From contig CACPHV010000001.1 in NCBI GenBank assembly GCA_902633985.1, forward strand, positions 62,001 to 126,000: 64,000 nt of DNA, read 5' to 3'. Under the pieces are notes generated by a model. It saw only the letters and a list, made by a program, of their open reading frames with translations, ran no database searches and had not been told where the DNA came from. Source of the stretch: an uncultured Pelagibacteraceae bacterium (GTDB lineage: Bacteria > Pseudomonadota > Alphaproteobacteria > Pelagibacterales > Pelagibacteraceae). Below, one piece after another: positions 1-64,000 of this stretch. Every line of letters begins with the position of its first letter. Position 1 is the first letter of the stretch. A program made the translations under genes and the position numbers.

Positions 1-366
1 GTGTTAGATGGAAAAATAAGATCACATGTTCAGCCAGATTATAAAAATATAAAACATGAGTATTACGATCCAAAACAAATGAAATGTGTTAAGAATTTTC
101 TTCAATTCTATGAGCCAGTTGGACCAAAATTGCAGTGTTATACAGTTCTTTGGACTGGTGATCCTACAGGAGGAGACTTAAATCTAAGAGAGTCTGGTGA
201 GCATACCCACTTTCATTCTTATGAGCACGATAGAGATGCTGGTCATTATCATTTTGACGTGACACCTAATGAGATAGAATATGAGGGATATTTCAATACT
301 GCAAATGAAGTACACAGAGTAAACAATATTTATAAAGAACTTCTAAACAAAAATAGTATTGAATAG
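1..366 (+). CDS. Hypothetical His-rich protein, probably 5'-truncated by window edge
   Basis: The frame is open from the first base, where a GTG could serve as start, so the gene may begin upstream of the window. The visible 121 residues match no family I can name. The middle (about residues 67-86) is rich in His, Asp and Glu (HTHFHSYEHDRDAGHYHFD), which could bind metal; that is inference from composition only. It lies 27 bases upstream of a winged-helix-like gene on the same strand and may share its transcript. No signal peptide or membrane segment is visible. Confidence 0.6.
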   Translation: MLDGKIRSHVQPDYKNIKHEYYDPKQMKCVKNFLQFYEPVGPKLQCYTVLWTGDPTGGDLNLRESGEHTHFHSYEHDRDAGHYHFDVTPNEIEYEGYFNTANEVHRVNNIYKELLNKNSIE

Positions 367-393
367 AAAACTGAATGTGTTTAAATTTATTTA

Positions 394-810
394 ATGAAAA
401 GACAGTTTAAATACCCAAAACACTTCGAAGAACAAAAAAAAATTCCAAAACTAACTCAAAAAAGAATTCAACTAGCAGAAATATCACTTGGTGATTTTGA
501 AGGAAGATTAGCCAATGAATTATTGAATTGGTTTTCTTTAACTCCACAACATTGGATAATGTTGCATATGGTTATGCTTGCTTATTATAAAAATAAATCA
601 ATTACTAAAAATCAACTACTTAAAGTAATTGAGAAATCGTATTTGACTTCAAACGTCTATATCGATACAGCAATTAAAAAAGGTTATTTTAGAATTATTA
701 GAAATGAGAGAGACAAAAGATCTATTTTTATTTTACCTTCAGTAATTACTATCAAAACCTTTGAGGAGTTTATTGATAGAAGAGATATTCTTTATAAAGG
801 AATTAAATGA
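394..810 (+). CDS. Winged-helix (MarR-like) protein, putative regulator
   Basis: This 138-residue protein has the layout of a small MarR-type regulator. A basic N-terminus is followed by helices around residues 45-70 (LTPQHWIMLHMVMLAYY), a candidate recognition region (ITKNQLLKVIEKSYLTSNVYIDTAIKKGY) and a basic wing (IIRNERDKRSIFI). No effector pocket or cysteine switch is apparent. Its stop overlaps the start of the PanB-like gene as ATGA, so the two are probably co-transcribed and translationally coupled. The family assignment is from fold-like pattern only, and the target is unknown. Confidence 0.55.
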   Translation: MKRQFKYPKHFEEQKKIPKLTQKRIQLAEISLGDFEGRLANELLNWFSLTPQHWIMLHMVMLAYYKNKSITKNQLLKVIEKSYLTSNVYIDTAIKKGYFRIIRNERDKRSIFILPSVITIKTFEEFIDRRDILYKGIK

Positions 811-1622
811 AGAATATTTATACATGGGCTGCTAAACCAGCAAAGCGAACTTTAACTGTTGGAGACTTAAAAACAGCTAAAGGAAAAAGAAAATTTACAC
901 AAGTTACTGCTAACAGTATTGAAGAAGCGGAGGCAGCAGAAAAGGTGGGATTTGATATGATTATATCAAACGCAAAAAATGTAATACCTGTAAGAGAGGG
1001 TTCAAAAAATTTATTTTTAACAGCTGCTTTAGTATTAAATGAGTTTGTAACTGCAGAGGATATTATGCGTGGAGCTTTTAAAGCTTTAGAAAATGGTGCA
1101 GATGCAGTTATGACTCCTAGAAGTATGGACATAGTTGAAATGCTAGCTAAGGAAGATGTTCCTGTAATGGGGCATTTAGGTTTGGTTCCAAGAAAATCTA
1201 CTTGGATTGGTGGTTTGAGAGCAGTGGGCAAAACTGCAGAGGAAGCATATGATCTATTTAAAAAATTTAAAAGATTAGAAGATGCAGGCGCTTTTTCTGC
1301 AGAGTGTGAAGTTATACCAGAAAATGTAATGGGTGAAATTTCAAAGCGTACAAATATTGTTACTGTTTCATTAGGTTCAGGGAAAAATGCTGATGTAATG
1401 TATTTATTTATGGAAGATATTTGTGGTGATACTGAAAATCCTCCAAGACATTCTAAAGCATATGGAAATTTATTAAGATTAAGAAATGAAATTAAAATTG
1501 AAAGAGTAAAAGCTCTTAAAGCTTTTAAAAAAGACACAATGACTGGTAAATTTCCTGGAAAAAAACAATCATCTAATTTAGAGAAAAAACAATTTGAGAA
1601 ATTTTTAGATCAACTAGATTAG
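807..1622 (+). CDS. PanB-like (ketopantoate hydroxymethyltransferase superfamily) protein
   Basis: The 271-residue protein aligns by eye with 3-methyl-2-oxobutanoate hydroxymethyltransferase over its centre. It has MGHLGLVPRKS plus a following GG (compare GHLGLTPQ), an AGAFSAECEVIPENV segment with the conserved glutamate, and a late SLGSG...DICGD...PPRHSKAYGN block. The N-terminal metal-binding VGDSLGM-type motif of true PanB is replaced (DMIISNAKNVIP), and the MPF(G)SY block reads MTPRSM. Those losses suggest a related aldol-type reaction on another substrate, not pantothenate synthesis. It starts inside the stop of the winged-helix gene and converges with the downstream HpcH aldolase, overlapping it by 4 bases. 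Confidence 0.7.
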   Translation: MKNIYTWAAKPAKRTLTVGDLKTAKGKRKFTQVTANSIEEAEAAEKVGFDMIISNAKNVIPVREGSKNLFLTAALVLNEFVTAEDIMRGAFKALENGADAVMTPRSMDIVEMLAKEDVPVMGHLGLVPRKSTWIGGLRAVGKTAEEAYDLFKKFKRLEDAGAFSAECEVIPENVMGEISKRTNIVTVSLGSGKNADVMYLFMEDICGDTENPPRHSKAYGNLLRLRNEIKIERVKALKAFKKDTMTGKFPGKKQSSNLEKKQFEKFLDQLD

Positions 1623-2413
1623 TAAGTAGCGTTATCATCTTTTTTTGATAAAGAACCCTTCATTTTGTCAACTGTAGCTTTGGCACCAGCACTTAAGGCC
1701 CTTAAATCAGATGCTATAGTTACAAAATTAAAACCTATTTCAATCATCTTAGTTGCATATTCTGTAGTACCATTATGAATTCCTGCAAAAATATTATTTT
1801 TTTTAGCATGTTCTAAAATTCTTAAAATTTCGGAATAAGCTTTTGTAGACTCAGGTCTGTCAAACCCCGGTTTTTCACCTATAGCTAAACTTAAATCTGC
1901 TGGCCCAATATAAATACCGTCAACCCCAGGTGTAGACATAATTTCATCAAGATTTTCTAGTGATTCTTTTGTTTCTATCATTGCTAATTTTAGTATTTCA
2001 TCATTAGCGTGATCTGCATAATCAACTCCACCATAAATTAAACCTCTAACTGGTCCAAAACTTCTATAACCATCAGGTGGATACATACATGCTTGAACAA
2101 AGTTTTCAGCCTCTTTTTTATTACTTACCATTGGGCAAATAATTCCATAACACCCAGCATCTAATATTTTCATTATTTGACCTGGTTCATTCCAATTTAC
2201 TCTTGCTAAAGGAGTTACTTCTGTTGTTGATATTGTTTGCATCATTGGAAGTGCATTACTGTAATCAATCAAACCATGTTGCATATCTACGGTTAGAGAG
2301 TCCCAGCCTTGATGAGCCATTGCTTCAGCTGATGCTGTACTTGGAATTGCACACCAACCATTGATGACGGGTTTACCGTCTTTCATCATTTGTTTAACTT
2401 TATTTTTTCTCAT
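1619..2413 (-). CDS. HpcH/HpaI-family 2-keto-3-deoxy acid aldolase
   Basis: This 264-residue protein is a class II, metal-dependent aldolase of the HpcH/HpaI type, which reversibly cleaves 2-keto-3-deoxy acids to pyruvate and an aldehyde. Visible family blocks are the N-terminal GWCAIPSTASAEAMA, VDMQHGLIDY, the pyruvate-site segment MKILDAGCYGIICPMV, the ECYR-like PPDGYRSFGP, and the metal-ligand region DGIYIGPADLSLAIG. The aldehyde dehydrogenase gene lies just upstream on the same strand with 4 bases between them, so aldolase product plus dehydrogenase form a plausible two-step module that releases pyruvate and an oxidised acid. The natural substrate cannot be read from sequence. Confidence 0.88.
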   Translation of the reverse strand: MRKNKVKQMMKDGKPVINGWCAIPSTASAEAMAHQGWDSLTVDMQHGLIDYSNALPMMQTISTTEVTPLARVNWNEPGQIMKILDAGCYGIICPMVSNKKEAENFVQACMYPPDGYRSFGPVRGLIYGGVDYADHANDEILKLAMIETKESLENLDEIMSTPGVDGIYIGPADLSLAIGEKPGFDRPESTKAYSEILRILEHAKKNNIFAGIHNGTTEYATKMIEIGFNFVTIASDLRALSAGAKATVDKMKGSLSKKDDNATY

Positions 2414-2417
2414 TAAT

Positions 2418-3860
2418 TCAGATTTTTAAGCCCATGTGAGTGTATTTCACATTTAAATAATCTTTTATTGCGCCTGATCCTCCCTCACGCCCGTAACCAG
2501 TTTGTTTTATTCCTCCAAATGGCGCCTCTGCAATTGCAACAACACCAGTATTAACTGCTACGCAACCAGATTCTAATTTCTCAGATCCAATATGAGCTTT
2601 ATCCATAGAATTAGTATACAAATAACTACATAATCCTAAATCATTGTCATTTGCTCTTTCAATTACTTCATCAAAAGTTTTAAAAGTCAAAATTGGAACT
2701 AGTGGACCAAAAGGCTCTTCTTTCATTATTGTAAAATTATCTTTAACGTCATCAAAAACAGTTGGTTCATAATAATATCCTTTATTGAAACCAGAGGGTC
2801 TTTGTCCACCCATTAATACTTTAGCTCCTTCTTTCTTAGTTGTATCAACTAGTTTTTCTATTTCTTCCAGTCTCTTTGCAGTAGTTAAAGGTCCCAAATC
2901 AACTCCTTCATCCATACCATTCCCAATTTTTAATTTTTTCGCTCTTTCTATAAAAGCATTAACAAACTCATCTTTTCTATTTTCTTGGATATAAAATCTA
3001 TTTGGAGAAATACAGACTTGGCCATTATTTCGAAATTTACCAGTTATTGCTATGTCAGCTACTTTATTCATATCTACATCTTCACAAACTATAAAAGGAG
3101 AATGTCCACTAAGTTCCATAGTTACTCTTTGAACTTTATCGGCTGCCTTTTTTAAAATTAATTTACCAACTCTTGTAGATCCTGTTACTGAAACTTTTTT
3201 AATTATATCTGACTCCATTAATTCGTTTGAAACTTCAGCAGGATCACCAGATAATAGATTTACCACTCCGTCTGGCACACCAGCTTCCTTACAAATATTA
3301 ACTAATTCCATTACAGCACCCGGTGTTATTACATCTGGTTTACATATAACAGAACAACCAGCAGCTAAAGAAGTTGAAATTTTTCTTGAAGCCAAAACTA
3401 TTGGAAAATTCCAAGGAACTAGAGCAGCCACTACTCCAACTGGTTGGTAATAAACGTGGACTCTTGTATCTGGAAATCTACTTTGCTGAGTTTGACCATA
3501 AATTCTTTTTGTTTCTTCAGCATTCCACTCAAAAATGTCAGCACCACCACCGACTTCACCAACAGCTTCGTTTAGAGGTTTTCCCACCTCAAGTGTTAAC
3601 CATTTTGCAAGTACATCTTTTTTTTCTCTCATCAGATCGGCAATTTTTCTCAACACATAGGCTCTTTGCCACGGAGCAGTATTTTTCCAAACTTCCAAAC
3701 CTTTTTCTGCTGACTTTAAAGCTTTCTGTACTTCAGTTGATGAAGCTTTCGACGCTTTTCCAATTACTTCTTCAGTTGCAGGATTGATTACATCATAAGT
3801 TTCTTTTTTTTCAGCTTGTTGCCATTTACCATCAATGAATTGTCCAAATTTTTCGTACAT
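2418..3860 (-). CDS. NAD(P)-dependent aldehyde dehydrogenase
   Basis: The 480-residue length is normal for the ALDH superfamily. The general-base glutamate lies in VTMELSGHSPFIV and the catalytic cysteine in FRNNGQVCISPNRFY. The cofactor-loop motif VTGSTRVGKLI, the substrate block EEPFGPLVPI and the C-terminal APFGGIKQTGYGREGG are all present. The last motif and overall pattern resemble succinate-semialdehyde and related semialdehyde dehydrogenases. It is transcribed with the downstream HpcH aldolase and diverges from the IolD-like gene across a 93-base AT-rich gap. The ATG begins the conserved FGQFIDGKW N-terminus, which supports this start. Confidence 0.9.
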   Translation of the reverse strand: MYEKFGQFIDGKWQQAEKKETYDVINPATEEVIGKASKASSTEVQKALKSAEKGLEVWKNTAPWQRAYVLRKIADLMREKKDVLAKWLTLEVGKPLNEAVGEVGGGADIFEWNAEETKRIYGQTQQSRFPDTRVHVYYQPVGVVAALVPWNFPIVLASRKISTSLAAGCSVICKPDVITPGAVMELVNICKEAGVPDGVVNLLSGDPAEVSNELMESDIIKKVSVTGSTRVGKLILKKAADKVQRVTMELSGHSPFIVCEDVDMNKVADIAITGKFRNNGQVCISPNRFYIQENRKDEFVNAFIERAKKLKIGNGMDEGVDLGPLTTAKRLEEIEKLVDTTKKEGAKVLMGGQRPSGFNKGYYYEPTVFDDVKDNFTIMKEEPFGPLVPILTFKTFDEVIERANDNDLGLCSYLYTNSMDKAHIGSEKLESGCVAVNTGVVAIAEAPFGGIKQTGYGREGGSGAIKDYLNVKYTHMGLKI

Positions 3861-3953
3861 AGATTTTATTTTTAAGTTTACTTAATTGGGTTTTTTAATT
3901 TATAAATAGAATTATATATAAAGACTATACATATTAAAAGACAAACATACTTT

Positions 3954-5798
3954 ATGAAAAAAATTACCCTTACATGCGCTCATGCAATCGTAAAATATTT
4001 GATAGCTCAAAAAATATTAATTAATGGTAAAAAAGAACGTTTATTTCCAGGTGTCTTTGGAATTTTTGGGCATGGAAACGTAGCTTGTTTAGGTCAAGCA
4101 CTAGAGGAAAATCAAAAAGAACTTCCAACATATAGAGGACACCATGAACAAAATATGGCTCTTACAGGAATTGGTTATGCTAGGGCTAAAAGAAGACAAC
4201 AAATTTTTGTAGCGACATCTTCTGTTGGTCCTGGCGCAACAAATATGGTTACAGCTGCTGCAGTTGCAATGAGTAACAGATTGCCTATTTTGTTTCTACC
4301 AGGAGACACTTATGCAAACAGAATGCCAGATCCGGTTTTGCAACAAGTTGAGCATTTTAATAATCCTGGAATAACAGCTAATGATGCATTTAAACCAGTT
4401 ACAAGATATTTTGATCGAATAACTAGACCTGAACAAATTATTCAATCATTCCCGTCAGCAGTTCAAACAATGTTAGATCCTGCTGACTGTGGTCCGGCGT
4501 GTATCGCTTTAAGTCAAGATATACAAGGTCAAACATTTGATTATCCTGAGGAATTTTTCAAAGAAAGAGTAAACTCAATCAGAAGACCTCGACCAGATGA
4601 ATTTCAAATTAAAGAGGCAGCCGAAAAAATCAAGTTATCTAAAAATCCAATTATAATTTCAGGTGGTGGGGTTTTTTACTCAGATGCAATGGATGAGTTG
4701 AGTCAGTTTGCAATTAAACATAACATTCCTGTAACCCAAACTGTAATGGGATATTCAACAATGAAAAGAGATCATTCTCATTTTGCGGGTCAAATCGGAG
4801 GTTTAGGTGGAAAAAATACAAATACTTTAGCAAAAGAAACAGATTTAGCAATTGCAGTTGGAACTAAACTTGCAGATTTTACAACTGGATCATGGGCAAA
4901 TTTTGAAAACGAAAATTTTAAACTTGTTTCAATAAATGTATCAAGATTTGATGCTAACAAACATTTGGCTCAAGCTGTCGTTGGAGATGCTAAAGTTTCA
5001 TTAATTGAGCTTTCACAAGCATTAGGTAATTGGAAAGCAGAAGAAGAATGGAATAAAAAATCTCAAATTGAACTTAAATCATGGAATGAACATATAGATA
5101 AAGAGAGTGCGCCAACAAATCAAGAAGTTCCAAGCTATGTTCAAGTAATTGGTGCAATCTATAGAAATTCTGACCCAACAGATATTGCTGTTACGGCAGC
5201 TGGAGGTTTGGTTGGTGAAGTAGTTCAAGTTTGGAGACCTAGAGAGCTAAATACTCATGAAACAGAGTGGGGTTTTAGCTGTATGAGTTATGAAATTTCA
5301 GGTGCCCTTGGAATTAAAATGGCTCATCCAGATAAAGAAGTAATTTCTTTTGTGGGTGATGGCTCTTATCTATTAAATAATACAGATATTTATTCATCAG
5401 TTATTACTAAAAATAAATTAATAATCATAGTATGTGACAATGGTGGGTTTGCAGTTATCAATCGACTTCAATTATTTAAAGGTGGTAAAGAATATAATAA
5501 CTTATTAAAAAGCTCTAACACACCCGGGCTAGTTGATGTTGATTTTGCAAAACACGCAGAAAGTATGGGAGCTAAATCTGAACATGTTAATTCAATTTCA
5601 GATCTTGAAGCTGCATTTAAAAGAGCAAAAGCATCTGATGTAACTTATGTTATTTCAATAAAAACTCATGCATATAAATGGGTTGAAGGTTCAGCTTTTT
5701 GGGACAGCCCAACACTTGAAATTCCAAAAACTAAGGAAAATGAAGAAGCTTTAAAACTTCATAAAGAAGGAAAAGATAAACAAAGACAAGGCGTATAG
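3954..5798 (+). CDS. iolD: IolD-like TPP-dependent trihydroxycyclohexanedione acylhydrolase
   Basis: This 614-residue thiamine-diphosphate enzyme matches IolD, which opens the ring of 3D-(3,5/4)-trihydroxycyclohexane-1,2-dione in inositol breakdown. IolD signatures include GIFGHGNVACLGQAL near residues 36-50 and RGHHEQNMAL, where E65 would be the TPP-activating glutamate. A GDGS...NN cofactor motif lies near residue 465. It is followed after 6 bases by a Gfo/Idh/MocA dehydrogenase that could act like IolG. Missing from the window are IolE, IolB, IolC and IolA, so the complete inositol route is not shown and a related cyclic or open-chain diketone may be the substrate. No clear Shine-Dalgarno sequence precedes the ATG. 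Confidence 0.85.
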   Translation: MKKITLTCAHAIVKYLIAQKILINGKKERLFPGVFGIFGHGNVACLGQALEENQKELPTYRGHHEQNMALTGIGYARAKRRQQIFVATSSVGPGATNMVTAAAVAMSNRLPILFLPGDTYANRMPDPVLQQVEHFNNPGITANDAFKPVTRYFDRITRPEQIIQSFPSAVQTMLDPADCGPACIALSQDIQGQTFDYPEEFFKERVNSIRRPRPDEFQIKEAAEKIKLSKNPIIISGGGVFYSDAMDELSQFAIKHNIPVTQTVMGYSTMKRDHSHFAGQIGGLGGKNTNTLAKETDLAIAVGTKLADFTTGSWANFENENFKLVSINVSRFDANKHLAQAVVGDAKVSLIELSQALGNWKAEEEWNKKSQIELKSWNEHIDKESAPTNQEVPSYVQVIGAIYRNSDPTDIAVTAAGGLVGEVVQVWRPRELNTHETEWGFSCMSYEISGALGIKMAHPDKEVISFVGDGSYLLNNTDIYSSVITKNKLIIIVCDNGGFAVINRLQLFKGGKEYNNLLKSSNTPGLVDVDFAKHAESMGAKSEHVNSISDLEAAFKRAKASDVTYVISIKTHAYKWVEGSAFWDSPTLEIPKTKENEEALKLHKEGKDKQRQGV

Positions 5799-5804
5799 AC
5801 CTTT

Positions 5805-6959
5805 ATGAATAAAATTTTTAAGGTTGGTCTTATCGGTTGTGGTCATATTGCTGAAACATATTTTAGGGGGCAACAATATTTCAATAATTTTAAAATAGTT
5901 GCTTGTGCAGATATTGATCAAAAAGTAGCTGATAAATGTGCAAAATTATACAATATTAAATCTAAAACAGTTGCACAAATTTTAAAAGACAACGAAATAG
6001 AAGTTATTTTAAATTTAACAATTCCACAATCTCATTATTCAGTCTCAAAAAAAGTTTTAAATTCAGGTAAACATGTTTATTCAGAAAAACCATTAGCAAC
6101 TTATTTTGAAAAAGGTAAAGAACTCGTCTCACTAGCAAAAAAAAATAAACTTTATCTTGGAAATGCTCCAGATACATTTTTAGGTGGAGGAATTCAAAAA
6201 GCTAGAGAATTAATTGACTCAGATTTGATTGGAGAGATTAAACTTGGTAATGCAATTTTCGCATTTCCTGGAGTAGAGTCTTTTCACCCAAAACCTGAGT
6301 CTTGGTATAAAAAAGAAGGAGGTCCAGTAATCGATATGGGACCATATTTTTTTACAACATTGGTAAATTTACTTGGACCTGCAAAACAAGTTCAAGGAAG
6401 AACATTAACTGCTTTTAAAAAGAGAATTTATGGAGTGGGACCTAAAAAAAACAAATCATTTAAAGTGGAAACACCTACAACATATTTAGCAACAATCCAA
6501 TTTCACAGTGGTGCTATAATTCAGGTAACACTCTCATTTGATGTAATTAATCATCAAAGAAACCATATGGAGCTTTATGGCACAAAAGGATCGATTATTG
6601 TTCCAGATCCTAATATGTTTGGGGGTTCTGTTTTTATTTCTGTTACAGAAGGTGGAAAATGGGGTGAACATAAAACAGATAAGATGTATTTAGGAAAAAT
6701 TAACATAACTTCGTCTAGTGGAAGATCAAATGAAGCTGCTACAAATGCAAACTATCGGAGTGTTGGTTTATCTGAAATGTTATATTCTATTCAGAAAAAC
6801 AAAAAACACAGGTGTTCAGGTGATTTATCTTTACATGTATTAGATATAATCGAGTCAACCATGAGGGCAGCTAACACAGGAATTCCTCAAAAAATACTAA
6901 CAAAATGTGATAAACCAAAAAAATTTACTGAAGAAGAAGTAAAAAAAATTTTAATTTAG
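5805..6959 (+). CDS. Gfo/Idh/MocA-family oxidoreductase
   Basis: The 384-residue protein has an N-terminal Rossmann domain opening with FKVGLIGCGHIAETYF and the family EKP motif (YSEKPLATYFEKG), whose Lys normally contributes to catalysis. The C-terminal alpha/beta domain carries GGPVIDMGPYFFTTLVNLLGP, where the GxxxDxGxY/H pattern holds the substrate. Known relatives oxidise sugar or inositol hydroxyls with NAD(P). Its place directly behind the IolD-like gene and directly before a 2-hydroxyacid dehydrogenase (no gap) suggests it feeds keto-intermediates to that pathway. An inositol or inosose dehydrogenase role is possible but not proven. Confidence 0.85.
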   Translation: MNKIFKVGLIGCGHIAETYFRGQQYFNNFKIVACADIDQKVADKCAKLYNIKSKTVAQILKDNEIEVILNLTIPQSHYSVSKKVLNSGKHVYSEKPLATYFEKGKELVSLAKKNKLYLGNAPDTFLGGGIQKARELIDSDLIGEIKLGNAIFAFPGVESFHPKPESWYKKEGGPVIDMGPYFFTTLVNLLGPAKQVQGRTLTAFKKRIYGVGPKKNKSFKVETPTTYLATIQFHSGAIIQVTLSFDVINHQRNHMELYGTKGSIIVPDPNMFGGSVFISVTEGGKWGEHKTDKMYLGKINITSSSGRSNEAATNANYRSVGLSEMLYSIQKNKKHRCSGDLSLHVLDIIESTMRAANTGIPQKILTKCDKPKKFTEEEVKKILI

Positions 6960-7982
6960 ATGCCAAAACCAATTGTTATATCTGATCCTTTCCCAAGAAC
7001 ATTGGATCTGATTTTTACTAAAAAAAAATTAATTGAATTAAAAAAAGAATATAAAGTTTTAATAGCACCTTATAAAAAAAAAAGACAATTTTATGAAAAC
7101 TATATTGATAAGGCTACTTTCATTATGGGTCAGCCAGACTTAGATAAAAAAATTTTGTCAAAAGCAAAAAAATTAAAAGCAATAATAAATGTTGAAAGTA
7201 ATTTTATGAATAATGTTGATTATGCTTATTGTTTTCAAAAAGGAATTCATGTAATTGCAACTTCTCCAGTATTTTCAAAGCCTGTAGCAGAAATTGCATT
7301 AGGAATGACACTTTCTTTATTAAGAAATATTCATAATGCTCATTTTGATTTTGTAAAAGGTAAAGAGAAATATGGATTAGAAAGTAACTTAAAATCATCA
7401 CTTTTATCAGGAAAAAAAATTGGATTATTAGGATTTGGTGATTTAGCAAAATCTTTATACCCAATGTTGCTACCATTTACTAAAGATATAAATGTTTATG
7501 ACCCTTGGCTGTCTAAGAACAAAATAAAAAGCTTTGGATTTAACCCAGTTAGCTTAAATAAAATGTTTAAATCATGCGAAATTATTTATGTATTAGCAGC
7601 AGTAACAACCAAAAATAAAAATTTAGTAAATAAAAGTTTAATCAATAAAATGAAAACAAACTCATTATTAATATTGATGAGTCGAGCAGCAGTTGTAAAT
7701 TTTAAGGACTTGATCACGAGAGTTAAAAAAGGAGATATTTATGTAGCTACTGACGTATTTCCTGAGGAGCCAGTGAGAAAAAATGACCCAATCAGAAAAG
7801 TTAAAAATATTTTGTTTTCAGCACACAGAGCTGGAGCTTTGACAGAGGCTTTTTTTGCTATGGGGGACATAGTTTTAAAGGACATGCATTTAATAACAAA
7901 AAATTTAAAACCTAAATTTTGTAAAAAGGCTGAATTAAAGACAGTAGGATTATTAGCTTCAAAACCGGTTGCAATTAGTTGA
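6960..7982 (+). CDS. D-isomer-specific 2-hydroxyacid dehydrogenase
   Basis: The 340-residue protein belongs to the D-2-hydroxyacid dehydrogenase family, which interconverts 2-keto and D-2-hydroxy acids with NAD(P)H. A nucleotide-binding KIGLLGFGDLAKSL lies near residues 152-165. The catalytic Arg lies in LMSRAAVVN, the acid in DVFPEEPV and the His in FSAHRAGA, all in the expected order. The ATG follows the upstream stop with no gap, implying an operon with the IolD-like and Gfo/Idh genes. The sequence is unusually lysine-rich. The substrate is unknown; glyoxylate, hydroxypyruvate or a deoxy-sugar acid would fit the family. Confidence 0.87.
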   Translation: MPKPIVISDPFPRTLDLIFTKKKLIELKKEYKVLIAPYKKKRQFYENYIDKATFIMGQPDLDKKILSKAKKLKAIINVESNFMNNVDYAYCFQKGIHVIATSPVFSKPVAEIALGMTLSLLRNIHNAHFDFVKGKEKYGLESNLKSSLLSGKKIGLLGFGDLAKSLYPMLLPFTKDINVYDPWLSKNKIKSFGFNPVSLNKMFKSCEIIYVLAAVTTKNKNLVNKSLINKMKTNSLLILMSRAAVVNFKDLITRVKKGDIYVATDVFPEEPVRKNDPIRKVKNILFSAHRAGALTEAFFAMGDIVLKDMHLITKNLKPKFCKKAELKTVGLLASKPVAIS

Positions 7983-8004
7983 TATTTTAATAATTTTATA
8001 ATTT

Positions 8005-8754
8005 ATGTCATCAACCAAGAATCCACTTCTAGAGGCAAAAGGAATAACAAAATATTTTGGAACCATAACAGCATTAGAGAATGTTAACTTAAAGGTTCAC
8101 GCAGGGGAATGCTTAGGTGTTGTTGGAGATAACGGAGCTGGGAAATCAACTTTGATGAAAGTATTATCTGGTCTTTATAAACCTAGCGCAGGCTCATTAT
8201 TCTTTCAAGGCAAAGAGGAAATTTTAGAAAGTCCAAGAGACTCTCAAAACTTAGGATTAGAAATGGTTTATCAAGATCTTGCATTAGCTGGAAACTTACC
8301 AATAGGAGAAAATATATTTCTTGGAAGAGAACCCACTAAAAATTTAGGATTTATAAAATTATTAGACTTTAATAAAATAAAAGAATTAACAAATGCTCAT
8401 CTAGATAAATTAAAAATAAATGTAAAAAGTGCAGATCAAAAAGTAGAGGAACTATCAGGTGGTCAAAGACAAGCAGTTGCTATTGCTAGATCTACAGCTT
8501 TTAATGCTAAAGTAGTAATTATGGATGAACCAACTGCTGCATTAGCAATCAAAGAAGTGGGTAAAGTATTAGATCTGATTAATAGTTTAAAAAAAACAGG
8601 TGTTGGAGTGATTGTAATAAGTCATAGAATGGATGATATATTTACAGTATGTGACAGAGTAATGGCTTTGTTTCAGGGAACAAATTTTGCAGAAGCAAGT
8701 CTATCGAATACTTCTAGAGATGAAGTGATTGGTTGGATTATGGGAAAAAAATAA
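8005..8754 (+). CDS. Sugar ABC transporter ATP-binding protein (FrcA-like, single domain)
   Basis: This 249-residue ATPase powers uptake through the adjacent permease. Walker A is GDNGAGKST near residue 47, the ABC signature LSGGQRQAV is near residue 150, and Walker B is VVIMDEPTAA with the switch histidine in VISHRMDD. It is half the size of RbsA/XylG, which carry two fused ATPase domains. It therefore resembles the single-domain FrcA type used for fructose, ribose or mannose uptake. It lies 22 bases after the 2-hydroxyacid dehydrogenase, and the permease start follows after 2 bases. Confidence 0.9.
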   Translation: MSSTKNPLLEAKGITKYFGTITALENVNLKVHAGECLGVVGDNGAGKSTLMKVLSGLYKPSAGSLFFQGKEEILESPRDSQNLGLEMVYQDLALAGNLPIGENIFLGREPTKNLGFIKLLDFNKIKELTNAHLDKLKINVKSADQKVEELSGGQRQAVAIARSTAFNAKVVIMDEPTAALAIKEVGKVLDLINSLKKTGVGVIVISHRMDDIFTVCDRVMALFQGTNFAEASLSNTSRDEVIGWIMGKK

Positions 8755-8756
8755 AT

Positions 8757-9770
8757 ATGGAAGATAAAGATAAAAAAATTGTGAGCCTTCATTTGAAACT
8801 AATGCCATATTTAGAAAAATATGGAATTCTTCTTTTATTGGTAATTATGATTTTGGTAATGCACATTTTACAACCAGATGTTTTTTTATCTTGGAGAAAT
8901 GTAACTAACGTTTTTAAACAAATATCTTGGCAGTCAATGTTAGCTTTGGGAGTATTTATGGTAATTGTGACCGCTGGAATAGATCTTTCGGTAGGTTCAA
9001 TCATGATGTTATCATTAATGATTTTAGCTGTTGTTGCTAAAGCCGGAGCGCCTTGGTACATAGTGGTTATTACACCATTAATTGCAGGATTTTTATGTGG
9101 TCTATTTAATGGCCTAGGTATCACCTTACTTCGCATGCCACATCCTTTTATAATGACTTTAGGTACACTTTATATATTTAGAGGAACTGGAAATCTAATC
9201 TCTGGTGGAACTCCTATAAGTGGTTTTACAGACGAAGTTAGGTACCTTGGTCATGGAAGAATTGATCTTCAATGGTTAGGATTAGAAAAATCACAATACC
9301 TTCCTGTAAGTTTAGTTTTGATTGCAATTGTATATATAATTTTTTGGATTTTTTTAAATCATAGTAAAACTGGAAAATGGATTTACGCAATCGGGGGAAA
9401 TCCAAATGCTGCTAGAGCATCTGGAATTAATGTTAACAAAATTTTAGTTATAGTTTATTCGTTATGTGGATTTCTATCTGGTATTGGTGCTTTAATTTTA
9501 GCAGGCAGAACTGACTCAGGCTATCCTAACGCTGGACTTCAATCTGAACTTGATGCGATCGCTGCATGTATAATTGGAGGAGCAAGTTTTTTTGGTGGAA
9601 GAGGTACAGTTCTAGGGGTATTTGCAGGTGTAATGATTATGGGAATTCTAAGAAATGGTCTCAATTTGATGGATGTTAGTTCTTTTTGGCAGCAAGTTTT
9701 AATTGGTTCAATAATAGTTCTTGCAGTCTATATTGATGTATTAAGAAGAGATTTGGGAACTAGAAAGTAA
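8757..9770 (+). CDS. Sugar ABC transporter permease (RbsC/FrcC family)
   Basis: The 337-residue membrane protein has about eight to ten hydrophobic segments and the RbsC-family blocks DLSVGSIMMLSLM, IMTLGTLYIFRGTGNLISGG, GGNPNAARASGINVNKI, and the C-terminal IIGGASFFGGRGTVLGVFAGVMIMGILRNGLNL split across two adjacent motifs. I place the start at the ATG, two bases after the ATPase stop. An in-frame TTG at 8733 would add eight residues overlapping the ATPase. The order ATPase-permease-binding protein shows a complete importer for a pentose or hexose. Confidence 0.9.
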   Translation: MEDKDKKIVSLHLKLMPYLEKYGILLLLVIMILVMHILQPDVFLSWRNVTNVFKQISWQSMLALGVFMVIVTAGIDLSVGSIMMLSLMILAVVAKAGAPWYIVVITPLIAGFLCGLFNGLGITLLRMPHPFIMTLGTLYIFRGTGNLISGGTPISGFTDEVRYLGHGRIDLQWLGLEKSQYLPVSLVLIAIVYIIFWIFLNHSKTGKWIYAIGGNPNAARASGINVNKILVIVYSLCGFLSGIGALILAGRTDSGYPNAGLQSELDAIAACIIGGASFFGGRGTVLGVFAGVMIMGILRNGLNLMDVSSFWQQVLIGSIIVLAVYIDVLRRDLGTRK

Positions 9771-9890
9771 ATTTTAAGCGTTTACACTCCCTAGTTGTAT
9801 TCAAAATTGTCTTATCACCTTTATAAACAGTTGAACTCTTCTCATTTTTTTTATTTAATTTAGTTTTTTAAATAACAATAGGGGAACCAA

Positions 9891-10823
9891 ATGAAAAACT
9901 TAACAAGAAAAATTGTTGCTTTTTTTACAGCAATTTTTTTATCAATCAGTATCGGTTCAGTCTCTTTTGCTGATGGACATGGTAAAAAAATTCTATTCAG
10001 TATTAAAGGTCCTGGATCAGGAAACCCTTTTTGGGCATCTGTAACAAAAGGTGCTGAAGAGGAAGCTAAAAAACTAGGTGTTAAATTAATTTTAATTGCA
10101 CCTCCGCAAGAAGGAGATGTTCAAGCACAGATAAACCAAGTTGAGGACCAACTGGCAAAAGGTGTTGATGCTTTAGCACTTGCACCAGGAGATCCAAATG
10201 CGTTTGCTCCGATTGTTGATGATGCTATTAAAAGTGGAGTTCCAGTAGTATTCGTTGACACAAAAGGAATAAACGAAGGAGTAACTTTTATTGGAACAAA
10301 CAACATGAATGGCGCAGAGTTAGCTGCAAAATTTATTTGTGATAAAACTCCTAAAGGTTCAGATGTTGCAATTTTAACTGGTATTGAGTCACAATCTACA
10401 GCTCTGTTAAGAAGAGATGGTGCAATAAAAGGTTTTAAAAATTGTGGATTAAACATTGTTGCAACTCAAACTGCTGAGTGGGATACTGCTAAAGGTAGAT
10501 CTGTAACTGAGTCGATTATTTTAAAAAATCCAAACATCAAAGCAATATTTGCTTCAAATGATAATATGGGCTTAGGTGCAATGCAGGCTCTTAAAGATGC
10601 GGACATGAATGATGTGGTTGTAGTAGGTTTTGATGCTACGCCAGATGCAGCTACAAGTATTTTAAAAGGAGAAATGACAGCAACAATTGCTCAGTTTTCT
10701 TATAACATGGGTGCATATGGAGTTAAATATGCTCTTGAATTAGCTAATGGTGGAAGTATTGATCCAAATATTGATACAGGAACGCAATTAGTAACAAAAG
10801 AAAACGCTAACGATTTTAAATAA
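9891..10823 (+). CDS. Periplasmic sugar-binding protein (RbsB/FrcB family)
   Basis: This 310-residue protein has a signal peptide (about residues 1-27, ending SVSFADG) and the type I periplasmic-binding-protein fold of ribose/fructose binders. Recognisable blocks are GSGNPFWASVTKGAEEEA, VDALALAPGDPNAFAPIV, VVFVDTKG, FIGTNNMNGAELAAKFI, IFASNDNMGLGAMQAL and VVVGFDATPDAA. It is preceded by a 120-base gap and a strong Shine-Dalgarno AGGGGA, and is closed by an intrinsic terminator, so it can be expressed separately and at higher level than the permease and ATPase. The exact sugar is not determinable; the mutarotase and ribokinase just downstream favour a pentose or furanose. Confidence 0.92.
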   Translation: MKNLTRKIVAFFTAIFLSISIGSVSFADGHGKKILFSIKGPGSGNPFWASVTKGAEEEAKKLGVKLILIAPPQEGDVQAQINQVEDQLAKGVDALALAPGDPNAFAPIVDDAIKSGVPVVFVDTKGINEGVTFIGTNNMNGAELAAKFICDKTPKGSDVAILTGIESQSTALLRRDGAIKGFKNCGLNIVATQTAEWDTAKGRSVTESIILKNPNIKAIFASNDNMGLGAMQALKDADMNDVVVVGFDATPDAATSILKGEMTATIAQFSYNMGAYGVKYALELANGGSIDPNIDTGTQLVTKENANDFK

Positions 10824-10843
10824 TCATTAGATAATAAAATATT

Positions 10844-10879
10844 AAAAAGGGTGGAATTTAATTCCACCCTTTTTTTTTA
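10844..10879 (+). terminator. Intrinsic terminator after the sugar-binding protein gene
   Basis: A perfect stem GGGTGGAAT/ATTCCACCC with a two-base TA centre is flanked by A-rich DNA and followed by nine Ts. It begins about 20 bases after the binding-protein stop and ends 17 bases before the mutarotase ATG, so it separates the abundant binding-protein message from the downstream enzymes. Confidence 0.93.
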
Positions 10880-10884
10880 TGTAA

Positions 10885-10890
10885 TATAAT
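10885..10890 (+). promoter_or_regulatory. Candidate -10 box (TATAAT) for mutarotase/ribokinase
   Basis: A perfect TATAAT begins six bases after the upstream terminator and ends six bases before the mutarotase ATG. It would place transcription start at or next to the ATG, giving a leaderless or near-leaderless message. No convincing -35 box is visible because that position falls in the terminator stem, so the call is tentative. Confidence 0.35.
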
Positions 10891-10896
10891 ATTTTA

Positions 10897-11358
10897 ATGT
10901 TAATAAATATTAATCCAGTTTTAAGTCCTGAATTATTATTTCATCTAAGATCTATGGGTCATGGAGAAAAATTAATTTTAGCTGATGCGAATTTTCCTGC
11001 TAATACTTCTAATGATAAAGTAATAAGATTAGATGGAGTTGGTATTAAAGAAGCAGCCTCAGCAATTCTTTCAGTTTTTCCTCTTGATAGTTTTATTGTT
11101 ACACAAGGTGGATCTCCAGCTTTGAGAATGGAAGTGGATGATCAACCAGATGAATTAACAGAGACGCATAAGGAATTTATTGATGTAGTTAAAAATGTTT
11201 CTGGAGAAAATTGGAAAGTTGGTTCAATATCTAGGCAAAATTTTTATGAAGAAGCAAAAAAAGCATACTGCATAGTTACAACTACAGATGCTAGACCTTT
11301 TGGATGTTTTGTTTTAACCAAAGGTGTAATTTTACCAGATGGCAAGGTTTGGTCATAA
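10897..11358 (+). CDS. RbsD/FucU-family sugar mutarotase
   Basis: This 153-residue protein matches the RbsD/FucU mutarotases, which interconvert ring forms or anomers of ribose or fucose. The N-terminal LSPELLFHLRSMGHGEKLILADANFPA contains the catalytic His of the GHGD-like loop, although the aspartate is replaced (GHGEK). A late segment TTDARPFGCFVLTKGVI is the family C-terminal block. Its length is closer to FucU (about 140) than to some RbsD proteins. It lies between the sugar-binding protein and ribokinase, which supports a role in preparing the imported sugar for phosphorylation. Confidence 0.88.
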   Translation: MLININPVLSPELLFHLRSMGHGEKLILADANFPANTSNDKVIRLDGVGIKEAASAILSVFPLDSFIVTQGGSPALRMEVDDQPDELTETHKEFIDVVKNVSGENWKVGSISRQNFYEEAKKAYCIVTTTDARPFGCFVLTKGVILPDGKVWS

Positions 11359-11368
11359 AATTTAACAA

Positions 11369-12280
11369 ATGAAATCTATTTCTATATTAGGAGTTTTTGT
11401 AGCAGATTTATGTTTTATTGGAGATAGAATTCCCAGCAAAGGTCAAACAATTTTAGGAAAAAAACATGTAGTAGGTCCAGGTGGAAAAGGATCAAATCAA
11501 GCGATTGCAGCTGCTAGATTAAATGGAGATGTAAGTTTTATTACCAAAGTTGGTAAAGATAGTCATTCTGAAATGGCATTTAATCTTTATAAGGAAGCGG
11601 GAGTAAAAACTCATTCAATTATTCAGGACGAAAAACTTTTTACTGGAGTTGCTGGTATCATGATCGATAAAGATGGAAACAATGCAATCAATGTTGTTTC
11701 TGGAGCGGCTGAGCATCTATTTGCTGAAGATATAGATAATAAAGTTGAAACAATTAAAAATTCAGAAATATTTTTGACACAAATGGAAACTCCTGATGAA
11801 ATTACTATTTACGCTTTAAAAAAAGCAAAAGAATATAATTGTACAACTATTTTAAATCCTGCCCCAGCACGTAAAATTGATGAGGATATTTTTAAAATAA
11901 TAGATTTTTTTACACCCAATGAAACAGAAACTGAATTTTATTTAAATAAAAAAATTGAAACAAGCGAAGATATAAAAAACGCAGCTAGTGAGTTGTTAAA
12001 AAAGGGTATACAAAATGTGATTATTACTTTAGGTGAAAAAGGTATTTATTTCGCAAATGGAAAAGAAAACTTTTTCCTGGAAGCTTATAAGCTAAAACAA
12101 CCTGTAATAGATACTACAGGAGCAGGAGACGCATTTAATGGAGCCTTTGCTGTAGGTTTAGCAAATGATCTAGATATAAAAGAAGCCTTATCATTCGCAA
12201 ATAAAGTTGCAGGTATTTCAACGACAAGATTAGGCGCTGCTTCATCTATGCCATTTGCTAAAGAACTAACAGATTATTAA
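11369..12280 (+). CDS. rbsK: Ribokinase-like PfkB-family sugar kinase
   Basis: The 303-residue kinase has the ribokinase layout. An N-terminal substrate region contains GPGGKGSNQAIAAARL, a middle NPAPAR and TPNETE match ribokinase precisely, and the catalytic anion-hole motif DTTGAGDAFNGAF lies near residue 250, its Asp being the base. It would phosphorylate D-ribose or a similar sugar at O5 using ATP. It follows the mutarotase after 10 bases, and together with the FrcBCA-like transporter completes an uptake-mutarotation-phosphorylation set. Fructose or deoxyribose are alternatives within the family. Confidence 0.88.
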   Translation: MKSISILGVFVADLCFIGDRIPSKGQTILGKKHVVGPGGKGSNQAIAAARLNGDVSFITKVGKDSHSEMAFNLYKEAGVKTHSIIQDEKLFTGVAGIMIDKDGNNAINVVSGAAEHLFAEDIDNKVETIKNSEIFLTQMETPDEITIYALKKAKEYNCTTILNPAPARKIDEDIFKIIDFFTPNETETEFYLNKKIETSEDIKNAASELLKKGIQNVIITLGEKGIYFANGKENFFLEAYKLKQPVIDTTGAGDAFNGAFAVGLANDLDIKEALSFANKVAGISTTRLGAASSMPFAKELTDY

Positions 12281-12282
12281 AT

Positions 12283-13278
12283 CTAATTCTTTTTATTTTT
12301 AGCCATTGATAATGCAATTTTAAAAGAATTTAAAATTGGATCTAGATTAGCTTCATTTTTTCCAGCGATAGCAAATGCTGATCCATGAGCAGTAGTCGTT
12401 ACTGGTACAGTCAATCCACCTTGAACTGTTACTCCTCTATCAAAGCCAAATGCTTTAAGACCAGATTGAAGTGCATCATGATACATACCAACCATACAAT
12501 CATGGTTTTTATTTTTATAAGCTACTACAAAAGATGTATCACATGGCAATGGACCATCGACATTGTAGCCAAGTTTCTTTGCCTCTTCAATCGCAGGAAT
12601 GATTTCGTCTTTTTCTTCTGTACCAAACTCTGCGTGTGGATTTAGAGCTTGAATAGCAATTCTAGGATTTTTAACACCATTCAACTTCATAACCTCATTT
12701 ATTAATTTTATAGGCTTCATGATATTTTCTTTAGTAATATGTTGAGCAACTTCTTTTATTGGAATATGAGAAGTTACTCTTGCTGTCCAAAAATTATCTA
12801 TTACATTAAACTCACAACAAAAACTATTTACTTCAAGTTTTTCAGCCATTAACTGTAATTCATCTGAATGTTTATTGCCTCCAAGTTTTAAACTTGTCTT
12901 ATTCATTGGCGCAAAATTAATTGCATCTATTTTTTGTTCTTTAGCAAGAGTTAAAGCTAAATCTAAAGCTTCCAATACACTTTCGCCAGATTCTTTTGAT
13001 GGTTCAGATAATTTATATTTATGATTTTTTCCTTTAGAAATATCTAATAAAAATCTATTTGATTTATCAAAATTTACCTCATCAAAATTTTCTACAACAT
13101 CTATATTATGTGAAATTCCTGTAATACTATTTCCACTTTCAAATACTTGCTTTTCACCAATTATGACGATGTTTGCTTTTTTTGTCATCTCATCATTTAA
13201 AAGCTTTGAAATTAATTCTGGTCCAATCCCAGCTGGATCACCAAGTAGAAGAGCAATGTTAGATTTATTTTCAGTCAT
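12283..13278 (-). CDS. PdxA-family 4-phospho-hydroxyacid dehydrogenase
   Basis: This 331-residue protein matches PdxA (4-hydroxythreonine-4-phosphate dehydrogenase). LLGDPAGIGPELISKLL is at the N-terminus. Metal-binding histidines are in TSHIPIKEVAQHI, ALNPHAEFGTEE and MVGMYHDALQSGLKAFGF, and the tail is TTAHGSAFAIAGK. Its position among sugar-acid genes, convergent with ribokinase and divergent from the TctCBA transporter, suits the PdxA2 branch, which works on phosphorylated four-carbon acids such as threonate. No DUF1537 kinase, the usual PdxA2 partner, is in the window. A genuine pyridoxine role is therefore possible but less favoured by context. Confidence 0.82.
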   Translation of the reverse strand: MTENKSNIALLLGDPAGIGPELISKLLNDEMTKKANIVIIGEKQVFESGNSITGISHNIDVVENFDEVNFDKSNRFLLDISKGKNHKYKLSEPSKESGESVLEALDLALTLAKEQKIDAINFAPMNKTSLKLGGNKHSDELQLMAEKLEVNSFCCEFNVIDNFWTARVTSHIPIKEVAQHITKENIMKPIKLINEVMKLNGVKNPRIAIQALNPHAEFGTEEKDEIIPAIEEAKKLGYNVDGPLPCDTSFVVAYKNKNHDCMVGMYHDALQSGLKAFGFDRGVTVQGGLTVPVTTTAHGSAFAIAGKNEANLDPILNSFKIALSMAKNKKN

Positions 13279-13347
13279 TTTTTTCTTTACGTCTTGTAGC
13301 AGATTATGTTTAAATTATTAAATATAAATTAACTAAAGAGGGAAATA

Positions 13348-14322
13348 ATGAAAAAAAGCTTTAAACTATTTTTAGCAGCTGCTTTTCTAGTAACTGAATT
13401 TTTTGTTGTAGCTCTTCCATTAATGATTACATCAGCTAAAGCTGATGGTCATCCAATACAAGCAATTACACACGCTGGTTTTGGTGGTGGAACTGACGTT
13501 ACTACTAGAATGATGTTATTAAGAGCAAGAAGAGTCCTTAAGCAAGACATGCAATTAGTAAACAAAAAAGGTGGTGGTGGAGCCGCATCTATGGATTACA
13601 TGATGTCTTTACCAGCTGATGGAAATCATACTTTAACTTGGACAACAGGTCATGCTGTTTCTATGGCTTTAGGAAAAACTAAAGTTAAGCTAAGTGATAT
13701 GCAACCACTTGCTAGAGGAACAGACGACCCTCAATTATTTGTTGTAAATTGTAAAAACGACATTAAAGATGCAAAAAAATTTATTAGCACACAAAAATCA
13801 AAATCGCTAAAATATGGAACTACTCATACTGGTGGTATTGACGATGTTAGTGCAATCGCATTTACAAAAAAAGGTGGATTAAAAGATCCGACAATAGTTG
13901 CGTACAAAGGTGTTGCACCAATTAAAACAAACCTTATCAAAGGAGATATTGATGTAGGTGTTTTAAACCTAGGTGAAGCATTAACTGAAATTAATGAAGG
14001 TAAACTTTGTGTTTCAGTTGTCTTGGCAAATAATAGAATGGCAAAAATCGGAGACTCTCCAACAGCAAAAGAACTAGGTATACCTGTTTCTTTATCTACT
14101 GTTAGGGGTTTCGTAACTAAAAAAGGTGCTCCAGCTGACAGAGTAAAACAATTAGAAGCTGGAATGATGAAAGCTATGAGCCACAACTACTACAAAAATT
14201 TCTTAACAGAAATTGGTCTTGATGAGACAAGTGTTGTAGGTGCAGATGAATGGGGTAAGCAAATGGAAGAAATGCTTGCTGAGATGACTGCGCAGCTTAA
14301 AGCTTTAGGTTACATTAACTAA
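13348..14322 (+). CDS. tctC: Tripartite tricarboxylate transporter binding protein TctC
   Basis: The 324-residue extracytoplasmic solute receptor carries a signal peptide of about 33 residues (ending SAKADG) and the family pattern ITHAGFGGGTDVTTRMML, LVNKKGGGGAASMDYM and KYGTTHTGGIDDVSAI. It would capture an organic acid or other small anion in the periplasm and deliver it to TctAB. It is preceded by AGAGGGA, an excellent ribosome site, and its message is closed by a terminator 48 bases downstream. The ligand is unknown; the TTT family covers citrate, aromatic acids, sugar acids and others. Confidence 0.9.
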   Translation: MKKSFKLFLAAAFLVTEFFVVALPLMITSAKADGHPIQAITHAGFGGGTDVTTRMMLLRARRVLKQDMQLVNKKGGGGAASMDYMMSLPADGNHTLTWTTGHAVSMALGKTKVKLSDMQPLARGTDDPQLFVVNCKNDIKDAKKFISTQKSKSLKYGTTHTGGIDDVSAIAFTKKGGLKDPTIVAYKGVAPIKTNLIKGDIDVGVLNLGEALTEINEGKLCVSVVLANNRMAKIGDSPTAKELGIPVSLSTVRGFVTKKGAPADRVKQLEAGMMKAMSHNYYKNFLTEIGLDETSVVGADEWGKQMEEMLAEMTAQLKALGYIN

Positions 14323-14345
14323 TCTAATTAAAAGTACATTTGAAT

Positions 14346-14852
14346 ATGAAAAATGTACAAAATCAAAAAAGGGCAAACAAAAGTTTGCCCTTTTTTTTTA
14401 GAGATGAGTTTAGAGTTTCTCTTCTAATTATTTTAATATCTGTAGCATTATTAATCACAACTTTTACTTTTGATATTGTTCCTCCAATTTTAAATAGAGG
14501 AATACAACCAGCGACATTCCCAAAAGCGCTCTTAATCTTAATAATAGCAATGACATTATTAATCTGTTATTTGGCAACTAAAAATCCCTGGAAAGTTGAA
14601 AAAAAATTACCAAGATCATTCTTTCTTACTTTATTCAGTTTTGTTATTTTTATAATAGTTTCTAAAACACTTGATTTCTTTTTAGCAATCTCAGCTTTAT
14701 CTATCTTTGTTTCTTATTGTTGGGGAGAAAAAAGATTATTTTATTTATTACTAGTTGGGATTATTTTCCCAATTATTGTTTTTATATTTTTTGAAACCAT
14801 TTTAGGTTTAAGATTTCCACCAGGAATAATTACTAACATTTACTATAGTTAA
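14346..14852 (+). CDS. tctB: Tripartite tricarboxylate transporter small membrane subunit TctB
   Basis: This TctB-type protein has four hydrophobic helices (roughly residues 25-45, 58-77, 92-112 and 135-155) and lies between tctC and tctA, the standard order. I use the ATG at 14346; a TTG six bases upstream is also in frame. The first 18 codons run straight through an intrinsic-terminator hairpin and its T-tract (giving ...SLPFFFRDEF), which is not typical TctB sequence. The actual initiation site is therefore uncertain: the only later candidate before the first helix is a TTG at 14385 inside the hairpin. The tctA gene follows without a gap. Confidence 0.8.
   Translation: MKNVQNQKRANKSLPFFFRDEFRVSLLIILISVALLITTFTFDIVPPILNRGIQPATFPKALLILIIAMTLLICYLATKNPWKVEKKLPRSFFLTLFSFVIFIIVSKTLDFFLAISALSIFVSYCWGEKRLFYLLLVGIIFPIIVFIFFETILGLRFPPGIITNIYYS
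14365..14399 (+). terminator. Intrinsic terminator inside the 5' end of tctB
   Basis: A stem GGGCAAAC/GTTTGCCC with an AAAA loop (14371-14390) is preceded by six As and followed by nine Ts. It would end most transcripts after tctC and leave read-through to supply tctBA. It lies within the predicted tctB reading frame, so ribosomes translating from 14346 could melt it. Confidence 0.92.
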
Positions 14853-16331
14853 ATGGATAATTTATTATTAATGCTAGCACCACTTTTCAGTTCTAAACTA
14901 TTATTAGTTTTATTTTTTGGAACATTATTTGGTTTGATATTAGGTGTGTTACCAGGGTTAGGACCAACAACAGGGGGAGCATTGATCCTACCTTTCACAA
15001 TGACTCTAGATCCATTATCTGCAATTGTTTTATTAACATCTATTTATTGTGCAGGAACCTATGGTGGTGCAATAACTGCTGTACTTATTAATACACCGGG
15101 AACCCCAGCAGCTGCAGCCACTTGTTTAGATGGCTATCCTTTAGCACAAAAAGGTGAAGCTGGAAGAGCTTTAGGTATGGCTACAGTCTCAAGTACTGTT
15201 GGAGGAATTTTTAGTGTAGTCATATTAGTTTTCTTTGCTCCTATATTAGCACAACTTGCTTATGAATTTGGTCAGCCAGAATATTTTGCATTAGCAATAT
15301 TTGGTTTAACAATGCTTGCTTCAATAGGTGAAGGTAGTCCAATTAAAAATTTAATCGCAGGTTCATTTGGAATATTAATTTCTACGGTTGGAAAAGATTT
15401 TATGACTTCAATCGACCGTTTTACTTTTGGGATCAATGAGTTAACTGAAGGAATAGGATTTATACCAGTAGTGGTTGGACTTTTCGCAATGAGTGAAATG
15501 TTAACCCAATCGACTTTAATCAATCAAGTGTTTAACAGAATAGCTTTAAAAGCAATTAAATTACCAAGCAAAGATGATTATAAAAAAACATGGAAAACAA
15601 TTTTAAGATCAAGTGGGATTGGATCATTTATTGGAGTACTGCCTGCAGAAGGTGGAACAGTTGCTTCTTTAATTGGTTATTCTGAGGCTAAGAGATTTTC
15701 AAAAAATCCAGAAGAATTTGGAAAAGGATCTATTGAAGGCATTGCTGGTGCTGAGGCTGCAAATAATGCTGCAACAGGGGGTGCGATGGTTCCAACTTTA
15801 GCTTTAGGTATTCCTGGTAGCGCAACAACAGCGGTTATACTTACAGGATTGATTATTCATGGGGTTAGACCTGGACCAGATTTGTTTAGAGAACAGCCAG
15901 ATTTTTTATATGGAATTTTTGGTGCTATGTTGATTGCCAATATTCTATTTTTTATTTTTGGATTTTTTGGAGCAAAAATATTTGCAAGAATAACTTTAGT
16001 ACCTAACAAGATCTTATGGCCAATGATATTTGCAGTTTCAGTATGTGGAACTTATTCTTTAAATCAATCAATAATTGATGTTTGGATAATGTTATTTTTT
16101 GGAGTGCTAGGTTTTTTTATGAGAAGATATGGTTTTTCAGTTGTTCCAGTTATTATTGGATTAATTTTGGGTGAGTTGGTTGAAGGAACTCTAAGACAAT
16201 CTCTGGTTATATTTGATGGTAATTGGCTAATGTTTTTCACAAGACCAATTGCATTAACATTCTTTATTTTGTCTTTAATTGCTTTAGCTTTTCCTTTATT
16301 AAGATCGAGAAAATTTAAAAAGAAATTATGA
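14853..16331 (+). CDS. tctA: Tripartite tricarboxylate transporter large membrane subunit TctA
   Basis: The 492-residue, roughly 12-helix permease matches TctA. Diagnostic blocks are GLILGVLPGLGPTTGGALILPFT near residue 27-50 (in two adjoining motifs), YGGAITAVLINTPGTPAAAATCLDGYPL, and the repeated half-motif GVLPAEGGTVASLIGYSEAKR with AANNAATGGAMVPTLALGIPGS. The two PG(L/T/S)-containing motifs form the likely transport core. The gene abuts tctB and overlaps the downstream SDR as ATGA, so transporter and dehydrogenase are co-expressed. Confidence 0.93.
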   Translation: MDNLLLMLAPLFSSKLLLVLFFGTLFGLILGVLPGLGPTTGGALILPFTMTLDPLSAIVLLTSIYCAGTYGGAITAVLINTPGTPAAAATCLDGYPLAQKGEAGRALGMATVSSTVGGIFSVVILVFFAPILAQLAYEFGQPEYFALAIFGLTMLASIGEGSPIKNLIAGSFGILISTVGKDFMTSIDRFTFGINELTEGIGFIPVVVGLFAMSEMLTQSTLINQVFNRIALKAIKLPSKDDYKKTWKTILRSSGIGSFIGVLPAEGGTVASLIGYSEAKRFSKNPEEFGKGSIEGIAGAEAANNAATGGAMVPTLALGIPGSATTAVILTGLIIHGVRPGPDLFREQPDFLYGIFGAMLIANILFFIFGFFGAKIFARITLVPNKILWPMIFAVSVCGTYSLNQSIIDVWIMLFFGVLGFFMRRYGFSVVPVIIGLILGELVEGTLRQSLVIFDGNWLMFFTRPIALTFFILSLIALAFPLLRSRKFKKKL

Positions 16332-17077
16332 TTAAGTATGATCTAAATAATCGAGTAGCGGTTGTTACTGGTGGAGCCCAAGGATTTGGTTTAGCAATAA
16401 CCGAAAGGTTTATAGAAGCAGGTGCAAAAGTTGTGATTTGGGATATTGATGACAGAGCAGCTATAGAAGCAATCAACAAAGTAAAATCAGAAGATTTAAG
16501 TCATCAAATCGTAGACGTAACTAATTTTGAAATAGTAAATAAAAATTTAGAAGAAGTAGAAAAAAAATATGGAAAAATAGATATTTTTGTTAATAACGCA
16601 GGTATTGCAGGTATGAATACTACTGTCGCTGAATATCCTTTAGACGAATGGAAAAAAGTAATGAACTTAAATTTAAACTCTGTTTTTTACTGTTGTAAAG
16701 CTGTGGTTCCATTTATGTTAAAAAATGATTATGGAAGAATAGTTAATATTGCATCTATTGCAGGAAAAGAAGGAAACCCAAATGCAAGTGCTTATAGTAC
16801 TTCCAAAGCTGGTGTTATAGGTTTAACTAAGTCATTAGGTAAAGAGTTAGCGCAAAAAAATATAGCTGTAAATTGTGTAACTCCTGCAGCAGCAAAAACA
16901 AGAATTTTTGACCAAATGACAGAGGAACATATTAATTATATGTTATCAAAAATTCCTAGAAATAAATTTGCAAAAGTTGAAGAATTAGCTTCATTAGTAA
17001 CCTGGTTAGCTAGTGAAGAAAATTCATTCTCCACAGCTGCTGTTTTTGATTTGAGTGGTGGAAGGGCAACTTACTAA
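16328..17077 (+). CDS. Short-chain dehydrogenase/reductase (SDR)
   Basis: This 249-residue classical SDR has the cofactor motif VTGGAQGFGLAI (TGxxxGxG), the structural NNAGI near residue 90, the catalytic Ser in IVNIASIAG, and YSTSK holding the Tyr/Lys pair near residue 155. An acidic residue after the second strand (VIWDIDD) suggests NAD preference. Relatives include 3-oxoacyl reductases and 2-keto-3-deoxy sugar-acid dehydrogenases. The ATGA overlap with tctA links it to the imported acid, so oxidation of a hydroxy acid or sugar acid is a reasonable inference. Confidence 0.88.
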   Translation: MIKYDLNNRVAVVTGGAQGFGLAITERFIEAGAKVVIWDIDDRAAIEAINKVKSEDLSHQIVDVTNFEIVNKNLEEVEKKYGKIDIFVNNAGIAGMNTTVAEYPLDEWKKVMNLNLNSVFYCCKAVVPFMLKNDYGRIVNIASIAGKEGNPNASAYSTSKAGVIGLTKSLGKELAQKNIAVNCVTPAAAKTRIFDQMTEEHINYMLSKIPRNKFAKVEELASLVTWLASEENSFSTAAVFDLSGGRATY

Positions 17078-17078
17078 C

Positions 17079-17981
17079 ATGCAAGTAGGTATTGACGTTG
17101 GAGCTACTAAAATTGAAAGTGTAGTACTTGAAGAAGATGGACAAGAAAAACATAGATCTAGAATATTGTGTCCAAAAGATTATACCCAAATTGTAACCGC
17201 AATAAGAGATATACATAAAAAATTAGAACAAGAATTTAAAAAAGAGCTTCCAATTGGAGTTTGCCATCCAGGAGTACACTCTCCTCAAACGGGATTGGTT
17301 AAAAATGCTCCAAATATTACATGGTTAGAAAAAAAACCTTTTCAAAATGATTTACGTAAAGCACTTGGAAAGGAAGTTTTTTGTGAGAACGATGCTAATT
17401 GTTTTGCTTTGTCTGAAGCTATAGATGGATCAGGAAAACATTATAAAATTGTTTATGGTATTATTTTAGGATCTGGTGTTGGTGGTGGATTAGTAATAGA
17501 CAAGAAAATTGTATCTGGCCCTAACGGTGTAGCAGGAGAATGGGGGCATAATCAAATACCATATTTTGCTGCTAAGAAAGAAAAATTTGACTCTAGTAAT
17601 GCACGTGAAGCAGAGATCGAAAGTTTTTTATCAGGTTTGGGACTAGCTAAAAGATTCAATAAAATCTATGGAAAAAATTTAAAAACAAATGAAATTTTTG
17701 AATTAAATAGAAAACATGATTTAGATGCGGAAAGATTTATTGATGATTTCAAAGTTAATTTAGCAATGTCACTTTCAAGTATTATAAATATTTTAGATCC
17801 AGATGCTTTTGTATTTGGAGGTGGTGTTTCAAATGAAATAGATTTTTTACATGAAGTAGATTCTTTGGTTAGAAAATTTGTAATTGGGCGTGAATACGAG
17901 GGTGTCTTTTTAAAACCAAAATTTGGTGACGCTAGTGGTGTTCGTGGTGCAGCAAGACTTGGAAGAAGCGCGACATATTAA
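17079..17981 (+). CDS. ROK-family sugar kinase lacking the zinc-cysteine motif
   Basis: The 300-residue protein has the ROK N-terminal phosphate loop (VGIDVGATKIE), the sugar-site residues CENDANCFALSEA and GIILGSGVGGGLVI, and GEWGHNQIPY. The nearest type is Mak-like fructokinase or glucokinase. Normal ROK kinases follow this His with a CxCGxxGCxE zinc motif. Here that stretch reads KEKFDSSNAREAEIESFLSG, with all three cysteines gone but the final Glu kept. The adenine-region VFGGGVSNEIDF is present. I start at the ATG one base after the SDR stop; an in-frame GTG at 17055 would add eight residues. The substrate is probably a hexose. Confidence 0.85.
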   Translation: MQVGIDVGATKIESVVLEEDGQEKHRSRILCPKDYTQIVTAIRDIHKKLEQEFKKELPIGVCHPGVHSPQTGLVKNAPNITWLEKKPFQNDLRKALGKEVFCENDANCFALSEAIDGSGKHYKIVYGIILGSGVGGGLVIDKKIVSGPNGVAGEWGHNQIPYFAAKKEKFDSSNAREAEIESFLSGLGLAKRFNKIYGKNLKTNEIFELNRKHDLDAERFIDDFKVNLAMSLSSIINILDPDAFVFGGGVSNEIDFLHEVDSLVRKFVIGREYEGVFLKPKFGDASGVRGAARLGRSATY

Positions 17982-18172
17982 AGCTTCAACTTCTAATTGA
18001 ATTTACTTTTTTAACTGTTTTTCATAATTAAAAAAAATACTGTAAAATAAAGATAAAAACCAACTTCAATTATAAGTTGTAAAGTGTTTTTTTAGTTATC
18101 AATTGGAAATTATTCTACTTATAGTTTCGTTTTTAAAAAATAGTTAACTAAATAAAAAGAGGAAGAGAAGAT
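17982..18172 (+). promoter_or_regulatory. Leader/promoter region of the glucose-type ABC transporter
   Basis: The 191-base AT-rich gap must hold the promoter for the binding-protein gene. A TATAGT box lies at 18120-18125 but has no well-spaced -35 partner. A weak inverted repeat AACTT/AAGTT occurs around 18062-18077. The ribosome site AGAGGAAGAG sits just before the ATG. I see no riboswitch consensus or ORF of convincing quality here. Confidence 0.4.
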
Positions 18173-19429
18173 ATGAAAAAAATAATAATTGCTTTAATTA
18201 CATTAGCATTCACATCTACTTCATCAATTGCAGGACCTAAAATCGAGGTATTGCACTGGTGGACGTCTGGTGGTGAAGCTGCTGCACTTAAAGTTTTAAA
18301 AGATGATTTCGCTGCGAACGGCGGTGAATGGATGGACATGCCAGTAACAGGTGGTGGTGGAGACGCTGCTAACGTTGCTTTAAAAGCAAGAATAGTTGCT
18401 GGAGATCCTCCATCAGCATCTCAAATTAAAGGTCCTACAATTCAAGAGTATGACCAAGAAGGTGTTGTGGCCCCATATAACATTGATGCAATTGCTCAAT
18501 CTGAAGGTTGGGATAAACTTTTAGATCCAATGATTGCTGCTGTACATAAATGTGAAAATAACAGTGGACCATATTGTGCTGCGCCAGTTAACATTCACAG
18601 AATTGATTGGATGTGGGCAAACAAAGCTGTATTTGATGCTAATGGTATTTCAGTTCCAACAACTTGGGATGAAGTAAATGCTGCTGCAGAAAAATTAAAA
18701 GCTGCAGGAATAATTCCATTCGCCCATGGTGGTCAAGCTTGGCAAGATGCTACAGTATTTGAAGCCGTTGCAATGGGTATAGGTGGAAATAACTACTATA
18801 AAAACTGTTATGTGGATCTTAAAGAAAGTTGTTTAAGAAGTGAGACTACAGTTAAAGTTTTTGATCAAATGAGAAAACTTCAAAGCTATACAGATGAAGG
18901 TAGTCCAGGAAGAGACTGGAACGTTGCTACAGGTATGGTAATTGAGGGAAAAGCTGGTTTCCAAATTATGGGTGACTGGGCAAAAGGTGAATTTACAGCT
19001 GCTGGAAAAGTTCCAGGTGTAGATTACTATTGTGCTCCTACTCCTTCAAATAATGGATACTTATACAATGTAGATAGTTTCATATTCTACAAAACTAGTG
19101 ATCCAGAAAAACAAGAAGGTCAAAAACTGTTAGCGAAACTAATGATGGGTAAAAACTTCCAAAAAGTATTTAACCTATACAAAGGTTCAATCCCAGCTAG
19201 ACTAGACGTTCCAATGGATGAGTTTGATAAATGTGCAAAAACTTCTAACTCTGATATTAAAACAGCAGGTGCTAGTGGTGGATTAGTTCCAAGTTTTGCT
19301 CACGGTATGGCTCAAGGTAATACTATGAAAGCTGCCCTACAAGATATCATCACAGAGCACTTTAACTCTGACATGTCATCTGTAGATGCTGCTAACGCTT
19401 TAGCTGACTCAGTTTTAGCTAATATGTAG
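18173..19429 (+). CDS. Glucose/mannose-type ABC transporter binding protein (GtsA-like)
   Basis: This 418-residue solute-binding protein has a signal peptide (cleavage near SSIAG, residue 20). It closely follows the GtsA pattern of pseudomonads: EVLHWWTSGGEAAALKVL, GGGGDAANVALKARIVAGDPPS, QIKGPTIQEYDQEG, FAHGGQAWQDATVFEAVAMG, GRDWNVATGMVIEGKAGFQIMGDWAKGE split over neighbouring blocks. That family binds glucose and sometimes mannose or xylose. Two cysteine pairs may form disulfides. A terminator follows the stop, separating it from the two permeases and the ATPase. Confidence 0.9.
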   Translation: MKKIIIALITLAFTSTSSIAGPKIEVLHWWTSGGEAAALKVLKDDFAANGGEWMDMPVTGGGGDAANVALKARIVAGDPPSASQIKGPTIQEYDQEGVVAPYNIDAIAQSEGWDKLLDPMIAAVHKCENNSGPYCAAPVNIHRIDWMWANKAVFDANGISVPTTWDEVNAAAEKLKAAGIIPFAHGGQAWQDATVFEAVAMGIGGNNYYKNCYVDLKESCLRSETTVKVFDQMRKLQSYTDEGSPGRDWNVATGMVIEGKAGFQIMGDWAKGEFTAAGKVPGVDYYCAPTPSNNGYLYNVDSFIFYKTSDPEKQEGQKLLAKLMMGKNFQKVFNLYKGSIPARLDVPMDEFDKCAKTSNSDIKTAGASGGLVPSFAHGMAQGNTMKAALQDIITEHFNSDMSSVDAANALADSVLANM

Positions 19430-19441
19430 TACATAAAAATT

Positions 19442-19477
19442 AAAAGGCCACTTTTTATTAAGTGGCCTTTTTTTTTA
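19442..19477 (+). terminator. Intrinsic terminator after the GtsA-like gene
   Basis: A 10-bp perfect stem AAAGGCCACT/AGTGGCCTTT with an eight-base loop (19443-19470) runs into a T-tract. It lies 13 bases after the binding-protein stop and ends 26 bases before the permease ATG. Read-through would set permease and ATPase below binding-protein levels. Confidence 0.94.
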
Positions 19478-19502
19478 AATCTTAAAATAAAAAATATTTA
19501 TA

Positions 19503-20378
19503 ATGTTCAAGTGGTTAGAAAAAAATTTACCTAAAATTGTAATGGCTCCAGCTGTTGGTTTGATTGGCTGGTTCGTTTATGGGTTTGTTCTTTGGACTTT
19601 ATATATATCTTTTACAAATTCTAAAATTCTACCAAAGTACGAACTTTGGGGATTTGGACAGTATGAAAAACTTTGGGCATCAAGAAAATGGCTTATTGCA
19701 GTAGATAATTTGCTTATTTTTACAGCACTATTTTTAATCTTCTGTGTTGTTATAGGAATAATTCTTGCAATTTTTTTAGATCAAAAAATCAGAGCAGAGG
19801 GTTTGCTAAGAACGATTTATTTATATCCAATGGCGCTATCTTTTATCGTGACAGGAACAGCTTGGAAATGGATATTAAATCCTACTTTAGGTATCCAAAA
19901 AATGTTTAGAGACTGGGGTTTTGAGAACTTTACCTTTGATTGGTTAGTAGATAGGGAGATGGCCATTTATACAATAGTTATTGCAGGTGTTTGGCAATCG
20001 GCAGGGTTTGTAATGGCACTATTTTTAGCTGGATTAAGGTCAGTAGAAGATGAAATTGTTAAGGCAGCAAAAATAGATGGCGCAAGTTTATTTACAGTTT
20101 ACTGGAAGATTTTACTTCCAATGATGAGACCTGTATTTTTTACAAGTTTTGTAATTTTAGTTCATATATCTATTAAAAGTTACGATTTGATCGTAGCACT
20201 GACACAAGGTGGACCAGGTATATCAACAACTATGCCTGCTTTATATATGACACAAACTGCATTTCATAAAAGCCAAGTTGGTTTATCTGCAGCGAGTGCG
20301 ATGATGATGTTTATGGCTGTAGCAGCTGTGATTATCCCATATTTATATTCAGAATTAAGGAGAGAAAATGCAAGATAG
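19503..20378 (+). CDS. Sugar ABC transporter permease 1 (GtsB/MalF type)
   Basis: The 291-residue inner-membrane protein has six hydrophobic segments and the binding-protein-dependent permease loop EIVKAAKIDGASLFTVYWKILLPMM, i.e. the EAA motif that docks on the ATPase, near residue 185-208. It lies downstream of the GtsA-like binding protein and its terminator, and overlaps the second permease by 11 bases. Family membership (CUT1 sugar transporters) is clear; sugar specificity is inferred from the binding protein. Confidence 0.9.
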   Translation: MFKWLEKNLPKIVMAPAVGLIGWFVYGFVLWTLYISFTNSKILPKYELWGFGQYEKLWASRKWLIAVDNLLIFTALFLIFCVVIGIILAIFLDQKIRAEGLLRTIYLYPMALSFIVTGTAWKWILNPTLGIQKMFRDWGFENFTFDWLVDREMAIYTIVIAGVWQSAGFVMALFLAGLRSVEDEIVKAAKIDGASLFTVYWKILLPMMRPVFFTSFVILVHISIKSYDLIVALTQGGPGISTTMPALYMTQTAFHKSQVGLSAASAMMMFMAVAAVIIPYLYSELRRENAR

Positions 20379-21273
20379 TTTGAAATCTTCTTCTTATCAG
20401 CAATTAGAACAAAAATCTAAATATACAAATATGTTTTTGAGATGGTTTTTATATTTTATTTTAATTCTTTTTGCTTCTTATTTTATTTTTCCACTTTACG
20501 TGATGGTTGTTACTTCGTTAAAGACAATGGAAGAGATCCGTCAAGGAACACTTTTAAGTTGGCCAAACGGATTAAATTTGGAATCTTGGGCTGTAGCGTG
20601 GGGTGGTAGAGGATATGGAGCTGGTGATACTTTTTTAAGACCATATTTTTGGAATTCAATCAAGATGGTTGTACCAGCAGTATTTTTTTCAACATTTATT
20701 GGAGCGATGACAGGTTATGTTTTAACTAAATGGAGATTTAAAGGAGATCAGTGGGTTTTCCTTTTTTTATTGTTTGGATGTTTCATACCATTTCAAGCAA
20801 TATTGCTACCAATGGCCAGAACCCTTGGAGTATTAGGAATTTCAAATTCAGTAATTGGGTTAGTTTTAGTTCATACAGTTTATGGAATACCTTTTACAAC
20901 ATTATTTTTTAGAAATTATTATATTTCTGTTCCAACAGAATTAGTTAAAGCTGCCAGAATAGATGGAGCCGGGTTTTTTAAAATATTTTTCAAAATTTTA
21001 CTTCCAATATCAGCACCAATTATTGTCGTAACAGTAATTTGGCAGTTCACACAAATATGGAATGATTTTTTATTTGGATCAACTTTCTCATTTGGAGAAG
21101 CAGCACCTATACAAGTAGCATTAAACAATATGGTTTTATCAAGCACAAGTGTGAAAGAATATAATGTAGATATGGCTTCAGCTATTATAGCAGGTATTCC
21201 AACACTTATAGTTTATGTATTAGCGGGTAAATATTTTATTAGAGGATTAACTTCAGGAGCAGTGAAAGGATAA
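20368..21273 (+). CDS. Sugar ABC transporter permease 2 (GtsC/MalG type)
   Basis: This 301-residue partner permease has an N-terminal cytoplasmic stretch, six membrane helices, and the EAA loop ELVKAARIDGAGFFKIFFKILLPISAP near residue 190-215. The FPLYVMVVTSLKTMEEI and TQIWNDFLFGSTFS segments are typical of MalG-class subunits. Its ATG lies inside the 3' end of the first permease, consistent with coupled translation for a 1:1 heterodimer. The ATPase follows after two bases. Confidence 0.9.
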   Translation: MQDSLKSSSYQQLEQKSKYTNMFLRWFLYFILILFASYFIFPLYVMVVTSLKTMEEIRQGTLLSWPNGLNLESWAVAWGGRGYGAGDTFLRPYFWNSIKMVVPAVFFSTFIGAMTGYVLTKWRFKGDQWVFLFLLFGCFIPFQAILLPMARTLGVLGISNSVIGLVLVHTVYGIPFTTLFFRNYYISVPTELVKAARIDGAGFFKIFFKILLPISAPIIVVTVIWQFTQIWNDFLFGSTFSFGEAAPIQVALNNMVLSSTSVKEYNVDMASAIIAGIPTLIVYVLAGKYFIRGLTSGAVKG

Positions 21274-21275
21274 AA

Positions 21276-22370
21276 ATGAAAACGTTAAAAATTGAAGAAC
21301 TATCAAAAAACTTTGGATCGACTGAGGTTTTAAAAAAAATTAATTTAGAAATAGATGAAGGAAATTTCCTAGTTCTTTTAGGACCATCTGGATGTGGAAA
21401 ATCAACTTTATTAAATATTATTGCAGGATTAGAAACAATTAATGAGGGTGATGTTTTTATTGATGATTATAATGTCAGCAAAGTAGAGCCGAAGGACCGT
21501 AATATTGCTATGGTTTTTCAATCTTACGCTTTATATCCATCTATGAATGTTAAGGAGAATATGATTTTTGGTCTTAAACAGGCAAAAACATCAAAGGAAA
21601 AAATACAAGAACAGCTAGAAAAAGTCTCAAAATTTCTACAGGTAGATCAATTGTTGGAAAGAAAACCTTCTCAATTATCTGGGGGACAACGACAACGTGT
21701 TGCTATTGGTAGAGCTCTCGTAAGAGAGCCAAGAATTTTTTTGTTTGACGAACCTTTATCTAACTTAGATGCAAAGCTACGTGTTGAAATGAGGAGAGAA
21801 ATTAAAAAACTTCATCAACAGCTAAAAACAACGGTTGTTTATGTGACCCATGATCAAACAGAGGCAATGAGTTTGGGTACTAATATTGCAATTATGAATC
21901 ATGGAGTAATTCAACAAAATGATACACCTGAAAAGATTTATAATAAGCCAAGCAATACTTTTGTTGCAGACTTTATTGGGTCACCATCAATGAATCTTGT
22001 TAAGGGAATCTTAAAAGAAAATTCAGGAGAATTATTATTCACAGTAAGTGGATCAAATTTAGAAATTCCAATAAAAGATTATGATTTTAAAAATAAATCA
22101 AATTTAAATAATAAAGAAGTTTTCTTTGGTATTAGACCAGAACACATTTTCTTCAAAAAATTTAATGAAAGTGATTTTGAAATTAATTTAAGAGCAGATC
22201 TTAGTGAGTACATAGGTCATGAGCAAATAATGACATTTGATTATGCAAATCAAGAAGTTTTAGCTAAATTTCCATCTACAATTAAAATAGATTTGGGGAA
22301 AGAAACAAAATTATACTTTGATTTAACACAATCATCTTTATTTGACGCTCAAACAGAGGAAAGAATATAA
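21276..22370 (+). CDS. Sugar ABC transporter ATPase (UgpC/MalK/GtsD type)
   Basis: The 364-residue ATPase has Walker A GPSGCGKST (residues 36-44), Q-loop VFQSYALYPSMNV, signature LSGGQRQRVAIGRAL, Walker B IFLFDEPLSNLDAKLR and switch His in YVTHDQTEAMSL. A C-terminal TOBE/OB-fold of about 120 residues, starting near FIGSPSMNLV with FGIRPEHIFF, is typical of CUT1 ATPases, which can serve several sugar transporters. It is preceded by GGA near the start and is part of the gts-like operon. Confidence 0.93.
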   Translation: MKTLKIEELSKNFGSTEVLKKINLEIDEGNFLVLLGPSGCGKSTLLNIIAGLETINEGDVFIDDYNVSKVEPKDRNIAMVFQSYALYPSMNVKENMIFGLKQAKTSKEKIQEQLEKVSKFLQVDQLLERKPSQLSGGQRQRVAIGRALVREPRIFLFDEPLSNLDAKLRVEMRREIKKLHQQLKTTVVYVTHDQTEAMSLGTNIAIMNHGVIQQNDTPEKIYNKPSNTFVADFIGSPSMNLVKGILKENSGELLFTVSGSNLEIPIKDYDFKNKSNLNNKEVFFGIRPEHIFFKKFNESDFEINLRADLSEYIGHEQIMTFDYANQEVLAKFPSTIKIDLGKETKLYFDLTQSSLFDAQTEERI

Positions 22371-22371
22371 T

Positions 22372-23133
22372 ATGAAAGTAAAATATTCAGATTTAAAAAA
22401 TAAAAGAATATTTGTAACTGGTGGAGCTTCAGGGATTGGGGCATCAATCGTTGAGCATTTTTGTGAGCAAGGAAGTGAAGTTCATTTTGTTGATATTAAT
22501 TTAAAAGAAACAAAGAAATTATTAAACAAAATAAAAAAAAATAAATTTAGATTACCAACTTTTATTGAGTGTAATTTATTAGATATCAATAAATTAGAAA
22601 AAACAATCAAAAATATTATTGCAAAAAAAGGTCCCATACATGTTTTAATTAATAACGCTGCCAATGATGATAGACACACAACAGATCAGGTGGATGAAAA
22701 ATATTGGGAAAATAGAATGGCAATAAACTTAAAACATTATTTTTTTGCAGCTAAAGCTGTGGTTAAATCTATGAAAAGAAAGAAAGCTGGCTCGATTGTA
22801 AATTTGAGTTCAGTCTCATGGATGTTGGGAGAAGGAGATAAAGTGGTTTATGAAACTGCTAAATCTGCTGTTGTAGGTTTAACAAGATCATTTGCACAAG
22901 AGTATGGGAAATATAATATCAGAACAAATTCAGTTGTACCTGGTTCAATTGCAACTGAAAGACAAATTAAACATTGGTTAACACCAAAATATAAAAAGCT
23001 TATCTTGGACAGCCAAGCTTTAAAAAGACAGTTAAAACCAAACGATGTAGCTCAGTTAGTGATGTTTTTAGCATCAGATCAATCATCAGGATGTACAAAA
23101 CAAAGCTTTATCGTTGACGGTGGTATAACTTGA
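22372..23133 (+). CDS. SDR-family sugar/alcohol dehydrogenase
   Basis: This 253-residue SDR has FVTGGASGIGASIVEHF at the cofactor site, an aspartate following the second strand (HFVDINL, NAD-type), INNAAND, the catalytic Ser in VNLSSVSWM, and YETAK with the Tyr/Lys pair. I choose the ATG at 22372, one base after the ATPase stop, over a TTG at 22342 that would overlap the ATPase by ten codons. Operon position with a hexose transporter and an aldose epimerase suggests an aldose or sugar-lactone-forming dehydrogenase, by inference. Confidence 0.87.
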   Translation: MKVKYSDLKNKRIFVTGGASGIGASIVEHFCEQGSEVHFVDINLKETKKLLNKIKKNKFRLPTFIECNLLDINKLEKTIKNIIAKKGPIHVLINNAANDDRHTTDQVDEKYWENRMAINLKHYFFAAKAVVKSMKRKKAGSIVNLSSVSWMLGEGDKVVYETAKSAVVGLTRSFAQEYGKYNIRTNSVVPGSIATERQIKHWLTPKYKKLILDSQALKRQLKPNDVAQLVMFLASDQSSGCTKQSFIVDGGIT

Positions 23134-23138
23134 TCTAG

Positions 23139-24107
23139 GTGAAAGTTGAAAGCTTTAAAATTCAAAATAAACATCTAAGAGTTCAAACTCTTAATTACGG
23201 TGCCACTATTTTTGAAGTTTATCACAAAAAAAAGAAAATAAATTTAATTTTAAATTTAGGATCAAAACAAAACTATCGTTATAAACATCCAAGTGTTGGA
23301 TCAACTTGTGGAAGATATGCGGGTAGAATTTCCAATTCAAAATTAAAGGTAGGTAATAAAAAATTTATTTTGAATTCAAATGAGGGAAAAAATACACTAC
23401 ATGGTGGTAAAGTTGGTTTCTCAATCCTACCATGGAAAAAATTAAATCAAACAAAAGATAAAATAGTATATCAAATCCATTCAGCAGATAAAGATCAAGG
23501 CTTTCCAGGCAATTTAATTGTCAATTGTACTTATAAATTAAGAAACAAATTTTTGATTATAAAATATGAATACAGATCTAATAAAAGCACTCATGTTAAT
23601 TTAACTAATCATAGTTATTGGAATTTAGAAAAAAATAAAAAAAATATGATTTATAATCATGAGTTAAAATTAAACTCATCTAAATATCTTCAAATAAATA
23701 AAAATCTAATCCCAACTGGTAGATTCAAAAATGTAAAAAAATCTATTTACGATTTTTTAAATTTTGAAAACATTGGCAAAAAATTAAATTATTTTAAAAC
23801 TAAAAACCTCAAAAATAAATTTAAAGGTTTTGACACAACTTTTGTTGTAAAAAAAAACATTAGAAATTATGTTGGAACTTTAAAAAATAATAATACTAAT
23901 ATTCAAGTTGATTTTTTTTCAAATTTACCTGGTGTTCAACTTTATTCAGCACAAAATTTAAATTACAAAAAAAAATTATTTCCTTACCAGGGTGTTTGTT
24001 TAGAAACTCAACACTTTCCTGATGCACCTAATAAAAAAAATTTTCCAAGTACTTTAATTAAACCTAATAAAAGGTATATATGCTTTACAAAAATTAAAAT
24101 TAGTTAA
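23139..24107 (+). CDS. Aldose 1-epimerase (GalM family)
   Basis: The 322-residue protein matches galactose mutarotases. The pattern TLNYGATIFEVYH, GSTCGRYAGRISNSK, NTLHGGKVGF (first catalytic His), LTNHSYWNL (second catalytic His) and the late catalytic Glu in GVCLETQHFPDAPNK are all present in order. It would interconvert alpha and beta anomers of the imported hexose so the adjacent dehydrogenase can use it. It starts with GTG five bases after the SDR stop. Codon use is strongly A/T-biased with many Lys and Asn. Confidence 0.92.
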   Translation: MKVESFKIQNKHLRVQTLNYGATIFEVYHKKKKINLILNLGSKQNYRYKHPSVGSTCGRYAGRISNSKLKVGNKKFILNSNEGKNTLHGGKVGFSILPWKKLNQTKDKIVYQIHSADKDQGFPGNLIVNCTYKLRNKFLIIKYEYRSNKSTHVNLTNHSYWNLEKNKKNMIYNHELKLNSSKYLQINKNLIPTGRFKNVKKSIYDFLNFENIGKKLNYFKTKNLKNKFKGFDTTFVVKKNIRNYVGTLKNNNTNIQVDFFSNLPGVQLYSAQNLNYKKKLFPYQGVCLETQHFPDAPNKKNFPSTLIKPNKRYICFTKIKIS

Positions 24108-24110
24108 TTT

Positions 24111-25148
24111 ATGTATAAAAAAATTAATATCTCTATAGTTGGAACAGGTTTAATGGGCCTACAACACATTAAAGCTATTCAAAAATCAAAAAAAGCAAAT
24201 CTTCATTCAATAGTAGATATTAGTAATAATGCTAAAAATTTATCCAAAAAATATAAAATTCCATTGTATTCAAGTGTATCAGAGCTTTTATATTCAAAAA
24301 AACTTGACGCTGTAATTGTTGCTACTCCTAATCAATTGCATGAAAAACATACTGTAAGTTTTTTAAAAAATAAAATACCAGTTCTGTTAGAAAAACCTAT
24401 TTCAGATAATATTCAATCTGCAAAAAAAATTATAAATAGTGCAAACAAGAACAAAACACCATTATTGATTGGATATCATCGTCGACACAATTCGATAGTC
24501 TCTAAGGTAAAAGATCTTATTAAGAAAGGTAGATTGGGTAATATTGTTTCCGCAAACGTTTTATGCTGGCTATATAAACATAAAGCTTATTACAAAGAAA
24601 AATGGAGAGTTAGGAAAGGTGGAGGGCCTTTAGGTATCAATTTAGTGCACGATATTGATACGATTTGTTATCTGTTAGGTTCAATAAAATTTGTTCAAGC
24701 ATTTACAACTAATAAAACAAGAAAATTTCAAGTAGAGGATACAGCTACAATAAGCTTGTTCTTTAATTCAGGAGCGCTTTGTACACTTAATTTATCAGAT
24801 ACAATTGTGGCACCGTGGAGTTACGAATTAACCGCTGGGGAAAATCCTGCATACCCAATTACCAACCAATCTGCATATATGATTGGAGGCACAAAAGGTT
24901 CTTTACAGTTTCCTAATCTTAAATATTGGTTCTATAAAAAAGAAAGAAGCTGGTGGAATAAGATATTTGTTAATGAAGATAAAAACAAAAAAGATGACAA
25001 CACATTAGTAAACCAAATTGACCATTTTGCTGATGTAGTGACTAAAAAAATTAAACCAAAAGTGAATGGTAATGATGGTTTAATTTCTCTCAAAATTTTT
25101 GCTGCAATAACTAAAAGTGCAAAAACTGGTAAAAAAGTAAGAATTTAA
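24111..25148 (+). CDS. Gfo/Idh/MocA-family oxidoreductase
   Basis: This 345-residue NAD(P)-dependent oxidoreductase opens with ISIVGTGLMGLQHIKAI (GxGxxG), has VATPNQLHEKHTV and the LLEKPISDN (EKP) motif, and the substrate block GGGPLGINLVHDIDTICYLLG where the His/Asp pair lies. It ends the glucose-type operon, three bases after the epimerase. Many relatives oxidise sugars or sugar derivatives. It is distinct from the 5805 paralogue, which has a different C-terminal domain. The precise substrate is not readable. Confidence 0.85.
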   Translation: MYKKINISIVGTGLMGLQHIKAIQKSKKANLHSIVDISNNAKNLSKKYKIPLYSSVSELLYSKKLDAVIVATPNQLHEKHTVSFLKNKIPVLLEKPISDNIQSAKKIINSANKNKTPLLIGYHRRHNSIVSKVKDLIKKGRLGNIVSANVLCWLYKHKAYYKEKWRVRKGGGPLGINLVHDIDTICYLLGSIKFVQAFTTNKTRKFQVEDTATISLFFNSGALCTLNLSDTIVAPWSYELTAGENPAYPITNQSAYMIGGTKGSLQFPNLKYWFYKKERSWWNKIFVNEDKNKKDDNTLVNQIDHFADVVTKKIKPKVNGNDGLISLKIFAAITKSAKTGKKVRI

Positions 25149-25209
25149 AATTTTTATTAAAATTTAAATCATTCATTGTTTTGACATATTTTATTTGTTA
25201 ACTTTTTAT

Positions 25210-25719
25210 ATGAAAAAAATTATCTTACTTGCTTTATTTAGTTTGTTATTTTTTACAAATTCAAATGCTGCATGTGATGATCCTTTAACAGAAGGTGTAG
25301 ATTATTCTAATTGTAGATTTTCAGACTCACAAGATTTACAAGGAAGTTATCTTCCAAATTCAAATCTTTCTTTTGCAAGTTTTATTCAAGTAAATTTTGA
25401 TAAAAGTATAATGATGACTTCAAATTTATCGTTTGGAACTTTTCCAGAGTCTACCTTTGTTAGAGCTAATCTTTATGAGTCTGTTTCAATTGGTGCAAAT
25501 TTTGAAAAAACTAACTTTACTGGAGCAAACCTAACTAGAGTTGATTTTATGGGAGCAACTTTAATAGAAGCAAATTTTCAAAACTCTAATTTAATGGAAG
25601 CCAACTTTACCTCTTCTAACATCACCAATGCTAATTTTGATGGTGCTAATTTAACTGGAGCAACATGGACCAATGGTCAAATTTGTGGTCCAGAATCTAT
25701 CGGTACCTGCAAACAATAA
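25210..25719 (+). CDS. Secreted pentapeptide-repeat protein
   Basis: The 169-residue protein has a signal peptide (KKIILLALFSLLFFTNSNA, cleavage before ACDD) and then tandem A(D/N)LXX pentapeptides from about residue 40 to 155 (for example ANLYES, ANFEKT, ANLTRV, ATLIEA, ANFQNS, ANLMEA, ANFTSS). These form a right-handed quadrilateral beta-helix. Four cysteines, two at each end (CDD/CRF and CGP/CKQ), may cap the helix. I start at the ATG at 25210; a TTG 15 bases upstream would place five extra residues before the signal peptide. Function is unknown; a periplasmic structural or binding role is possible. Confidence 0.85.
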   Translation: MKKIILLALFSLLFFTNSNAACDDPLTEGVDYSNCRFSDSQDLQGSYLPNSNLSFASFIQVNFDKSIMMTSNLSFGTFPESTFVRANLYESVSIGANFEKTNFTGANLTRVDFMGATLIEANFQNSNLMEANFTSSNITNANFDGANLTGATWTNGQICGPESIGTCKQ

Positions 25720-25722
25720 TAA

Positions 25723-26016
25723 ATGAATACTTCAGTTAATACTGATGATGTTATCTTTAATTTTTTTAAACAAATTTGTGATGAAAAAGATGATCAAAAA
25801 TGTGTTGAGCTTGGAAACGAATGGATAAAGGCAATGGAAACTAATATATCCGAAATGGAGAAAAATCTAAACGGGGCTGATTATATTAAACATAAAGATG
25901 ACATTCAAAGTAACAGAAACCATCTTAATAGCTTAAAAAACAAAAACTCATCTGAATGGAGAGAGTACGCAACTCAATGCATGATTGAAATAATGAGTCA
26001 TAAGGGTCGAAAATAA
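25723..26016 (+). CDS. Small hypothetical protein, acidic and helical
   Basis: This 97-residue protein, three bases downstream of the pentapeptide gene, is not one I recognise. It is predicted helical, strongly charged, and has three cysteines (CDEK, CVEL, CMIE) but no signal peptide or membrane segment. The close spacing suggests co-transcription with the pentapeptide gene. Coding potential is supported by length, the tight operon spacing and the balanced amino-acid composition, but not by homology. Confidence 0.6.
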   Translation: MNTSVNTDDVIFNFFKQICDEKDDQKCVELGNEWIKAMETNISEMEKNLNGADYIKHKDDIQSNRNHLNSLKNKNSSEWREYATQCMIEIMSHKGRK

Positions 26017-26056
26017 TTTAAGAAAGAAATTTTAAATCACTAGCTATATCGATTAA

Positions 26057-26062
26057 TATAAT
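26057..26062 (+). promoter_or_regulatory. -10 box of the TPP-riboswitch transcript
   Basis: A perfect TATAAT places transcription start near 26069, just before the riboswitch aptamer. The -35 position is AT-rich without a clear TTGACA match. Confidence 0.5.
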
Positions 26063-26075
26063 ATAAACACTATAA

Positions 26076-26138
26076 AAAGGGGTGTCTTAACAGACTGAGA
26101 TCATACCCTAAGAACCTGTCCGGTAATTCAGAAAGGGA
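26076..26138 (+). ncRNA. TPP (thiamine pyrophosphate) riboswitch
   Basis: The THI-element core is plain. A GGGG is followed by a GTCT/AGAC mini-hairpin, then CTGAGA, TACCCT, GAACCTG, and a late AGGGA that closes the P4-type helix. The P4/P5 arm is shorter than in the E. coli consensus, with CCGGTAATTCAG replacing the usual longer stem. The terminal AGGGA lies six bases before the ATG of the symporter, so it can also serve as the ribosome site. Ligand-bound folding would then hide it, blocking translation when TPP is plentiful. Confidence 0.9.
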
Positions 26139-26142
26139 TAAA

Positions 26143-27582
26143 ATGGATAAAACATATTTTTTAACTCAATCAACATCATTAATATTAGTTATCGCAATTA
26201 GTTTAATATTCTCTTTTTTAGGAATTTTTCACTCTAATAAATATAAGGGCATAAATAATTATTTAACTGCAAATAGAAACATTGGTTTATTTTCACTTAC
26301 TACAAGTCTTGTAGCATCAGCTTTAGGGGCTTGGATTTTATTTGGTCCAGTTGCGGCTGCAACATGGGGTGGGGTAGGTGCTGTTATTGGTTATGCATTA
26401 GGTACAGCTTTTCCAATGATTTTCTTAATTTATTTTGGAAATAAAATTAGAAATGAGTTTCCAAAAGGATCTTCGTTAGTTGAGTTTATGAGAAAGAAAT
26501 TTGGCAAAAGTCTATTTAAGTTAATTTTGTTAATGACAATCTTTTATATGTTCATTTTTCTTTGTGCAGAAGTAACGGCGGTTGCTGTATTAATCAATTA
26601 TATATCTGGAACAGAATTGTGGACTACAGCGTTAATAGTTTTGGTAGCTACCTTAAGTTACACTCTTTATGGGGGATTAAGAGCGTCAATATTTACTGAT
26701 AATATTCAAATGATTGTAATTGGTATTTTATTATTAATTTTAATTTCAATTATTAGCTCATCTTCAGGAGATAATTTTTCTTTTTCTTTAATTAATAAGA
26801 AAAACCCTCAACTAATAAGTTCAAATTATATTCCAGGATATACTGCTGGGTTAACTTTCTTTATAGCAGTTGCAGCAACTAATTTATTTCATCAAGGAAA
26901 TTGGCAAAGAGTATATGCAGCAAAAGATTATCAAACACTAAAAAGTGGTTTGATAATTTCTTTCTTTATTATTGTTCCAATAGTTTTTTTAATGGGTTTT
27001 ATTGGAATGGTTTCATTTTCAATTGACTCATCCCTTAGACCTGATTTAGGATTTTTTAGTTTATTATTAAAAGATCAAACAGAAATTTTATCCTTTTTGA
27101 TTGTTATCCTTGGTCTTGCATTAACAATTTCTACTGTTGATACTTTGGTTAATGCTATCTCCAGTTTGTTTGTAGTTGATGGTGAAGCAACTTTTAACTT
27201 AGGAAAAAAAACCGATTACTTAAAAATATCTAAATATTTTATTTTAATCTTGTCTATCATTGCTTTTGGAGTTGCTTCAAGAGGATTTGATATTTTATAT
27301 TTATTCCTTCTTGCAGATTTATTTTGTTGTGCGTTTGTAGTGACTGTTTTTTATAGTTTCTATAATAAAGTGGATGAAAAAACTGCCTATGTTTCAATTA
27401 TAATTGGTCTAGTTGCTGGATTTTTAATGTTTCCATTTCCAGATTTTTCTAAAAGTTTGTTAGTGGGAGTATTTTTGTCTAAAGACTTGTTTTCACCTTT
27501 TATAGCTCAATCTTTATTATTTTTATCTTTTTTAATTGCAACATTTTTGCCTGCAATAATTTTAAAAATTAAATTCAGATAG
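26143..27582 (+). CDS. thiV: Sodium:solute symporter under TPP riboswitch (ThiV-type, putative pyrimidine precursor transporter)
   Basis: The 479-residue, roughly 13-helix protein belongs to the SSS family. Typical features are an N-terminal periplasmic helix, SLVASALGAWILFGP (sodium-site region), TLYGGLRASIFTDNIQ and WQRVYAAKD. Its ATG lies within the expression platform of the TPP riboswitch, which ties it to thiamine supply. In SAR11 a TPP-controlled symporter of this family, ThiV, has been proposed to import the thiamine pyrimidine HMP, because these cells lack ThiC. Assignment here rests on family, riboswitch and apparent lineage. Thiamine itself or a related compound is the alternative. 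Confidence 0.85.
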   Translation: MDKTYFLTQSTSLILVIAISLIFSFLGIFHSNKYKGINNYLTANRNIGLFSLTTSLVASALGAWILFGPVAAATWGGVGAVIGYALGTAFPMIFLIYFGNKIRNEFPKGSSLVEFMRKKFGKSLFKLILLMTIFYMFIFLCAEVTAVAVLINYISGTELWTTALIVLVATLSYTLYGGLRASIFTDNIQMIVIGILLLILISIISSSSGDNFSFSLINKKNPQLISSNYIPGYTAGLTFFIAVAATNLFHQGNWQRVYAAKDYQTLKSGLIISFFIIVPIVFLMGFIGMVSFSIDSSLRPDLGFFSLLLKDQTEILSFLIVILGLALTISTVDTLVNAISSLFVVDGEATFNLGKKTDYLKISKYFILILSIIAFGVASRGFDILYLFLLADLFCCAFVVTVFYSFYNKVDEKTAYVSIIIGLVAGFLMFPFPDFSKSLLVGVFLSKDLFSPFIAQSLLFLSFLIATFLPAIILKIKFR

Positions 27583-27943
27583 AAGATTTTAAAGCATCAT
27601 AAATAAGTTCTTTGGTAGTCTCACCAATACTTCTGTAAACTTCTTTATTATCTTTGAAAATTAAAAGCGTTGTTTGATATTGAACGTTAAAAAATTGAGC
27701 AATTTCTTTATTTGTTACATCAAAAGCAAAGTATTCCATATTTTCAAAATCTTTTTTTGCTTTTTTTAACACTTCCATTTGACCTGCACATGATGAGCAA
27801 TATTTAATCCAAGAACTTACTACAACAACTTTTCCCTCTGATAGAGCTTTATTGAATAATTCTTTACTGTAAGTAGTTTCTTTTCCAATTGCTTTGGTAC
27901 TAAATGTTAATACAAAACAGATAAATACTAAAAATTTTTTCAT
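27575..27943 (-). CDS. Thioredoxin-fold periplasmic protein
   Basis: This 122-residue protein has a signal peptide (KKFLVFICFVLTFSTKAIG) and a thioredoxin fold with the redox motif YCSSCAG near residue 50 (CxxC). VVVSSWIKYC and the cis-proline-like YQTTLLIFKD region follow the family order, although the usual cis-Pro is replaced by Thr. A disulfide or redox role in the periplasm is inferred. It converges with the symporter, overlapping its end by eight bases. Confidence 0.8.
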   Translation of the reverse strand: MKKFLVFICFVLTFSTKAIGKETTYSKELFNKALSEGKVVVVSSWIKYCSSCAGQMEVLKKAKKDFENMEYFAFDVTNKEIAQFFNVQYQTTLLIFKDNKEVYRSIGETTKELIYDALKSSI

Positions 27944-28011
27944 TGTATTTAATTTAGGAAAATTAAAATTTATTGTAATACCATAAATTGTCTCTATATA
28001 TGCTTATCTAC

Positions 28012-28947
28012 ATGTCAAACGATCAAATAAGCATAAATAACCTTTCAAAAGTATACGACAATGGTTTTGAAGCATTAAAAAACATAAATCTTAATATTAA
28101 AAAAGGTGAAATTTTTGCAATGCTTGGACCAAATGGCGCAGGAAAAACAACTCTCATAAGTATTATCTGTGGGATAGTAAGACCATCTTCTGGAAAGGTT
28201 ACAGTGGACGAATTTGATATAATTGATGATTATAGAGAAACAAGGTCAAAAATTGGTTTAGTTCCACAAGAGCTTACTCTGGAACAATTTGAAACCGTAT
28301 TTAATAACGTTTCCTATTCTAGAGGTTTGTACGGAAAGAAACCTGACGCAAAACATATTGAGAAGGTTTTAAAAGATTTAAGTTTATGGGATAAAAAAGA
28401 TTTAAGACTTAGACAATTGTCTGGAGGAATGAAAAGAAGAGTTTTGATTGCAAAAGCATTATCTCATGAACCAACTATTTTGTTTTTAGATGAACCAACT
28501 GCTGGAGTAGATGTTGAGTTAAGACAAGACATGTGGAAAGTTGTTGAGAGATTAAGAAAAACTGGCGTTACAATAATCTTAACTACACACTACATAGAAG
28601 AAGCAGAGGCTATTGCGGATAGAGTGGGAGTAATCAATCAGGGAGAAATCATAGTTGTTGATGAAACAAAAGAATTATTAAAGAAAATGGGTCATAAAAA
28701 ACTTACTGTAGACTTACAAGAAGAGGTCAAAGAGATACCAAGTAGTTTAGAAAAATATAATCTTGAAATTGGAAAAGATAAAATATCTATTGATTATACT
28801 TACAATGTTCAAGCAAAACAAACTGGTATTACAAATTTACTTCAAGATTTAAAAGATGCAGGATTTAAATTAAAAGATTTAAAAACAGAACAAAGCACCT
28901 TAGAAAAAATTTTTGTAAGTTTAGTAAAGGAAAATAAAAATGTTTAA
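28012..28947 (+). CDS. ABC-2 type transporter ATP-binding protein
   Basis: The 311-residue ATPase has Walker [10 protein letters not shown], signature [15 protein letters not shown], Walker [13 protein letters not shown] and switch His [14 protein letters not shown]. It resembles the E. coli YadG/NatA class that pairs with ABC-2 permeases. I place the start at the ATG that reads MSNDQIS. Upstream in-frame starts at 28000 (ATG) and 27988 (TTG) are possible but add residues not seen in relatives. It overlaps the permease by 8 bases. The exported substrate is unknown. Confidence 0.88.
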
Positions 28948-29704
28948 TTATTATGCTTTTAAAGCAATTTATCTTCATGAGATGGATAGATTTAGACGAA
29001 CATTGATGCAATCTTTATTATCACCAGTATTATCTACTTCTTTATATTTTATTGTTTTTGGTTCAGTAATCGGAGGCTATGTTGAAAATATTGATGGCAT
29101 TAGTTATGGATCATATATTGTACCTGGTTTATTGATGCTTACATTATTAACTCAATCAATAAGCAACACATCTTTTGGTATTTTTTTTCCTAAATTTAAT
29201 GGAACAATTTATGAAATTTTAGCGGCGCCAATATCAACATTAGAAATAGTTCTTGCATTTGTTGGCGCAGGAGCAACTAAAACTTTAATTGTAGGTTGTA
29301 TGATATTTATTACCTCAACTTTTTTTGTTGAAGTTGAAGTAAAATTCCCAATATTAATGATTTTTCTTTTAGTGTTAGTTTCATTTACTTTTGCATTGTT
29401 TGGTTTTTTAATTGGATTGATGAGTTCTAATTTTGAACAAATGTCAATTATACCTACTCTTGTTATAACTCCCATGGTTTTTTTAGGTGGAAGCTTATAT
29501 TCTTTAGATATGCTTCCTGAGTTTTGGCAAATAGTTACGTATTTTAATCCAGTAGTATATTTGATTAATGGACTAAGATTTTCATTTTATGGAGTATCAG
29601 ATTTTAATATATGGACAAGTGTTGGTTTAATGTTAAGTTTTTTGGTTATTTGTATAGTGATAGTAACGAGTCTTCTTAAAAAAGGTTATAATATAAAAGC
29701 ATAA
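28940..29704 (+). CDS. ABC-2 type transporter permease
   Basis: The 254-residue protein has six membrane helices and the YadH-like pattern: N-terminal [24 protein letters not shown], the middle [16 protein letters not shown], and [38 protein letters not shown] broken over adjoining motifs. It forms an exporter with the overlapping ATPase. In relatives such pairs move lipids, polysaccharides or drugs, but nothing here identifies the cargo. Confidence 0.88.
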
Positions 29705-29707
29705 ATA

Positions 29708-29872
29708 ATGATTAAATATATTCTTCCAGCAATTATTATTTTTTTGATTGTTTTGTTCTGGGAGAAAATAACTGATTTTGTTGAGAAAAAGTTCAACATT
29801 AAGCTTAATTATATTGTTGTTAGCTCCATTATTGCTGCAATAGCACTTATCCTTATACTCCTAAATTACTAG
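29708..29872 (+). CDS. Small two-helix membrane protein (54 aa)
   Basis: A 54-codon ORF starts three bases after the ABC-2 permease stop and ends five bases before the acetyltransferase ATG, so it fills the gap exactly. It encodes two hydrophobic segments (about residues 4-18 and 36-53) around a charged linker with EKITDFVEKKFNIK. Gap-filling, operon spacing and a clean membrane pattern support reality. I recognise no family. Confidence 0.6.
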   Translation: MIKYILPAIIIFLIVLFWEKITDFVEKKFNIKLNYIVVSSIIAAIALILILLNY

Positions 29873-29877
29873 GATTC

Positions 29878-30147
29878 ATGAACAGTCTGGAAGTTACAAA
29901 TTTTAAAATTGAGGAAACTGAGGGAGTTTTTACCTTTAAAAATGAAAATACAACAATAGGCTTTGTTAGATTTAATGAAAAAGGTGAGGTAGAGTATATT
30001 TTTGTTAATCCAATTTTTAGAAAACAAGGGTTGGCAACTAAACTATTACAATTAGTAAAGCAAAAAACTGGAAAAGAAATAATACTTCAGGAACCAATTA
30101 GCCCTTTAGGATCTAAATTATTAAAATCATTATATAAATGGAAATAA
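29878..30147 (+). CDS. Small GNAT-like acetyltransferase
   Basis: The 89-residue protein is a minimal GNAT or YjdJ-type fold. The strand-helix segment VEYIFVNPIFRKQGLATKLLQLV contains the acetyl-CoA pyrophosphate loop (R-K-Q-G-L-A) near residues 46-51. Full GNAT enzymes are about 140 residues or longer, so this is a short form lacking some of the N-terminal substrate part. It overlaps the next gene by ten bases. The substrate is unknown. Confidence 0.75.
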   Translation: MNSLEVTNFKIEETEGVFTFKNENTTIGFVRFNEKGEVEYIFVNPIFRKQGLATKLLQLVKQKTGKEIILQEPISPLGSKLLKSLYKWK

Positions 30148-30884
30148 ACTTATTATTTTTTTTCACAGTTGTTCCAGCCATAATTTTGTACGGAATTGCA
30201 AAATCAGGCCTAGGTGGATCCATGACTTTAATTTCTGTTCCGTTAATGACAATAGTGATGCCGCTAAATCAAGCTTTAGGAATTATTTTACCTATTTTAA
30301 TATTTTCAGATTTCATTGCTGTTTATAAATATAGAAAGGAATTTGACTTAGGAACTTTAAAATTAATGGTGCCATTTGCAGCTATTGGGATATTTATTGG
30401 ATCATTAACTTTTTCATATTTTTCAGAGGAATTACTAAAATTCATAATTGGAGTTATGGGCTTCTTGTTTGCCGGTCATTATTTTTTTTTTAAAAAAAAT
30501 AAAGAAAAAAAATCAGAAAAAAACTTTTTTAAAGGTGGTACTTGTTCGGTAGTTGCAGGATTTACAAGTTTTTGCGTTCATGCAGGAGGAACTCCAACTA
30601 GCCTTTATTTACTTCCACTCAGAATGAAAAAAGAAATTTATGTAGGTACAAGAATATTTTTTTTCACTTTCGTAAACCTAATTAAACTTCCTTTGTATAT
30701 TAATTTGTCTATGACAAACTTTGAGTCTTTTAAACAGTCAGCAACATTGTTTCCAGTTGCATTGTTTGGAATATTAATCGGATATCAATTACTTAAAATT
30801 ATAGAGGAAAAATTATTTTACAATATTTTATATGCTTTAATTTTTGTTACTAGTGCAAAGCTTTTGTATGATTACCTGGTATGA
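30138..30884 (+). CDS. TSUP (TauE/SafE)-family membrane transporter
   Basis: This 248-residue protein has eight or so hydrophobic segments and two TSUP half-repeats, the first with AKSGLGGSMTLISVPLM and the second with VVAGFTSFCVHAGGTPTSLYLLP. Family members export sulfite, sulfoacetate or similar anions or move small organics. It is a different paralogue from the one at 56694, which sits in the sulfonate cluster. Here there is no sulfur context, so the substrate stays open. Confidence 0.87.
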   Translation: MEINLLFFFTVVPAIILYGIAKSGLGGSMTLISVPLMTIVMPLNQALGIILPILIFSDFIAVYKYRKEFDLGTLKLMVPFAAIGIFIGSLTFSYFSEELLKFIIGVMGFLFAGHYFFFKKNKEKKSEKNFFKGGTCSVVAGFTSFCVHAGGTPTSLYLLPLRMKKEIYVGTRIFFFTFVNLIKLPLYINLSMTNFESFKQSATLFPVALFGILIGYQLLKIIEEKLFYNILYALIFVTSAKLLYDYLV

Positions 30885-30938
30885 TTTAATAACGCATTAA
30901 AATTTTAAAATAAGTGTTAGATAATAATTATCATAAAA

Positions 30939-31493
30939 ATGAAAAAAAAATTTAAACCAAGAATTAAAGCAAGATTAAGAAAAAATAGACAAGTTTTTAG
31001 TAAAAATATTGATAATTTTTTTGGATGGGTAAAAGGTGCAAAACTTGTTGAGCTTAAAGAATGTAATCCTGAAGAGGATCCTGTTAGACCAGAATTAGAT
31101 AACAAGTTTAGAACAGGATATGGAAGAAAGATTTTTGGTGTCGAATATCAAGGAGAAATTCATGCTGTAATGTGTTTTGCTTATACAAATGAAATTCCAA
31201 AAAGTGTTGAAGAGTTAGAAAAATTAAGCACTGATGCATTTCTTCAAACAGCAATGAGAGATCAATCAGGTGGTCAAATAGCAATTGCTTATACTGTCTG
31301 GTCCAAAAAAAAGGGTGGGGGAAAATTAATTGTAAAAGAGGTATTTAAAAATATAAAAAAATCTAATCATTTAAATAGATTGGTAACCCTTTCACCTCTT
31401 ACAGAAATGGCAACAAATTTTCATGAGAGAAATGGCGCTAAATTAATTCAAATTAATGAAACTACACAAAATTTTGAATATAAAGTTATGTAA
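30939..31493 (+). CDS. Hypothetical protein, possibly acetyltransferase-like
   Basis: The 184-residue protein has a very basic N-terminus (KKKFKPRIKARLRKNRQ), then an alpha/beta pattern ending with LVTLSPLTEMATNFHERNGAKLI. The FHERNGA element resembles the late helix-strand of GNAT proteins, but an acetyl-CoA loop is not clear (AIAYTVWSKKKGGGKLIVKEVF is a loose candidate). No signal or membrane segment is seen. It shares a strand and tight spacing with the SOUL gene downstream (two bases). Function is unassigned. Confidence 0.6.
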   Translation: MKKKFKPRIKARLRKNRQVFSKNIDNFFGWVKGAKLVELKECNPEEDPVRPELDNKFRTGYGRKIFGVEYQGEIHAVMCFAYTNEIPKSVEELEKLSTDAFLQTAMRDQSGGQIAIAYTVWSKKKGGGKLIVKEVFKNIKKSNHLNRLVTLSPLTEMATNFHERNGAKLIQINETTQNFEYKVM

Positions 31494-31495
31494 CA

Positions 31496-32062
31496 ATGAA
31501 AATTATTAAACTTTGTTTCATAGTATTTTGTACTTTATTTATTTTACCTTATTCTGCAGTTATGGCTTACGAAGAAGCAAATTATAAAGTCGTCTCTAAA
31601 AATGAAGTTTATGAGATTAGGAAATATTCTGATCGTTTAGCGGTGGAAACAATGACATCTGGAACAGATAGTAATTTTAGAAAGTTATTTAATTACATTT
31701 CAGGCAGAAACGATACCCAAGAGAAAATTAAAATGACTACCCCAGTTACCCAAGTTGAAAAAAATGGAAATATGAGTATGCAGTTTTACTTGCCCTCTAA
31801 ATTTAATTCAGAAAATACACCAAATCCTATTAGGGAAGACGTTAAAATTGTTAATATAGAGGGAGGACACTACGCGGTGTTAAGATACTCTGGACGAGCA
31901 TCAGATGGAAACTTTCTTAAGCATAAAGAAATTTTAGAAAAAGAGTTACAAAAAAACAATATATCAATTATAAGCCCACCAATTAGAGCAACCTATGATA
32001 GCCCATTTACTCTACCAATGAATAGAAGAAATGAGGCTATGTTTAAAGTGGAATTAAATTGA
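31496..32062 (+). CDS. SOUL-family heme-binding-like protein, secreted
   Basis: The 188-residue protein has a signal peptide (about residues 1-24, ending SAVMAYEE) and the SOUL/HBP fold signature. KVVSKNEVYEIRKYSDRLAVET is followed by FRKLFNYISGRNDTQEKIKMTTPVT, and the late MQFYLPSKF and ATYDSPFTLPMNRRNEAMFKVE. SOUL proteins bind heme or porphyrin in eukaryotes; bacterial roles are poorly defined. Its stop overlaps the TTG start of the carbonic-anhydrase-like gene (TTGA). Confidence 0.87.
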   Translation: MKIIKLCFIVFCTLFILPYSAVMAYEEANYKVVSKNEVYEIRKYSDRLAVETMTSGTDSNFRKLFNYISGRNDTQEKIKMTTPVTQVEKNGNMSMQFYLPSKFNSENTPNPIREDVKIVNIEGGHYAVLRYSGRASDGNFLKHKEILEKELQKNNISIISPPIRATYDSPFTLPMNRRNEAMFKVELN

Positions 32063-32475
32063 AGAAATCAAAATTTAAAGCAATGGTATTATCTTGTATA
32101 GATCCAAGATTTCAACATTTAGTCCACAATCATTTACAGAAAAAAAAATTAATAGGAAAATATAGCGCTTTTACAATTGCAGGTGCAGCTGTTGGGGTTA
32201 CACATAATAAATTCAAAAAATGGCATAAAACGTTTTATGACAATTTAGGAACTTCTATTCAATTACATAAAATAGAAAAATTAATTGTTATTAACCATAA
32301 AGATTGTGGTGCTGCTAAAATAGCTATCGGAAATAAAGAATTTAGCCCGGATAATGAAAAAAAAATTCATATAGAGTCGTTCTCTAAAATTAAAAAACAA
32401 ATAAAAAAAAGATTTCCAAAATTAAAAGTAGAATTAAATCTAATTTCTTTGGATTGTAAAATTACTAAATTCTAA
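32059..32475 (+). CDS. Short beta-carbonic-anhydrase-like protein
   Basis: This 138-residue protein carries the zinc-site pattern of beta-carbonic anhydrases: LSCIDPRF near residue 12-19 (C-x-D-x-R dyad) and VINHKDCGAAK near residue 77-88 (HxxC). Spacing between the motifs is about 60 residues, as in the family. Full beta-CAs are usually about 200 residues, so the C-terminal part is short. It begins with a TTG that overlaps the SOUL stop. Hydration of CO2 is possible but not certain; the ligand set Cys-His-Cys is intact. Confidence 0.75.
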   Translation: MKKSKFKAMVLSCIDPRFQHLVHNHLQKKKLIGKYSAFTIAGAAVGVTHNKFKKWHKTFYDNLGTSIQLHKIEKLIVINHKDCGAAKIAIGNKEFSPDNEKKIHIESFSKIKKQIKKRFPKLKVELNLISLDCKITKF

Positions 32476-35010
32476 TTATTGATTTCTTATAAGAGGATAA
32501 ACTTTAGGATTTAGATATTTTAAGTTTGTTATCAATATTAAAATTAAAGTAACAAAGCCAATTGAAAATCCTAAATAAATTAAAACTTTAAAGTCAAACA
32601 TCCACACTAGCTCAAAAATATTTTCCATAATAAATTTTGAACCAATCACTGCAAAAAATATTGCAATTAAAATTACAGATTTAAAAATAATAATGAATTC
32701 AATTAACGATGAAAAAACAATTTTTTTTTTTGAAAAACCTAAAATTTTAAAGACTAAATTTTGATATTCTTTTACTTTTCCTTGAACCATAATTGCACTC
32801 GAAATTACAATTAAACCAATAACAATAGTAACTGCTGAAATTAAAGTAACTGCAATAAATACTTTATTTAAAACAGCTGTAACTTTAGATAAATAATCTG
32901 CAATTTTTATCATTGATAAACTTGGCATGATTTCAAGCATTTCAGTTTCATCAAATTTATTTGAATTAAATTTGGCAGTAGCCAAATATTCGTGTGGAAT
33001 ATTTTTTGAAAATTGAGGATTAAATAACATTGCAAAATTGATGCTTAAATCTCGATAATCTACTTCTCTAAAATTAATGACCTTTCCTTCAATTTCACGT
33101 CCATAAATATTTAAAGTGAAAATATCACCTAACTGAATGTTAAAATCTTTAGCGACTTTTGCATCTAGAGATATTTGAAGTTGATCTGGGTTTGATAAAT
33201 CCCACCATTTACCCTCTAAAATTGGATTATCTTCAGGTATATTTTCCACCCATGAAGATCTTCGTTCGCTACCAATTACCCAATAACTATCATTATCTGG
33301 TTTAATATAAGTGTTAGGATCCACACCATTAATTTTAACAATTCCAGAAGATACCATTGGCACAATTTCAATAGATGCATTGGGGTCCATATTTAAAATA
33401 CCTTGCTCAAATTTCTCTCTTTCTCCTTTTTGAATACCGACGAAGAAATAATCAGGTGCAATATCTGGAATAGATTTAGCTATTTCTCTTTGAAAATTTG
33501 TACCAATTAAAGCTAATGTTAATAACAAAGTAACCCCTAAACCAAGAGACATAACTGTAATGGGAGTTATACTTTTTGTTTGGGTAATATTTTTAATTGA
33601 AACTTTTAAAGAAATTATTGAACTAGATTTAAATTTTTTTAGGAAAAAAATAATTAATTTAGAAAGTAAGAAAAATACAATTAAACATACAAAAAAAGCA
33701 GCAAAGTAGCCCAAGCTATAAGAGGGCTGTTCAGATCCAACTGTGAATAATAAAATTAAGATAGATAATAAAACAAAGCTAAGAACAACTGATCTTTTAG
33801 AATAATAAAATTGAAGATTTTGAAATACGTTTCTAAATAAATTAGATGCTTTAACTTGATCAATAGAACTAATTGTTGGGATAGAAAAAATTACTAGAAC
33901 CAATAATCCCACTAAAAATATTTTTAAAAAATTTAGTAAAGAAAACACTGGATAAACATTCAATCCTAGTCCGTCAGATAAATATTTATCTGCTATTGGT
34001 ACAATTAAAAAACTCGATCCATAAGCAAGAACAGTGATGATAAATAAAAGTATAAATAACTGCAGATAATATAGTGTCTTAATATTGCCTGAATAAAAGC
34101 CAACTGCTTTTCGTACAGCTATCGACATATTGTTTTGGTTAATAAAAGAAAGTAAAGTATTTGCTATTCCAATACCTGCTATCAACATTGCACTGATAGA
34201 TACAAGAGATAAAAATTGAGAAAAATTATTTATAATTCTCTTTATCCCACTTGCTGAATTTTCAGGGTATCTAAGTTTTACTTTTTGATCGTCTTTAAAG
34301 ATTTCTTCAATTATTTGTTCAATTTCTTCTGGCTTATCATTTTCATTAAACTTTACTTTGTATTCATAGTTTAAAAAACTTCCAATTCCGTTTAGTTTTA
34401 AAATTTCTAAAGTTTGTTTTCCTGCTAAAGCCCAATCGCCAAATGCAACAAATCCACTTACATCTGGTACTGATTTAATAATTCCAATTACTCTAAAATT
34501 TTGATCTTGGACTTTTACTAATTCATTAATTTTAATATTTAGAGTTTTTGACAAACTGTCATTGATTAGGATAGTGTTAGGTTCTTTTTGCATTCTTTCA
34601 TAAGCACCCATTGGTTCATAAACAACATTTCCATACAAAGGATATTTTTCATCTACAGTTTTAATTCTAGTAAATAATGATTTATTTTTTTCTCTGCCAG
34701 TAGTTGAAAGCATAGTGCTGAACTCAATCATTTGAGAAACAGTTGCAAATTCTTTTACTTTGTTAACTAGATCTAAATTTCCTTGATTACGATTGTAATC
34801 AATCTCTAAATCTCCACCTAGAAGAGCTTTGGCATTATCATTTAGTTCTTTTTTAAGACTATCTTCAATTGTGAAAATGGCACTTAAGATAAACAAACTT
34901 ATAAAGAGCGTAACAATGATACTGGAAATTTTATGATAATTTCTGCTTAAGTCTTTTAAAGCGTGTTTAAATATCAAACTAAATTCTGAGGGATTATTTA
35001 ATTTTTCCAT
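32476..35010 (-). CDS. FtsX-like ABC transporter permease (YbbP type)
   Basis: The 844-residue protein has the MacB/FtsX-like permease layout of YbbP. An N-terminal helix (residues 28-48) is followed by a large periplasmic domain, three helices with a FtsX-type domain near 260-370, two more helices near 405-455, a second periplasmic domain, and three C-terminal helices (about 705-840). It partners with the ATPase that overlaps its start by 17 bases. Relatives of YbbAP probably extract or move lipids or lipoproteins across the periplasm. The neighbouring esterase supports that view. Confidence 0.87.
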   Translation of the reverse strand: MEKLNNPSEFSLIFKHALKDLSRNYHKISSIIVTLFISLFILSAIFTIEDSLKKELNDNAKALLGGDLEIDYNRNQGNLDLVNKVKEFATVSQMIEFSTMLSTTGREKNKSLFTRIKTVDEKYPLYGNVVYEPMGAYERMQKEPNTILINDSLSKTLNIKINELVKVQDQNFRVIGIIKSVPDVSGFVAFGDWALAGKQTLEILKLNGIGSFLNYEYKVKFNENDKPEEIEQIIEEIFKDDQKVKLRYPENSASGIKRIINNFSQFLSLVSISAMLIAGIGIANTLLSFINQNNMSIAVRKAVGFYSGNIKTLYYLQLFILLFIITVLAYGSSFLIVPIADKYLSDGLGLNVYPVFSLLNFLKIFLVGLLVLVIFSIPTISSIDQVKASNLFRNVFQNLQFYYSKRSVVLSFVLLSILILLFTVGSEQPSYSLGYFAAFFVCLIVFFLLSKLIIFFLKKFKSSSIISLKVSIKNITQTKSITPITVMSLGLGVTLLLTLALIGTNFQREIAKSIPDIAPDYFFVGIQKGEREKFEQGILNMDPNASIEIVPMVSSGIVKINGVDPNTYIKPDNDSYWVIGSERRSSWVENIPEDNPILEGKWWDLSNPDQLQISLDAKVAKDFNIQLGDIFTLNIYGREIEGKVINFREVDYRDLSINFAMLFNPQFSKNIPHEYLATAKFNSNKFDETEMLEIMPSLSMIKIADYLSKVTAVLNKVFIAVTLISAVTIVIGLIVISSAIMVQGKVKEYQNLVFKILGFSKKKIVFSSLIEFIIIFKSVILIAIFFAVIGSKFIMENIFELVWMFDFKVLIYLGFSIGFVTLILILITNLKYLNPKVYPLIRNQ

Positions 35011-35659
35011 CTTTAATTTTTATTTTTCTTTTAGCCCTGTCAGCAAGTTTAGGGTCATGAGTCACCATGATTAAAGAGGAATCCTCTTCTTTTACATATT
35101 TAAATAAAATATTTGCAATCATGTTAGAATTTTCAGTATCTAAGTTTCCTGTTGGTTCATCTGCTAAGATTAATTCAGGTTTCATTGCAATTGCCCTGGC
35201 GATTGCGACCCTTTGTTGTTCACCACCTGATAATTGACTTGGTAAATTATTAAAACGATGTTTCAAACCAAAACGATCTAATAAAATCTTTGCCTCTTTT
35301 TCTGGATTTTTAAAATTATTAAGTTCAAGAGTTAAAGCAACATTTTCAACTGCTGTGTAATTAGGAATTAAATAAAAAGACTGAAATATTATTCCAATAT
35401 TTTTCTTTCTTATCTCCGATACTTCGTCTTCACTAAGGCCTGTTATGTCTTGATCATTAAAAATTATTTTACCAGAGGTTGGTTTTTCTAAGCCTCCGAT
35501 TAACATTATTAAACTTGTTTTCCCTGAGCCACTTTCTCCAACTACTGAAACAGTTTCTTTTTTCTTAATATTTAAATTAATATTCTTTAAAACACTGATA
35601 CTATCTTTACCAGTTTGGTATTTGAGATTTATTTTTTTTAATTTAAGAAGAGCACTCAT
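34994..35659 (-). CDS. ABC transporter ATPase (YbbA/LolD type)
   Basis: The 221-residue ATPase has Walker A GESGSGKTS, signature LSGGEQQRVAIARAI, Walker B LILADEPTGNLD and switch His MVTHDPKLADRA, typical of the MacB/LolD/YbbA group. I start at the ATG reading MSALLKLKK, as in relatives. A further upstream ATG at 35707 would add 16 residues inside the divergent esterase gene. With the chosen start, its ATG and that of the esterase share the palindrome CATG at 35657-35660. Confidence 0.9.
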   Translation of the reverse strand: MSALLKLKKINLKYQTGKDSISVLKNINLNIKKKETVSVVGESGSGKTSLIMLIGGLEKPTSGKIIFNDQDITGLSEDEVSEIRKKNIGIIFQSFYLIPNYTAVENVALTLELNNFKNPEKEAKILLDRFGLKHRFNNLPSQLSGGEQQRVAIARAIAMKPELILADEPTGNLDTENSNMIANILFKYVKEEDSSLIMVTHDPKLADRAKRKIKIKDGKIK

Positions 35660-36269
35660 GAATAAAACTATATTTATTAAAATTTTGATATTCTTTCTAG
35701 TGCACATAAACGCAAGTGCAATAGAAAAGGTAGTTTTATTCGGTGATAGTTTGATGGCTGGTTATGGATTACCTAAAGAACATCATTTATCAATAGTTTT
35801 AGAAAATAATCTTAGGCAAGCTGGGTTAAATATTAAAGTCATTAATGGAAGTGTCTCAGGAAGCACATCGTCAGGTGGATTGAATAGAGCAGATTGGAGT
35901 TTATCAGAGCCAGGTATTGATTTAATTATTTTAGGATTAGGAGCCAATGATATGCTTAGAGGAATTCAACCAGAAGAGACGGAAAGAAATTTAGAACAAA
36001 TAATAAATGTTGCACAGAATAAAAAAATTAAAATTATTTTAGCTGGAATGGTTGCACCAACTACTCATGGATTTATTTATAAAAAAAAGTTTGACTCTAT
36101 TTACCCAAAGTTGTCGAAAAAGTATAATTTACCATTAATCCCATTTCTTCTTGAAGGTGTGGCACTTAATCCAAGTTTGAATCAACAAGATGGTATACAC
36201 CCTAATAAAGATGGAACAATTAAATTAAGTGAAACAATAAAAAAAAGTATTATTAATATAATTAATTAA
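35658..36269 (+). CDS. tesA: TesA-like arylesterase / lysophospholipase L1 (GDSL family)
   Basis: The 203-residue protein has a signal peptide (about residues 1-21, ending NASA) and the GDSL hydrolase motifs: block I VLFGDSLMAGYGL with the nucleophile Ser, block III LGANDMLRG, and block V DGIHPNKDGT with the catalytic Asp and His. TesA enzymes cleave acyl thioesters, lysophospholipids and aryl esters in the periplasm. Being head to head with a YbbA-type ATPase is the known order in many proteobacteria. The start shares CATG with the divergent gene. Confidence 0.92.
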   Translation: MNKTIFIKILIFFLVHINASAIEKVVLFGDSLMAGYGLPKEHHLSIVLENNLRQAGLNIKVINGSVSGSTSSGGLNRADWSLSEPGIDLIILGLGANDMLRGIQPEETERNLEQIINVAQNKKIKIILAGMVAPTTHGFIYKKKFDSIYPKLSKKYNLPLIPFLLEGVALNPSLNQQDGIHPNKDGTIKLSETIKKSIINIIN

Positions 36270-36725
36270 ATGAAAATTTTTCTATCAATATTTAGCTTAT
36301 TATGTTGCCTTAGTTTTGCTCAGGCTCAAAATACAAATATTACTTTAAATTCTGATTTAAACTTAAATTGTAAATTTGAAAAAGTAATTTTAAAAAATCC
36401 AGACCATAACTTTGAATCTTTCACAAAAGATCAAATTAAAAGAAAAGATATTAATAAGTTAATAATCGAGTCTAAATCACCAGATGTTCTAAATGTTAAA
36501 AATTTATCAGAATTTTTAAATAAAATTGATTTAGAGGTTAAAATTTCGAATAAGGATATATTTTTAATTCAAGCGTTCGATAAAGAGAGAAATTATTCTG
36601 AGTCTGCAGTCTATACTAGAAAAACAGGCGAACTTATTCACGAAATCACAACCAATATAAAACAAGAGGAAAAAGAAAAAGATATTTCTTTTTATAGTTG
36701 TAAAAATAACAACAAAGACACTTAA
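36270..36725 (+). CDS. Secreted hypothetical protein
   Basis: This 151-residue protein has a signal peptide (KIFLSIFSLLCCLSFAQA, cleavage before QNTN) and then a mixed, charged domain with two cysteines (CKF and YSC) that could form a disulfide. I recognise no family. It starts directly after the TesA stop, so it may be co-transcribed with it. A role in the envelope is likely from the signal peptide alone. Confidence 0.65.
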   Translation: MKIFLSIFSLLCCLSFAQAQNTNITLNSDLNLNCKFEKVILKNPDHNFESFTKDQIKRKDINKLIIESKSPDVLNVKNLSEFLNKIDLEVKISNKDIFLIQAFDKERNYSESAVYTRKTGELIHEITTNIKQEEKEKDISFYSCKNNNKDT

Positions 36726-36765
36726 GACCAAAGACTCTAATTCTAATATTTGATAATATTTCAAC

Positions 36766-37314
36766 GTGAAGAAATTATTCTTTGTAATTTTGGTTTATAT
36801 ATTTTCACAGTTTAGCTCTTTAGCAAATGAAAGGGATACTAGACTGAACCAATTGTTTAATGAGTTAAAAGCAAATAAATCGAAAGTAGCTTTTATAATT
36901 GAGCAAGAAATTTGGGCTTTATGGAGTACGCATCCAACAGATGAAAAACTTACTGCAAGATTAGAGGAAGGTTCTCAATTTGTAAGAGATCAAAACTATA
37001 TAAAAGCAAAAGATATTTTTACTGAAGTGATTAATCTTGATCAAAATTGGGCTGAGGCATGGAATAAAAGAGCAACAGTTCTTTATATGTTAGGGGAATT
37101 TGAAAAATCTCAAAATGATATAGATCAAGTATTAGCCTTAGAACAAAGACACTTTGGAGCTTTAGCAGGGCAGGGTTTAGTAAATATTCAGCTAAAGAAT
37201 TATGAAAAAGCAATAAGAAGTTATGAGCAAGCTCAAGAAATTTACCCTGCTATGAGATCACCAAAAATAATGATAAAGCAAATAGAAGAATTAATGAAAC
37301 AACAAACAATATAA
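36766..37314 (+). CDS. Secreted TPR-repeat protein
   Basis: The 182-residue protein begins with GTG and a signal peptide (KKLFFVILVYIFSQFSSLANE). Two to three tetratricopeptide repeats follow, with clear repeat residues in AKDIFTEVINLDQNWAEAWNKRATVLYMLGEF and NYEKAIRSYEQAQEIYPA (each shown in part). TPR domains bind partner proteins. The stop and next start overlap as TAATG, so it is coupled to the SRAP gene. Confidence 0.82.
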   Translation: MKKLFFVILVYIFSQFSSLANERDTRLNQLFNELKANKSKVAFIIEQEIWALWSTHPTDEKLTARLEEGSQFVRDQNYIKAKDIFTEVINLDQNWAEAWNKRATVLYMLGEFEKSQNDIDQVLALEQRHFGALAGQGLVNIQLKNYEKAIRSYEQAQEIYPAMRSPKIMIKQIEELMKQQTI

Positions 37315-37934
37315 TGTGTGGAAGATACGTATTAAAAAACCCCGTATCAAAAACAAATAAATTAGTAAAATCTGCAATTCAGGTTGAAGATTTTGAAAAC
37401 TATAACGCTCATCCATATCAAAAACTGCCTGTAATAAAAAAATATAAAAATGGAAATACTTTAGAAAATCTACAATGGGGTTTAGTTCCAGGATGGGCTA
37501 AAGACAAAGATTTTAAAGCTTTGATTAATGCAAGACTTGAGACCATTGATGAAAAAGTTTCATTTAAAAAATTGATAAAAAACAACCGATGTGTTGCAGT
37601 TGCAGATGGTTTTTATGAGTGGAAAAGAGAAGAAAAAGAGAAAACCCCTCATTATTTTACCCGTGAAGATACTAACCCTATTTATTTTGCTGGCATCTTT
37701 GAAAATGATCAGTTCTGTTTGATTACAGAGGAAGCAAAAGAAAATATAAATGAAATTCATCACAGACAACCAGTTATTTTAAATCAAGCTGATATTAATC
37801 GTTATTTAAATTTAGAATTACAAGGTTCTACATTTTTAAAGGAACGTAAAATTCCTAATTTAATTTTTCATGAAGTTTCAAAAGATGTTAATAAGCCTAC
37901 AAATAATAGCGCATCCTTAATTCAAAAAGTTTAA
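37314..37934 (+). CDS. SRAP (YedK/HMCES)-family protein
   Basis: The 206-residue protein matches the SOS-response-associated peptidase family, which crosslinks to abasic sites in single-stranded DNA. The catalytic Cys2 is exposed by removal of Met1 (MCGRY). NARLETI holds the conserved Asn, ADGFYEWKR the Glu, and IHHRQPVIL the His. WGLVPGWAKD is also family-typical. It would protect replication forks from abasic-site breakage. It is translated by a TAATG overlap after the TPR gene. Confidence 0.92.
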   Translation: MCGRYVLKNPVSKTNKLVKSAIQVEDFENYNAHPYQKLPVIKKYKNGNTLENLQWGLVPGWAKDKDFKALINARLETIDEKVSFKKLIKNNRCVAVADGFYEWKREEKEKTPHYFTREDTNPIYFAGIFENDQFCLITEEAKENINEIHHRQPVILNQADINRYLNLELQGSTFLKERKIPNLIFHEVSKDVNKPTNNSASLIQKV

Positions 37935-38420
37935 TTAGTCTCTAAAATTAACAAAATTAATTGGAAGCCCAATATCAATTGTTTTGATTGCGGAAATAGC
38001 TTCTTGAAGGTTATCTTTTTTTTTTCCATCTACTCTTAATTCATCGCCTTGGATTTTAATTTGAATTTTAAGTTTAAGTTTTTTAATGTCAGCAATAACT
38101 TTTTTAGCATTTTCTTGGCTAATTCCCTCTTTTAATTCACTGACTTGTCTAATAGATCCTCCTGACGCTCCTTCAGAGCTTTTAACCTCTAAAACTCTTG
38201 GGTCTACTTTTCTTCTAACTAAATGGGTTTGTAATAATTCATTTACTTGCTTTAATTTTAATTCATCAGGTGCATTTGTAGTAACCATTTTATCTTTTCG
38301 TTCAATTGAAATATTAAGCCCTTTAAAGTCATAACGATTACAGATTTCTCTCAAACAATTAGCTAGAGCATTATCAAATTCTTGATAATTTATTTTACTA
38401 ATCACATCAAATGAAGGCAT
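37935..38420 (-). CDS. yajQ: YajQ-family nucleotide-binding protein
   Basis: The 161-residue protein matches YajQ/UPF0234 throughout: SFDVISKINYQEFDNALANC at the start, RYDFKGLNISIERKD, and the late ELRVDGKKKDNLQEAI. It consists of two ferredoxin-like (KH-like) folds. Members bind RNA or cyclic di-GMP in other bacteria, but the physiological role is uncertain. It converges with the SRAP gene with no gap and diverges from RseP across 111 bases. Confidence 0.92.
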   Translation of the reverse strand: MPSFDVISKINYQEFDNALANCLREICNRYDFKGLNISIERKDKMVTTNAPDELKLKQVNELLQTHLVRRKVDPRVLEVKSSEGASGGSIRQVSELKEGISQENAKKVIADIKKLKLKIQIKIQGDELRVDGKKKDNLQEAISAIKTIDIGLPINFVNFRD

Positions 38421-38531
38421 GTAAATATTATACAGTATTAATGATCAAAATTTAAACTAAAATATAAAATCTACCAATAATAAGGCATTTTAGCTTATTG
38501 AGTTAATTATAAATATAAATATATTTAAAGT

Positions 38532-39644
38532 ATGTTTACTTATATTATTCCATTTTTAATACTTATCTTAGTAGTTGTTTTTATACATGAATATGGACAC
38601 TACTATTTTGCAAGAAAATATGGAGTAGGTGTCACAGATTTTTCAATTGGTTTTGGTAAAGAATTATTTGGTTGGAATGATAAATCAGGCACAAGGTGGA
38701 AAATATGTGCAATTCCTTTAGGTGGATATGTAAAATTTTTTGGAGACAGAAATGTTTATTCACAAGCTGATCATCAAGAAATTTTAGAAAAATATAATGA
38801 GGAAGAAAGAAACAAACTATTTACATTAAAACCTTTGTACCAAAGGGCATTGATAGTATTTGGAGGACCTTTAGCTAATTTTTTGTTAGCTTTAATAATA
38901 TTTTTTTGTCTTTATACCTTTGTTGGTAAAGATTTTACCCCTGCAGTAATAAGTGAGGTTCAAAAAGATAGTCCTGCAATGGTAGGAGGGCTAAAAGCTG
39001 AGGATATAATTTTAGAAATAGATGGAAATGAAGTTAAAAGTATTATGGAAGTTTCTAAATTTATAACTTTATCTACCGGTGACTTTATAGATTTTAAAGT
39101 TAAGCGTTCCTATGATGAATTATTATTAAAAGTTAAACCCAATATTGTTGAAGGTGATGATGGATTAGGGAACAAAATTAACAAAAGAATGGTTGGTATA
39201 AAATTATCCGCTTATAATGATAAAATTAATCATGTGAAATTAGGACCTGCAAAAGCATTATATCACGCGGCAAATGAAGTTTATTTTGTGAGCGTTTCCT
39301 CACTAAAATACATAGGAGGAATGATTTTAGGTAAAGCGGACACCTCTCAATTGGGAGGCCCAATAAGAATTGCTAAAATTTCTGGACAAGTTGCAACGTT
39401 TGGGGTTTTGGCTTTCATTAGTATGATGGCTTATATTTCAATAAGCTTAGGACTTATTAATCTATTTCCAATACCAATGTTAGATGGAGGACATTTAATG
39501 TTTTATGCATTTGAGAAAGTTTTAGGCAGGCCTTTGTCTCAAAAAACTCAAGAAGGTTTTTTTCGAATCGGATTGTTTTTGTTGCTATCATTGATGTTTT
39601 TCACCACATTCAATGATCTAAAAGACTTAGGTTTATTTAGATAA
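38532..39644 (+). CDS. rseP: RseP-type site-2 zinc metalloprotease
   Basis: The 370-residue membrane protease has the zinc motif HEYGH near residue 20 inside the first helix. A single PDZ domain (about residues 120-200, with GGLKAEDIILEIDGNEV) lies between helices, and the second active-site block NLFPIPMLDGGHL is near residue 310. It cleaves membrane-spanning anti-sigma or signal-peptide substrates. E. coli RseP has two PDZ domains; this form has one, as in many alphaproteobacteria. The usual neighbours bamA or dxr are absent here. Confidence 0.92.
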   Translation: MFTYIIPFLILILVVVFIHEYGHYYFARKYGVGVTDFSIGFGKELFGWNDKSGTRWKICAIPLGGYVKFFGDRNVYSQADHQEILEKYNEEERNKLFTLKPLYQRALIVFGGPLANFLLALIIFFCLYTFVGKDFTPAVISEVQKDSPAMVGGLKAEDIILEIDGNEVKSIMEVSKFITLSTGDFIDFKVKRSYDELLLKVKPNIVEGDDGLGNKINKRMVGIKLSAYNDKINHVKLGPAKALYHAANEVYFVSVSSLKYIGGMILGKADTSQLGGPIRIAKISGQVATFGVLAFISMMAYISISLGLINLFPIPMLDGGHLMFYAFEKVLGRPLSQKTQEGFFRIGLFLLLSLMFFTTFNDLKDLGLFR

Positions 39645-39801
39645 TTCACATCTTTGAAAGTTAAAAAAAGTCAATAAAACCAACATTTATTTATGTTTTT
39701 ACAATATATTGTGTGTTTTAAAAAACGAAACACTAAAAAAAAGCTTGATTTATCAACGTTTATGACAAGTATAAATATTAATCAACAAAACCGGAGCTAA
39801 A

Positions 39802-40077
39802 ATGAACAAAAAACAACTAATTGCTAAGCTTTCTGGCTCATTAAATTTGAGCAAAGCAGATGCTGAGCGAACTTTTGATACAATTACCAACACTATTTTA
39901 GATGCTCTAAAAGGTGATGATTCAGTAAAAATTGCTGGATTTGGTACGTACAAAGTAGCTAAGAGAAAAGCAAGAGTTGGAAGAAATCCAAGAACAGGTG
40001 AACAGATACAAATCGCTGCTTCTCAAAAGGTAAAATTCTTACCAGCTAAAGCTTTAAAAGAAGTATTCAACAGATAA
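39802..40077 (+). CDS. hup: HU-family DNA-binding protein
   Basis: This 91-residue histone-like protein has the HU/IHF signature GRNPRTGEQIQIAASQKVKF (about residues 63-82) on the DNA-binding arm, with the Pro that intercalates in RNPRTG. The dimerisation helices lie in the N-terminal half. It would compact and bend chromosomal DNA. The 157-base gap upstream holds a possible promoter (TTGATT at 39745 and TATAAA at 39770, spacing 19), and a clean Shine-Dalgarno GGAG precedes the ATG. Confidence 0.94.
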   Translation: MNKKQLIAKLSGSLNLSKADAERTFDTITNTILDALKGDDSVKIAGFGTYKVAKRKARVGRNPRTGEQIQIAASQKVKFLPAKALKEVFNR

Positions 40078-40087
40078 TATTTTTTTT

Positions 40088-40124
40088 AACAGCCCTCACG
40101 TTTTAAAAACACGTTAGGGCTGTT
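40088..40124 (+). terminator. Terminator-like hairpin after hup
   Basis: A 9-bp stem AACAGCCCT/AGGGCTGTT encloses a second ACGT/ACGT pair. It lies ten bases after the hup stop. The sequence after the stem is ACTATATG, not a T-run, and seven Ts precede it instead, so termination could be weak, factor-dependent, or the structure may protect the 3' end. Confidence 0.55.
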
Positions 40125-40128
40125 ACTA

Positions 40129-40145
40129 TATGCAAAAAATGCATA
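40129..40145 (+). promoter_or_regulatory. Inverted repeat upstream of amt, candidate activator site
   Basis: A perfect dyad TATGCA-AAAAA-TGCATA lies about 57-73 bases upstream of the predicted amt transcription start. The distance and dyad form suit binding of a dimeric activator such as an NtrC/NtrX-class nitrogen regulator. Matching that regulator's motif is inference only. Confidence 0.45.
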
Positions 40146-40165
40146 GCCACTTTTCCTAATCAGCG

Positions 40166-40194
40166 TTACTTTTAAATTTTATTAAAACTATAAG
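40166..40194 (+). promoter_or_regulatory. Predicted sigma-70 promoter of amt
   Basis: TTACTT at 40166-40171 and TATAAG at 40189-40194 are separated by exactly 17 bases, predicting transcription start near 40201. The ribosome site GGAGG precedes the amt ATG at 40221. No sigma-54 -24/-12 pattern (GG/GC) is seen. Confidence 0.5.
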
Positions 40195-40220
40195 ACACTA
40201 CTTAAACAAGTGGAGGTCTT

Positions 40221-41522
40221 ATGACTAAATTTATAAAAAAAGTGTCCGCACCAGTTCTTAGTTTGATATTTTTATTAAACATGAGTAGTGCGGGAATGGC
40301 AGAGACAACAGTTTCTGCTGAAGTTCAAGCTATATTCAATTCACTACTATTTTTAATGTGTGGTTTCATGGTCATGTTCATGGCAGCAGGTTTTGCGATG
40401 CTAGAATCTGGAATGGTAACTTCTAAAAGCGTTTCTGTAATTTGTGCAAAGAACATTGGTCTTTACTCAATTGCTGGAATTATGTTTTGGTTATTTGGAT
40501 ATAATTTAGCGTACGGAATACCAGAAGGTGGATATATAGGAACATTCACACCATGGTCAGATGCAAGTTCAGTTGACACCGGATACGCCGATGGATCTGA
40601 TTGGTATTTTCAAATGGTTTTTTGCGCAACAACAGTTTCAATTTGTTCAGGAGCTATGGCTGAAAGAGTGAAACTTTGGCCTTTCTTTCTTTTTGCAGCT
40701 ATCTTATCTGGAATTATTTATCCAATTGTTATGGGTTGGCAATGGGGTGGAGGCTGGTTAGCAGAACTAGGCTTCTCTGATTTTGCCGGTTCAACATTAG
40801 TCCACTCGACAGGTGGTGCAGCTGCTTTAGCAGGTATTATGTTGTTAGGCGCTAGATATGGAAGATTTGGTAGCAAAGGTGAAGCGAAAGCTATTAAACC
40901 ATTTGCAGCTTCTTCTATTCCACTAGTAACAGTTGGAGTATTCATTCTATGGCTAGGTTGGTTTGGATTCAATGGCGGATCTCAACTAGCTATTGGAACA
41001 TTTGATGATGCTGTCGCTGTATCAAGTATTTTTATAAACACTAATCTGGCTGCCGCTGGTGGAGTAATGGCCGCTGCAATAATTACAAGATTAATGTTTG
41101 GTAAAACTGACGTTATTCAAATGTTAAACGGAGCAATTGGTGGTCTTGTAGCTGTAACAGCTGAACCATTAGCACCTTCGCCTTTAGCAGCTATTTTCAT
41201 TGGAGCTGTTGGTGGTTTAATAGTTGTGTTTGGAACAAAATTACTATTTAGTTTCAAACTTGACGATGTTGTAGGTGCAATCCCAGCTCACATGTTTGCT
41301 GGAATATGGGGAACATTGGCAGTGCCATTAACAAACGCTGATGCATCGTTTAGTGCACAATTAATTGGTGTGCTATCAATTAACATTTTTGTATTTGTGG
41401 TGTCATACATTGTGTTTTCAATTATGAAAGCTACATTTGGAATTAGGCTAAGTAAAGAGGCTGAGGCCAAAGGTACTGACGTAACAGAAACAGGAGTAAT
41501 AGCATACGCAATACGAGACTAA
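40221..41522 (+). CDS. amt: Ammonium transporter (Amt family)
   Basis: The 433-residue protein has a signal-like N-terminus and 11 predicted helices. Family motifs include the first-helix region FMVMFMAAGFAMLESGMV, DWYFQMVFCATTVSICSGAMAERVKL (broken into adjacent parts) and STGGAAALAGIMLLGAR, with pore histidines in FAGSTLVHSTGG and AIPAHMFAGIWG. It imports ammonium with high affinity under nitrogen scarcity. No glnK lies next to it, unlike the common amtB-glnK pair. Its C-terminus ends in a short cytoplasmic tail. Confidence 0.95.
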   Translation: MTKFIKKVSAPVLSLIFLLNMSSAGMAETTVSAEVQAIFNSLLFLMCGFMVMFMAAGFAMLESGMVTSKSVSVICAKNIGLYSIAGIMFWLFGYNLAYGIPEGGYIGTFTPWSDASSVDTGYADGSDWYFQMVFCATTVSICSGAMAERVKLWPFFLFAAILSGIIYPIVMGWQWGGGWLAELGFSDFAGSTLVHSTGGAAALAGIMLLGARYGRFGSKGEAKAIKPFAASSIPLVTVGVFILWLGWFGFNGGSQLAIGTFDDAVAVSSIFINTNLAAAGGVMAAAIITRLMFGKTDVIQMLNGAIGGLVAVTAEPLAPSPLAAIFIGAVGGLIVVFGTKLLFSFKLDDVVGAIPAHMFAGIWGTLAVPLTNADASFSAQLIGVLSINIFVFVVSYIVFSIMKATFGIRLSKEAEAKGTDVTETGVIAYAIRD

Positions 41523-41535
41523 TTGCATGTAATAT

Positions 41536-41580
41536 AGAGGCTCTTCGATCTCCATGTCGTTATCTCATTGAAGAGCCTCT
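41536..41580 (+). other. Perfect 11-bp stem-loop in the amt 3' region
   Basis: AGAGGCTCTTC and GAAGAGCCTCT are exact reverse complements with a 23-base loop. There is no T-tract right after the stem. It could be an mRNA 3'-end stabiliser, part of a small RNA that ends at the terminator 40 bases downstream, or a first weak terminator. Confidence 0.6.
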
Positions 41581-41610
41581 AAAAGAATTAACTATAATCT
41601 CTCTCTCTAG

Positions 41611-41653
41611 TTAGTTAACTAAAGGCCCCAGAAATGGGGCCTTTTATTTTTTT
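41611..41653 (+). terminator. Bidirectional terminator between amt and bcp
   Basis: A 9-bp stem AAAGGCCCC/GGGGCCTTT with a six-base loop (41621-41644) is followed by TATTTTTTT. A 12-base palindrome TTAGTTAACTAA overlaps its 5' edge. It sits between convergent amt and the peroxiredoxin gene, and its T-run covers the bcp stop codon. Confidence 0.88.
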
Positions 41654-42117
41654 ACAATATTTTGAAGAGTTTCTAATACTTCTTTAGCATGATCTTTAAC
41701 TTTAACATTATCCCAAACCTTAAGTATTTTACCTTTTTTATCTATTAAATAAGTTGTTCTAATAATTCCCATAAATTCACGACCCATAAATTTTTTCTTT
41801 CCCCAAACTTTATATTTTTTAAGAACTTTTATTTCTTCGTCAGCAAGTAAATCAAACTTAATTTTGTATTTATCTTTAAATTTGTCATGACTCTTTAAAT
41901 TATCTTTTGATACTCCATATATCTCACAGTCTAATTTTTTAAATTTAGAAAAAAATTTGTTAAAGTCATTCGTTTCGATAGTGCATCCCGGTGTATCGTC
42001 TTTTGGATAAAAATATAAAACCAGATATTTACCAATTGAGTTTTTTAATGAATATTTACCAACCGAAGTTGCAGGAATTTCAAAACCTGGTGCTTTAGAG
42101 TTTATTTTTAATGTCAT
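41644..42117 (-). CDS. bcp: Thioredoxin-dependent peroxiredoxin (BCP/PrxQ)
   Basis: The 157-residue protein is a PrxQ-type peroxidase with the conserved block YFYPKDDTPGCTIETNDF, where the Cys near residue 45 attacks peroxide. The resolving Cys of the five-residue-spaced pair (C-x4-C) is not present, as position 50 is Asn; another Cys (DCEIYGVSKD) is further on and could resolve. Arg in IRTTYLIDKKGKI completes the active site. It reduces hydrogen and organic peroxides using thioredoxin. It overlaps the upstream glycosyltransferase-like gene by four bases (ATGA). Confidence 0.9.
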   Translation of the reverse strand: MTLKINSKAPGFEIPATSVGKYSLKNSIGKYLVLYFYPKDDTPGCTIETNDFNKFFSKFKKLDCEIYGVSKDNLKSHDKFKDKYKIKFDLLADEEIKVLKKYKVWGKKKFMGREFMGIIRTTYLIDKKGKILKVWDNVKVKDHAKEVLETLQNIVKK

Positions 42118-43142
42118 ATTTTATTCTCTTTCCATAATTTTTCATAATCTATTAAAGGTGATAAACCATATATTGAATTAATATTAGTAAAATGAACTGC
42201 TAAAGCAGGCATTGGACTGATACATAATTCTTTTTTATATATATCATGAAATGGTTTTTCAAAAGGATAGTGTTCAAATTCACAAGCACTAATAAATTTT
42301 TTAAAATGTTTATTAATGAGTTTTTTGCTAGTTAAAAAAGTACATAATGATTCCTTTATAGATCTCCAGTGATAGTTATTACCTAGAATTATTTTAGAAA
42401 CTTCTAATTTATTATAAAGATATGGATAGTCAGCAGGACACATAATTAATTCTTTACCTATTTGTGAAGAAATCCTTTCATAAGAAAGGATCATTTCCTC
42501 TATAGCATCTCTCTTATGTAAGTAATCATCCTCTACAAAATAAACTAAATCATCACAGTTTTTTCCAATATTAAGTGATTGATTAATATTAGACATATTT
42601 GAAATTTGATTATACGTAACTTTATTTCCTTGTTGATTAATTTTTTTAATTTTCTTTTTATAAAAATTTATATTTAAATTATGAATTTCACTTTTAAAAA
42701 ACTGTTTTTTTAAAAGTTTTTTAAATTTTTCAATAACTTTAGGATTAGAGTTATGATCAATTATAGTAAGTTTGACTTTGATGTTTTTAAATATTTTTTT
42801 ATTATTATTGATTGAATTAATAAGTGATTTTAATGTTTTTAAAGAATAATCTTCTTTATTTGATTTAAATATCCTTTTCTTTGATTGAGTTAGCATGTTA
42901 ACTGAGGCACATGTTCTTAAAATTATATCTAGTGATTTAATCGGTCTTTTTATTTTAATTCTTCCCATTGGTAGCACAAGAGACTGTATTCCTAAATTGG
43001 ATAAGTTTTTTGATCCCTTTTTATTAGTTGTAGGAAAACTAAAATCACCTTGATCGACTATTTCATAATCAAAAAACCTACAAATTTTTATAAAAAGTTT
43101 TTTAAAAAAACTCGATTTTCTTGTTTTATTTTGAACTTTCAT
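42114..43142 (-). CDS. Putative glycosyltransferase-like protein
   Basis: This 342-residue, lysine-rich protein has alternating strands and helices of a GT-A nucleotide-sugar fold. IKSLDIILRTCA is an N-terminal strand, KLTIIDHNSNPKVIEKF resembles the nucleotide-binding strand, and DDLVYFVEDDYLHKRDAIEEM has a DD pair that could be the metal-binding DxD. C-terminal HYPFEKPFHDIY is not diagnostic. The call is from pattern and not from a recognised family. It is coupled to bcp downstream and diverges from the rhodanese gene. Confidence 0.55.
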   Translation of the reverse strand: MKVQNKTRKSSFFKKLFIKICRFFDYEIVDQGDFSFPTTNKKGSKNLSNLGIQSLVLPMGRIKIKRPIKSLDIILRTCASVNMLTQSKKRIFKSNKEDYSLKTLKSLINSINNNKKIFKNIKVKLTIIDHNSNPKVIEKFKKLLKKQFFKSEIHNLNINFYKKKIKKINQQGNKVTYNQISNMSNINQSLNIGKNCDDLVYFVEDDYLHKRDAIEEMILSYERISSQIGKELIMCPADYPYLYNKLEVSKIILGNNYHWRSIKESLCTFLTSKKLINKHFKKFISACEFEHYPFEKPFHDIYKKELCISPMPALAVHFTNINSIYGLSPLIDYEKLWKENKI

Positions 43143-43161
43143 AAGCTAGAAATAATTAATT

Positions 43162-43545
43162 ATGACAGTTAAATCAATTCAAAGTTTAGTTAATTCAGCA
43201 ATGCAGGAAATAAAAACTATTACTGCAAACGAAGCTTATGAAATGCTTGAGGATAATAATTGTAATTTAATTGATATCAGAGAGATAAATGAATTAGACA
43301 ATACTGGTAGAGTTGAAGGTGCAAATCATATCCCAAGAGGTATGCTAGAAATTTATTTAGATCCAAATAGTCCAATCATACAAAATGGACAGGTTGATAA
43401 AAATAAAGAGCTTATTTTATTTTGTGCAGGAGGCGTGAGATCTGCTTTGGCTGTAAAATCATTGAAAGAAATGGGCTATGAAAAAATTTCTCATATTGAT
43501 GGCGGATTTGCTGCAATGAACAGCAGTGGTTTTAAAGTAATTTAA
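43162..43545 (+). CDS. Rhodanese-like sulfurtransferase
   Basis: The 127-residue single-domain rhodanese has CNLIDIREINELDNTGRVEGANHIPRG (in part) near residue 35-60 and the active-site loop LILFCAGGVRSALAVKSL around residue 92, where the Cys carries a persulfide. Such domains transfer sulfane sulfur or detoxify cyanide. It converges with the isomerase gene, overlapping by four bases. Sulfur donor and acceptor are unknown. Confidence 0.9.
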   Translation: MTVKSIQSLVNSAMQEIKTITANEAYEMLEDNNCNLIDIREINELDNTGRVEGANHIPRGMLEIYLDPNSPIIQNGQVDKNKELILFCAGGVRSALAVKSLKEMGYEKISHIDGGFAAMNSSGFKVI

Positions 43546-44120
43546 TTATTATACAACTCTTCTAAAGCATATTCTAGTCTATCTTGTCCCCAAAAAGTTT
43601 TATTATTAACTATAAAGGTTGGAGTTCCAAAAACTTCTTTTTGAAAAGCATCAGTAGTTAATTTAATCAATTTATCTTTAACTGATTGTTCTTTTATAGA
43701 TTGAAAAAATTCTTCACTATCAATATTTAAATTCCTTATTAATTTAGACATATTCTCAACATTTGATAAGTCATAATTATCTTTCCAATAAGCATCGAAA
43801 AAACAATTTAAGTAATCGTTTTGTTTGTCCTTACTAACACTAATATATCCTCTCATTATATTTAGAGAATTTATTGGAAAATTAGAATTCCATTTGAATT
43901 CAATGTTATTTTTTTCAGATACCAAATTGCAATCATTTATATTATTTCTTAATTTATATTTATTAAATGCAGGAGAATCAATTCCAGCTAGTTTATGAAG
44001 ACCCCCTAAATAAATTGGTTTGTAATTAAATAAGATATTTTTATGTTTAAGAATTTTTTTGTGTGCGATATATGCATAGGGGCTAATTATATCAAAATAA
44101 AAATCTATATGATTACTCAT
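43542..44120 (-). CDS. DsbA-family 2-hydroxychromene-2-carboxylate isomerase-like protein
   Basis: The 192-residue protein fits the kappa-class GST/DsbA-like isomerase family (HCCA isomerase). It opens with IDFYFDIISPYAYIAHKKI, where SPY replaces the redox CxxC and the Ser normally activates glutathione. It ends with VFGTPTFIVNNKTFWGQDRL, typical of the family including the cis-Pro loop. It may isomerise an aromatic intermediate with glutathione; the natural substrate is unclear. It overlaps the ABA4-like gene by eight bases. Confidence 0.87.
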   Translation of the reverse strand: MSNHIDFYFDIISPYAYIAHKKILKHKNILFNYKPIYLGGLHKLAGIDSPAFNKYKLRNNINDCNLVSEKNNIEFKWNSNFPINSLNIMRGYISVSKDKQNDYLNCFFDAYWKDNYDLSNVENMSKLIRNLNIDSEEFFQSIKEQSVKDKLIKLTTDAFQKEVFGTPTFIVNNKTFWGQDRLEYALEELYNN

Positions 44121-44586
44121 ATAAACTAATTCTTTTTGCGTAAAAAATTCTAATTATCCAATATAAAAATAAACCTATAGGACCAATTAAATAAATCATA
44201 ATTAATGGCACAGCCATCAAAACTCTGTTAATAGAAAGCCTTTGAGAATCTTTAACAATCCAGCCTCCAATAAATAAGTTTATTGCTATGAAATGAGTCC
44301 AAAATATCATTATGTACAAATGGTCTTCAAACAATCTAGATAGTTCATTTAGACCTAAGTAAAGAGTGAAGTTTCCATCAAAATCGTATCCAGTCAAATA
44401 TGATTTATACAAAATAAAGATATAAACCCCACTTAATATGAAAAAAGGAAAAATTGATGTTACAAAAATTCTACTTAAATGTGTTTGAGGAAACACTATC
44501 AAGATAAACCAAAAAGGTAGTACTCCAAGGTTGATCCACATGTAAAGTGTCTCAATTGTGAAATAAGTATAAATTTGTTCAATCAT
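44113..44586 (-). CDS. ABA4-like membrane protein (DUF4281)
   Basis: The 157-residue protein has four membrane helices and the DUF4281/ABA4-like pattern: NLGVLPFWFILIVFPQ at the start, HFIAINLFIGGWIVKDSQ in the third helix, and GPIGLFLYWIIRIFY in the last. Plant ABA4 acts in neoxanthin formation. Bacterial relatives are of unknown role. Carotenoid or isoprenoid context is not evident here; the neighbour is a GST-like isomerase with which it is co-transcribed. Confidence 0.75.
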   Translation of the reverse strand: MIEQIYTYFTIETLYMWINLGVLPFWFILIVFPQTHLSRIFVTSIFPFFILSGVYIFILYKSYLTGYDFDGNFTLYLGLNELSRLFEDHLYIMIFWTHFIAINLFIGGWIVKDSQRLSINRVLMAVPLIMIYLIGPIGLFLYWIIRIFYAKRISLYE

Positions 44587-44612
44587 ATAGATATATTATA
44601 TTAAATCTAACA

Positions 44613-45176
44613 ATGATTCCTATAAGAAATAGAAAAAAAACACTTCAAGTAACCGTTGATGAGATGCGTAATTTTGCCTTTGCTTATGTTGAAAAGTACG
44701 CTCCTTCAAAACAACAACTCAAAACTTTTTTATTAAAAAAATACATGAAACTATCAGCATCTGATGAAAGAAAAAAAGATGTAAATAAATTAATTGATAT
44801 AGTTTTGTCCGATCTAGAAAAAAACAGATTTATAAATGATCAATTTTATTCTGAAAGCAAAGCTAAAAGTATGATTCAAAGAGGAAACTCAATTAATAAG
44901 ATTAGAAATTATTTAATTGGAAAAGGAATTAGCGAAACATTTATCAAAGATACAGTGGATAGAATAAAGGAAGATAATTCTGATCAAGATTTTTTTTCAG
45001 CAATAAAATTATGTAAAAAGAAAAGAATTGGTCCAGCTAGAGCAGAAGATAATAGAACTTTATTTTATAAAAAAGATATATCTTTACTTGCAAGAAATGG
45101 ATTCGATTTTGAAACATCAAAAAAAGTAATGGATATAGAAAAGGATGAATATCTAAAAATAATTAATCTACTTTGA
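44613..45176 (+). CDS. recX: RecX regulatory protein
   Basis: The 187-residue protein is all-helical with three-helix RecX repeats: NFAFAYVEKYAPSKQQLKTFL, NDQFYSESKAKSMIQRGNSINKIRNYL (in part), and GFDFETSKKVMDI. RecX binds RecA filaments and limits recombination. The N-terminus reads RNRKKTLQVTVDEMR, as expected for alphaproteobacterial RecX. No recA is adjacent. Its end overlaps the small convergent membrane gene by nine bases. Confidence 0.85.
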   Translation: MIPIRNRKKTLQVTVDEMRNFAFAYVEKYAPSKQQLKTFLLKKYMKLSASDERKKDVNKLIDIVLSDLEKNRFINDQFYSESKAKSMIQRGNSINKIRNYLIGKGISETFIKDTVDRIKEDNSDQDFFSAIKLCKKKRIGPARAEDNRTLFYKKDISLLARNGFDFETSKKVMDIEKDEYLKIINLL

Positions 45177-45311
45177 CTTTTTATTTTTTTCGTCCTTGAC
45201 AAGCTGAATTATTTTATTTCTTATGTAATTTTTTACAAAAACAAATACTAATAACCCGAAAATTGAAACAGAAACAATAATTATTAGTATTATCCTTAAT
45301 TGTTCATCCAT
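45168..45311 (-). CDS. Small single-helix membrane protein (47 aa)
   Basis: A 47-codon ORF whose ATG shares its A with the stop of the IMPase/CysQ gene (TAATG), so it is translationally coupled to it. The protein has one hydrophobic segment (about residues 7-27, LRIILIIIVSVSIFGLLVFV) and a basic C-terminal tail ending in KNKKSK. It overlaps the convergent recX end. The tight junction and clean membrane pattern make it credible. No family is recognised. Confidence 0.65.
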   Translation of the reverse strand: MDEQLRIILIIIVSVSIFGLLVFVFVKNYIRNKIIQLVKDEKNKKSK

Positions 45312-46081
45312 TATAAAATATTTTTATTTTTCAAAATTATACTTGGATTTTTTAAATCTTTTTTCCCATACAAAATTTCATTTCCTTCAAAATCAGTTAC
45401 AGTTCCACCTGCATGTTCTAAAATCGCATGGCCAGCTGCTATATCCCACTCATATGCCCTAGGTTCTGCAGCATAACCATCATATTCGCAAGCAGCAACG
45501 ACACAGAATTTCAAAGAACTTTTCATTCTAATATTTTCTTTTACCCCCAAATCATTATAAATTTTTTTAATTTCAGGCTTTATTTTAGTTGAGTATGAAA
45601 TAAATTTTAAATTTTCTTTGTTCTTAGCAGGTAAATTACTTAAGTTTGTTTTTTTACCGTTGCTAAGCTCAAAAGCATTTCCTTTTCCATATGAGTAAAA
45701 CATTCTTTTTTTTGCAGGTGCATTTATTAATCCTGCAACAGGTTTGTTATTAATTATCAAACCAGCATTAATGGTAAATTCTTCTAAATTATTAATATAA
45801 TCATAAGTTCCATCAATAGGATCAACAAGCCAGAAATCTTTTAAATTTAGGTTATCTTTATTTTCAGAGGACTCCTCTGAAATAATAGGTAAATTAGGAG
45901 TAACCTCAGAAATTTTTTTTGAGATAAATTTATTTACTTCTAAATCACCATTACTAACTGGCGTATTGTCTGATTTTATTTTTTTTATCAAACCCTTTTC
46001 TCTTAATTGAATAGCCAAATCTCCAGCTTCTAAAAAATTATCAATTATATTTTCAACAATCTCTTTTAAGTTTAACTTCAT
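45311..46081 (-). CDS. Inositol-monophosphatase family phosphatase (CysQ-like)
   Basis: This 256-residue protein has the IMPase metal sites: ISEESSE near residue 60, DPIDGTYDYI near residue 80 (DPIDGT motif) and the late EWDIAAGHAILEHAGG. Three-metal-site residues are intact. The family includes CysQ, the 3'-phosphoadenosine-5'-phosphate nucleotidase, and inositol or fructose-bisphosphatases. The first motif SEESSE and overall length favour CysQ. It overlaps an upstream DUF3553 gene (ATGA) and is followed by a tiny membrane gene. Confidence 0.87.
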   Translation of the reverse strand: MKLNLKEIVENIIDNFLEAGDLAIQLREKGLIKKIKSDNTPVSNGDLEVNKFISKKISEVTPNLPIISEESSENKDNLNLKDFWLVDPIDGTYDYINNLEEFTINAGLIINNKPVAGLINAPAKKRMFYSYGKGNAFELSNGKKTNLSNLPAKNKENLKFISYSTKIKPEIKKIYNDLGVKENIRMKSSLKFCVVAACEYDGYAAEPRAYEWDIAAGHAILEHAGGTVTDFEGNEILYGKKDLKNPSIILKNKNIL

Positions 46082-46248
46082 TTTCCTAGTTTTTTTAATT
46101 CAACGTTTTTTGCGTTAATTACTTTTTTTCCAGCATTTTCAAAATTAACTGTCACTTTATCGTTAATTATAGATTGCACTTGCCCAATTCCCCATTCTTT
46201 TTTTTGAGGATTAGTGACTTTGTCACCTGGTTCATAATCTAAAATCAT
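46078..46248 (-). CDS. DUF3553 small protein (56 aa)
   Basis: A 56-codon ORF reads [20 protein letters not shown] and then [20 protein letters not shown], matching the DUF3553 consensus (GDxVxHPxxxEWGxGQVxS). The family is a short, CarD/UvrD-C-like beta domain found at UvrD or PcrA ends or as a stand-alone alphaproteobacterial protein. Its stop overlaps the phosphatase start (ATGA). The next upstream gene diverges, so this is the first gene of the operon. Confidence 0.88.
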
Positions 46249-46289
46249 TTAATTTAATTTATATTGTAAATAAGTATAAATATCACCTT

Positions 46290-47408
46290 ATGAATAAAGA
46301 TTTAAATTCTATTGGTTTAGATAAAAAACCATCAGATACTACCGTAGTTGTTGCAATGTCGGGTGGAGTAGATTCTTCCACTGTTGCAGGAATTATGAAA
46401 AAGGAAGGTTATAATGTAATCGGAATAACTCTAAAACTTTATGATGATGGTAAAGAAGTAGCAGCTTCAAAACAATGTTGTTCAGGTCAAGATATAATGG
46501 ATGCTAAACGTGTTGCACATAAATTAAGTATAGAGCATAAAATTTTATATTACCAAGATAAGTTTAAACAAGGTGTTATAGATAATTTTGTTGAGAGTTA
46601 TTTAAAAGGCGAAACTCCAATTCCATGTGTTCAGTGTAATCAAACTGTTAAGTTTAAAGATTTATTTGAAGTTTCAAAAGAACTCAAAGCTGATGCGTTA
46701 GTTACTGGCCATTATGTTAAAAGTATTACCGAAAATAAAACTACCAGCATGTATAGAGCTATAGATGAAAATAGAGATCAAAGTTATTTTTTATTTAATA
46801 CAACAAGAGAACAACTAGATTATTTAAGATTTCCATTAGGTGGAATGTTAAAAGATAAAACTAGAGAAATTGCAAAAAATTTAGATTTAAACGTTGCTGA
46901 TAAACCTGATAGTCAGGACATCTGTTTTGTTCCAAATGGCGATTATGCTTCTGTAATACAAAAGTTCAGACCAGACTCTTTTCAGAAAGGAAATATAAAA
47001 AATTTAGATGGTGAGGTAATTGGTGTTCATGATGGAATTATTAATTTTACAATTGGACAACGTAAAGGTATTAAAGTTTCAGATAAAGAAGCCCTTTATG
47101 TATTAAAGATCAATTCTGATAAAAATGAAATAATAGTTGGACCTAAAGAAAAACTTGGGAAAAAAACAATTTCTTTAAAGGAATTAAATCTACTAACAAA
47201 CAAAGAGGATTTAGATCAAAATTTATTTGTTAAGGTTAGATCTACTGGAAGTCTTTTAGAGGCAAAGGTTGATCTTATAGATAACAATAATGCTAAAGTT
47301 AATTTAGTAGTTCCAGAAGATGGTATTTCACCTGGTCAGGCATGTGTCTTTTATCGTAAAGACCAGTTTGGCCATAAAGTACTTGGTGGTGGTTGGATTA
47401 AAGAATAG
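46290..47408 (+). CDS. mnmA: tRNA-specific 2-thiouridylase MnmA
   Basis: The 372-residue enzyme thiolates U34 of tRNA Lys, Glu and Gln. The PP-loop [10 protein letters not shown] lies near residues 22-31. The first catalytic Cys is in [12 protein letters not shown] and the second in [13 protein letters not shown], both of the required pair. ALVTGHYVK and FTIGQRKGI are family blocks. It diverges from the DUF3553 gene across 41 bases. The CCSGQDI start of the domain is also family-typical. Confidence 0.95.
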
Positions 47409-47415
47409 TAGAAAA

Positions 47416-47499
47416 TTATTTCTTTTTGTTTTTTCTTTTAGCTCTTCTTTTTTTAGACCCTTGTTTTCTTCGGCCTCTATGTTTCTTTGGGTAACTCAT
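47416..47499 (-). CDS. Tiny highly basic protein (27 aa), candidate
   Basis: A 27-codon ORF encodes MSYPKKHRGRRKQGSKKRRA and then KRKNKKK, i.e. 17 Lys/Arg of 27, without acidic residues. A Shine-Dalgarno AGGA lies about five bases before the ATG. It converges with mnmA, eight bases from its stop. Such composition is typical of nucleic-acid-bound microproteins, but A-rich DNA also yields Lys by chance. I recognise no family (it is not clearly bTHX). Confidence 0.5.
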   Translation of the reverse strand: MSYPKKHRGRRKQGSKKRRAKRKNKKK

Positions 47500-47571
47500 T
47501 TAATCCTATTTTAATTTTATTGACGTTTTTCCTGGGATATAGCATTGTCTTAATAACATATCAAATTTATT

Positions 47572-48750
47572 ATGGGCAATTCCTTAAAGACTTTCCTGAA
47601 ACATACGGCTAAAGATTTTCATAATCAGTCTGTAAATCCTCCTGTAGTTAGAGCCTCAACTATAATCTTTAAATCAATGCAGGATATTAAAAAAACACAA
47701 AATAAATACTTAAAAAACCCAGTGAGTGGAAATTTTGATTATGGGAGACAGGGAACATCCACCACTTATGCATTGCAACAAATTCTAAGAAAAATTGAAG
47801 AATGTTATAAAGTTTATCTTACACCCACTGGTTTTGGTGCAATATTTCTTGGAGTATTAAGCGTTGTTAAACCAGATGATGAAATACTTGTTACAGATTC
47901 TGTGTATTCTCCTTCAAGATTATTAACAGAAACATACCTAAAAAAATTTAATATTAAGGCGATATTTTATAATCCAAATGATATTAACGACCTTAAAAGT
48001 AAGATTACAAAAAAAACAAAACTTATTTTTGTTGAAAATCCTGGAAGTAACACTTTTGAATTCCAAGATTTATCTAAAATAGTTACATTAGCAAAAAAAA
48101 ATAAAATTTATACAGCAATAGACAACACTTGGGGAACACCTTATTTTTTAAAACCAATAAAGCTAGGTTTTGATATGTCGATTGTCTCTGCAACAAAATA
48201 TTATTCTGGTCATTCAGATGTAATGGGTGGAAGTTTAGCTATAAGTAAAAGAGTTTTTAAATTAGTCGAAGCAACAAATAAAGTTTCTGGGTTAAGACTA
48301 GGTCCCGATGATGCGTATTTAATTCTAAGAGGTATTCGAACTTTAGATGTAAGATTGGAAAAACATCAGGAAAATGCACTGAAAGTCTCTAAGTTCTTAT
48401 CAAAGCAAAAAAAAATAATTAAAGTTTTTTATCCATATAAAAAAAGTAGTCAAAATTATAAATTATGGAAAAAATATTATTCTGGAGCATCAGGTTTATT
48501 AGGATTTAAAATAAAATCAGAAAATAAAAACTCAGTGTTAAAATTTGTTAATTCTTTAAAACTTTTCGGGTATGGATTTAGCTGGGGAGGTTTCGAAAGC
48601 TTAGCACTTTATCAAACACACCAAGCACTAGGAAAGAGACAATTTACACATATAAATAAAGATGAACATATAATAAGGATGCATATCGGACTTGAAGATC
48701 CTAAAGATATTATAGATGATATAAAACAAGCATTAAAATTTATTAAATGA
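47572..48750 (+). CDS. Cys/Met-metabolism PLP enzyme (cystathionine beta-lyase type)
   Basis: The 392-residue PLP enzyme has YGRQGTSTTYALQQ (PLP phosphate region), the cofactor-stacking block VYLTPTGFGAIFLGVLS, AIDNTWGTPYFLKP (Asp ligand) and SATKYYSGHSDVMGG with the Schiff-base Lys. The final SWGGFESLALYQ and IRMHIGLEDPKDIIDDI are typical of MetC. Cystathionine cleavage to homocysteine is the best guess; methionine gamma-lyase activity is possible. The MFS gene begins within its stop codon (ATGA). Confidence 0.87.
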   Translation: MGNSLKTFLKHTAKDFHNQSVNPPVVRASTIIFKSMQDIKKTQNKYLKNPVSGNFDYGRQGTSTTYALQQILRKIEECYKVYLTPTGFGAIFLGVLSVVKPDDEILVTDSVYSPSRLLTETYLKKFNIKAIFYNPNDINDLKSKITKKTKLIFVENPGSNTFEFQDLSKIVTLAKKNKIYTAIDNTWGTPYFLKPIKLGFDMSIVSATKYYSGHSDVMGGSLAISKRVFKLVEATNKVSGLRLGPDDAYLILRGIRTLDVRLEKHQENALKVSKFLSKQKKIIKVFYPYKKSSQNYKLWKKYYSGASGLLGFKIKSENKNSVLKFVNSLKLFGYGFSWGGFESLALYQTHQALGKRQFTHINKDEHIIRMHIGLEDPKDIIDDIKQALKFIK

Positions 48751-49967
48751 GTTCAGAAAGTTTTACTATTAGCAAAAAAGCACTAATCACTTTAATTGCT
48801 GCTTCTATAGTTGTAATTATTTCTTTAGGAATAAGACAGACCTTTGGATTGTTTTATTTTGATTTTAATACTGACTTAGATATTTCCATTTCTCATTTTG
48901 GTTTTGTTATGGGATTGCAGTTATTACTTTGGGGAGTATTCAGTCCGTTGTTTGGTGTAATTACTGATAAATACGGAGGAGCTGTTGCAATATTTATTGG
49001 TTTTGTTTTTTATTTAGTTGGGGTTTTGCTTTTTTATTCTGGCTATAATACTGGAAGTTACTTTACTTTAACTATAGGAGTGATGATTGGAATAGGCTTA
49101 GGCTCCACTGCAATAGGTATTCCGGTATCAGTAGTAGCTAAACATTTTCCAGCATCTAATAGAACTATTGCAACAGGAATTGTTACATGTGCAGGTTCAT
49201 TTGGATATTTTGTATCACCTTTACTTGTAAGATATTCCTTAGTTGAAACAGGCTGGGAAAATACTCTTTTATATTTTTCTCTTCTTTTAGGATTAGGATT
49301 AGTGGTAGCTTTGTTTGTTAGTACTCCAAAAATACCTGTAGGAGTTAATCAAGATAATAATCAAACAGTAAGAGATGCTCTAAAAGAGGCATTTGCAAAC
49401 AAAAGTTTTATTTATCTCACTTTAGGTTTTTTTGTTTGTGGTTGGCATATTGCTTTAGTAGCAACACACATTCCTACTTATATGGCAGACAAAGGTTTGC
49501 CTGACTGGACGCCTGCAATGGTTTTAGCTTTGATTGGTGTATTTAATATGGCTGGTACGATTACCAGCGGTTATTTAGCAACAAGGTATAGTAAGAAAAA
49601 AATTTTAAGTGCTATTTATCTATTAAGAGGAGTTTCTATAATTTATTTTATTTTCTTACCGCCAAGTATATTTAACTCGGTAGTTTTTGGAGTTACTTTT
49701 GGTTTTTTATGGTTATCCACAGTTCCCCCAACAAATGGAATTGTTGCACACATATTTGGTACAAAATATGTTGGACTGTTATATGGAATAGTTTTTGTAA
49801 GCCATCAAATTGGTTCTTTCCTAGGAGCATATCTAGGTGGTGTATTTTATGAGTTAAATGGAAATTTTGATTATGCATGGTACGGATCTATCGCATTATC
49901 AATTTTTGCAGGTCTGATACATTTACCTATAGTAGAGAAAGCAATTGAAAGAACTCAACCAGCATAA
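48747..49967 (+). CDS. Major facilitator superfamily transporter
   Basis: The 406-residue protein has 12 predicted helices. Family landmarks are the loop-2 motif GVITDKYGGAVAIFIG near residue 70-86 and the mirrored TSGYLATRYSKKKIL. It resembles the oxalate/formate and monocarboxylate branch (GLFYFDFNTDLDISISHFGFVMG-like first loop). Its substrate cannot be assigned. It overlaps both neighbours and probably shares a transcript with the lyase and the PabB-like gene. Confidence 0.87.
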   Translation: MSSESFTISKKALITLIAASIVVIISLGIRQTFGLFYFDFNTDLDISISHFGFVMGLQLLLWGVFSPLFGVITDKYGGAVAIFIGFVFYLVGVLLFYSGYNTGSYFTLTIGVMIGIGLGSTAIGIPVSVVAKHFPASNRTIATGIVTCAGSFGYFVSPLLVRYSLVETGWENTLLYFSLLLGLGLVVALFVSTPKIPVGVNQDNNQTVRDALKEAFANKSFIYLTLGFFVCGWHIALVATHIPTYMADKGLPDWTPAMVLALIGVFNMAGTITSGYLATRYSKKKILSAIYLLRGVSIIYFIFLPPSIFNSVVFGVTFGFLWLSTVPPTNGIVAHIFGTKYVGLLYGIVFVSHQIGSFLGAYLGGVFYELNGNFDYAWYGSIALSIFAGLIHLPIVEKAIERTQPA

Positions 49968-51159
49968 GTTTAAATTTAACCCTTATCTAGAGGATCTGTA
50001 TCAATCAGATAAACCTTTAATTATTTATAAAGTAGATGACGGGTATAATATTTACACTGATTTTTCAAAAAAAATTGTTTTAACAAAAAAAAATATACAT
50101 AATTTTCTTAGCTCGTTAGAGAATAAAAAATACAAAAAAGAAACAGATTTATATCTTGGTTTTTTTGGTTATGAAATTTTATGTAATTTAATTGGTATTA
50201 ATTTAAAAAATAAAAAAAGGATAAATTTTTATAAAGGGGTTTTTTATAAACCTGAGACGATAATTAAAATTAGAAAAGATATTAAAGTTATATCTAATAT
50301 AAAAAAACATACTTTCAATTGTCAATTCAGCAAAACTCAAATACTAAGTCCCTTTAAGATTAATATTTCTTATGAAAAATACAAAAAAATATTTAAATTA
50401 TTTTCAAAAAAAATAAGACAAGGTGAAACTTATCAAATTAAAATTTGTACAAAATATAAAAATAAATCTTTAATTAATCCTGTTAATTTTTTTTGGAAAT
50501 TAATGCGTGTTAATGCTTCCCCAGAGTCATTTATGATAAAAGACAAGGATTATTCTATAGTAAGTTGCTCCCCAGAAACATTGATAGATAAGAAAAAAAA
50601 CAAAATAATTACAAAACCAATTGCTGGTACATTTAAGAAAAAATACTCTTCTAATAAAAATATAGCTCTTAAATATTTTAAAAATAATGAGAAAGAAACC
50701 AAAGAACACAACATGATAGTTGATATGGAAAGAAGTGATTTATCTAAAATTTGTAAACCAGGAAGTGTTAAAATACTCAAAAAAAAATATGTTGAGGAAT
50801 ACAAGCATCTTTTTCATTATGTTACTTCAATAGGTGGAATATTAAATAAAAATACAAAATTGATTGATATCATTAAAGCAATGATGCCGGGAGGATCCGT
50901 AATTGGTTGCCCTAAAATTAGAACATTAGAACTTTTAAATAATCAAGAAAAAGAAAGTAGAAATATTTTTACAGGTAGTTTTGGATTTATTAAATTTAAT
51001 CAAGATATGAAGTTTAACATTATTATTAGATCTATATTAAATTATAAAAATCAATCAGAGATATCTGCTGCATCTGGAGTAGTATTAGATAGTTCACCAA
51101 AGAAAGAGTTCAATGAAAATTATATTAAAGCAAAATCTTTACTGGAGTTATTTAAATGA
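49945..51159 (+). CDS. Chorismate-utilising enzyme, PabB/TrpE type
   Basis: The 404-residue protein has the chorismate-binding fold: FSKKIRQGETYQIKICTKY, SPETLIDKKK, the metal Glu in ETKEHNMIVDMERSDL and the MPGGSVIGCPKIRTLELL helix. Its partner genes pabA and pabC-like follow with overlaps, arguing for aminodeoxychorismate synthase. However the motif that in PabB reads PIKGT reads PIAGT, the anthranilate-synthase form lacking the catalytic Lys. The start is TTG at 49945, inside the MFS gene, as no later start covers the N-terminus. Confidence 0.85.
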   Translation: MKELNQHKFKFNPYLEDLYQSDKPLIIYKVDDGYNIYTDFSKKIVLTKKNIHNFLSSLENKKYKKETDLYLGFFGYEILCNLIGINLKNKKRINFYKGVFYKPETIIKIRKDIKVISNIKKHTFNCQFSKTQILSPFKINISYEKYKKIFKLFSKKIRQGETYQIKICTKYKNKSLINPVNFFWKLMRVNASPESFMIKDKDYSIVSCSPETLIDKKKNKIITKPIAGTFKKKYSSNKNIALKYFKNNEKETKEHNMIVDMERSDLSKICKPGSVKILKKKYVEEYKHLFHYVTSIGGILNKNTKLIDIIKAMMPGGSVIGCPKIRTLELLNNQEKESRNIFTGSFGFIKFNQDMKFNIIIRSILNYKNQSEISAASGVVLDSSPKKEFNENYIKAKSLLELFK

Positions 51160-51713
51160 TTTACATAATTGATCATCAAGACTCTTTTACTTGGAATGTG
51201 GTTCATCAATTTGCAAAATTTGATAAAGTAATTTGTGCAAACTATTATGAAGTAAATGATAAATCGCTTGATAAAAGTGATGCGATCGTTTTATCACCAG
51301 GACCTGGATCACCAAAAGATTATCCAATAACATCAAAAATTTATAAAAAATATAAAGGAAAGAAAAAAATTATTGGTATTTGTCTTGGTTATCAAATGAT
51401 TTTGTATAACGAAGGAGGTAAAATCATACAGCAAAAAAGAATATATCATGGATTTCAATCCAAAATAAAAATAAACAATCAAAGTAAAATCTTTAAAAAC
51501 AATCAACAATTTAAAGTTGGTAGATATCATTCATTAAAATTAATGGAGCCATTCAAATCGACTTCAATTAAAATAACTATGAGATGTAGTAAAACAAAAA
51601 TACCAATGGGCCTTGAGGATAATCAAAACAAAATATATGGATTTCAATTTCATCCAGAATCTTTTTTAACAGAAAATGGCAACACTCTTATTAAAAAAAT
51701 CTTATCAGCTTAG
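51156..51713 (+). CDS. pabA: Glutamine amidotransferase subunit (PabA/TrpG)
   Basis: The 185-residue class I amidotransferase supplies ammonia to the chorismate enzyme upstream. DHQDSFTWNVVHQF at the start and LSPGPGSPKDYP are typical. The nucleophilic Cys lies in GICLGYQMI (Y where many have H), and the His-x-Glu in FQFHPESFLT. The start overlaps the PabB-like stop as ATGA. The 38-base overlap with the class IV aminotransferase start is unusual but in a different frame. Confidence 0.92.
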   Translation: MIYIIDHQDSFTWNVVHQFAKFDKVICANYYEVNDKSLDKSDAIVLSPGPGSPKDYPITSKIYKKYKGKKKIIGICLGYQMILYNEGGKIIQQKRIYHGFQSKIKINNQSKIFKNNQQFKVGRYHSLKLMEPFKSTSIKITMRCSKTKIPMGLEDNQNKIYGFQFHPESFLTENGNTLIKKILSA

Positions 51714-52419
51714 TAATCTTAAAGAAGTTAATTTCAATGATCTTTGGGGATCTAGAGGTGTATTCACCACAATGCGAATGGTTGGAAAACCTCCTAAGTT
51801 AATACTTTTAAAACCGCATTTAAAGAACTTAATAAAATCTACAAAAAAATATGGAATAAAAAAAAAAAATTTAAAAAGCATTATTAAAGATTTAATTGAC
51901 AAAAACACTCTATACAAAGGTCCTGATAATTTATTTCGTATAGCTTTAAATAAAAAACTGATATCAGTCTCAATTAGAAAAAGACCAAAACCAAAGAGTA
52001 ATTTTAATCTGTTATTATTTAGATATAAACGAGTAGAACCAAATTATAAAAATCTCTATTATAAAAAAATATTAGCAAAATTAAGTAAAGTTGACTCAAC
52101 TAAATTTGATATTGCTTTAGTAGCTAATGATAAAATTTTAGAAACTGGTACTTCAAATTTAGTTTTTGTGAAAAAGGGAAAAATTTTTTCACCTAAAAAA
52201 AATTGTTATTTTGGGAACACACTTAAATTTATAAGTAAGAAAATTAAAATTAATTTTAAAGATATTTCTATTAAATCTATTGATGATTATGATGAAATAA
52301 TTCTTATTGGATCTGGTAAAGGAGTAACATCAGTTTCAAAAATAAATGATCTTAAATGGAATAGAAGAAAGACTGGTTGCTACACTGAGTTAAATAAAAT
52401 ATATAATTCTCTAGTTTAA
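51676..52419 (+). CDS. pabC: PabC-like class IV aminotransferase
   Basis: The 247-residue PLP protein has WGSRGVFTTMRMVGKPP at the N-terminus, YKKILAKLSKVDSTKFDIAL around the cofactor Lys region, and LETGTSNLVFVKKGKIFSP, typical of the branched-chain/4-amino-4-deoxychorismate lyase fold. ADC lyase would convert ADC to p-aminobenzoate and pyruvate, closing the PABA route. The conserved Glu and Ser-Asn are present. It overlaps pabA by 38 bases, implying strong coupling. Confidence 0.82.
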   Translation: MATLLLKKSYQLSNLKEVNFNDLWGSRGVFTTMRMVGKPPKLILLKPHLKNLIKSTKKYGIKKKNLKSIIKDLIDKNTLYKGPDNLFRIALNKKLISVSIRKRPKPKSNFNLLLFRYKRVEPNYKNLYYKKILAKLSKVDSTKFDIALVANDKILETGTSNLVFVKKGKIFSPKKNCYFGNTLKFISKKIKINFKDISIKSIDDYDEIILIGSGKGVTSVSKINDLKWNRRKTGCYTELNKIYNSLV

Positions 52420-52421
52420 AC

Positions 52422-52820
52422 ATGAAAGATCCAAATAACCCTTGTATATTTTGCAAAATTAGAAAAGAAGAGCTGCAGTTTGAAAATCAATTGGCTTACT
52501 CATCCTTAGATAGCTATCCAGTCTCAGAATTTCATAGTCTTATCGTCCCTAAAAGACATGTAGAGACATACTTTGAGCTTACTAAAGAAGAAATTCAGGC
52601 ATGTAACGAGTTAATTTCAAAAACTAAAGAAAAAATTTTGAAACAAGATTCTAGTGTTAAAGGTTTTAACATAGGCACAAATGCAGGAAAATCTGCAGGC
52701 CAATCAATTATGCATTGCCACATTCATTTAATTCCAAGAAGAGAAGGGGATGTCGAGAATCCTCAAGGCGGTGTTAGGTCAGTGATTCCCAACAAACAAC
52801 ACTACAAACGTAGACTCTGA
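52422..52820 (+). CDS. HIT-family nucleotide hydrolase
   Basis: The 132-residue HIT protein opens with NNPCIFCKIRKEELQFEN-like residues (zinc-type Cys pair CIFC) and ends with the histidine triad QSIMHCHIHLIPRRE near residue 103 (HxHxH). It would hydrolyse dinucleoside or adenylated compounds. It starts two bases after the pabC stop and is followed by the promoter of the APS-reductase operon. Confidence 0.9.
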   Translation: MKDPNNPCIFCKIRKEELQFENQLAYSSLDSYPVSEFHSLIVPKRHVETYFELTKEEIQACNELISKTKEKILKQDSSVKGFNIGTNAGKSAGQSIMHCHIHLIPRREGDVENPQGGVRSVIPNKQHYKRRL

Positions 52821-52838
52821 GTTGTTATTAAAGACAAA

Positions 52839-52867
52839 TTGACCAATACTTTTAGTTGAACTATATA
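52839..52867 (+). promoter_or_regulatory. Promoter of the aprM-aprB-aprA operon
   Basis: TTGACC at 52839-52844 and TATATA at 52862-52867 are spaced by exactly 17 bases, predicting a start near 52874, about 52 bases before the aprM ATG. This is one of the best sigma-70 matches in the window. Confidence 0.65.
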
Positions 52868-52925
52868 AATTTCTAGAATAGAAAACCTTAAATTAATTCA
52901 ATTTTATTTTACAAAGGTATTAAAA

Positions 52926-53726
52926 ATGTTTGCAACAAATCCTTTTTCAATACTAGCTGAGACAGTTCCATCTATAGTCATGCAAAGTTTTGTGGTGTTA
53001 ATGGTTTTATTAATTGTTGCAGGCACTTTTTTAGACATAATTCATAAAAAGAATGTGAAATACTTTTTTGAAAACGCCAAAAAAGCAAAAAAAAATGCGA
53101 CCAAAGAATTATCAACTGGTGAAAGAATTGCAGTTGTTTCAAAAACAATTGCATACGACATCGGAACTACATCAGAACTAGGGGCGGGTAAAAGAAGAGT
53201 AGCACATGTTCTTGGTATGTATGGTACTATATTGTTTTGGGTTGGATCTGTTGTGATGATATTTTGTTATTCTTCAGTAAATGCGGAAACTCCAGCTATT
53301 TGGCCAATGATCTGGCACGTAGGTGCATTAATGACTATCTTGGGAGGATCGTGGTTTTGGTTTTTCTTGAGAGTTGATGTTTATTCTGAAGCGCAACCTT
53401 GGTACAGAATTATTAAAGCTGATTTATTTGTATTAGCATTAATAGCAACATCGTTAACAGGATTTATATGGTCATATCTTCAAAGTTTAAGTTTAGAAGG
53501 AAGATGGGATGCAAATTTATTTTTAATATTATTTGTAGTTTCAAACTTAGTTTTGTTTGGAGGAGTTTATTGGTCTAAATTTGCACATATGTTTTATAAA
53601 CCTGGAGCGGCAATACAAAAGAATTTAGCTGAAGCAGATGGATCTAGAGATAATTTACCACCACCTGCAGATGCACCTGAACAATTTGGTTTAGGTATTA
53701 AAAGAGAACAACCTAAACATTATTAA
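52926..53726 (+). CDS. aprM: AprM-like membrane anchor of APS reductase
   Basis: The 266-residue protein has five or six membrane helices, the first near residues 12-35 and others at 92-190 and 193-215, and contains several His (for example VAHVLG, WHVGALM, FAHMFY) that could bind heme. It precedes aprB and aprA in the order known for SAR11 and sulfur oxidisers that use a membrane anchor instead of QmoABC. It would move electrons between AprBA and the quinone pool. Specific heme binding is inference. Confidence 0.85.
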   Translation: MFATNPFSILAETVPSIVMQSFVVLMVLLIVAGTFLDIIHKKNVKYFFENAKKAKKNATKELSTGERIAVVSKTIAYDIGTTSELGAGKRRVAHVLGMYGTILFWVGSVVMIFCYSSVNAETPAIWPMIWHVGALMTILGGSWFWFFLRVDVYSEAQPWYRIIKADLFVLALIATSLTGFIWSYLQSLSLEGRWDANLFLILFVVSNLVLFGGVYWSKFAHMFYKPGAAIQKNLAEADGSRDNLPPPADAPEQFGLGIKREQPKHY

Positions 53727-53759
53727 TTATGATAAAATTTAAAAAGGAGAGAGAATAAT

Positions 53760-54230
53760 ATGTCAACATTTGTTTATATGACAAGATGTGATGGCTGTGG
53801 TCATTGCGTAGATATTTGCCCATCAGATATAATGCATATTGATGAAAACATAAGACGAGCAAAAAATATTGAACCTAACTTTTGTTGGGAATGCTATTCT
53901 TGTGTCAAAGCTTGTCCTAACCACGCTATTGATGTTAGAGGATATGCAGACTTTGCTCCAATGGGACATAGCGTTAGAGTAAGAAGGGAAGAAGAAAAAG
54001 GCACAATCTCTTGGAAAATTAAATTCAGAAATGGAACTGAAAAAAACTTTGTATCGCCAATTACAACTAAGCCTTGGGGAAAATTTATTCCTAAATTAGC
54101 TGAAGGAGATAAACCTAATCAGGGAGAGATAAATTCACAGAGATTATACACTGAACCAGAGGGATTAAATATAGACGGAGAGCTTCCGACTGTACCTAAG
54201 GAGTCGTTCAAAAAAGGAGTTTACTATTAA
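53760..54230 (+). CDS. aprB: APS reductase beta subunit AprB
   Basis: The 156-residue iron-sulfur protein carries two [4Fe-4S] sites: CDGCGHCVDICPSD near residue 10-23 and CWECYSCVKACPNH near residue 44-57. It shows the AprB-specific C-terminal tail (GTISWKIKFRNGTEKNF and onward) that wraps around AprA. It relays electrons between the FAD of AprA and the membrane anchor. AAGGAGAGAG precedes the ATG. Its stop overlaps the aprA start (TAATG). Confidence 0.95.
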   Translation: MSTFVYMTRCDGCGHCVDICPSDIMHIDENIRRAKNIEPNFCWECYSCVKACPNHAIDVRGYADFAPMGHSVRVRREEEKGTISWKIKFRNGTEKNFVSPITTKPWGKFIPKLAEGDKPNQGEINSQRLYTEPEGLNIDGELPTVPKESFKKGVYY

Positions 54231-56089
54231 TGGCTAATCATAAAACACATTACGAAGATTGCGATATATTAGTTGTTGGCGGAGGTATGGCTGGAACTGG
54301 TGCTACCTTTGAAGCAAGACACTGGGGTAGAGACATGAAAATTGTTTGTGTTGAAAAAGCTAACATTGATAGAAGTGGAGCTGTTGCTCAAGGACTTTAT
54401 GCGATTAACTGCTATATGGGAATGCAATGGGGTGAAAACCAACCAGAAGATCACGTAAGATATGCAAGAAATGATTTAATGGGAATGGTGAGAGAAGATT
54501 TAGGTTATGATATGGCACGTCACGTAGACTCCACAGTTCATATGTTTGATGAATGGGGCCTTCCAATGATGAAGAACGAAGAAACTGGAAGATACTTAAG
54601 AGAAGGTAAATGGCAGATAATGATCCATGGTGAAAGTTATAAACCGATTGTTGCTGAGGCAGCAAAAAAATCTGCAGATAAAATTTATAATAGAATAATG
54701 ATTACTCATCTTTTAATGGACGAAACTCAAGATAACAGGATTGGTGGAGCAGTTGGATTTAATATGAGAACGGGTGATTTCCATGTATTTAGAGCAAAAG
54801 CTGTAATTGTGGCTGCTGGAGGAGCTTCACACATCTTTAAACCAAGAGCGGTTGGAGAAGGAATGGGTAGAACTTGGTACGCTCCATGGAGTAATGGATC
54901 TGCATATGCATTACCTATTGCAGCAGGTGCAAAGATGACTCAAATGGAAAACAGAATTGTATTATGTAGATTTAAAGATGGTTATGGTCCGGTTGGAGCA
55001 TATTTTCTTCATTTAAAAACATATACACAAAATGCTAACGGTGAAAATTATGAAAAAAAATGGTATGATCAAACTAAGGAATTAGTTGGAGAATATATTG
55101 ATCATCATCCAACACCAACTTGTTTGAGAAATCATGCATTTATTCAAGAAGTAGCTGCAGGTGGCGGACCAATTCACATGGTAACTACTGAGGCTTTTCA
55201 AGACCCACATTTAGAAACAGTAGGTTGGGAAAATTTCTTAGGAATGACAGTTGGTCAAGCTGTTGTTTGGGCATCTCAAAACATTGATCCAAAATATACA
55301 AATCCTGAGTTAACTACATCTGAGCCCTATGTAATGGGTTCTCATGCTACTTGTTCTGGCGCATGGGTTAGTGGTCCAGAGGATTTATCACCACCAGAAT
55401 ATTTCTGGGGTTATAATAGAATGCTGACTATTGATGGTTTATTTGGTGCAGGAGATACAGTTGGTGGAAGTGCTCACAAATTTTCATCTGGATCTTTTAC
55501 TGAAGGCAGATTAGCTGCAAAAGCTGCTGTAAAATATATTGAAGACAAAAAAGCTGAAGGGGTCAAAGTTTCAGATAAACAGTGTGAAGACTTTAAAACT
55601 GCAGTTTATAAACCACTAGAAAACTATATAGTTGCAAGAAATGAAATAACTGGTGGAACAGTTTCTCCTAGCTATATATCCCCAATTCAAGGTCTTCAAA
55701 GATTACAGAAAATCATGGATGAATACGTGGGTGGAATTACTTCAAATTATATGACCAATGGTAATATGCTGAAAAGAGGACTTGAGTTGTTAGATTGGCT
55801 ACAAGAGGACTTAGAGCATGTTGGAGCTGAAGATTATCACCAGCTAATGAGAGCTTGGGAGTTAAAACATAGAGCTTTGACTTCTCAGTGTGTAACAGAA
55901 CATACTTTATTTAGAGAAGAGACTAGATGGCCAGGATACTACTATAGAGGTGATCATATGAAGCTTGATGATGAAAATTGGCATTGTCTAACAGTTTCTA
56001 GACGTGACCCTAAAACTGGTAAGTTTAGTATGGAGAAAGTTCCCGTCTACCATATAGTGGATGAGAACGAGAAGAAAAAAGCTTCGTAG
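54230..56089 (+). CDS. aprA: APS reductase alpha subunit AprA
   Basis: The 619-residue flavoprotein oxidises sulfite plus AMP to adenosine-5'-phosphosulfate, or the reverse. The FAD-binding DILVVGGGMAGTGATFEAR is at the start. RSGAVAQGLYAINCYMG, HATCSGAWVSGPEDLSPP and LFGAGDTVGGSAHKFSSGSF are AprA landmarks. In SAR11 context the oxidative direction is favoured because the cell liberates sulfite from sulfonates. No ATP sulfurylase gene is visible here. It is coupled to aprB and followed by a 116-residue hypothetical. Confidence 0.96.
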   Translation: MANHKTHYEDCDILVVGGGMAGTGATFEARHWGRDMKIVCVEKANIDRSGAVAQGLYAINCYMGMQWGENQPEDHVRYARNDLMGMVREDLGYDMARHVDSTVHMFDEWGLPMMKNEETGRYLREGKWQIMIHGESYKPIVAEAAKKSADKIYNRIMITHLLMDETQDNRIGGAVGFNMRTGDFHVFRAKAVIVAAGGASHIFKPRAVGEGMGRTWYAPWSNGSAYALPIAAGAKMTQMENRIVLCRFKDGYGPVGAYFLHLKTYTQNANGENYEKKWYDQTKELVGEYIDHHPTPTCLRNHAFIQEVAAGGGPIHMVTTEAFQDPHLETVGWENFLGMTVGQAVVWASQNIDPKYTNPELTTSEPYVMGSHATCSGAWVSGPEDLSPPEYFWGYNRMLTIDGLFGAGDTVGGSAHKFSSGSFTEGRLAAKAAVKYIEDKKAEGVKVSDKQCEDFKTAVYKPLENYIVARNEITGGTVSPSYISPIQGLQRLQKIMDEYVGGITSNYMTNGNMLKRGLELLDWLQEDLEHVGAEDYHQLMRAWELKHRALTSQCVTEHTLFREETRWPGYYYRGDHMKLDDENWHCLTVSRRDPKTGKFSMEKVPVYHIVDENEKKKAS

Positions 56090-56110
56090 AAGATAATTTA
56101 ATTAAATCAA

Positions 56111-56461
56111 ATGGATATTTTATCTAAATCAGATGATGAAATATATGAATTAGCCAAACCTATTTGGGATAATTTGGTTAAATCATCTAATCTTAAAGAT
56201 TATGGTGGGTTTACTAGAGATTTCTCTACTCAAATGCTTTTTGGTGCTAACGAAGTAGAGCTCGGGAAACAGTGGGCCAGTAACAAGCTAATCACTAATC
56301 TTAAAGAGACTTTTGAGCCCTTTGGTTGCCTTAGAAGAGGAGATCACATAACTGTTTTGATCAAACAGACAAATAAAGAGATCCCAGGAGAGTTCCTTGG
56401 AAGGTTGGTGTTAGGAGTTGAGGACGATACAGTTAAAGTTTTTGGGGCTACCATCTACTAG
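56111..56461 (+). CDS. Conserved-looking hypothetical protein downstream of aprA
   Basis: The 116-residue protein starts 21 bases after aprA and is likely co-transcribed. It is soluble, with an N-terminal helical half and a C-terminal beta half (GRLVLGVEDDTVKVFGATIY), and has one cysteine (GCLRRGD). I do not recognise the family. Location suggests a role in sulfite or APS metabolism or in regulating Apr, by inference alone. Confidence 0.7.
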   Translation: MDILSKSDDEIYELAKPIWDNLVKSSNLKDYGGFTRDFSTQMLFGANEVELGKQWASNKLITNLKETFEPFGCLRRGDHITVLIKQTNKEIPGEFLGRLVLGVEDDTVKVFGATIY

Positions 56462-56529
56462 GCAAAAAAAATTGCTTAATAATAAATAATTGTTTGACAA
56501 ATTTCGTTGTGGGTGTATTGACGAATTTA

Positions 56530-56664
56530 ATGTTACTTTCTAACGTAAAAATTATTAATAAACTCTCAAATTTTAAAACCACATTAATCAAGGCAGGAAT
56601 TATAGCAAGCTTAACAGCTTACTGGGGAGTGATTTTAGTTGGAACTTTTATCACTTTTAACTAA
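56530..56664 (+). CDS. Small membrane protein (44 aa) in the sulfur cluster
   Basis: A 44-codon ORF fills the gap between the apr operon and the TSUP gene. It encodes a basic N-terminus (MLLSNVKIINKLSNFKTTL) and one hydrophobic helix (about residues 21-42, with TAYWGVILVGTFITF). An in-frame GTG at 56509 would add seven residues. A TTGACA at 56494 with TATTGA 16 bases on could promote it near-leaderlessly. No family is recognised. Confidence 0.55.
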   Translation: MLLSNVKIINKLSNFKTTLIKAGIIASLTAYWGVILVGTFITFN

Positions 56665-56693
56665 GTTGTTTTTTAACAACTTTTAAATTTTAT

Positions 56694-57773
56694 ATGGAAG
56701 TATTTTTACCGATAGCTCAAGTATTTGTTAACCCTATCGAGATACTTTTATTAAGTGCAATTGTTGGAGTGCTTTCAGGTTTATTTGGTGTTGGTGGGGG
56801 GTTTTTGATGACACCTTTTCTAATTTTTTTAGGAATACCTCCTGCATACGCAGTTGCTAATGAAGCAAATAATATTTTAGCTACTTCAGTATCTGGATCT
56901 ACCACGCATTATTTAAAAAATACTTTAGATTACAAAATGGGTTCAATGATAGTGATTGGAGGTGTAGTTGGGACTTCTTTAGGAATTTATACGTTTACTT
57001 ATTTTAAAGGTATTGGAAAAATTGATACAGTTATCTCTCTGGCATATATGTATATATTAGCAATAATCGGAACTTTGATGTTGGTTGAAAGTTTAGGTGA
57101 AATAGATAAAGCAAAAAGAAATGTTGTAGTAAAAAAAAAATTACATGTTCATTATTGGATACATGGTCTTCCATTAAGAATGAGATTTCCAAAGTCAAAA
57201 TTATATGAGAGTATTTTTACACCAATTATAATTGGTCTATTAGTTGGATTTATTGCAGCCATTATGGGAATTGGAGGTGCTTTTATTTTAGTTCCTGCAA
57301 TGATTTATATAATTAAAATGCCTACTAAATTAGTTCCTGGTACATCTTTATTTGTAACAATTTTTGTAAGTGTGGTTGTTACTTTTCTTCATTCATTTAA
57401 TTATGGATCTATAGATTTATTTCTAGTTCTTATGTTGGTTGTAGGATCTATAATAGGAGTTCAAGTTGGGCAAAAATTAGGAGAAAGAATCGATAGTTCT
57501 GGTTTAAGAGCTTTACTAGCAATTTTACTACTGATAGTGGGTATAGCAATAGCATACGATACATTTTTTGCAGAAAAAATTATAAATGGAACTGCTAAAG
57601 CCACTAGTTCAGATTTAAACTTCTTTTCTGAATTTATAATTGATTTTTCTAAAGAGATGCCTTTCTTTTACGGACTATTTACAATTATGTTTGCAATTAT
57701 TTTAGGTGTTGGAGCAGCTTTTATAAGACGATTTATTTCAAACTTTAGAAAAAAATTATTAGTTAAATCTTAA
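56694..57773 (+). CDS. TSUP (TauE/SafE)-family probable sulfite exporter
   Basis: The 359-residue protein has eight to nine helices with two TSUP half-repeats: GVLSGLFGVGGGFLMTPFLIFLG (N half, in part) and GFIAAIMGIGGAFILVPAMIY (C half). It lies between aprBA and the sulfonate genes, which strongly suggests sulfite or sulfoacetate export. It is longer than the paralogue at 30138 by over 100 residues, with an extra cytoplasmic stretch near residue 140-170 and a long C-terminal helix pair. It converges with the YeiH-type gene. Confidence 0.9.
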   Translation: MEVFLPIAQVFVNPIEILLLSAIVGVLSGLFGVGGGFLMTPFLIFLGIPPAYAVANEANNILATSVSGSTTHYLKNTLDYKMGSMIVIGGVVGTSLGIYTFTYFKGIGKIDTVISLAYMYILAIIGTLMLVESLGEIDKAKRNVVVKKKLHVHYWIHGLPLRMRFPKSKLYESIFTPIIIGLLVGFIAAIMGIGGAFILVPAMIYIIKMPTKLVPGTSLFVTIFVSVVVTFLHSFNYGSIDLFLVLMLVVGSIIGVQVGQKLGERIDSSGLRALLAILLLIVGIAIAYDTFFAEKIINGTAKATSSDLNFFSEFIIDFSKEMPFFYGLFTIMFAIILGVGAAFIRRFISNFRKKLLVKS

Positions 57774-58837
57774 TTAAAAAAATTTAAATATAATTCGATA
57801 GTTGTAATACTAACCAATCCAACCGTTGCCATACCTATAAAACCAACTATAAAAGGTTTGTAGCCCATATTTTTAAGTTCTTTTAAGTTAGTTGAAAGCC
57901 CTATTGCTGCCATTGCCATTGTTAAAAATATTTTTGAGGACAATTTAATACCCTCAATTGTAACCAACCATTCGTAATTATTTGAGTACATTAGATCACC
58001 TAAATTTCTAATTATTATCATTGCTACAAATCCTAATACAAAGTAAGGAAAAATATCTACTATTGAGTATTTCTTTTCTGAGGTTTTTCCTCGATTATAA
58101 AGAAAGGCAAATAAAGGGATCATTATAACAAGAAAGGTATTCCTAATTAATTTCGTTACTGTTGCTATATTTAAAGTTTCAGGACTATTAAATTGCTGGT
58201 CATAAATCAATCCTGCAGCTGCAACTTGAGAGGTTTCATGGATAGAGGTTCCCAAAAACAACCCAATTAATAAAGACTCACTTTCAAAATAAAAGTTAGC
58301 AAAATAAGGGTAAATAAGCATCGAAAGTATTCCAAACAAAGTAATATTAGCAATTGCATATGATACTTCATTTTTTTTTGCTCTAATAACTGGAGCGGTA
58401 GCCATTATTGCAGTAGTTCCACAGACAGTGCTCCCTATTGATATCAAGTAAGCCATTCTAGTTGGTATTTTTAATTTTTTAATTAGGAGTTTGATTACTA
58501 TTAACACACTGATTATGCAGATTATAATTAATGGAATTGCTATTTTTCCAAATTCTAAAAATTCAAATGGCTTCAATTGAATACCTAGACAAATAATACC
58601 TAGTTTTAGAATATATTTTTGTGTAAAATCTAATCCTCTTAAAAAACTTTCTCTAATTTGAAAAACATTTCCGAAAAACATTCCTAATAAAATAGCAATC
58701 ATTGCAGTAGATATTGGGCTTTTTTCATAGCCTAATAGCTCAATACCAAGAATATTATTGAAACCTTGAGATAAAGTGTAAAGAACAAATGCCAATATAA
58801 TACCTGGTAATACAACTAGGTATTTCTTAATATTCAT
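57770..58837 (-). CDS. YeiH-family membrane protein, putative sulfate/sulfite exporter
   Basis: The 355-residue, about ten-helix protein matches the YeiH/UPF0324 family: GIICLGIQLKPFEFLEFGK, GSTVCGTTAIMATAPVIRAKKNEVS (in part), GTSIHETSQVAAAGLI and MAAIGLSTNLKELK. Family members are found with taurine and cysteate pathways and are annotated as sulfate exporters. It is in the same direction as suyBA, 16 bases behind the broken SuyB gene, so it probably shares its transcript. Confidence 0.9.
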   Translation of the reverse strand: MNIKKYLVVLPGIILAFVLYTLSQGFNNILGIELLGYEKSPISTAMIAILLGMFFGNVFQIRESFLRGLDFTQKYILKLGIICLGIQLKPFEFLEFGKIAIPLIIICIISVLIVIKLLIKKLKIPTRMAYLISIGSTVCGTTAIMATAPVIRAKKNEVSYAIANITLFGILSMLIYPYFANFYFESESLLIGLFLGTSIHETSQVAAAGLIYDQQFNSPETLNIATVTKLIRNTFLVIMIPLFAFLYNRGKTSEKKYSIVDIFPYFVLGFVAMIIIRNLGDLMYSNNYEWLVTIEGIKLSSKIFLTMAMAAIGLSTNLKELKNMGYKPFIVGFIGMATVGLVSITTIELYLNFFN

Positions 58838-58853
58838 GAAAGACTAAAGTTAA

Positions 58854-60022
58854 TTAAGCACTTCTGTAAAGTTTAGTCATAACAAATTCTTTATGACCCA
58901 AAGCTTCAGCACAAGTTAATCTACCGTTTGCTACTCTAAGTGTCGTTTTAATTAATTCATCACCTGCTTCAGATAAATTCATTTCTCTTGAAAGAATTTT
59001 TGAAACATCACAATCAATATGCTCTCCCATACCTTTTACAGTTAATGGATTAGCTGTTAATTTAACAACAGGTTCAATTGGATTTCCAACGATATTACCT
59101 TGTCCAGTTGGAAATAAATGAATATTAAAACCAGCAGCAGCTTGAAGCGTGACACATTCTGCAGCAGCAGATGATGTGTCCATAAAATATAAACCTTTTC
59201 CTTTAGTTGGTTCTTCAGCTGGTTCAAGAACATCAATAAATTTACAATTTCCAATTTTTTGAAAATTACCAAAAGCTTTTTCCTCAATTGTTGTAAGTCC
59301 TCCAGCTATATTCCCAGCTGTTGGTTGACTTTCAGAAAGATCATCCGTTGCTTCTTTTAAAATAAAATCATTATAAGAGCTCCAAGTTTTCATAAATTTT
59401 TTCAGAAGCTTCTTTAGTAGCCCCTCTAGTTGCACAAACTTGTTCTGCACCAGTTAATTCAGATGTTTCACCAAAACATAAGTGAACACCAAATGGTTCA
59501 AGTTTGTCCATTAAGTTTCCAACGGTTGGGTTTGCAGCTAGACCTGAAGTAGTATCAGATTCTCCACACTTAACTGAGATCCATAAATCACTTAAAGGAC
59601 ATTCTTCTCTTTGTTTTTTCTGAAGCCCACATCACAAATTCTTGTGCTTTTTTTGATGCTTTCATTGTCGTACCAATGTCACCTGTACGCTCAATATGAA
59701 ATCCTTCAACAGGTTTTCCAGTTTTAGCAATTCCATCTACAATTTTCTTTGTCCATTTCGGTTCAATACCAATAACAATTACTGCTGCAACGTTTGGATT
59801 ACATCCAGTCCCTATCATTGTTCTAAAATGAAGCTCTAAATCTGCTCCAAACTGAAGTCTTCCATAAGAATGAGGAAGTGCAATTGTACCTTTAATGTTA
59901 TTTGCAACTGCCTCTGCACACGCATTTGAAATGTCATCAACTGGCAAAATAATTACATGATTTCTTGTTCCGGCTCTGCCGTTTTCTCTTTTATAACCTA
60001 AAAAGCTTTTTGGAATTTCCAT
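58854..60022 (-). pseudogene. suyB: SuyB, large subunit of (2R)-sulfolactate sulfo-lyase, two frameshifts
   Basis: The region reads as SuyB but in three frames. Frame A (60022 downward) gives the N-terminus with [21 protein letters not shown] and ends at 59588. A second frame supplies [20 protein letters not shown] and on to [16 protein letters not shown], and a third gives [12 protein letters not shown] to the end at 58854. Both transitions fall at T6 runs (plus strand 59614-59619 and 59397-59402). Removing one base from each restores 388 residues, the usual SuyB length. It may be a pseudogene, a read error, or corrected by slippage. If whole it releases sulfite from sulfolactate. Confidence 0.88.
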
Positions 60023-60026
60023 ACTA

Positions 60027-60311
60027 TTACCACTTCTTTGTTTTTACATTGTGAACATGGACATGCTCACCTTTTTTGATTGATTTAACAACTTTACCAA
60101 TATCGTGACCATACTTTAAAATAGTATCTCCCTCTTTAAGGTCAACCATTGCAATTTTATGACCTAAAGGTATTTCATCTGCGGATTGAATATTAGTTGA
60201 ACTGTCGTCTTCCATTATCCAGCAAGCACAGTCTTGTTTAGGAGTGATTTTTTCAACAACAACTACTCCTACATTGTCTTTTTTATCATGTATGATTATA
60301 TCTGTTGCCAT
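60027..60311 (-). CDS. suyA: SuyA, small subunit of (2R)-sulfolactate sulfo-lyase
   Basis: The 94-residue protein has the SAF/UxaA N-terminal domain: [37 protein letters not shown] and [24 protein letters not shown]. SuyA pairs with SuyB to eliminate sulfite from (2R)-3-sulfolactate, leaving pyruvate. The five-base gap to suyB suggests a bicistronic unit. Altronate dehydratase small subunit is the alternative, but the sulfur neighbourhood and SuyB partner favour SuyA. It diverges from xsc across 111 bases. Confidence 0.88.
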
Positions 60312-60333
60312 ATCGTGTCGATTTGTTTGTTTG

Positions 60334-60382
60334 AAATTCGTAAAAACTTATATATTAATCGCACAAATTAACAAACGAATTT
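60334..60382. promoter_or_regulatory. Inverted repeat in the divergent suyA/xsc control region
   Basis: AAATTCGT at 60334-60341 and ACGAATTT at 60375-60382 are exact reverse complements 33 bases apart. The right arm lies in the spacer of the predicted xsc promoter, where a bound repressor would block transcription. The left arm lies near the suyA side. Dimeric regulator binding is inferred. Confidence 0.4.
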
Positions 60383-60397
60383 TATAAATAGTATAAT
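60368..60397 (+). promoter_or_regulatory. Predicted sigma-70 promoter of xsc
   Basis: TTAACA at 60368-60373 and a perfect TATAAT at 60392-60397 are 18 bases apart, placing the start near 60404. A ribosome site AGAGAGG sits about ten bases before the ATG at 60423. Confidence 0.65.
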
Positions 60398-60422
60398 TAC
60401 ACTTTAGAGAGGTTCTAGTTTT

Positions 60423-62207
60423 ATGACAAAAATGACTACAGAAGAAGCTTTTGTAAAAGTTTTACAAATGCACGGTATTGAACATGCGTTTGGAATTATC
60501 GGTTCAGCCTTTATGCCAATTTCAGATATTTTTCCAGATGCAGGTATTACTTTCTGGGATGTCGCTCATGAAACAAATGGTGGTTTAATTGCTGATGGTT
60601 ACACAAGAGCTACTGGTAAAATGTCAATGGTAATTGCTCAAAACGGACCTGGTATTACTGGATTAGTTACACCAATAAAAACAGCTTATTGGAATCATAC
60701 TCCTCTTTTGTTAGTTACACCGCAAGCAGCGAACAAAACAATGGGGCAAGGTGGATTTCAAGAAGTAGAGCAAATGAATTTATTCAAAGACATGGTTTGT
60801 TATCAAGAAGAAGTAAGAGACCCATCAAGAATGGCTGAAGTACTAAATAGAGTTATAGAAAAGGCTATAAGAGGATCAGCGCCAGCACAAATTAATGTTC
60901 CAAGAGATTATTGGTGTCAAGTAATTGACATCGATCTTCCTCCAATTGTAAGACTTGAAAGACAAGGAGGAGGAAATGATGCTGTAGCTAAAGCAGCTGA
61001 CTTGCTATCTAAAGCAAAGTTTCCAGTAATATTATCAGGAGCAGGTGTTGTTATTGGAGGAGCTATAGAAGCTACAAAAAAACTTGCAGAAAAATTAGAT
61101 TCACCTGTTTGTTCGGGTTACCAACATAATGACAGTTTCCCAGGAAGCCATCCTTTAGCTGTTGGTCCTCTAGGATATAATGGATCAAAAGCTGCAATGG
61201 AATTAATTTCAAAAGCTGACGTAGTGTTAGCATTGGGAACTAGATTAAATCCATTTTCTACTTTACCTGGTTATGGAATTGATTATTGGCCAAAGACTGC
61301 AAACATTATTCAAGTTGATATTAATCCTGATAGAATAGGTTTGACTAAAAAAGTTACTGTAGGAATAAGTGGTGATGCAAAATTAGTTGCCGAACAAATT
61401 TTTGAAAAATTATCTTCAAATGCTGGTGATACTGACAGACAAGCTAGAAAAGACTTAATTCATCAAACTAAATCAGCTTGGCTGCAAAAACTATCAAGTT
61501 TAGATCATGAAGATGATGATGAAGGAACAGTTTGGAATAAAGAAGCTAGAGAAAGAGACGCAGATAGGATGTCACCAAGACAAGCTTGGAGAGCAATTCA
61601 AGCAGGAATGCCTGACGATGTAATTATATCAAGTGATATAGGAAACAATTGTGCGATAGGTAATGCTTACCCTACATTCGAAAAGCCAAGAAAATATTTA
61701 GCACCAGGTTTATTTGGCCCTTGTGGTTATGGTTTTCCGTCAATATTGGGAGCAAAAATTGGTTGTCCAGATACTCCTGTTATCGGATTTGCTGGCGATG
61801 GTGCTTTTGGAATAAGCATGAATGAAATGAGCTCATGTGCAAGAGAAGAATGGCCTGCAATAACAATGGTTATTTTCAGAAATTATCAATGGGGTGCAGA
61901 AAAAAGAAATACGACACTTTGGTTTGATAATAACTTTGTTGGTACAGAATTAGATCCAGAATTAAGTTATGCTAAAGTTGCTGACGCATGTGGCTTAAAA
62001 GGTGTAACTGTTAGAACAATGGAAGAAACCACAAATGCAATCAAGCAATCTTGTGAGGATCAGAAGAAAGGAATTACAACATTTATTGAGGTAATTCTTA
62101 ATCAAGAGCTTGGGGAACCATTTAGAAGAGATGCTATGAAAAAACCAGTAAGAGTAGCTGGCATTAAAAAAGAGGATATGAAGAAGCAGCCTTCTTTAAA
62201 TTCTTAA
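60423..62207 (+). CDS. xsc: Sulfoacetaldehyde acetyltransferase Xsc
   Basis: The 594-residue TPP enzyme converts sulfoacetaldehyde and phosphate to acetyl phosphate and sulfite. The N-terminal GIIGSAFMPISDIFPDAGITF, with the TPP-activating Glu in DVAHETNGG (E50), is the Xsc hallmark. GFAGDGAFGISMNE near residue 458 binds Mg-TPP. It ends with LNQELGEPFRRDAMKKPVR, also Xsc-typical. No pta gene is adjacent to convert acetyl phosphate. The substrate derives from taurine or isethionate, and the FAD enzyme downstream may produce it. Confidence 0.95.
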   Translation: MTKMTTEEAFVKVLQMHGIEHAFGIIGSAFMPISDIFPDAGITFWDVAHETNGGLIADGYTRATGKMSMVIAQNGPGITGLVTPIKTAYWNHTPLLLVTPQAANKTMGQGGFQEVEQMNLFKDMVCYQEEVRDPSRMAEVLNRVIEKAIRGSAPAQINVPRDYWCQVIDIDLPPIVRLERQGGGNDAVAKAADLLSKAKFPVILSGAGVVIGGAIEATKKLAEKLDSPVCSGYQHNDSFPGSHPLAVGPLGYNGSKAAMELISKADVVLALGTRLNPFSTLPGYGIDYWPKTANIIQVDINPDRIGLTKKVTVGISGDAKLVAEQIFEKLSSNAGDTDRQARKDLIHQTKSAWLQKLSSLDHEDDDEGTVWNKEARERDADRMSPRQAWRAIQAGMPDDVIISSDIGNNCAIGNAYPTFEKPRKYLAPGLFGPCGYGFPSILGAKIGCPDTPVIGFAGDGAFGISMNEMSSCAREEWPAITMVIFRNYQWGAEKRNTTLWFDNNFVGTELDPELSYAKVADACGLKGVTVRTMEETTNAIKQSCEDQKKGITTFIEVILNQELGEPFRRDAMKKPVRVAGIKKEDMKKQPSLNS

Positions 62208-62246
62208 AATCTTTTAAATAACAATCAATTATCGTAATCTTCTTTC

Positions 62247-63551
62247 ATGGAAGTTGTGAACGATAATAGCTGTAGCTGGGTTAATGATTTAAGTCCAAGA
62301 AATAATATTGTAACACTTTCATCTGATATAGATTGTGAATGGTTAATTGTAGGAGCGGGTTATACAGGATTATCTGCAGCAAGAAAATTAGGCCAACTAT
62401 ATCCTGGTCAAAAAATATTATTAGTAGATGCTCAGCTAGCAGGAGAGGGTGCTAGCTCAAGAAACTCGGGATATTTAGTGGATACAACACTTAATGATGG
62501 TTTTACCTCTAATAAAGAATTAGATAATTATAAAAAAAAAGCAGACATCTATAAATTGGGAATAGATGTTATTAAAAAATTTATTAAAGAATATCAGGTA
62601 GATTGTGATTGGAATGAATGTGGAAAATATTTTGCATCATCAAAGCAAGAAGATAAAAAAATATTGGAAAATTTTTCAGGTACCTTATCAAAACTAGGTT
62701 TTGAACACAATTTGTTATCTAACGAAGAACTTAAAAAAAAATTAGGTACCAATTTTTACAATATTGCTCTTCATACAAAGGGAGGGATTTTATTACATCC
62801 AGGTAAGTTGGTTAGAGCCATGATTGATACATTGCCTGATAACATAAATCTTTATGAAAATTCTTCATTATTAGATTGGAAAAAGAAAAATGATACAATT
62901 ATTTGTAAATTTAAAAATGGTTCAATTAAAACTAAAAAGATTATTTTTGCTATAAACGGATTTCTGAAATCTTTAGGAATAAAATCAAATTATAATTTTC
63001 CAATGACTTTAACAGCTAGCATGACTAGATCTTTAACTAAAGAAGAGTTTGCATCTATTGGTGAACCTAAAGAGTGGGGGGTATTACCTGTTAGACCAAT
63101 GGGGGCCACTATCAGGATGACTAAAGATAGAAGAATTTTAATTAGAAATACTGCAGAAGTTTTTAATCCTTATCAAATGTCTAAATCTGAATTAACCAAA
63201 AGATCATTGAAACAAAAGATTGGAATTAAAAAAAGATTTCCAGAATTACCTGATGATATTATTCAATCTTCTTGGTCAGGCATTGTTTCAAGAACAAGAA
63301 ATAGTTCCCAAATTTTTGAAAAAATAGATGAAAATATATTTGTTGCTGGTTGTTATAATGGCTCTGGTATTGGAGTTGGCACTTTATTTGGAGAGCAAAT
63401 AGCAATCAAAGCAAGTAATGATAATACAAAAGAGATAGAAGTTATTGAAGCAAGAAACAAACCAACTTGGCTCCCTCCTGATCCAATTTTAAGTTTAGGA
63501 GTTAGAGCTAGATTGATTTATGAACGTTTCAGAGCAAAATCTGAGATTTAG
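62247..63551 (+). CDS. FAD-dependent amine oxidase/dehydrogenase (DAO family, TauY-like)
   Basis: The 434-residue flavoprotein has the dinucleotide motif WLIVGAGYTGLSAARKLGQ near residues 36-54, ASSRNSGYLVDT as in gamma-glutamylputrescine oxidase-type enzymes, and the late VAGCYNGSGIGVGTLFGEQI FAD block. Location 39 bases after xsc suggests it deaminates taurine to sulfoacetaldehyde, the role of TauY in the TauXY dehydrogenase. The small TauX subunit is not visible in the window, so a different amine is possible. Confidence 0.75.
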   Translation: MEVVNDNSCSWVNDLSPRNNIVTLSSDIDCEWLIVGAGYTGLSAARKLGQLYPGQKILLVDAQLAGEGASSRNSGYLVDTTLNDGFTSNKELDNYKKKADIYKLGIDVIKKFIKEYQVDCDWNECGKYFASSKQEDKKILENFSGTLSKLGFEHNLLSNEELKKKLGTNFYNIALHTKGGILLHPGKLVRAMIDTLPDNINLYENSSLLDWKKKNDTIICKFKNGSIKTKKIIFAINGFLKSLGIKSNYNFPMTLTASMTRSLTKEEFASIGEPKEWGVLPVRPMGATIRMTKDRRILIRNTAEVFNPYQMSKSELTKRSLKQKIGIKKRFPELPDDIIQSSWSGIVSRTRNSSQIFEKIDENIFVAGCYNGSGIGVGTLFGEQIAIKASNDNTKEIEVIEARNKPTWLPPDPILSLGVRARLIYERFRAKSEI

Positions 63552-64000
63552 TTTAAGACAGACATGGGATCAAGCCGTGTTTGAAACCAATTCACTCTAA
63601 AATCCAAATGTGGTCCTGTTGATCTTCCTGTTGACCCTACAGTTCCTATTATGTCTCCTTGATTTATCTGATCACCGACTGAGACTAATACATTTTCTAA
63701 ATGAGAATATATTGTTGATATCCCATGACCATGATCCATTATAACTGTACCACCAGTATAGTATAAATCATCTTCAGCCATAGTAACCATACCCGAACCA
63801 GAGGATTTAATCATCGTTCCCTGTTTAGCTGCAATATCTATTCCGTAGTGAGGCCACCTTGGTTTACCATTTAAAATTCTTTGACTACCATAAACACCAC
63901 TAATTATACCTTCAACTGGCATAATAAATTTTTCTTTAAAAAATTGCAGATCAGAATTTATTGCTCTTGCTTCTCCAATTGCATTATTTTCTTTTTTAAT
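63548..64000 (-). CDS. M23-family peptidoglycan endopeptidase, 5'-truncated by window edge
   Basis: The frame is open from the window end (64000) to a stop at 63548, with an internal ATG at 63922 that is probably not the start. The domain is LytM/M23. The zinc sites are HYGIDIA (first His and Asp) and GPHLDFRV (HxD/H), and the central GGTVIMDHGHGISTIYSHLENV contains the catalytic SHL with its His. GQTIxxGDxIG appears as GDQINQGDIIGTVGSTGRS. It would cut peptide crosslinks. It converges with the FAD oxidase gene, overlapping by four bases. Confidence 0.87.
   Translation of the reverse strand: MKKENNAIGEARAINSDLQFFKEKFIMPVEGIISGVYGSQRILNGKPRWPHYGIDIAAKQGTMIKSSGSGMVTMAEDDLYYTGGTVIMDHGHGISTIYSHLENVLVSVGDQINQGDIIGTVGSTGRSTGPHLDFRVNWFQTRLDPMSVLN

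What the first reader, a model, noticed from the sequence alone, without database searches (positions are those of the whole stretch)
17079..17981. ROK kinase without its zinc-binding cysteines
The ROK family normally carries CxCGxxGCxE after the GH motif, where three Cys and the His hold zinc that shapes the sugar site. Here the segment is DSSNAREAEIE with no cysteine, while the ATP and sugar residues are kept. This suggests either a zinc-free adaptation, useful in metal-poor ocean water, or altered substrate.
Basis: partly seen in the sequence, partly recalled or inferred. Interest (0 to 1): 0.5.

Follow-up and report, generated by a model that had tools for sequence, protein, structure and literature searches.

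The report
Zinc-free ROK sugar kinase of SAR11
A sugar-phosphorylating enzyme of the ocean bacterium SAR11 belongs to a family normally held together by a zinc atom, but its lineage has lost the zinc-holding residues while staying under selection, and some close relatives carry a zinc-type version at the same place in the same gene cluster.

Summary
In detail: the ROK kinase at 17079-17981 is intact, keeps the ATP, catalytic and sugar residues, and lacks the three zinc cysteines. It is not decay: 80 of 80 close loci are full length and Cys-free, and dN/dS is about 0.07-0.14. The loss marks one Pelagibacteraceae clade (SH-aLRT 100); 149 of 151 ROKs outside it have three or more loop cysteines. 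Most telling, 6 of 26 cysteine-type SAR11 loci carry their ROK (about 42% identical) 1-2 bases after the same SDR gene; in one the next gene is the same binding protein, 99% identical. By score, no genome of 397 holds both types. So zinc looks dispensable for this job. The metal-poor-ocean idea is not supported: ZnuA-family uptake is as common with either type (120/132, 20/23), and another cysteine-bearing ROK coexists with the Cys-free one in five genomes. Substrate change is not favoured for this branch but is open. Zinc-free ROK kinases are known (F. nucleatum and S. aureus NanK, a polyphosphate glucokinase); this is an independent loss in a fructokinase-like line. Activity, substrate and metal content were not measured.

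The parts
17079..17981 (+). ROK-family sugar kinase without the zinc motif, 300 aa
   Evidence: Pfam ROK 2e-64; best NCBIfam model fructokinase PRK09557, 281 bits, below its cut-off of 443
17589..17621 (+). residues 171-181, DSSNAREAEIE, in place of CxCGxxGCxE; E181 is the retained sugar-side Glu
   Evidence: alignments
17547..17549 (+). H157 of ExGH, a zinc and sugar ligand in NagK, kept here
   Evidence: role from passages of PMC10031466
17262..17267 (+). C62-H63 (CHPG), goes with the Cys-free loop
   Evidence: of 124 distinct ROKs with at most one loop Cys, 122 have C62-H63; of 149 with three or more, none has both
17382..17384 (+). C102, just before N104-D105; Cys in 111 of the 122
16328..17077 (+). 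SDR dehydrogenase whose stop lies 1 base before the kinase start
13348..16331 (+). tctC-tctB-tctA tripartite tricarboxylate-type transporter upstream
   Evidence: Pfam TctC, TctB, TctA
18173..22370 (+). sugar-type ABC transporter: binding protein, two permeases, ATPase
   Evidence: Pfam SBP_bac_1, BPD_transp_1 twice, ABC_tran with MalK OB fold
22372..24107 (+). SDR nearest to D-xylose 1-dehydrogenase (318 bits, cut-off 400) and aldose 1-epimerase

Best explanation
An intact, working ATP-dependent sugar kinase of the ROK fold, nearest to the fructokinase (Mak)-like group, that folds without the structural zinc. Shown: catalytic and sugar residues kept, cysteine loss common to a clade under purifying selection, a confident ROK model, and natural exchange with a cysteine-containing ROK at the same operon slot. 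Inferred: ATP binds the small domain, D105 is the catalytic Asp, the sugar is held by N104, D105, E154, H157 and E181, and the former zinc loop is kept in place by ordinary protein contacts, so that zinc became dispensable. Its job is inferred to be phosphorylating a sugar that this SDR/transporter cluster handles, the same job as the cysteine-type enzyme found at that slot in relatives; which sugar is unknown.
For: Motifs; N104, D105, E154, H157, E181 invariant in the 9 sequences of A1. Cys-free group on one side of one branch, SH-aLRT 100, tree without the loop columns. dN/dS 0.07-0.14 whole gene, 0.03-0.25 in the loop, 5 pairs. AlphaFold2 mean pLDDT 94.1, residues 161-180 at 78-86; best PDB matches NagK type (Z 36.1), zinc-free FnNanK 5nck ninth, Z 31.4. 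Slot swap: 6 of 26 cysteine-type SAR11 loci have the ROK 1-2 bases after the SDR stop; in L109 it lies between the SDR (96% over the 41% held; contig ends there) and the binding protein (99%) while the ROK is 42% identical. By score 132 Cys-free and 23 cysteine-type genomes of 397, overlap 0. A ROK-annotated kinase without the motif is active elsewhere, and zinc-free NanKs are catalytic (review passage).
Against: No activity, substrate or metal content measured. dS exceeds 1 in 4 of 5 pairs, so the ratios are rough. The branch to the clade is long (0.83) and 36 of 81 inner branches of the quick tree are weak, so its exact place among Mak-like ROKs is unsure. Of the 122, 9 have Leu for H157 and 8 Gln for E181, so the sugar pocket drifts in some branches. 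One genome (G330) seems to have a broken copy. 20 of 26 cysteine-type loci are not at the exact slot: 15 lie about one gene further on, 5 show no SDR in the flank held. A shared slot suggests but does not prove the same substrate.
Confidence: 0.72

Rival explanations
1. Zinc-sparing adaptation: the cysteines were dropped because open-ocean zinc is scarce.
For: [quoted passage not shown] The genome's ribosomal protein L31 also has no cysteines, though I recall this as common in Alphaproteobacteria.
Against: ZnuA family present in 120 of 132 Cys-free and 20 of 23 cysteine-type genomes, Fisher p 0.47, and in the window's own genome; the Pfam family may include other metals, and the genomes are incomplete and related. 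Cysteine-type ROKs live in the same genus and slot; a C-x4-C ROK coexists with the Cys-free one in G024, G070, G165, G326 and G418. PMC4771312 calls high-affinity zinc uptake the exception to SAR11's minimised metal uptake.
Confidence: 0.12
2. Altered substrate: the loop was remodelled to accept another sugar.
For: The loop borders the sugar pocket; C62-H63 and C102, near pocket residues in sequence, go with the cysteine loss; sub-branches changed H157 or E181 or deleted most of the loop.
Against: Exchange with the cysteine-type enzyme between the same neighbours. The window protein keeps N104, D105, E154, H157, E181. A review read in passages says NanK kinetics did not track presence of the zinc site (PMC10017367).
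Confidence: 0.3
3. Decaying or non-catalytic copy.
For: Loss of a signature motif; one genome (G330) seems to have a broken copy.
Against: Full-length ORFs in 80 of 80 close named loci, dN/dS 0.07-0.14, catalytic and sugar residues invariant in A1.
Confidence: 0.04

Closest known systems
N-acetylmannosamine kinases of Fusobacterium nucleatum (5nck) and Staphylococcus aureus (6q26)
   Same: ROK kinases that lack the zinc motif; FnNanK keeps the GH histidine like this one (PMC5458393 passages; PMC10017367 passages)
   Different: Far in sequence (79 bits to 5nck against 147 to 2ap1). This protein falls among Mak-like ROKs with cysteines, so I infer an independent loss; NanKs were not in my tree. 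Its loop is near full length
Polyphosphate glucokinase of Methylomonas
   Same: Active ROK-annotated kinase without CXCGXXGCXE (PMC6406325 start of abstract and passage)
   Different: Polyphosphate-dependent; not placed in my tree
Fructokinase Mak (NCBIfam PRK09557)
   Same: Best NCBIfam model, 281 bits
   Different: Below the cut-off of 443; no zinc cysteines; substrate unknown
SAR11 cysteine-type ROK at the same slot (L096-L099, L106, L109)
   Same: Same SDR neighbour, same 1-2 base junction
   Different: 41-43% identical, carries CYCGKKGC

Membership tests
ROK family (Pfam PF00480) | Profile match over the full length | tested here: met
   2e-64, 218 bits, cut-off 22.9, residues 3-294
ROK family (Pfam PF00480) | DxGxT ATP motif, catalytic Asp, ExGH | tested here: met
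   D6-x-G8-x-T10, D105, E154-x-G156-H157
ROK family (Pfam PF00480) | ROK fold | tested here: met
   predicted model, Z 36.1 to 4db3, rmsd 2.1, 295 aligned
ROK family (Pfam PF00480) | Zinc motif CxCGxxGCx(E/D) | tested here: not met
   0 of 3 cysteines; also absent from accepted members FnNanK and SaNanK, so I file it as a zinc-free branch, not a canonical zinc ROK
Fructokinase Mak (PRK09557) | Score over curated cut-off | tested here: not met
   281 of 443 bits
Fructokinase Mak (PRK09557) | Phosphorylates fructose | not testable with these tools
   no assay
N-acetylmannosamine kinase (NanK) | Score over curated NanK cut-offs | tested here: not met
   91 and 72 bits against cut-offs 283 and 450

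The most novel reading that the evidence does not exclude
The clade did not just lose a metal site: it moved it. C62-H63 and C102, which go with the cysteine loss, may form with H157 a new thiol/imidazole site at the sugar pocket that binds a metal or senses redox. Support: 122 of the 124 distinct ROKs with at most one loop Cys have C62-H63, and none of the 149 with three or more has both; the 9 sequences with Leu for H157 all lost C102 too, but they look like one sub-branch (so one event), and 2 others lost C102 while keeping H157. Distances were not measured, as no model coordinates were at hand.
Probability: 0.07. Interest if true: 0.6.

Novelty: new variant of a known kind. Interest (0 to 1): 0.33.

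Why it matters
What the structural zinc of ROK kinases is for has been tested by mutating the cysteines, which inactivated B. subtilis glucokinase (told in PMC5458393, passage). Here nature exchanges a cysteine-type and a Cys-free ROK at one operon slot in close relatives, so the worth of the zinc can be tested with two evolved enzymes. It also warns against reading a lost metal motif in SAR11 as metal thrift.

Tried and rejected
Decay: rejected. Zinc thrift: tested through ZnuA-family presence, no difference; incomplete, related single-cell genomes make the test weak, and the family hits 317 of 397 genomes where PMC4771312 reports znuA in half of its SAR11 genomes, so the Pfam family may be broader. 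Ribosomal C+/C- markers: only L31 was found in the incomplete genome, L36, L33, L32 were not; L31 has no cysteines but I recall that as common in the class and did not count it.

The first structure job, 9 close sequences, gave pLDDT 63.7 with blocks from 141 to 180 at 28-35 and was discarded; the second, 79 sequences, was used. Geometry of C62, H63, C102, H157 could not be measured. The first DNA alignment of L109 was on the wrong strand, done again. Paper searches returned nothing; no held paper joins 'SAR11' with 'ROK family', which speaks for this library alone.

Counting limits: the 122 sequences of the window's group are defined by C62-H63 and were gathered mainly with queries from the group, so they show consistency, not frequency. 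Of the 132 genomes counted as Cys-free by score (A1 score of 313 bits or more), the motif was read directly in 44, all Cys-free; all 23 cysteine-type genomes of that set were read. 11 of the 166 genomes with a ROK are neither. The Proteobacteria sample of 90 was chosen by me from listed matches (the 30 loci, then 40 more from its list, then 20), not at random. Five long-branch rows were left out of the structure alignment A3, not out of the tree.

Full report
Observation. The ORF at 17079-17981 encodes 300 aa and is a ROK protein by Pfam (2e-64). Its best NCBIfam model is the fructokinase PRK09557 at 281 bits, under the cut-off of 443, so the substrate is open. The zinc segment is replaced by DSSNAREAEIE; the rest of the site is kept. 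A NagK structure paper (PMC10031466, passages) lists S78, N104, D105, E154, H157 and D187 as sugar ligands and H157 as also a zinc ligand; the window protein has N104, D105, E154 and H157 at the same numbers, and E181 in the place of D187 (alignment).

Is it decay? No. In the first search 14 of 61 genomes, the window's own included, carry a ROK, 15 loci in all. Besides the window's own, ten (L004-L006, L008-L012, L014, L015; L014 is a fragment without the loop) are of the window's group, 53-98% identical; three (L001, L002, L013) are a type with CYCGKKGCIE and one (L003) has a C-x4-C variant. All 80 loci of named Pelagibacteraceae or Pelagibacterales genomes kept by a search with this group are full length without loop cysteines. 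dN/dS between the window gene and five relatives is 0.07-0.14, and 0.03-0.25 in the loop; dS is above 1 in four of the five, so the figures are rough.

One loss, then erosion. In a quick maximum-likelihood tree of 84 ROKs without the loop columns, the 19 Cys-free SAR11 sequences lie on one side of a single branch (SH-aLRT 100), among Mak-like ROKs with cysteines; the backbone is weak (36 of 81 inner branches open), so the nearest kin is unsure. Within the clade one sub-branch has EWSLN for EWGHN, losing the zinc/sugar histidine; another deleted most of the loop; others have Gln for E181. That is what one expects once zinc no longer matters. Two other alphaproteobacterial ROKs, L280 and L283, also lack the cysteines and stand apart in the tree, so probably lost them separately.

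The slot swap. In the 80 named genomes the kinase starts 1-5 bases after the SDR stop. Of 26 cysteine-type SAR11 loci, six (L096, L097, L098, L099, L106, L109) have the kinase 1-2 bases after the same SDR gene, which is 78-96% identical, while the kinase is 41-43% identical; 15 have it 1054 bases on, and 5 show no SDR in the flank held. The gene in the 1054-base gap was read in one locus, L189, an aldo/keto reductase. In L109 the next gene is the same binding protein, 99% identical; DNA identity is about 80% in the SDR, 40-67% per 60 bases across the kinase and the spacer behind it, and mostly 85-97% in the binding-protein gene. The L109 contig ends within the SDR, so that one case rests on a short stretch; the five others hold the whole SDR. 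By score, of 397 SAR11-order genomes 132 hold the Cys-free type and 23 the cysteine type, none both. The simplest reading is that the two enzymes do the same job.

Zinc thrift. ZnuA-family uptake is present in 120 of 132 Cys-free and 20 of 23 cysteine-type genomes, p 0.47. A C-x4-C ROK sits in the same genome as the Cys-free one in G024, G070, G165, G326 and G418; in G165, G326 and G418 the Cys-free partner is called by score. A comparative study calls high-affinity zinc uptake the exception to SAR11's minimised metal uptake (PMC4771312, abstract and passages). The metal-poor explanation is not favoured, though not disproved.

Structure. With 79 sequences AlphaFold2 gives pLDDT 94.1, residues 161-180 at 78-86. 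The nearest solved folds are NagK-type enzymes, and the zinc-free FnNanK is ninth. As 60 of the 79 aligned sequences are from outside the Cys-free clade and nearly all of those carry the motif, the model shows the fold but is no proof that the loop holds without zinc, and says nothing of activity.

Known ground. Zinc-free ROK kinases are in print: FnNanK, LmNanK and S. aureus NanK (PMC5458393 passages), a review stating that kinetics did not follow zinc presence (PMC10017367 passages), and an active polyphosphate glucokinase (PMC6406325 abstract start and passage). What is added is a probably independent loss in the Mak-like line, its C62-H63 signature, and the natural exchange at one slot.

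Noticed in passing
L003 1504-2394; L119-L122, L124, L125, L140, L145, L149, L150: A ROK subfamily of SAR11 and two other alphaproteobacterial genomes with re-spaced cysteines, C-x4-C (mostly C-x4-CGRxLCAE) instead of CxCGxxGCxE; all three cysteines kept.
   Followed up: partly
L126-L131, L134, L135, L137: Cys-free ROKs in which the ExGH histidine is also gone (EWSLN), together with C102.
   Followed up: partly
L132, L133, L136, L138, L303: Cys-free ROKs in which most of the former zinc loop is deleted.
   Followed up: partly
L280, L283: Two further alphaproteobacterial ROKs without zinc cysteines, probably separate losses.
   Followed up: partly
window 18173-22370 and the same place in L016-L095: The transporter after the kinase varies: 67 of 80 loci have the window's type of binding protein next, 12 have a different ABC ATPase and no such binding protein, 1 shows neither.
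   Followed up: no
L301 (G330): Cys-free ROK copy that looks broken: the match spans three in-frame stops and the ORF match is cut short at 259 aa.
   Followed up: no
L306: Ribosomal protein L31 of the window's genome has no cysteines.
   Followed up: partly
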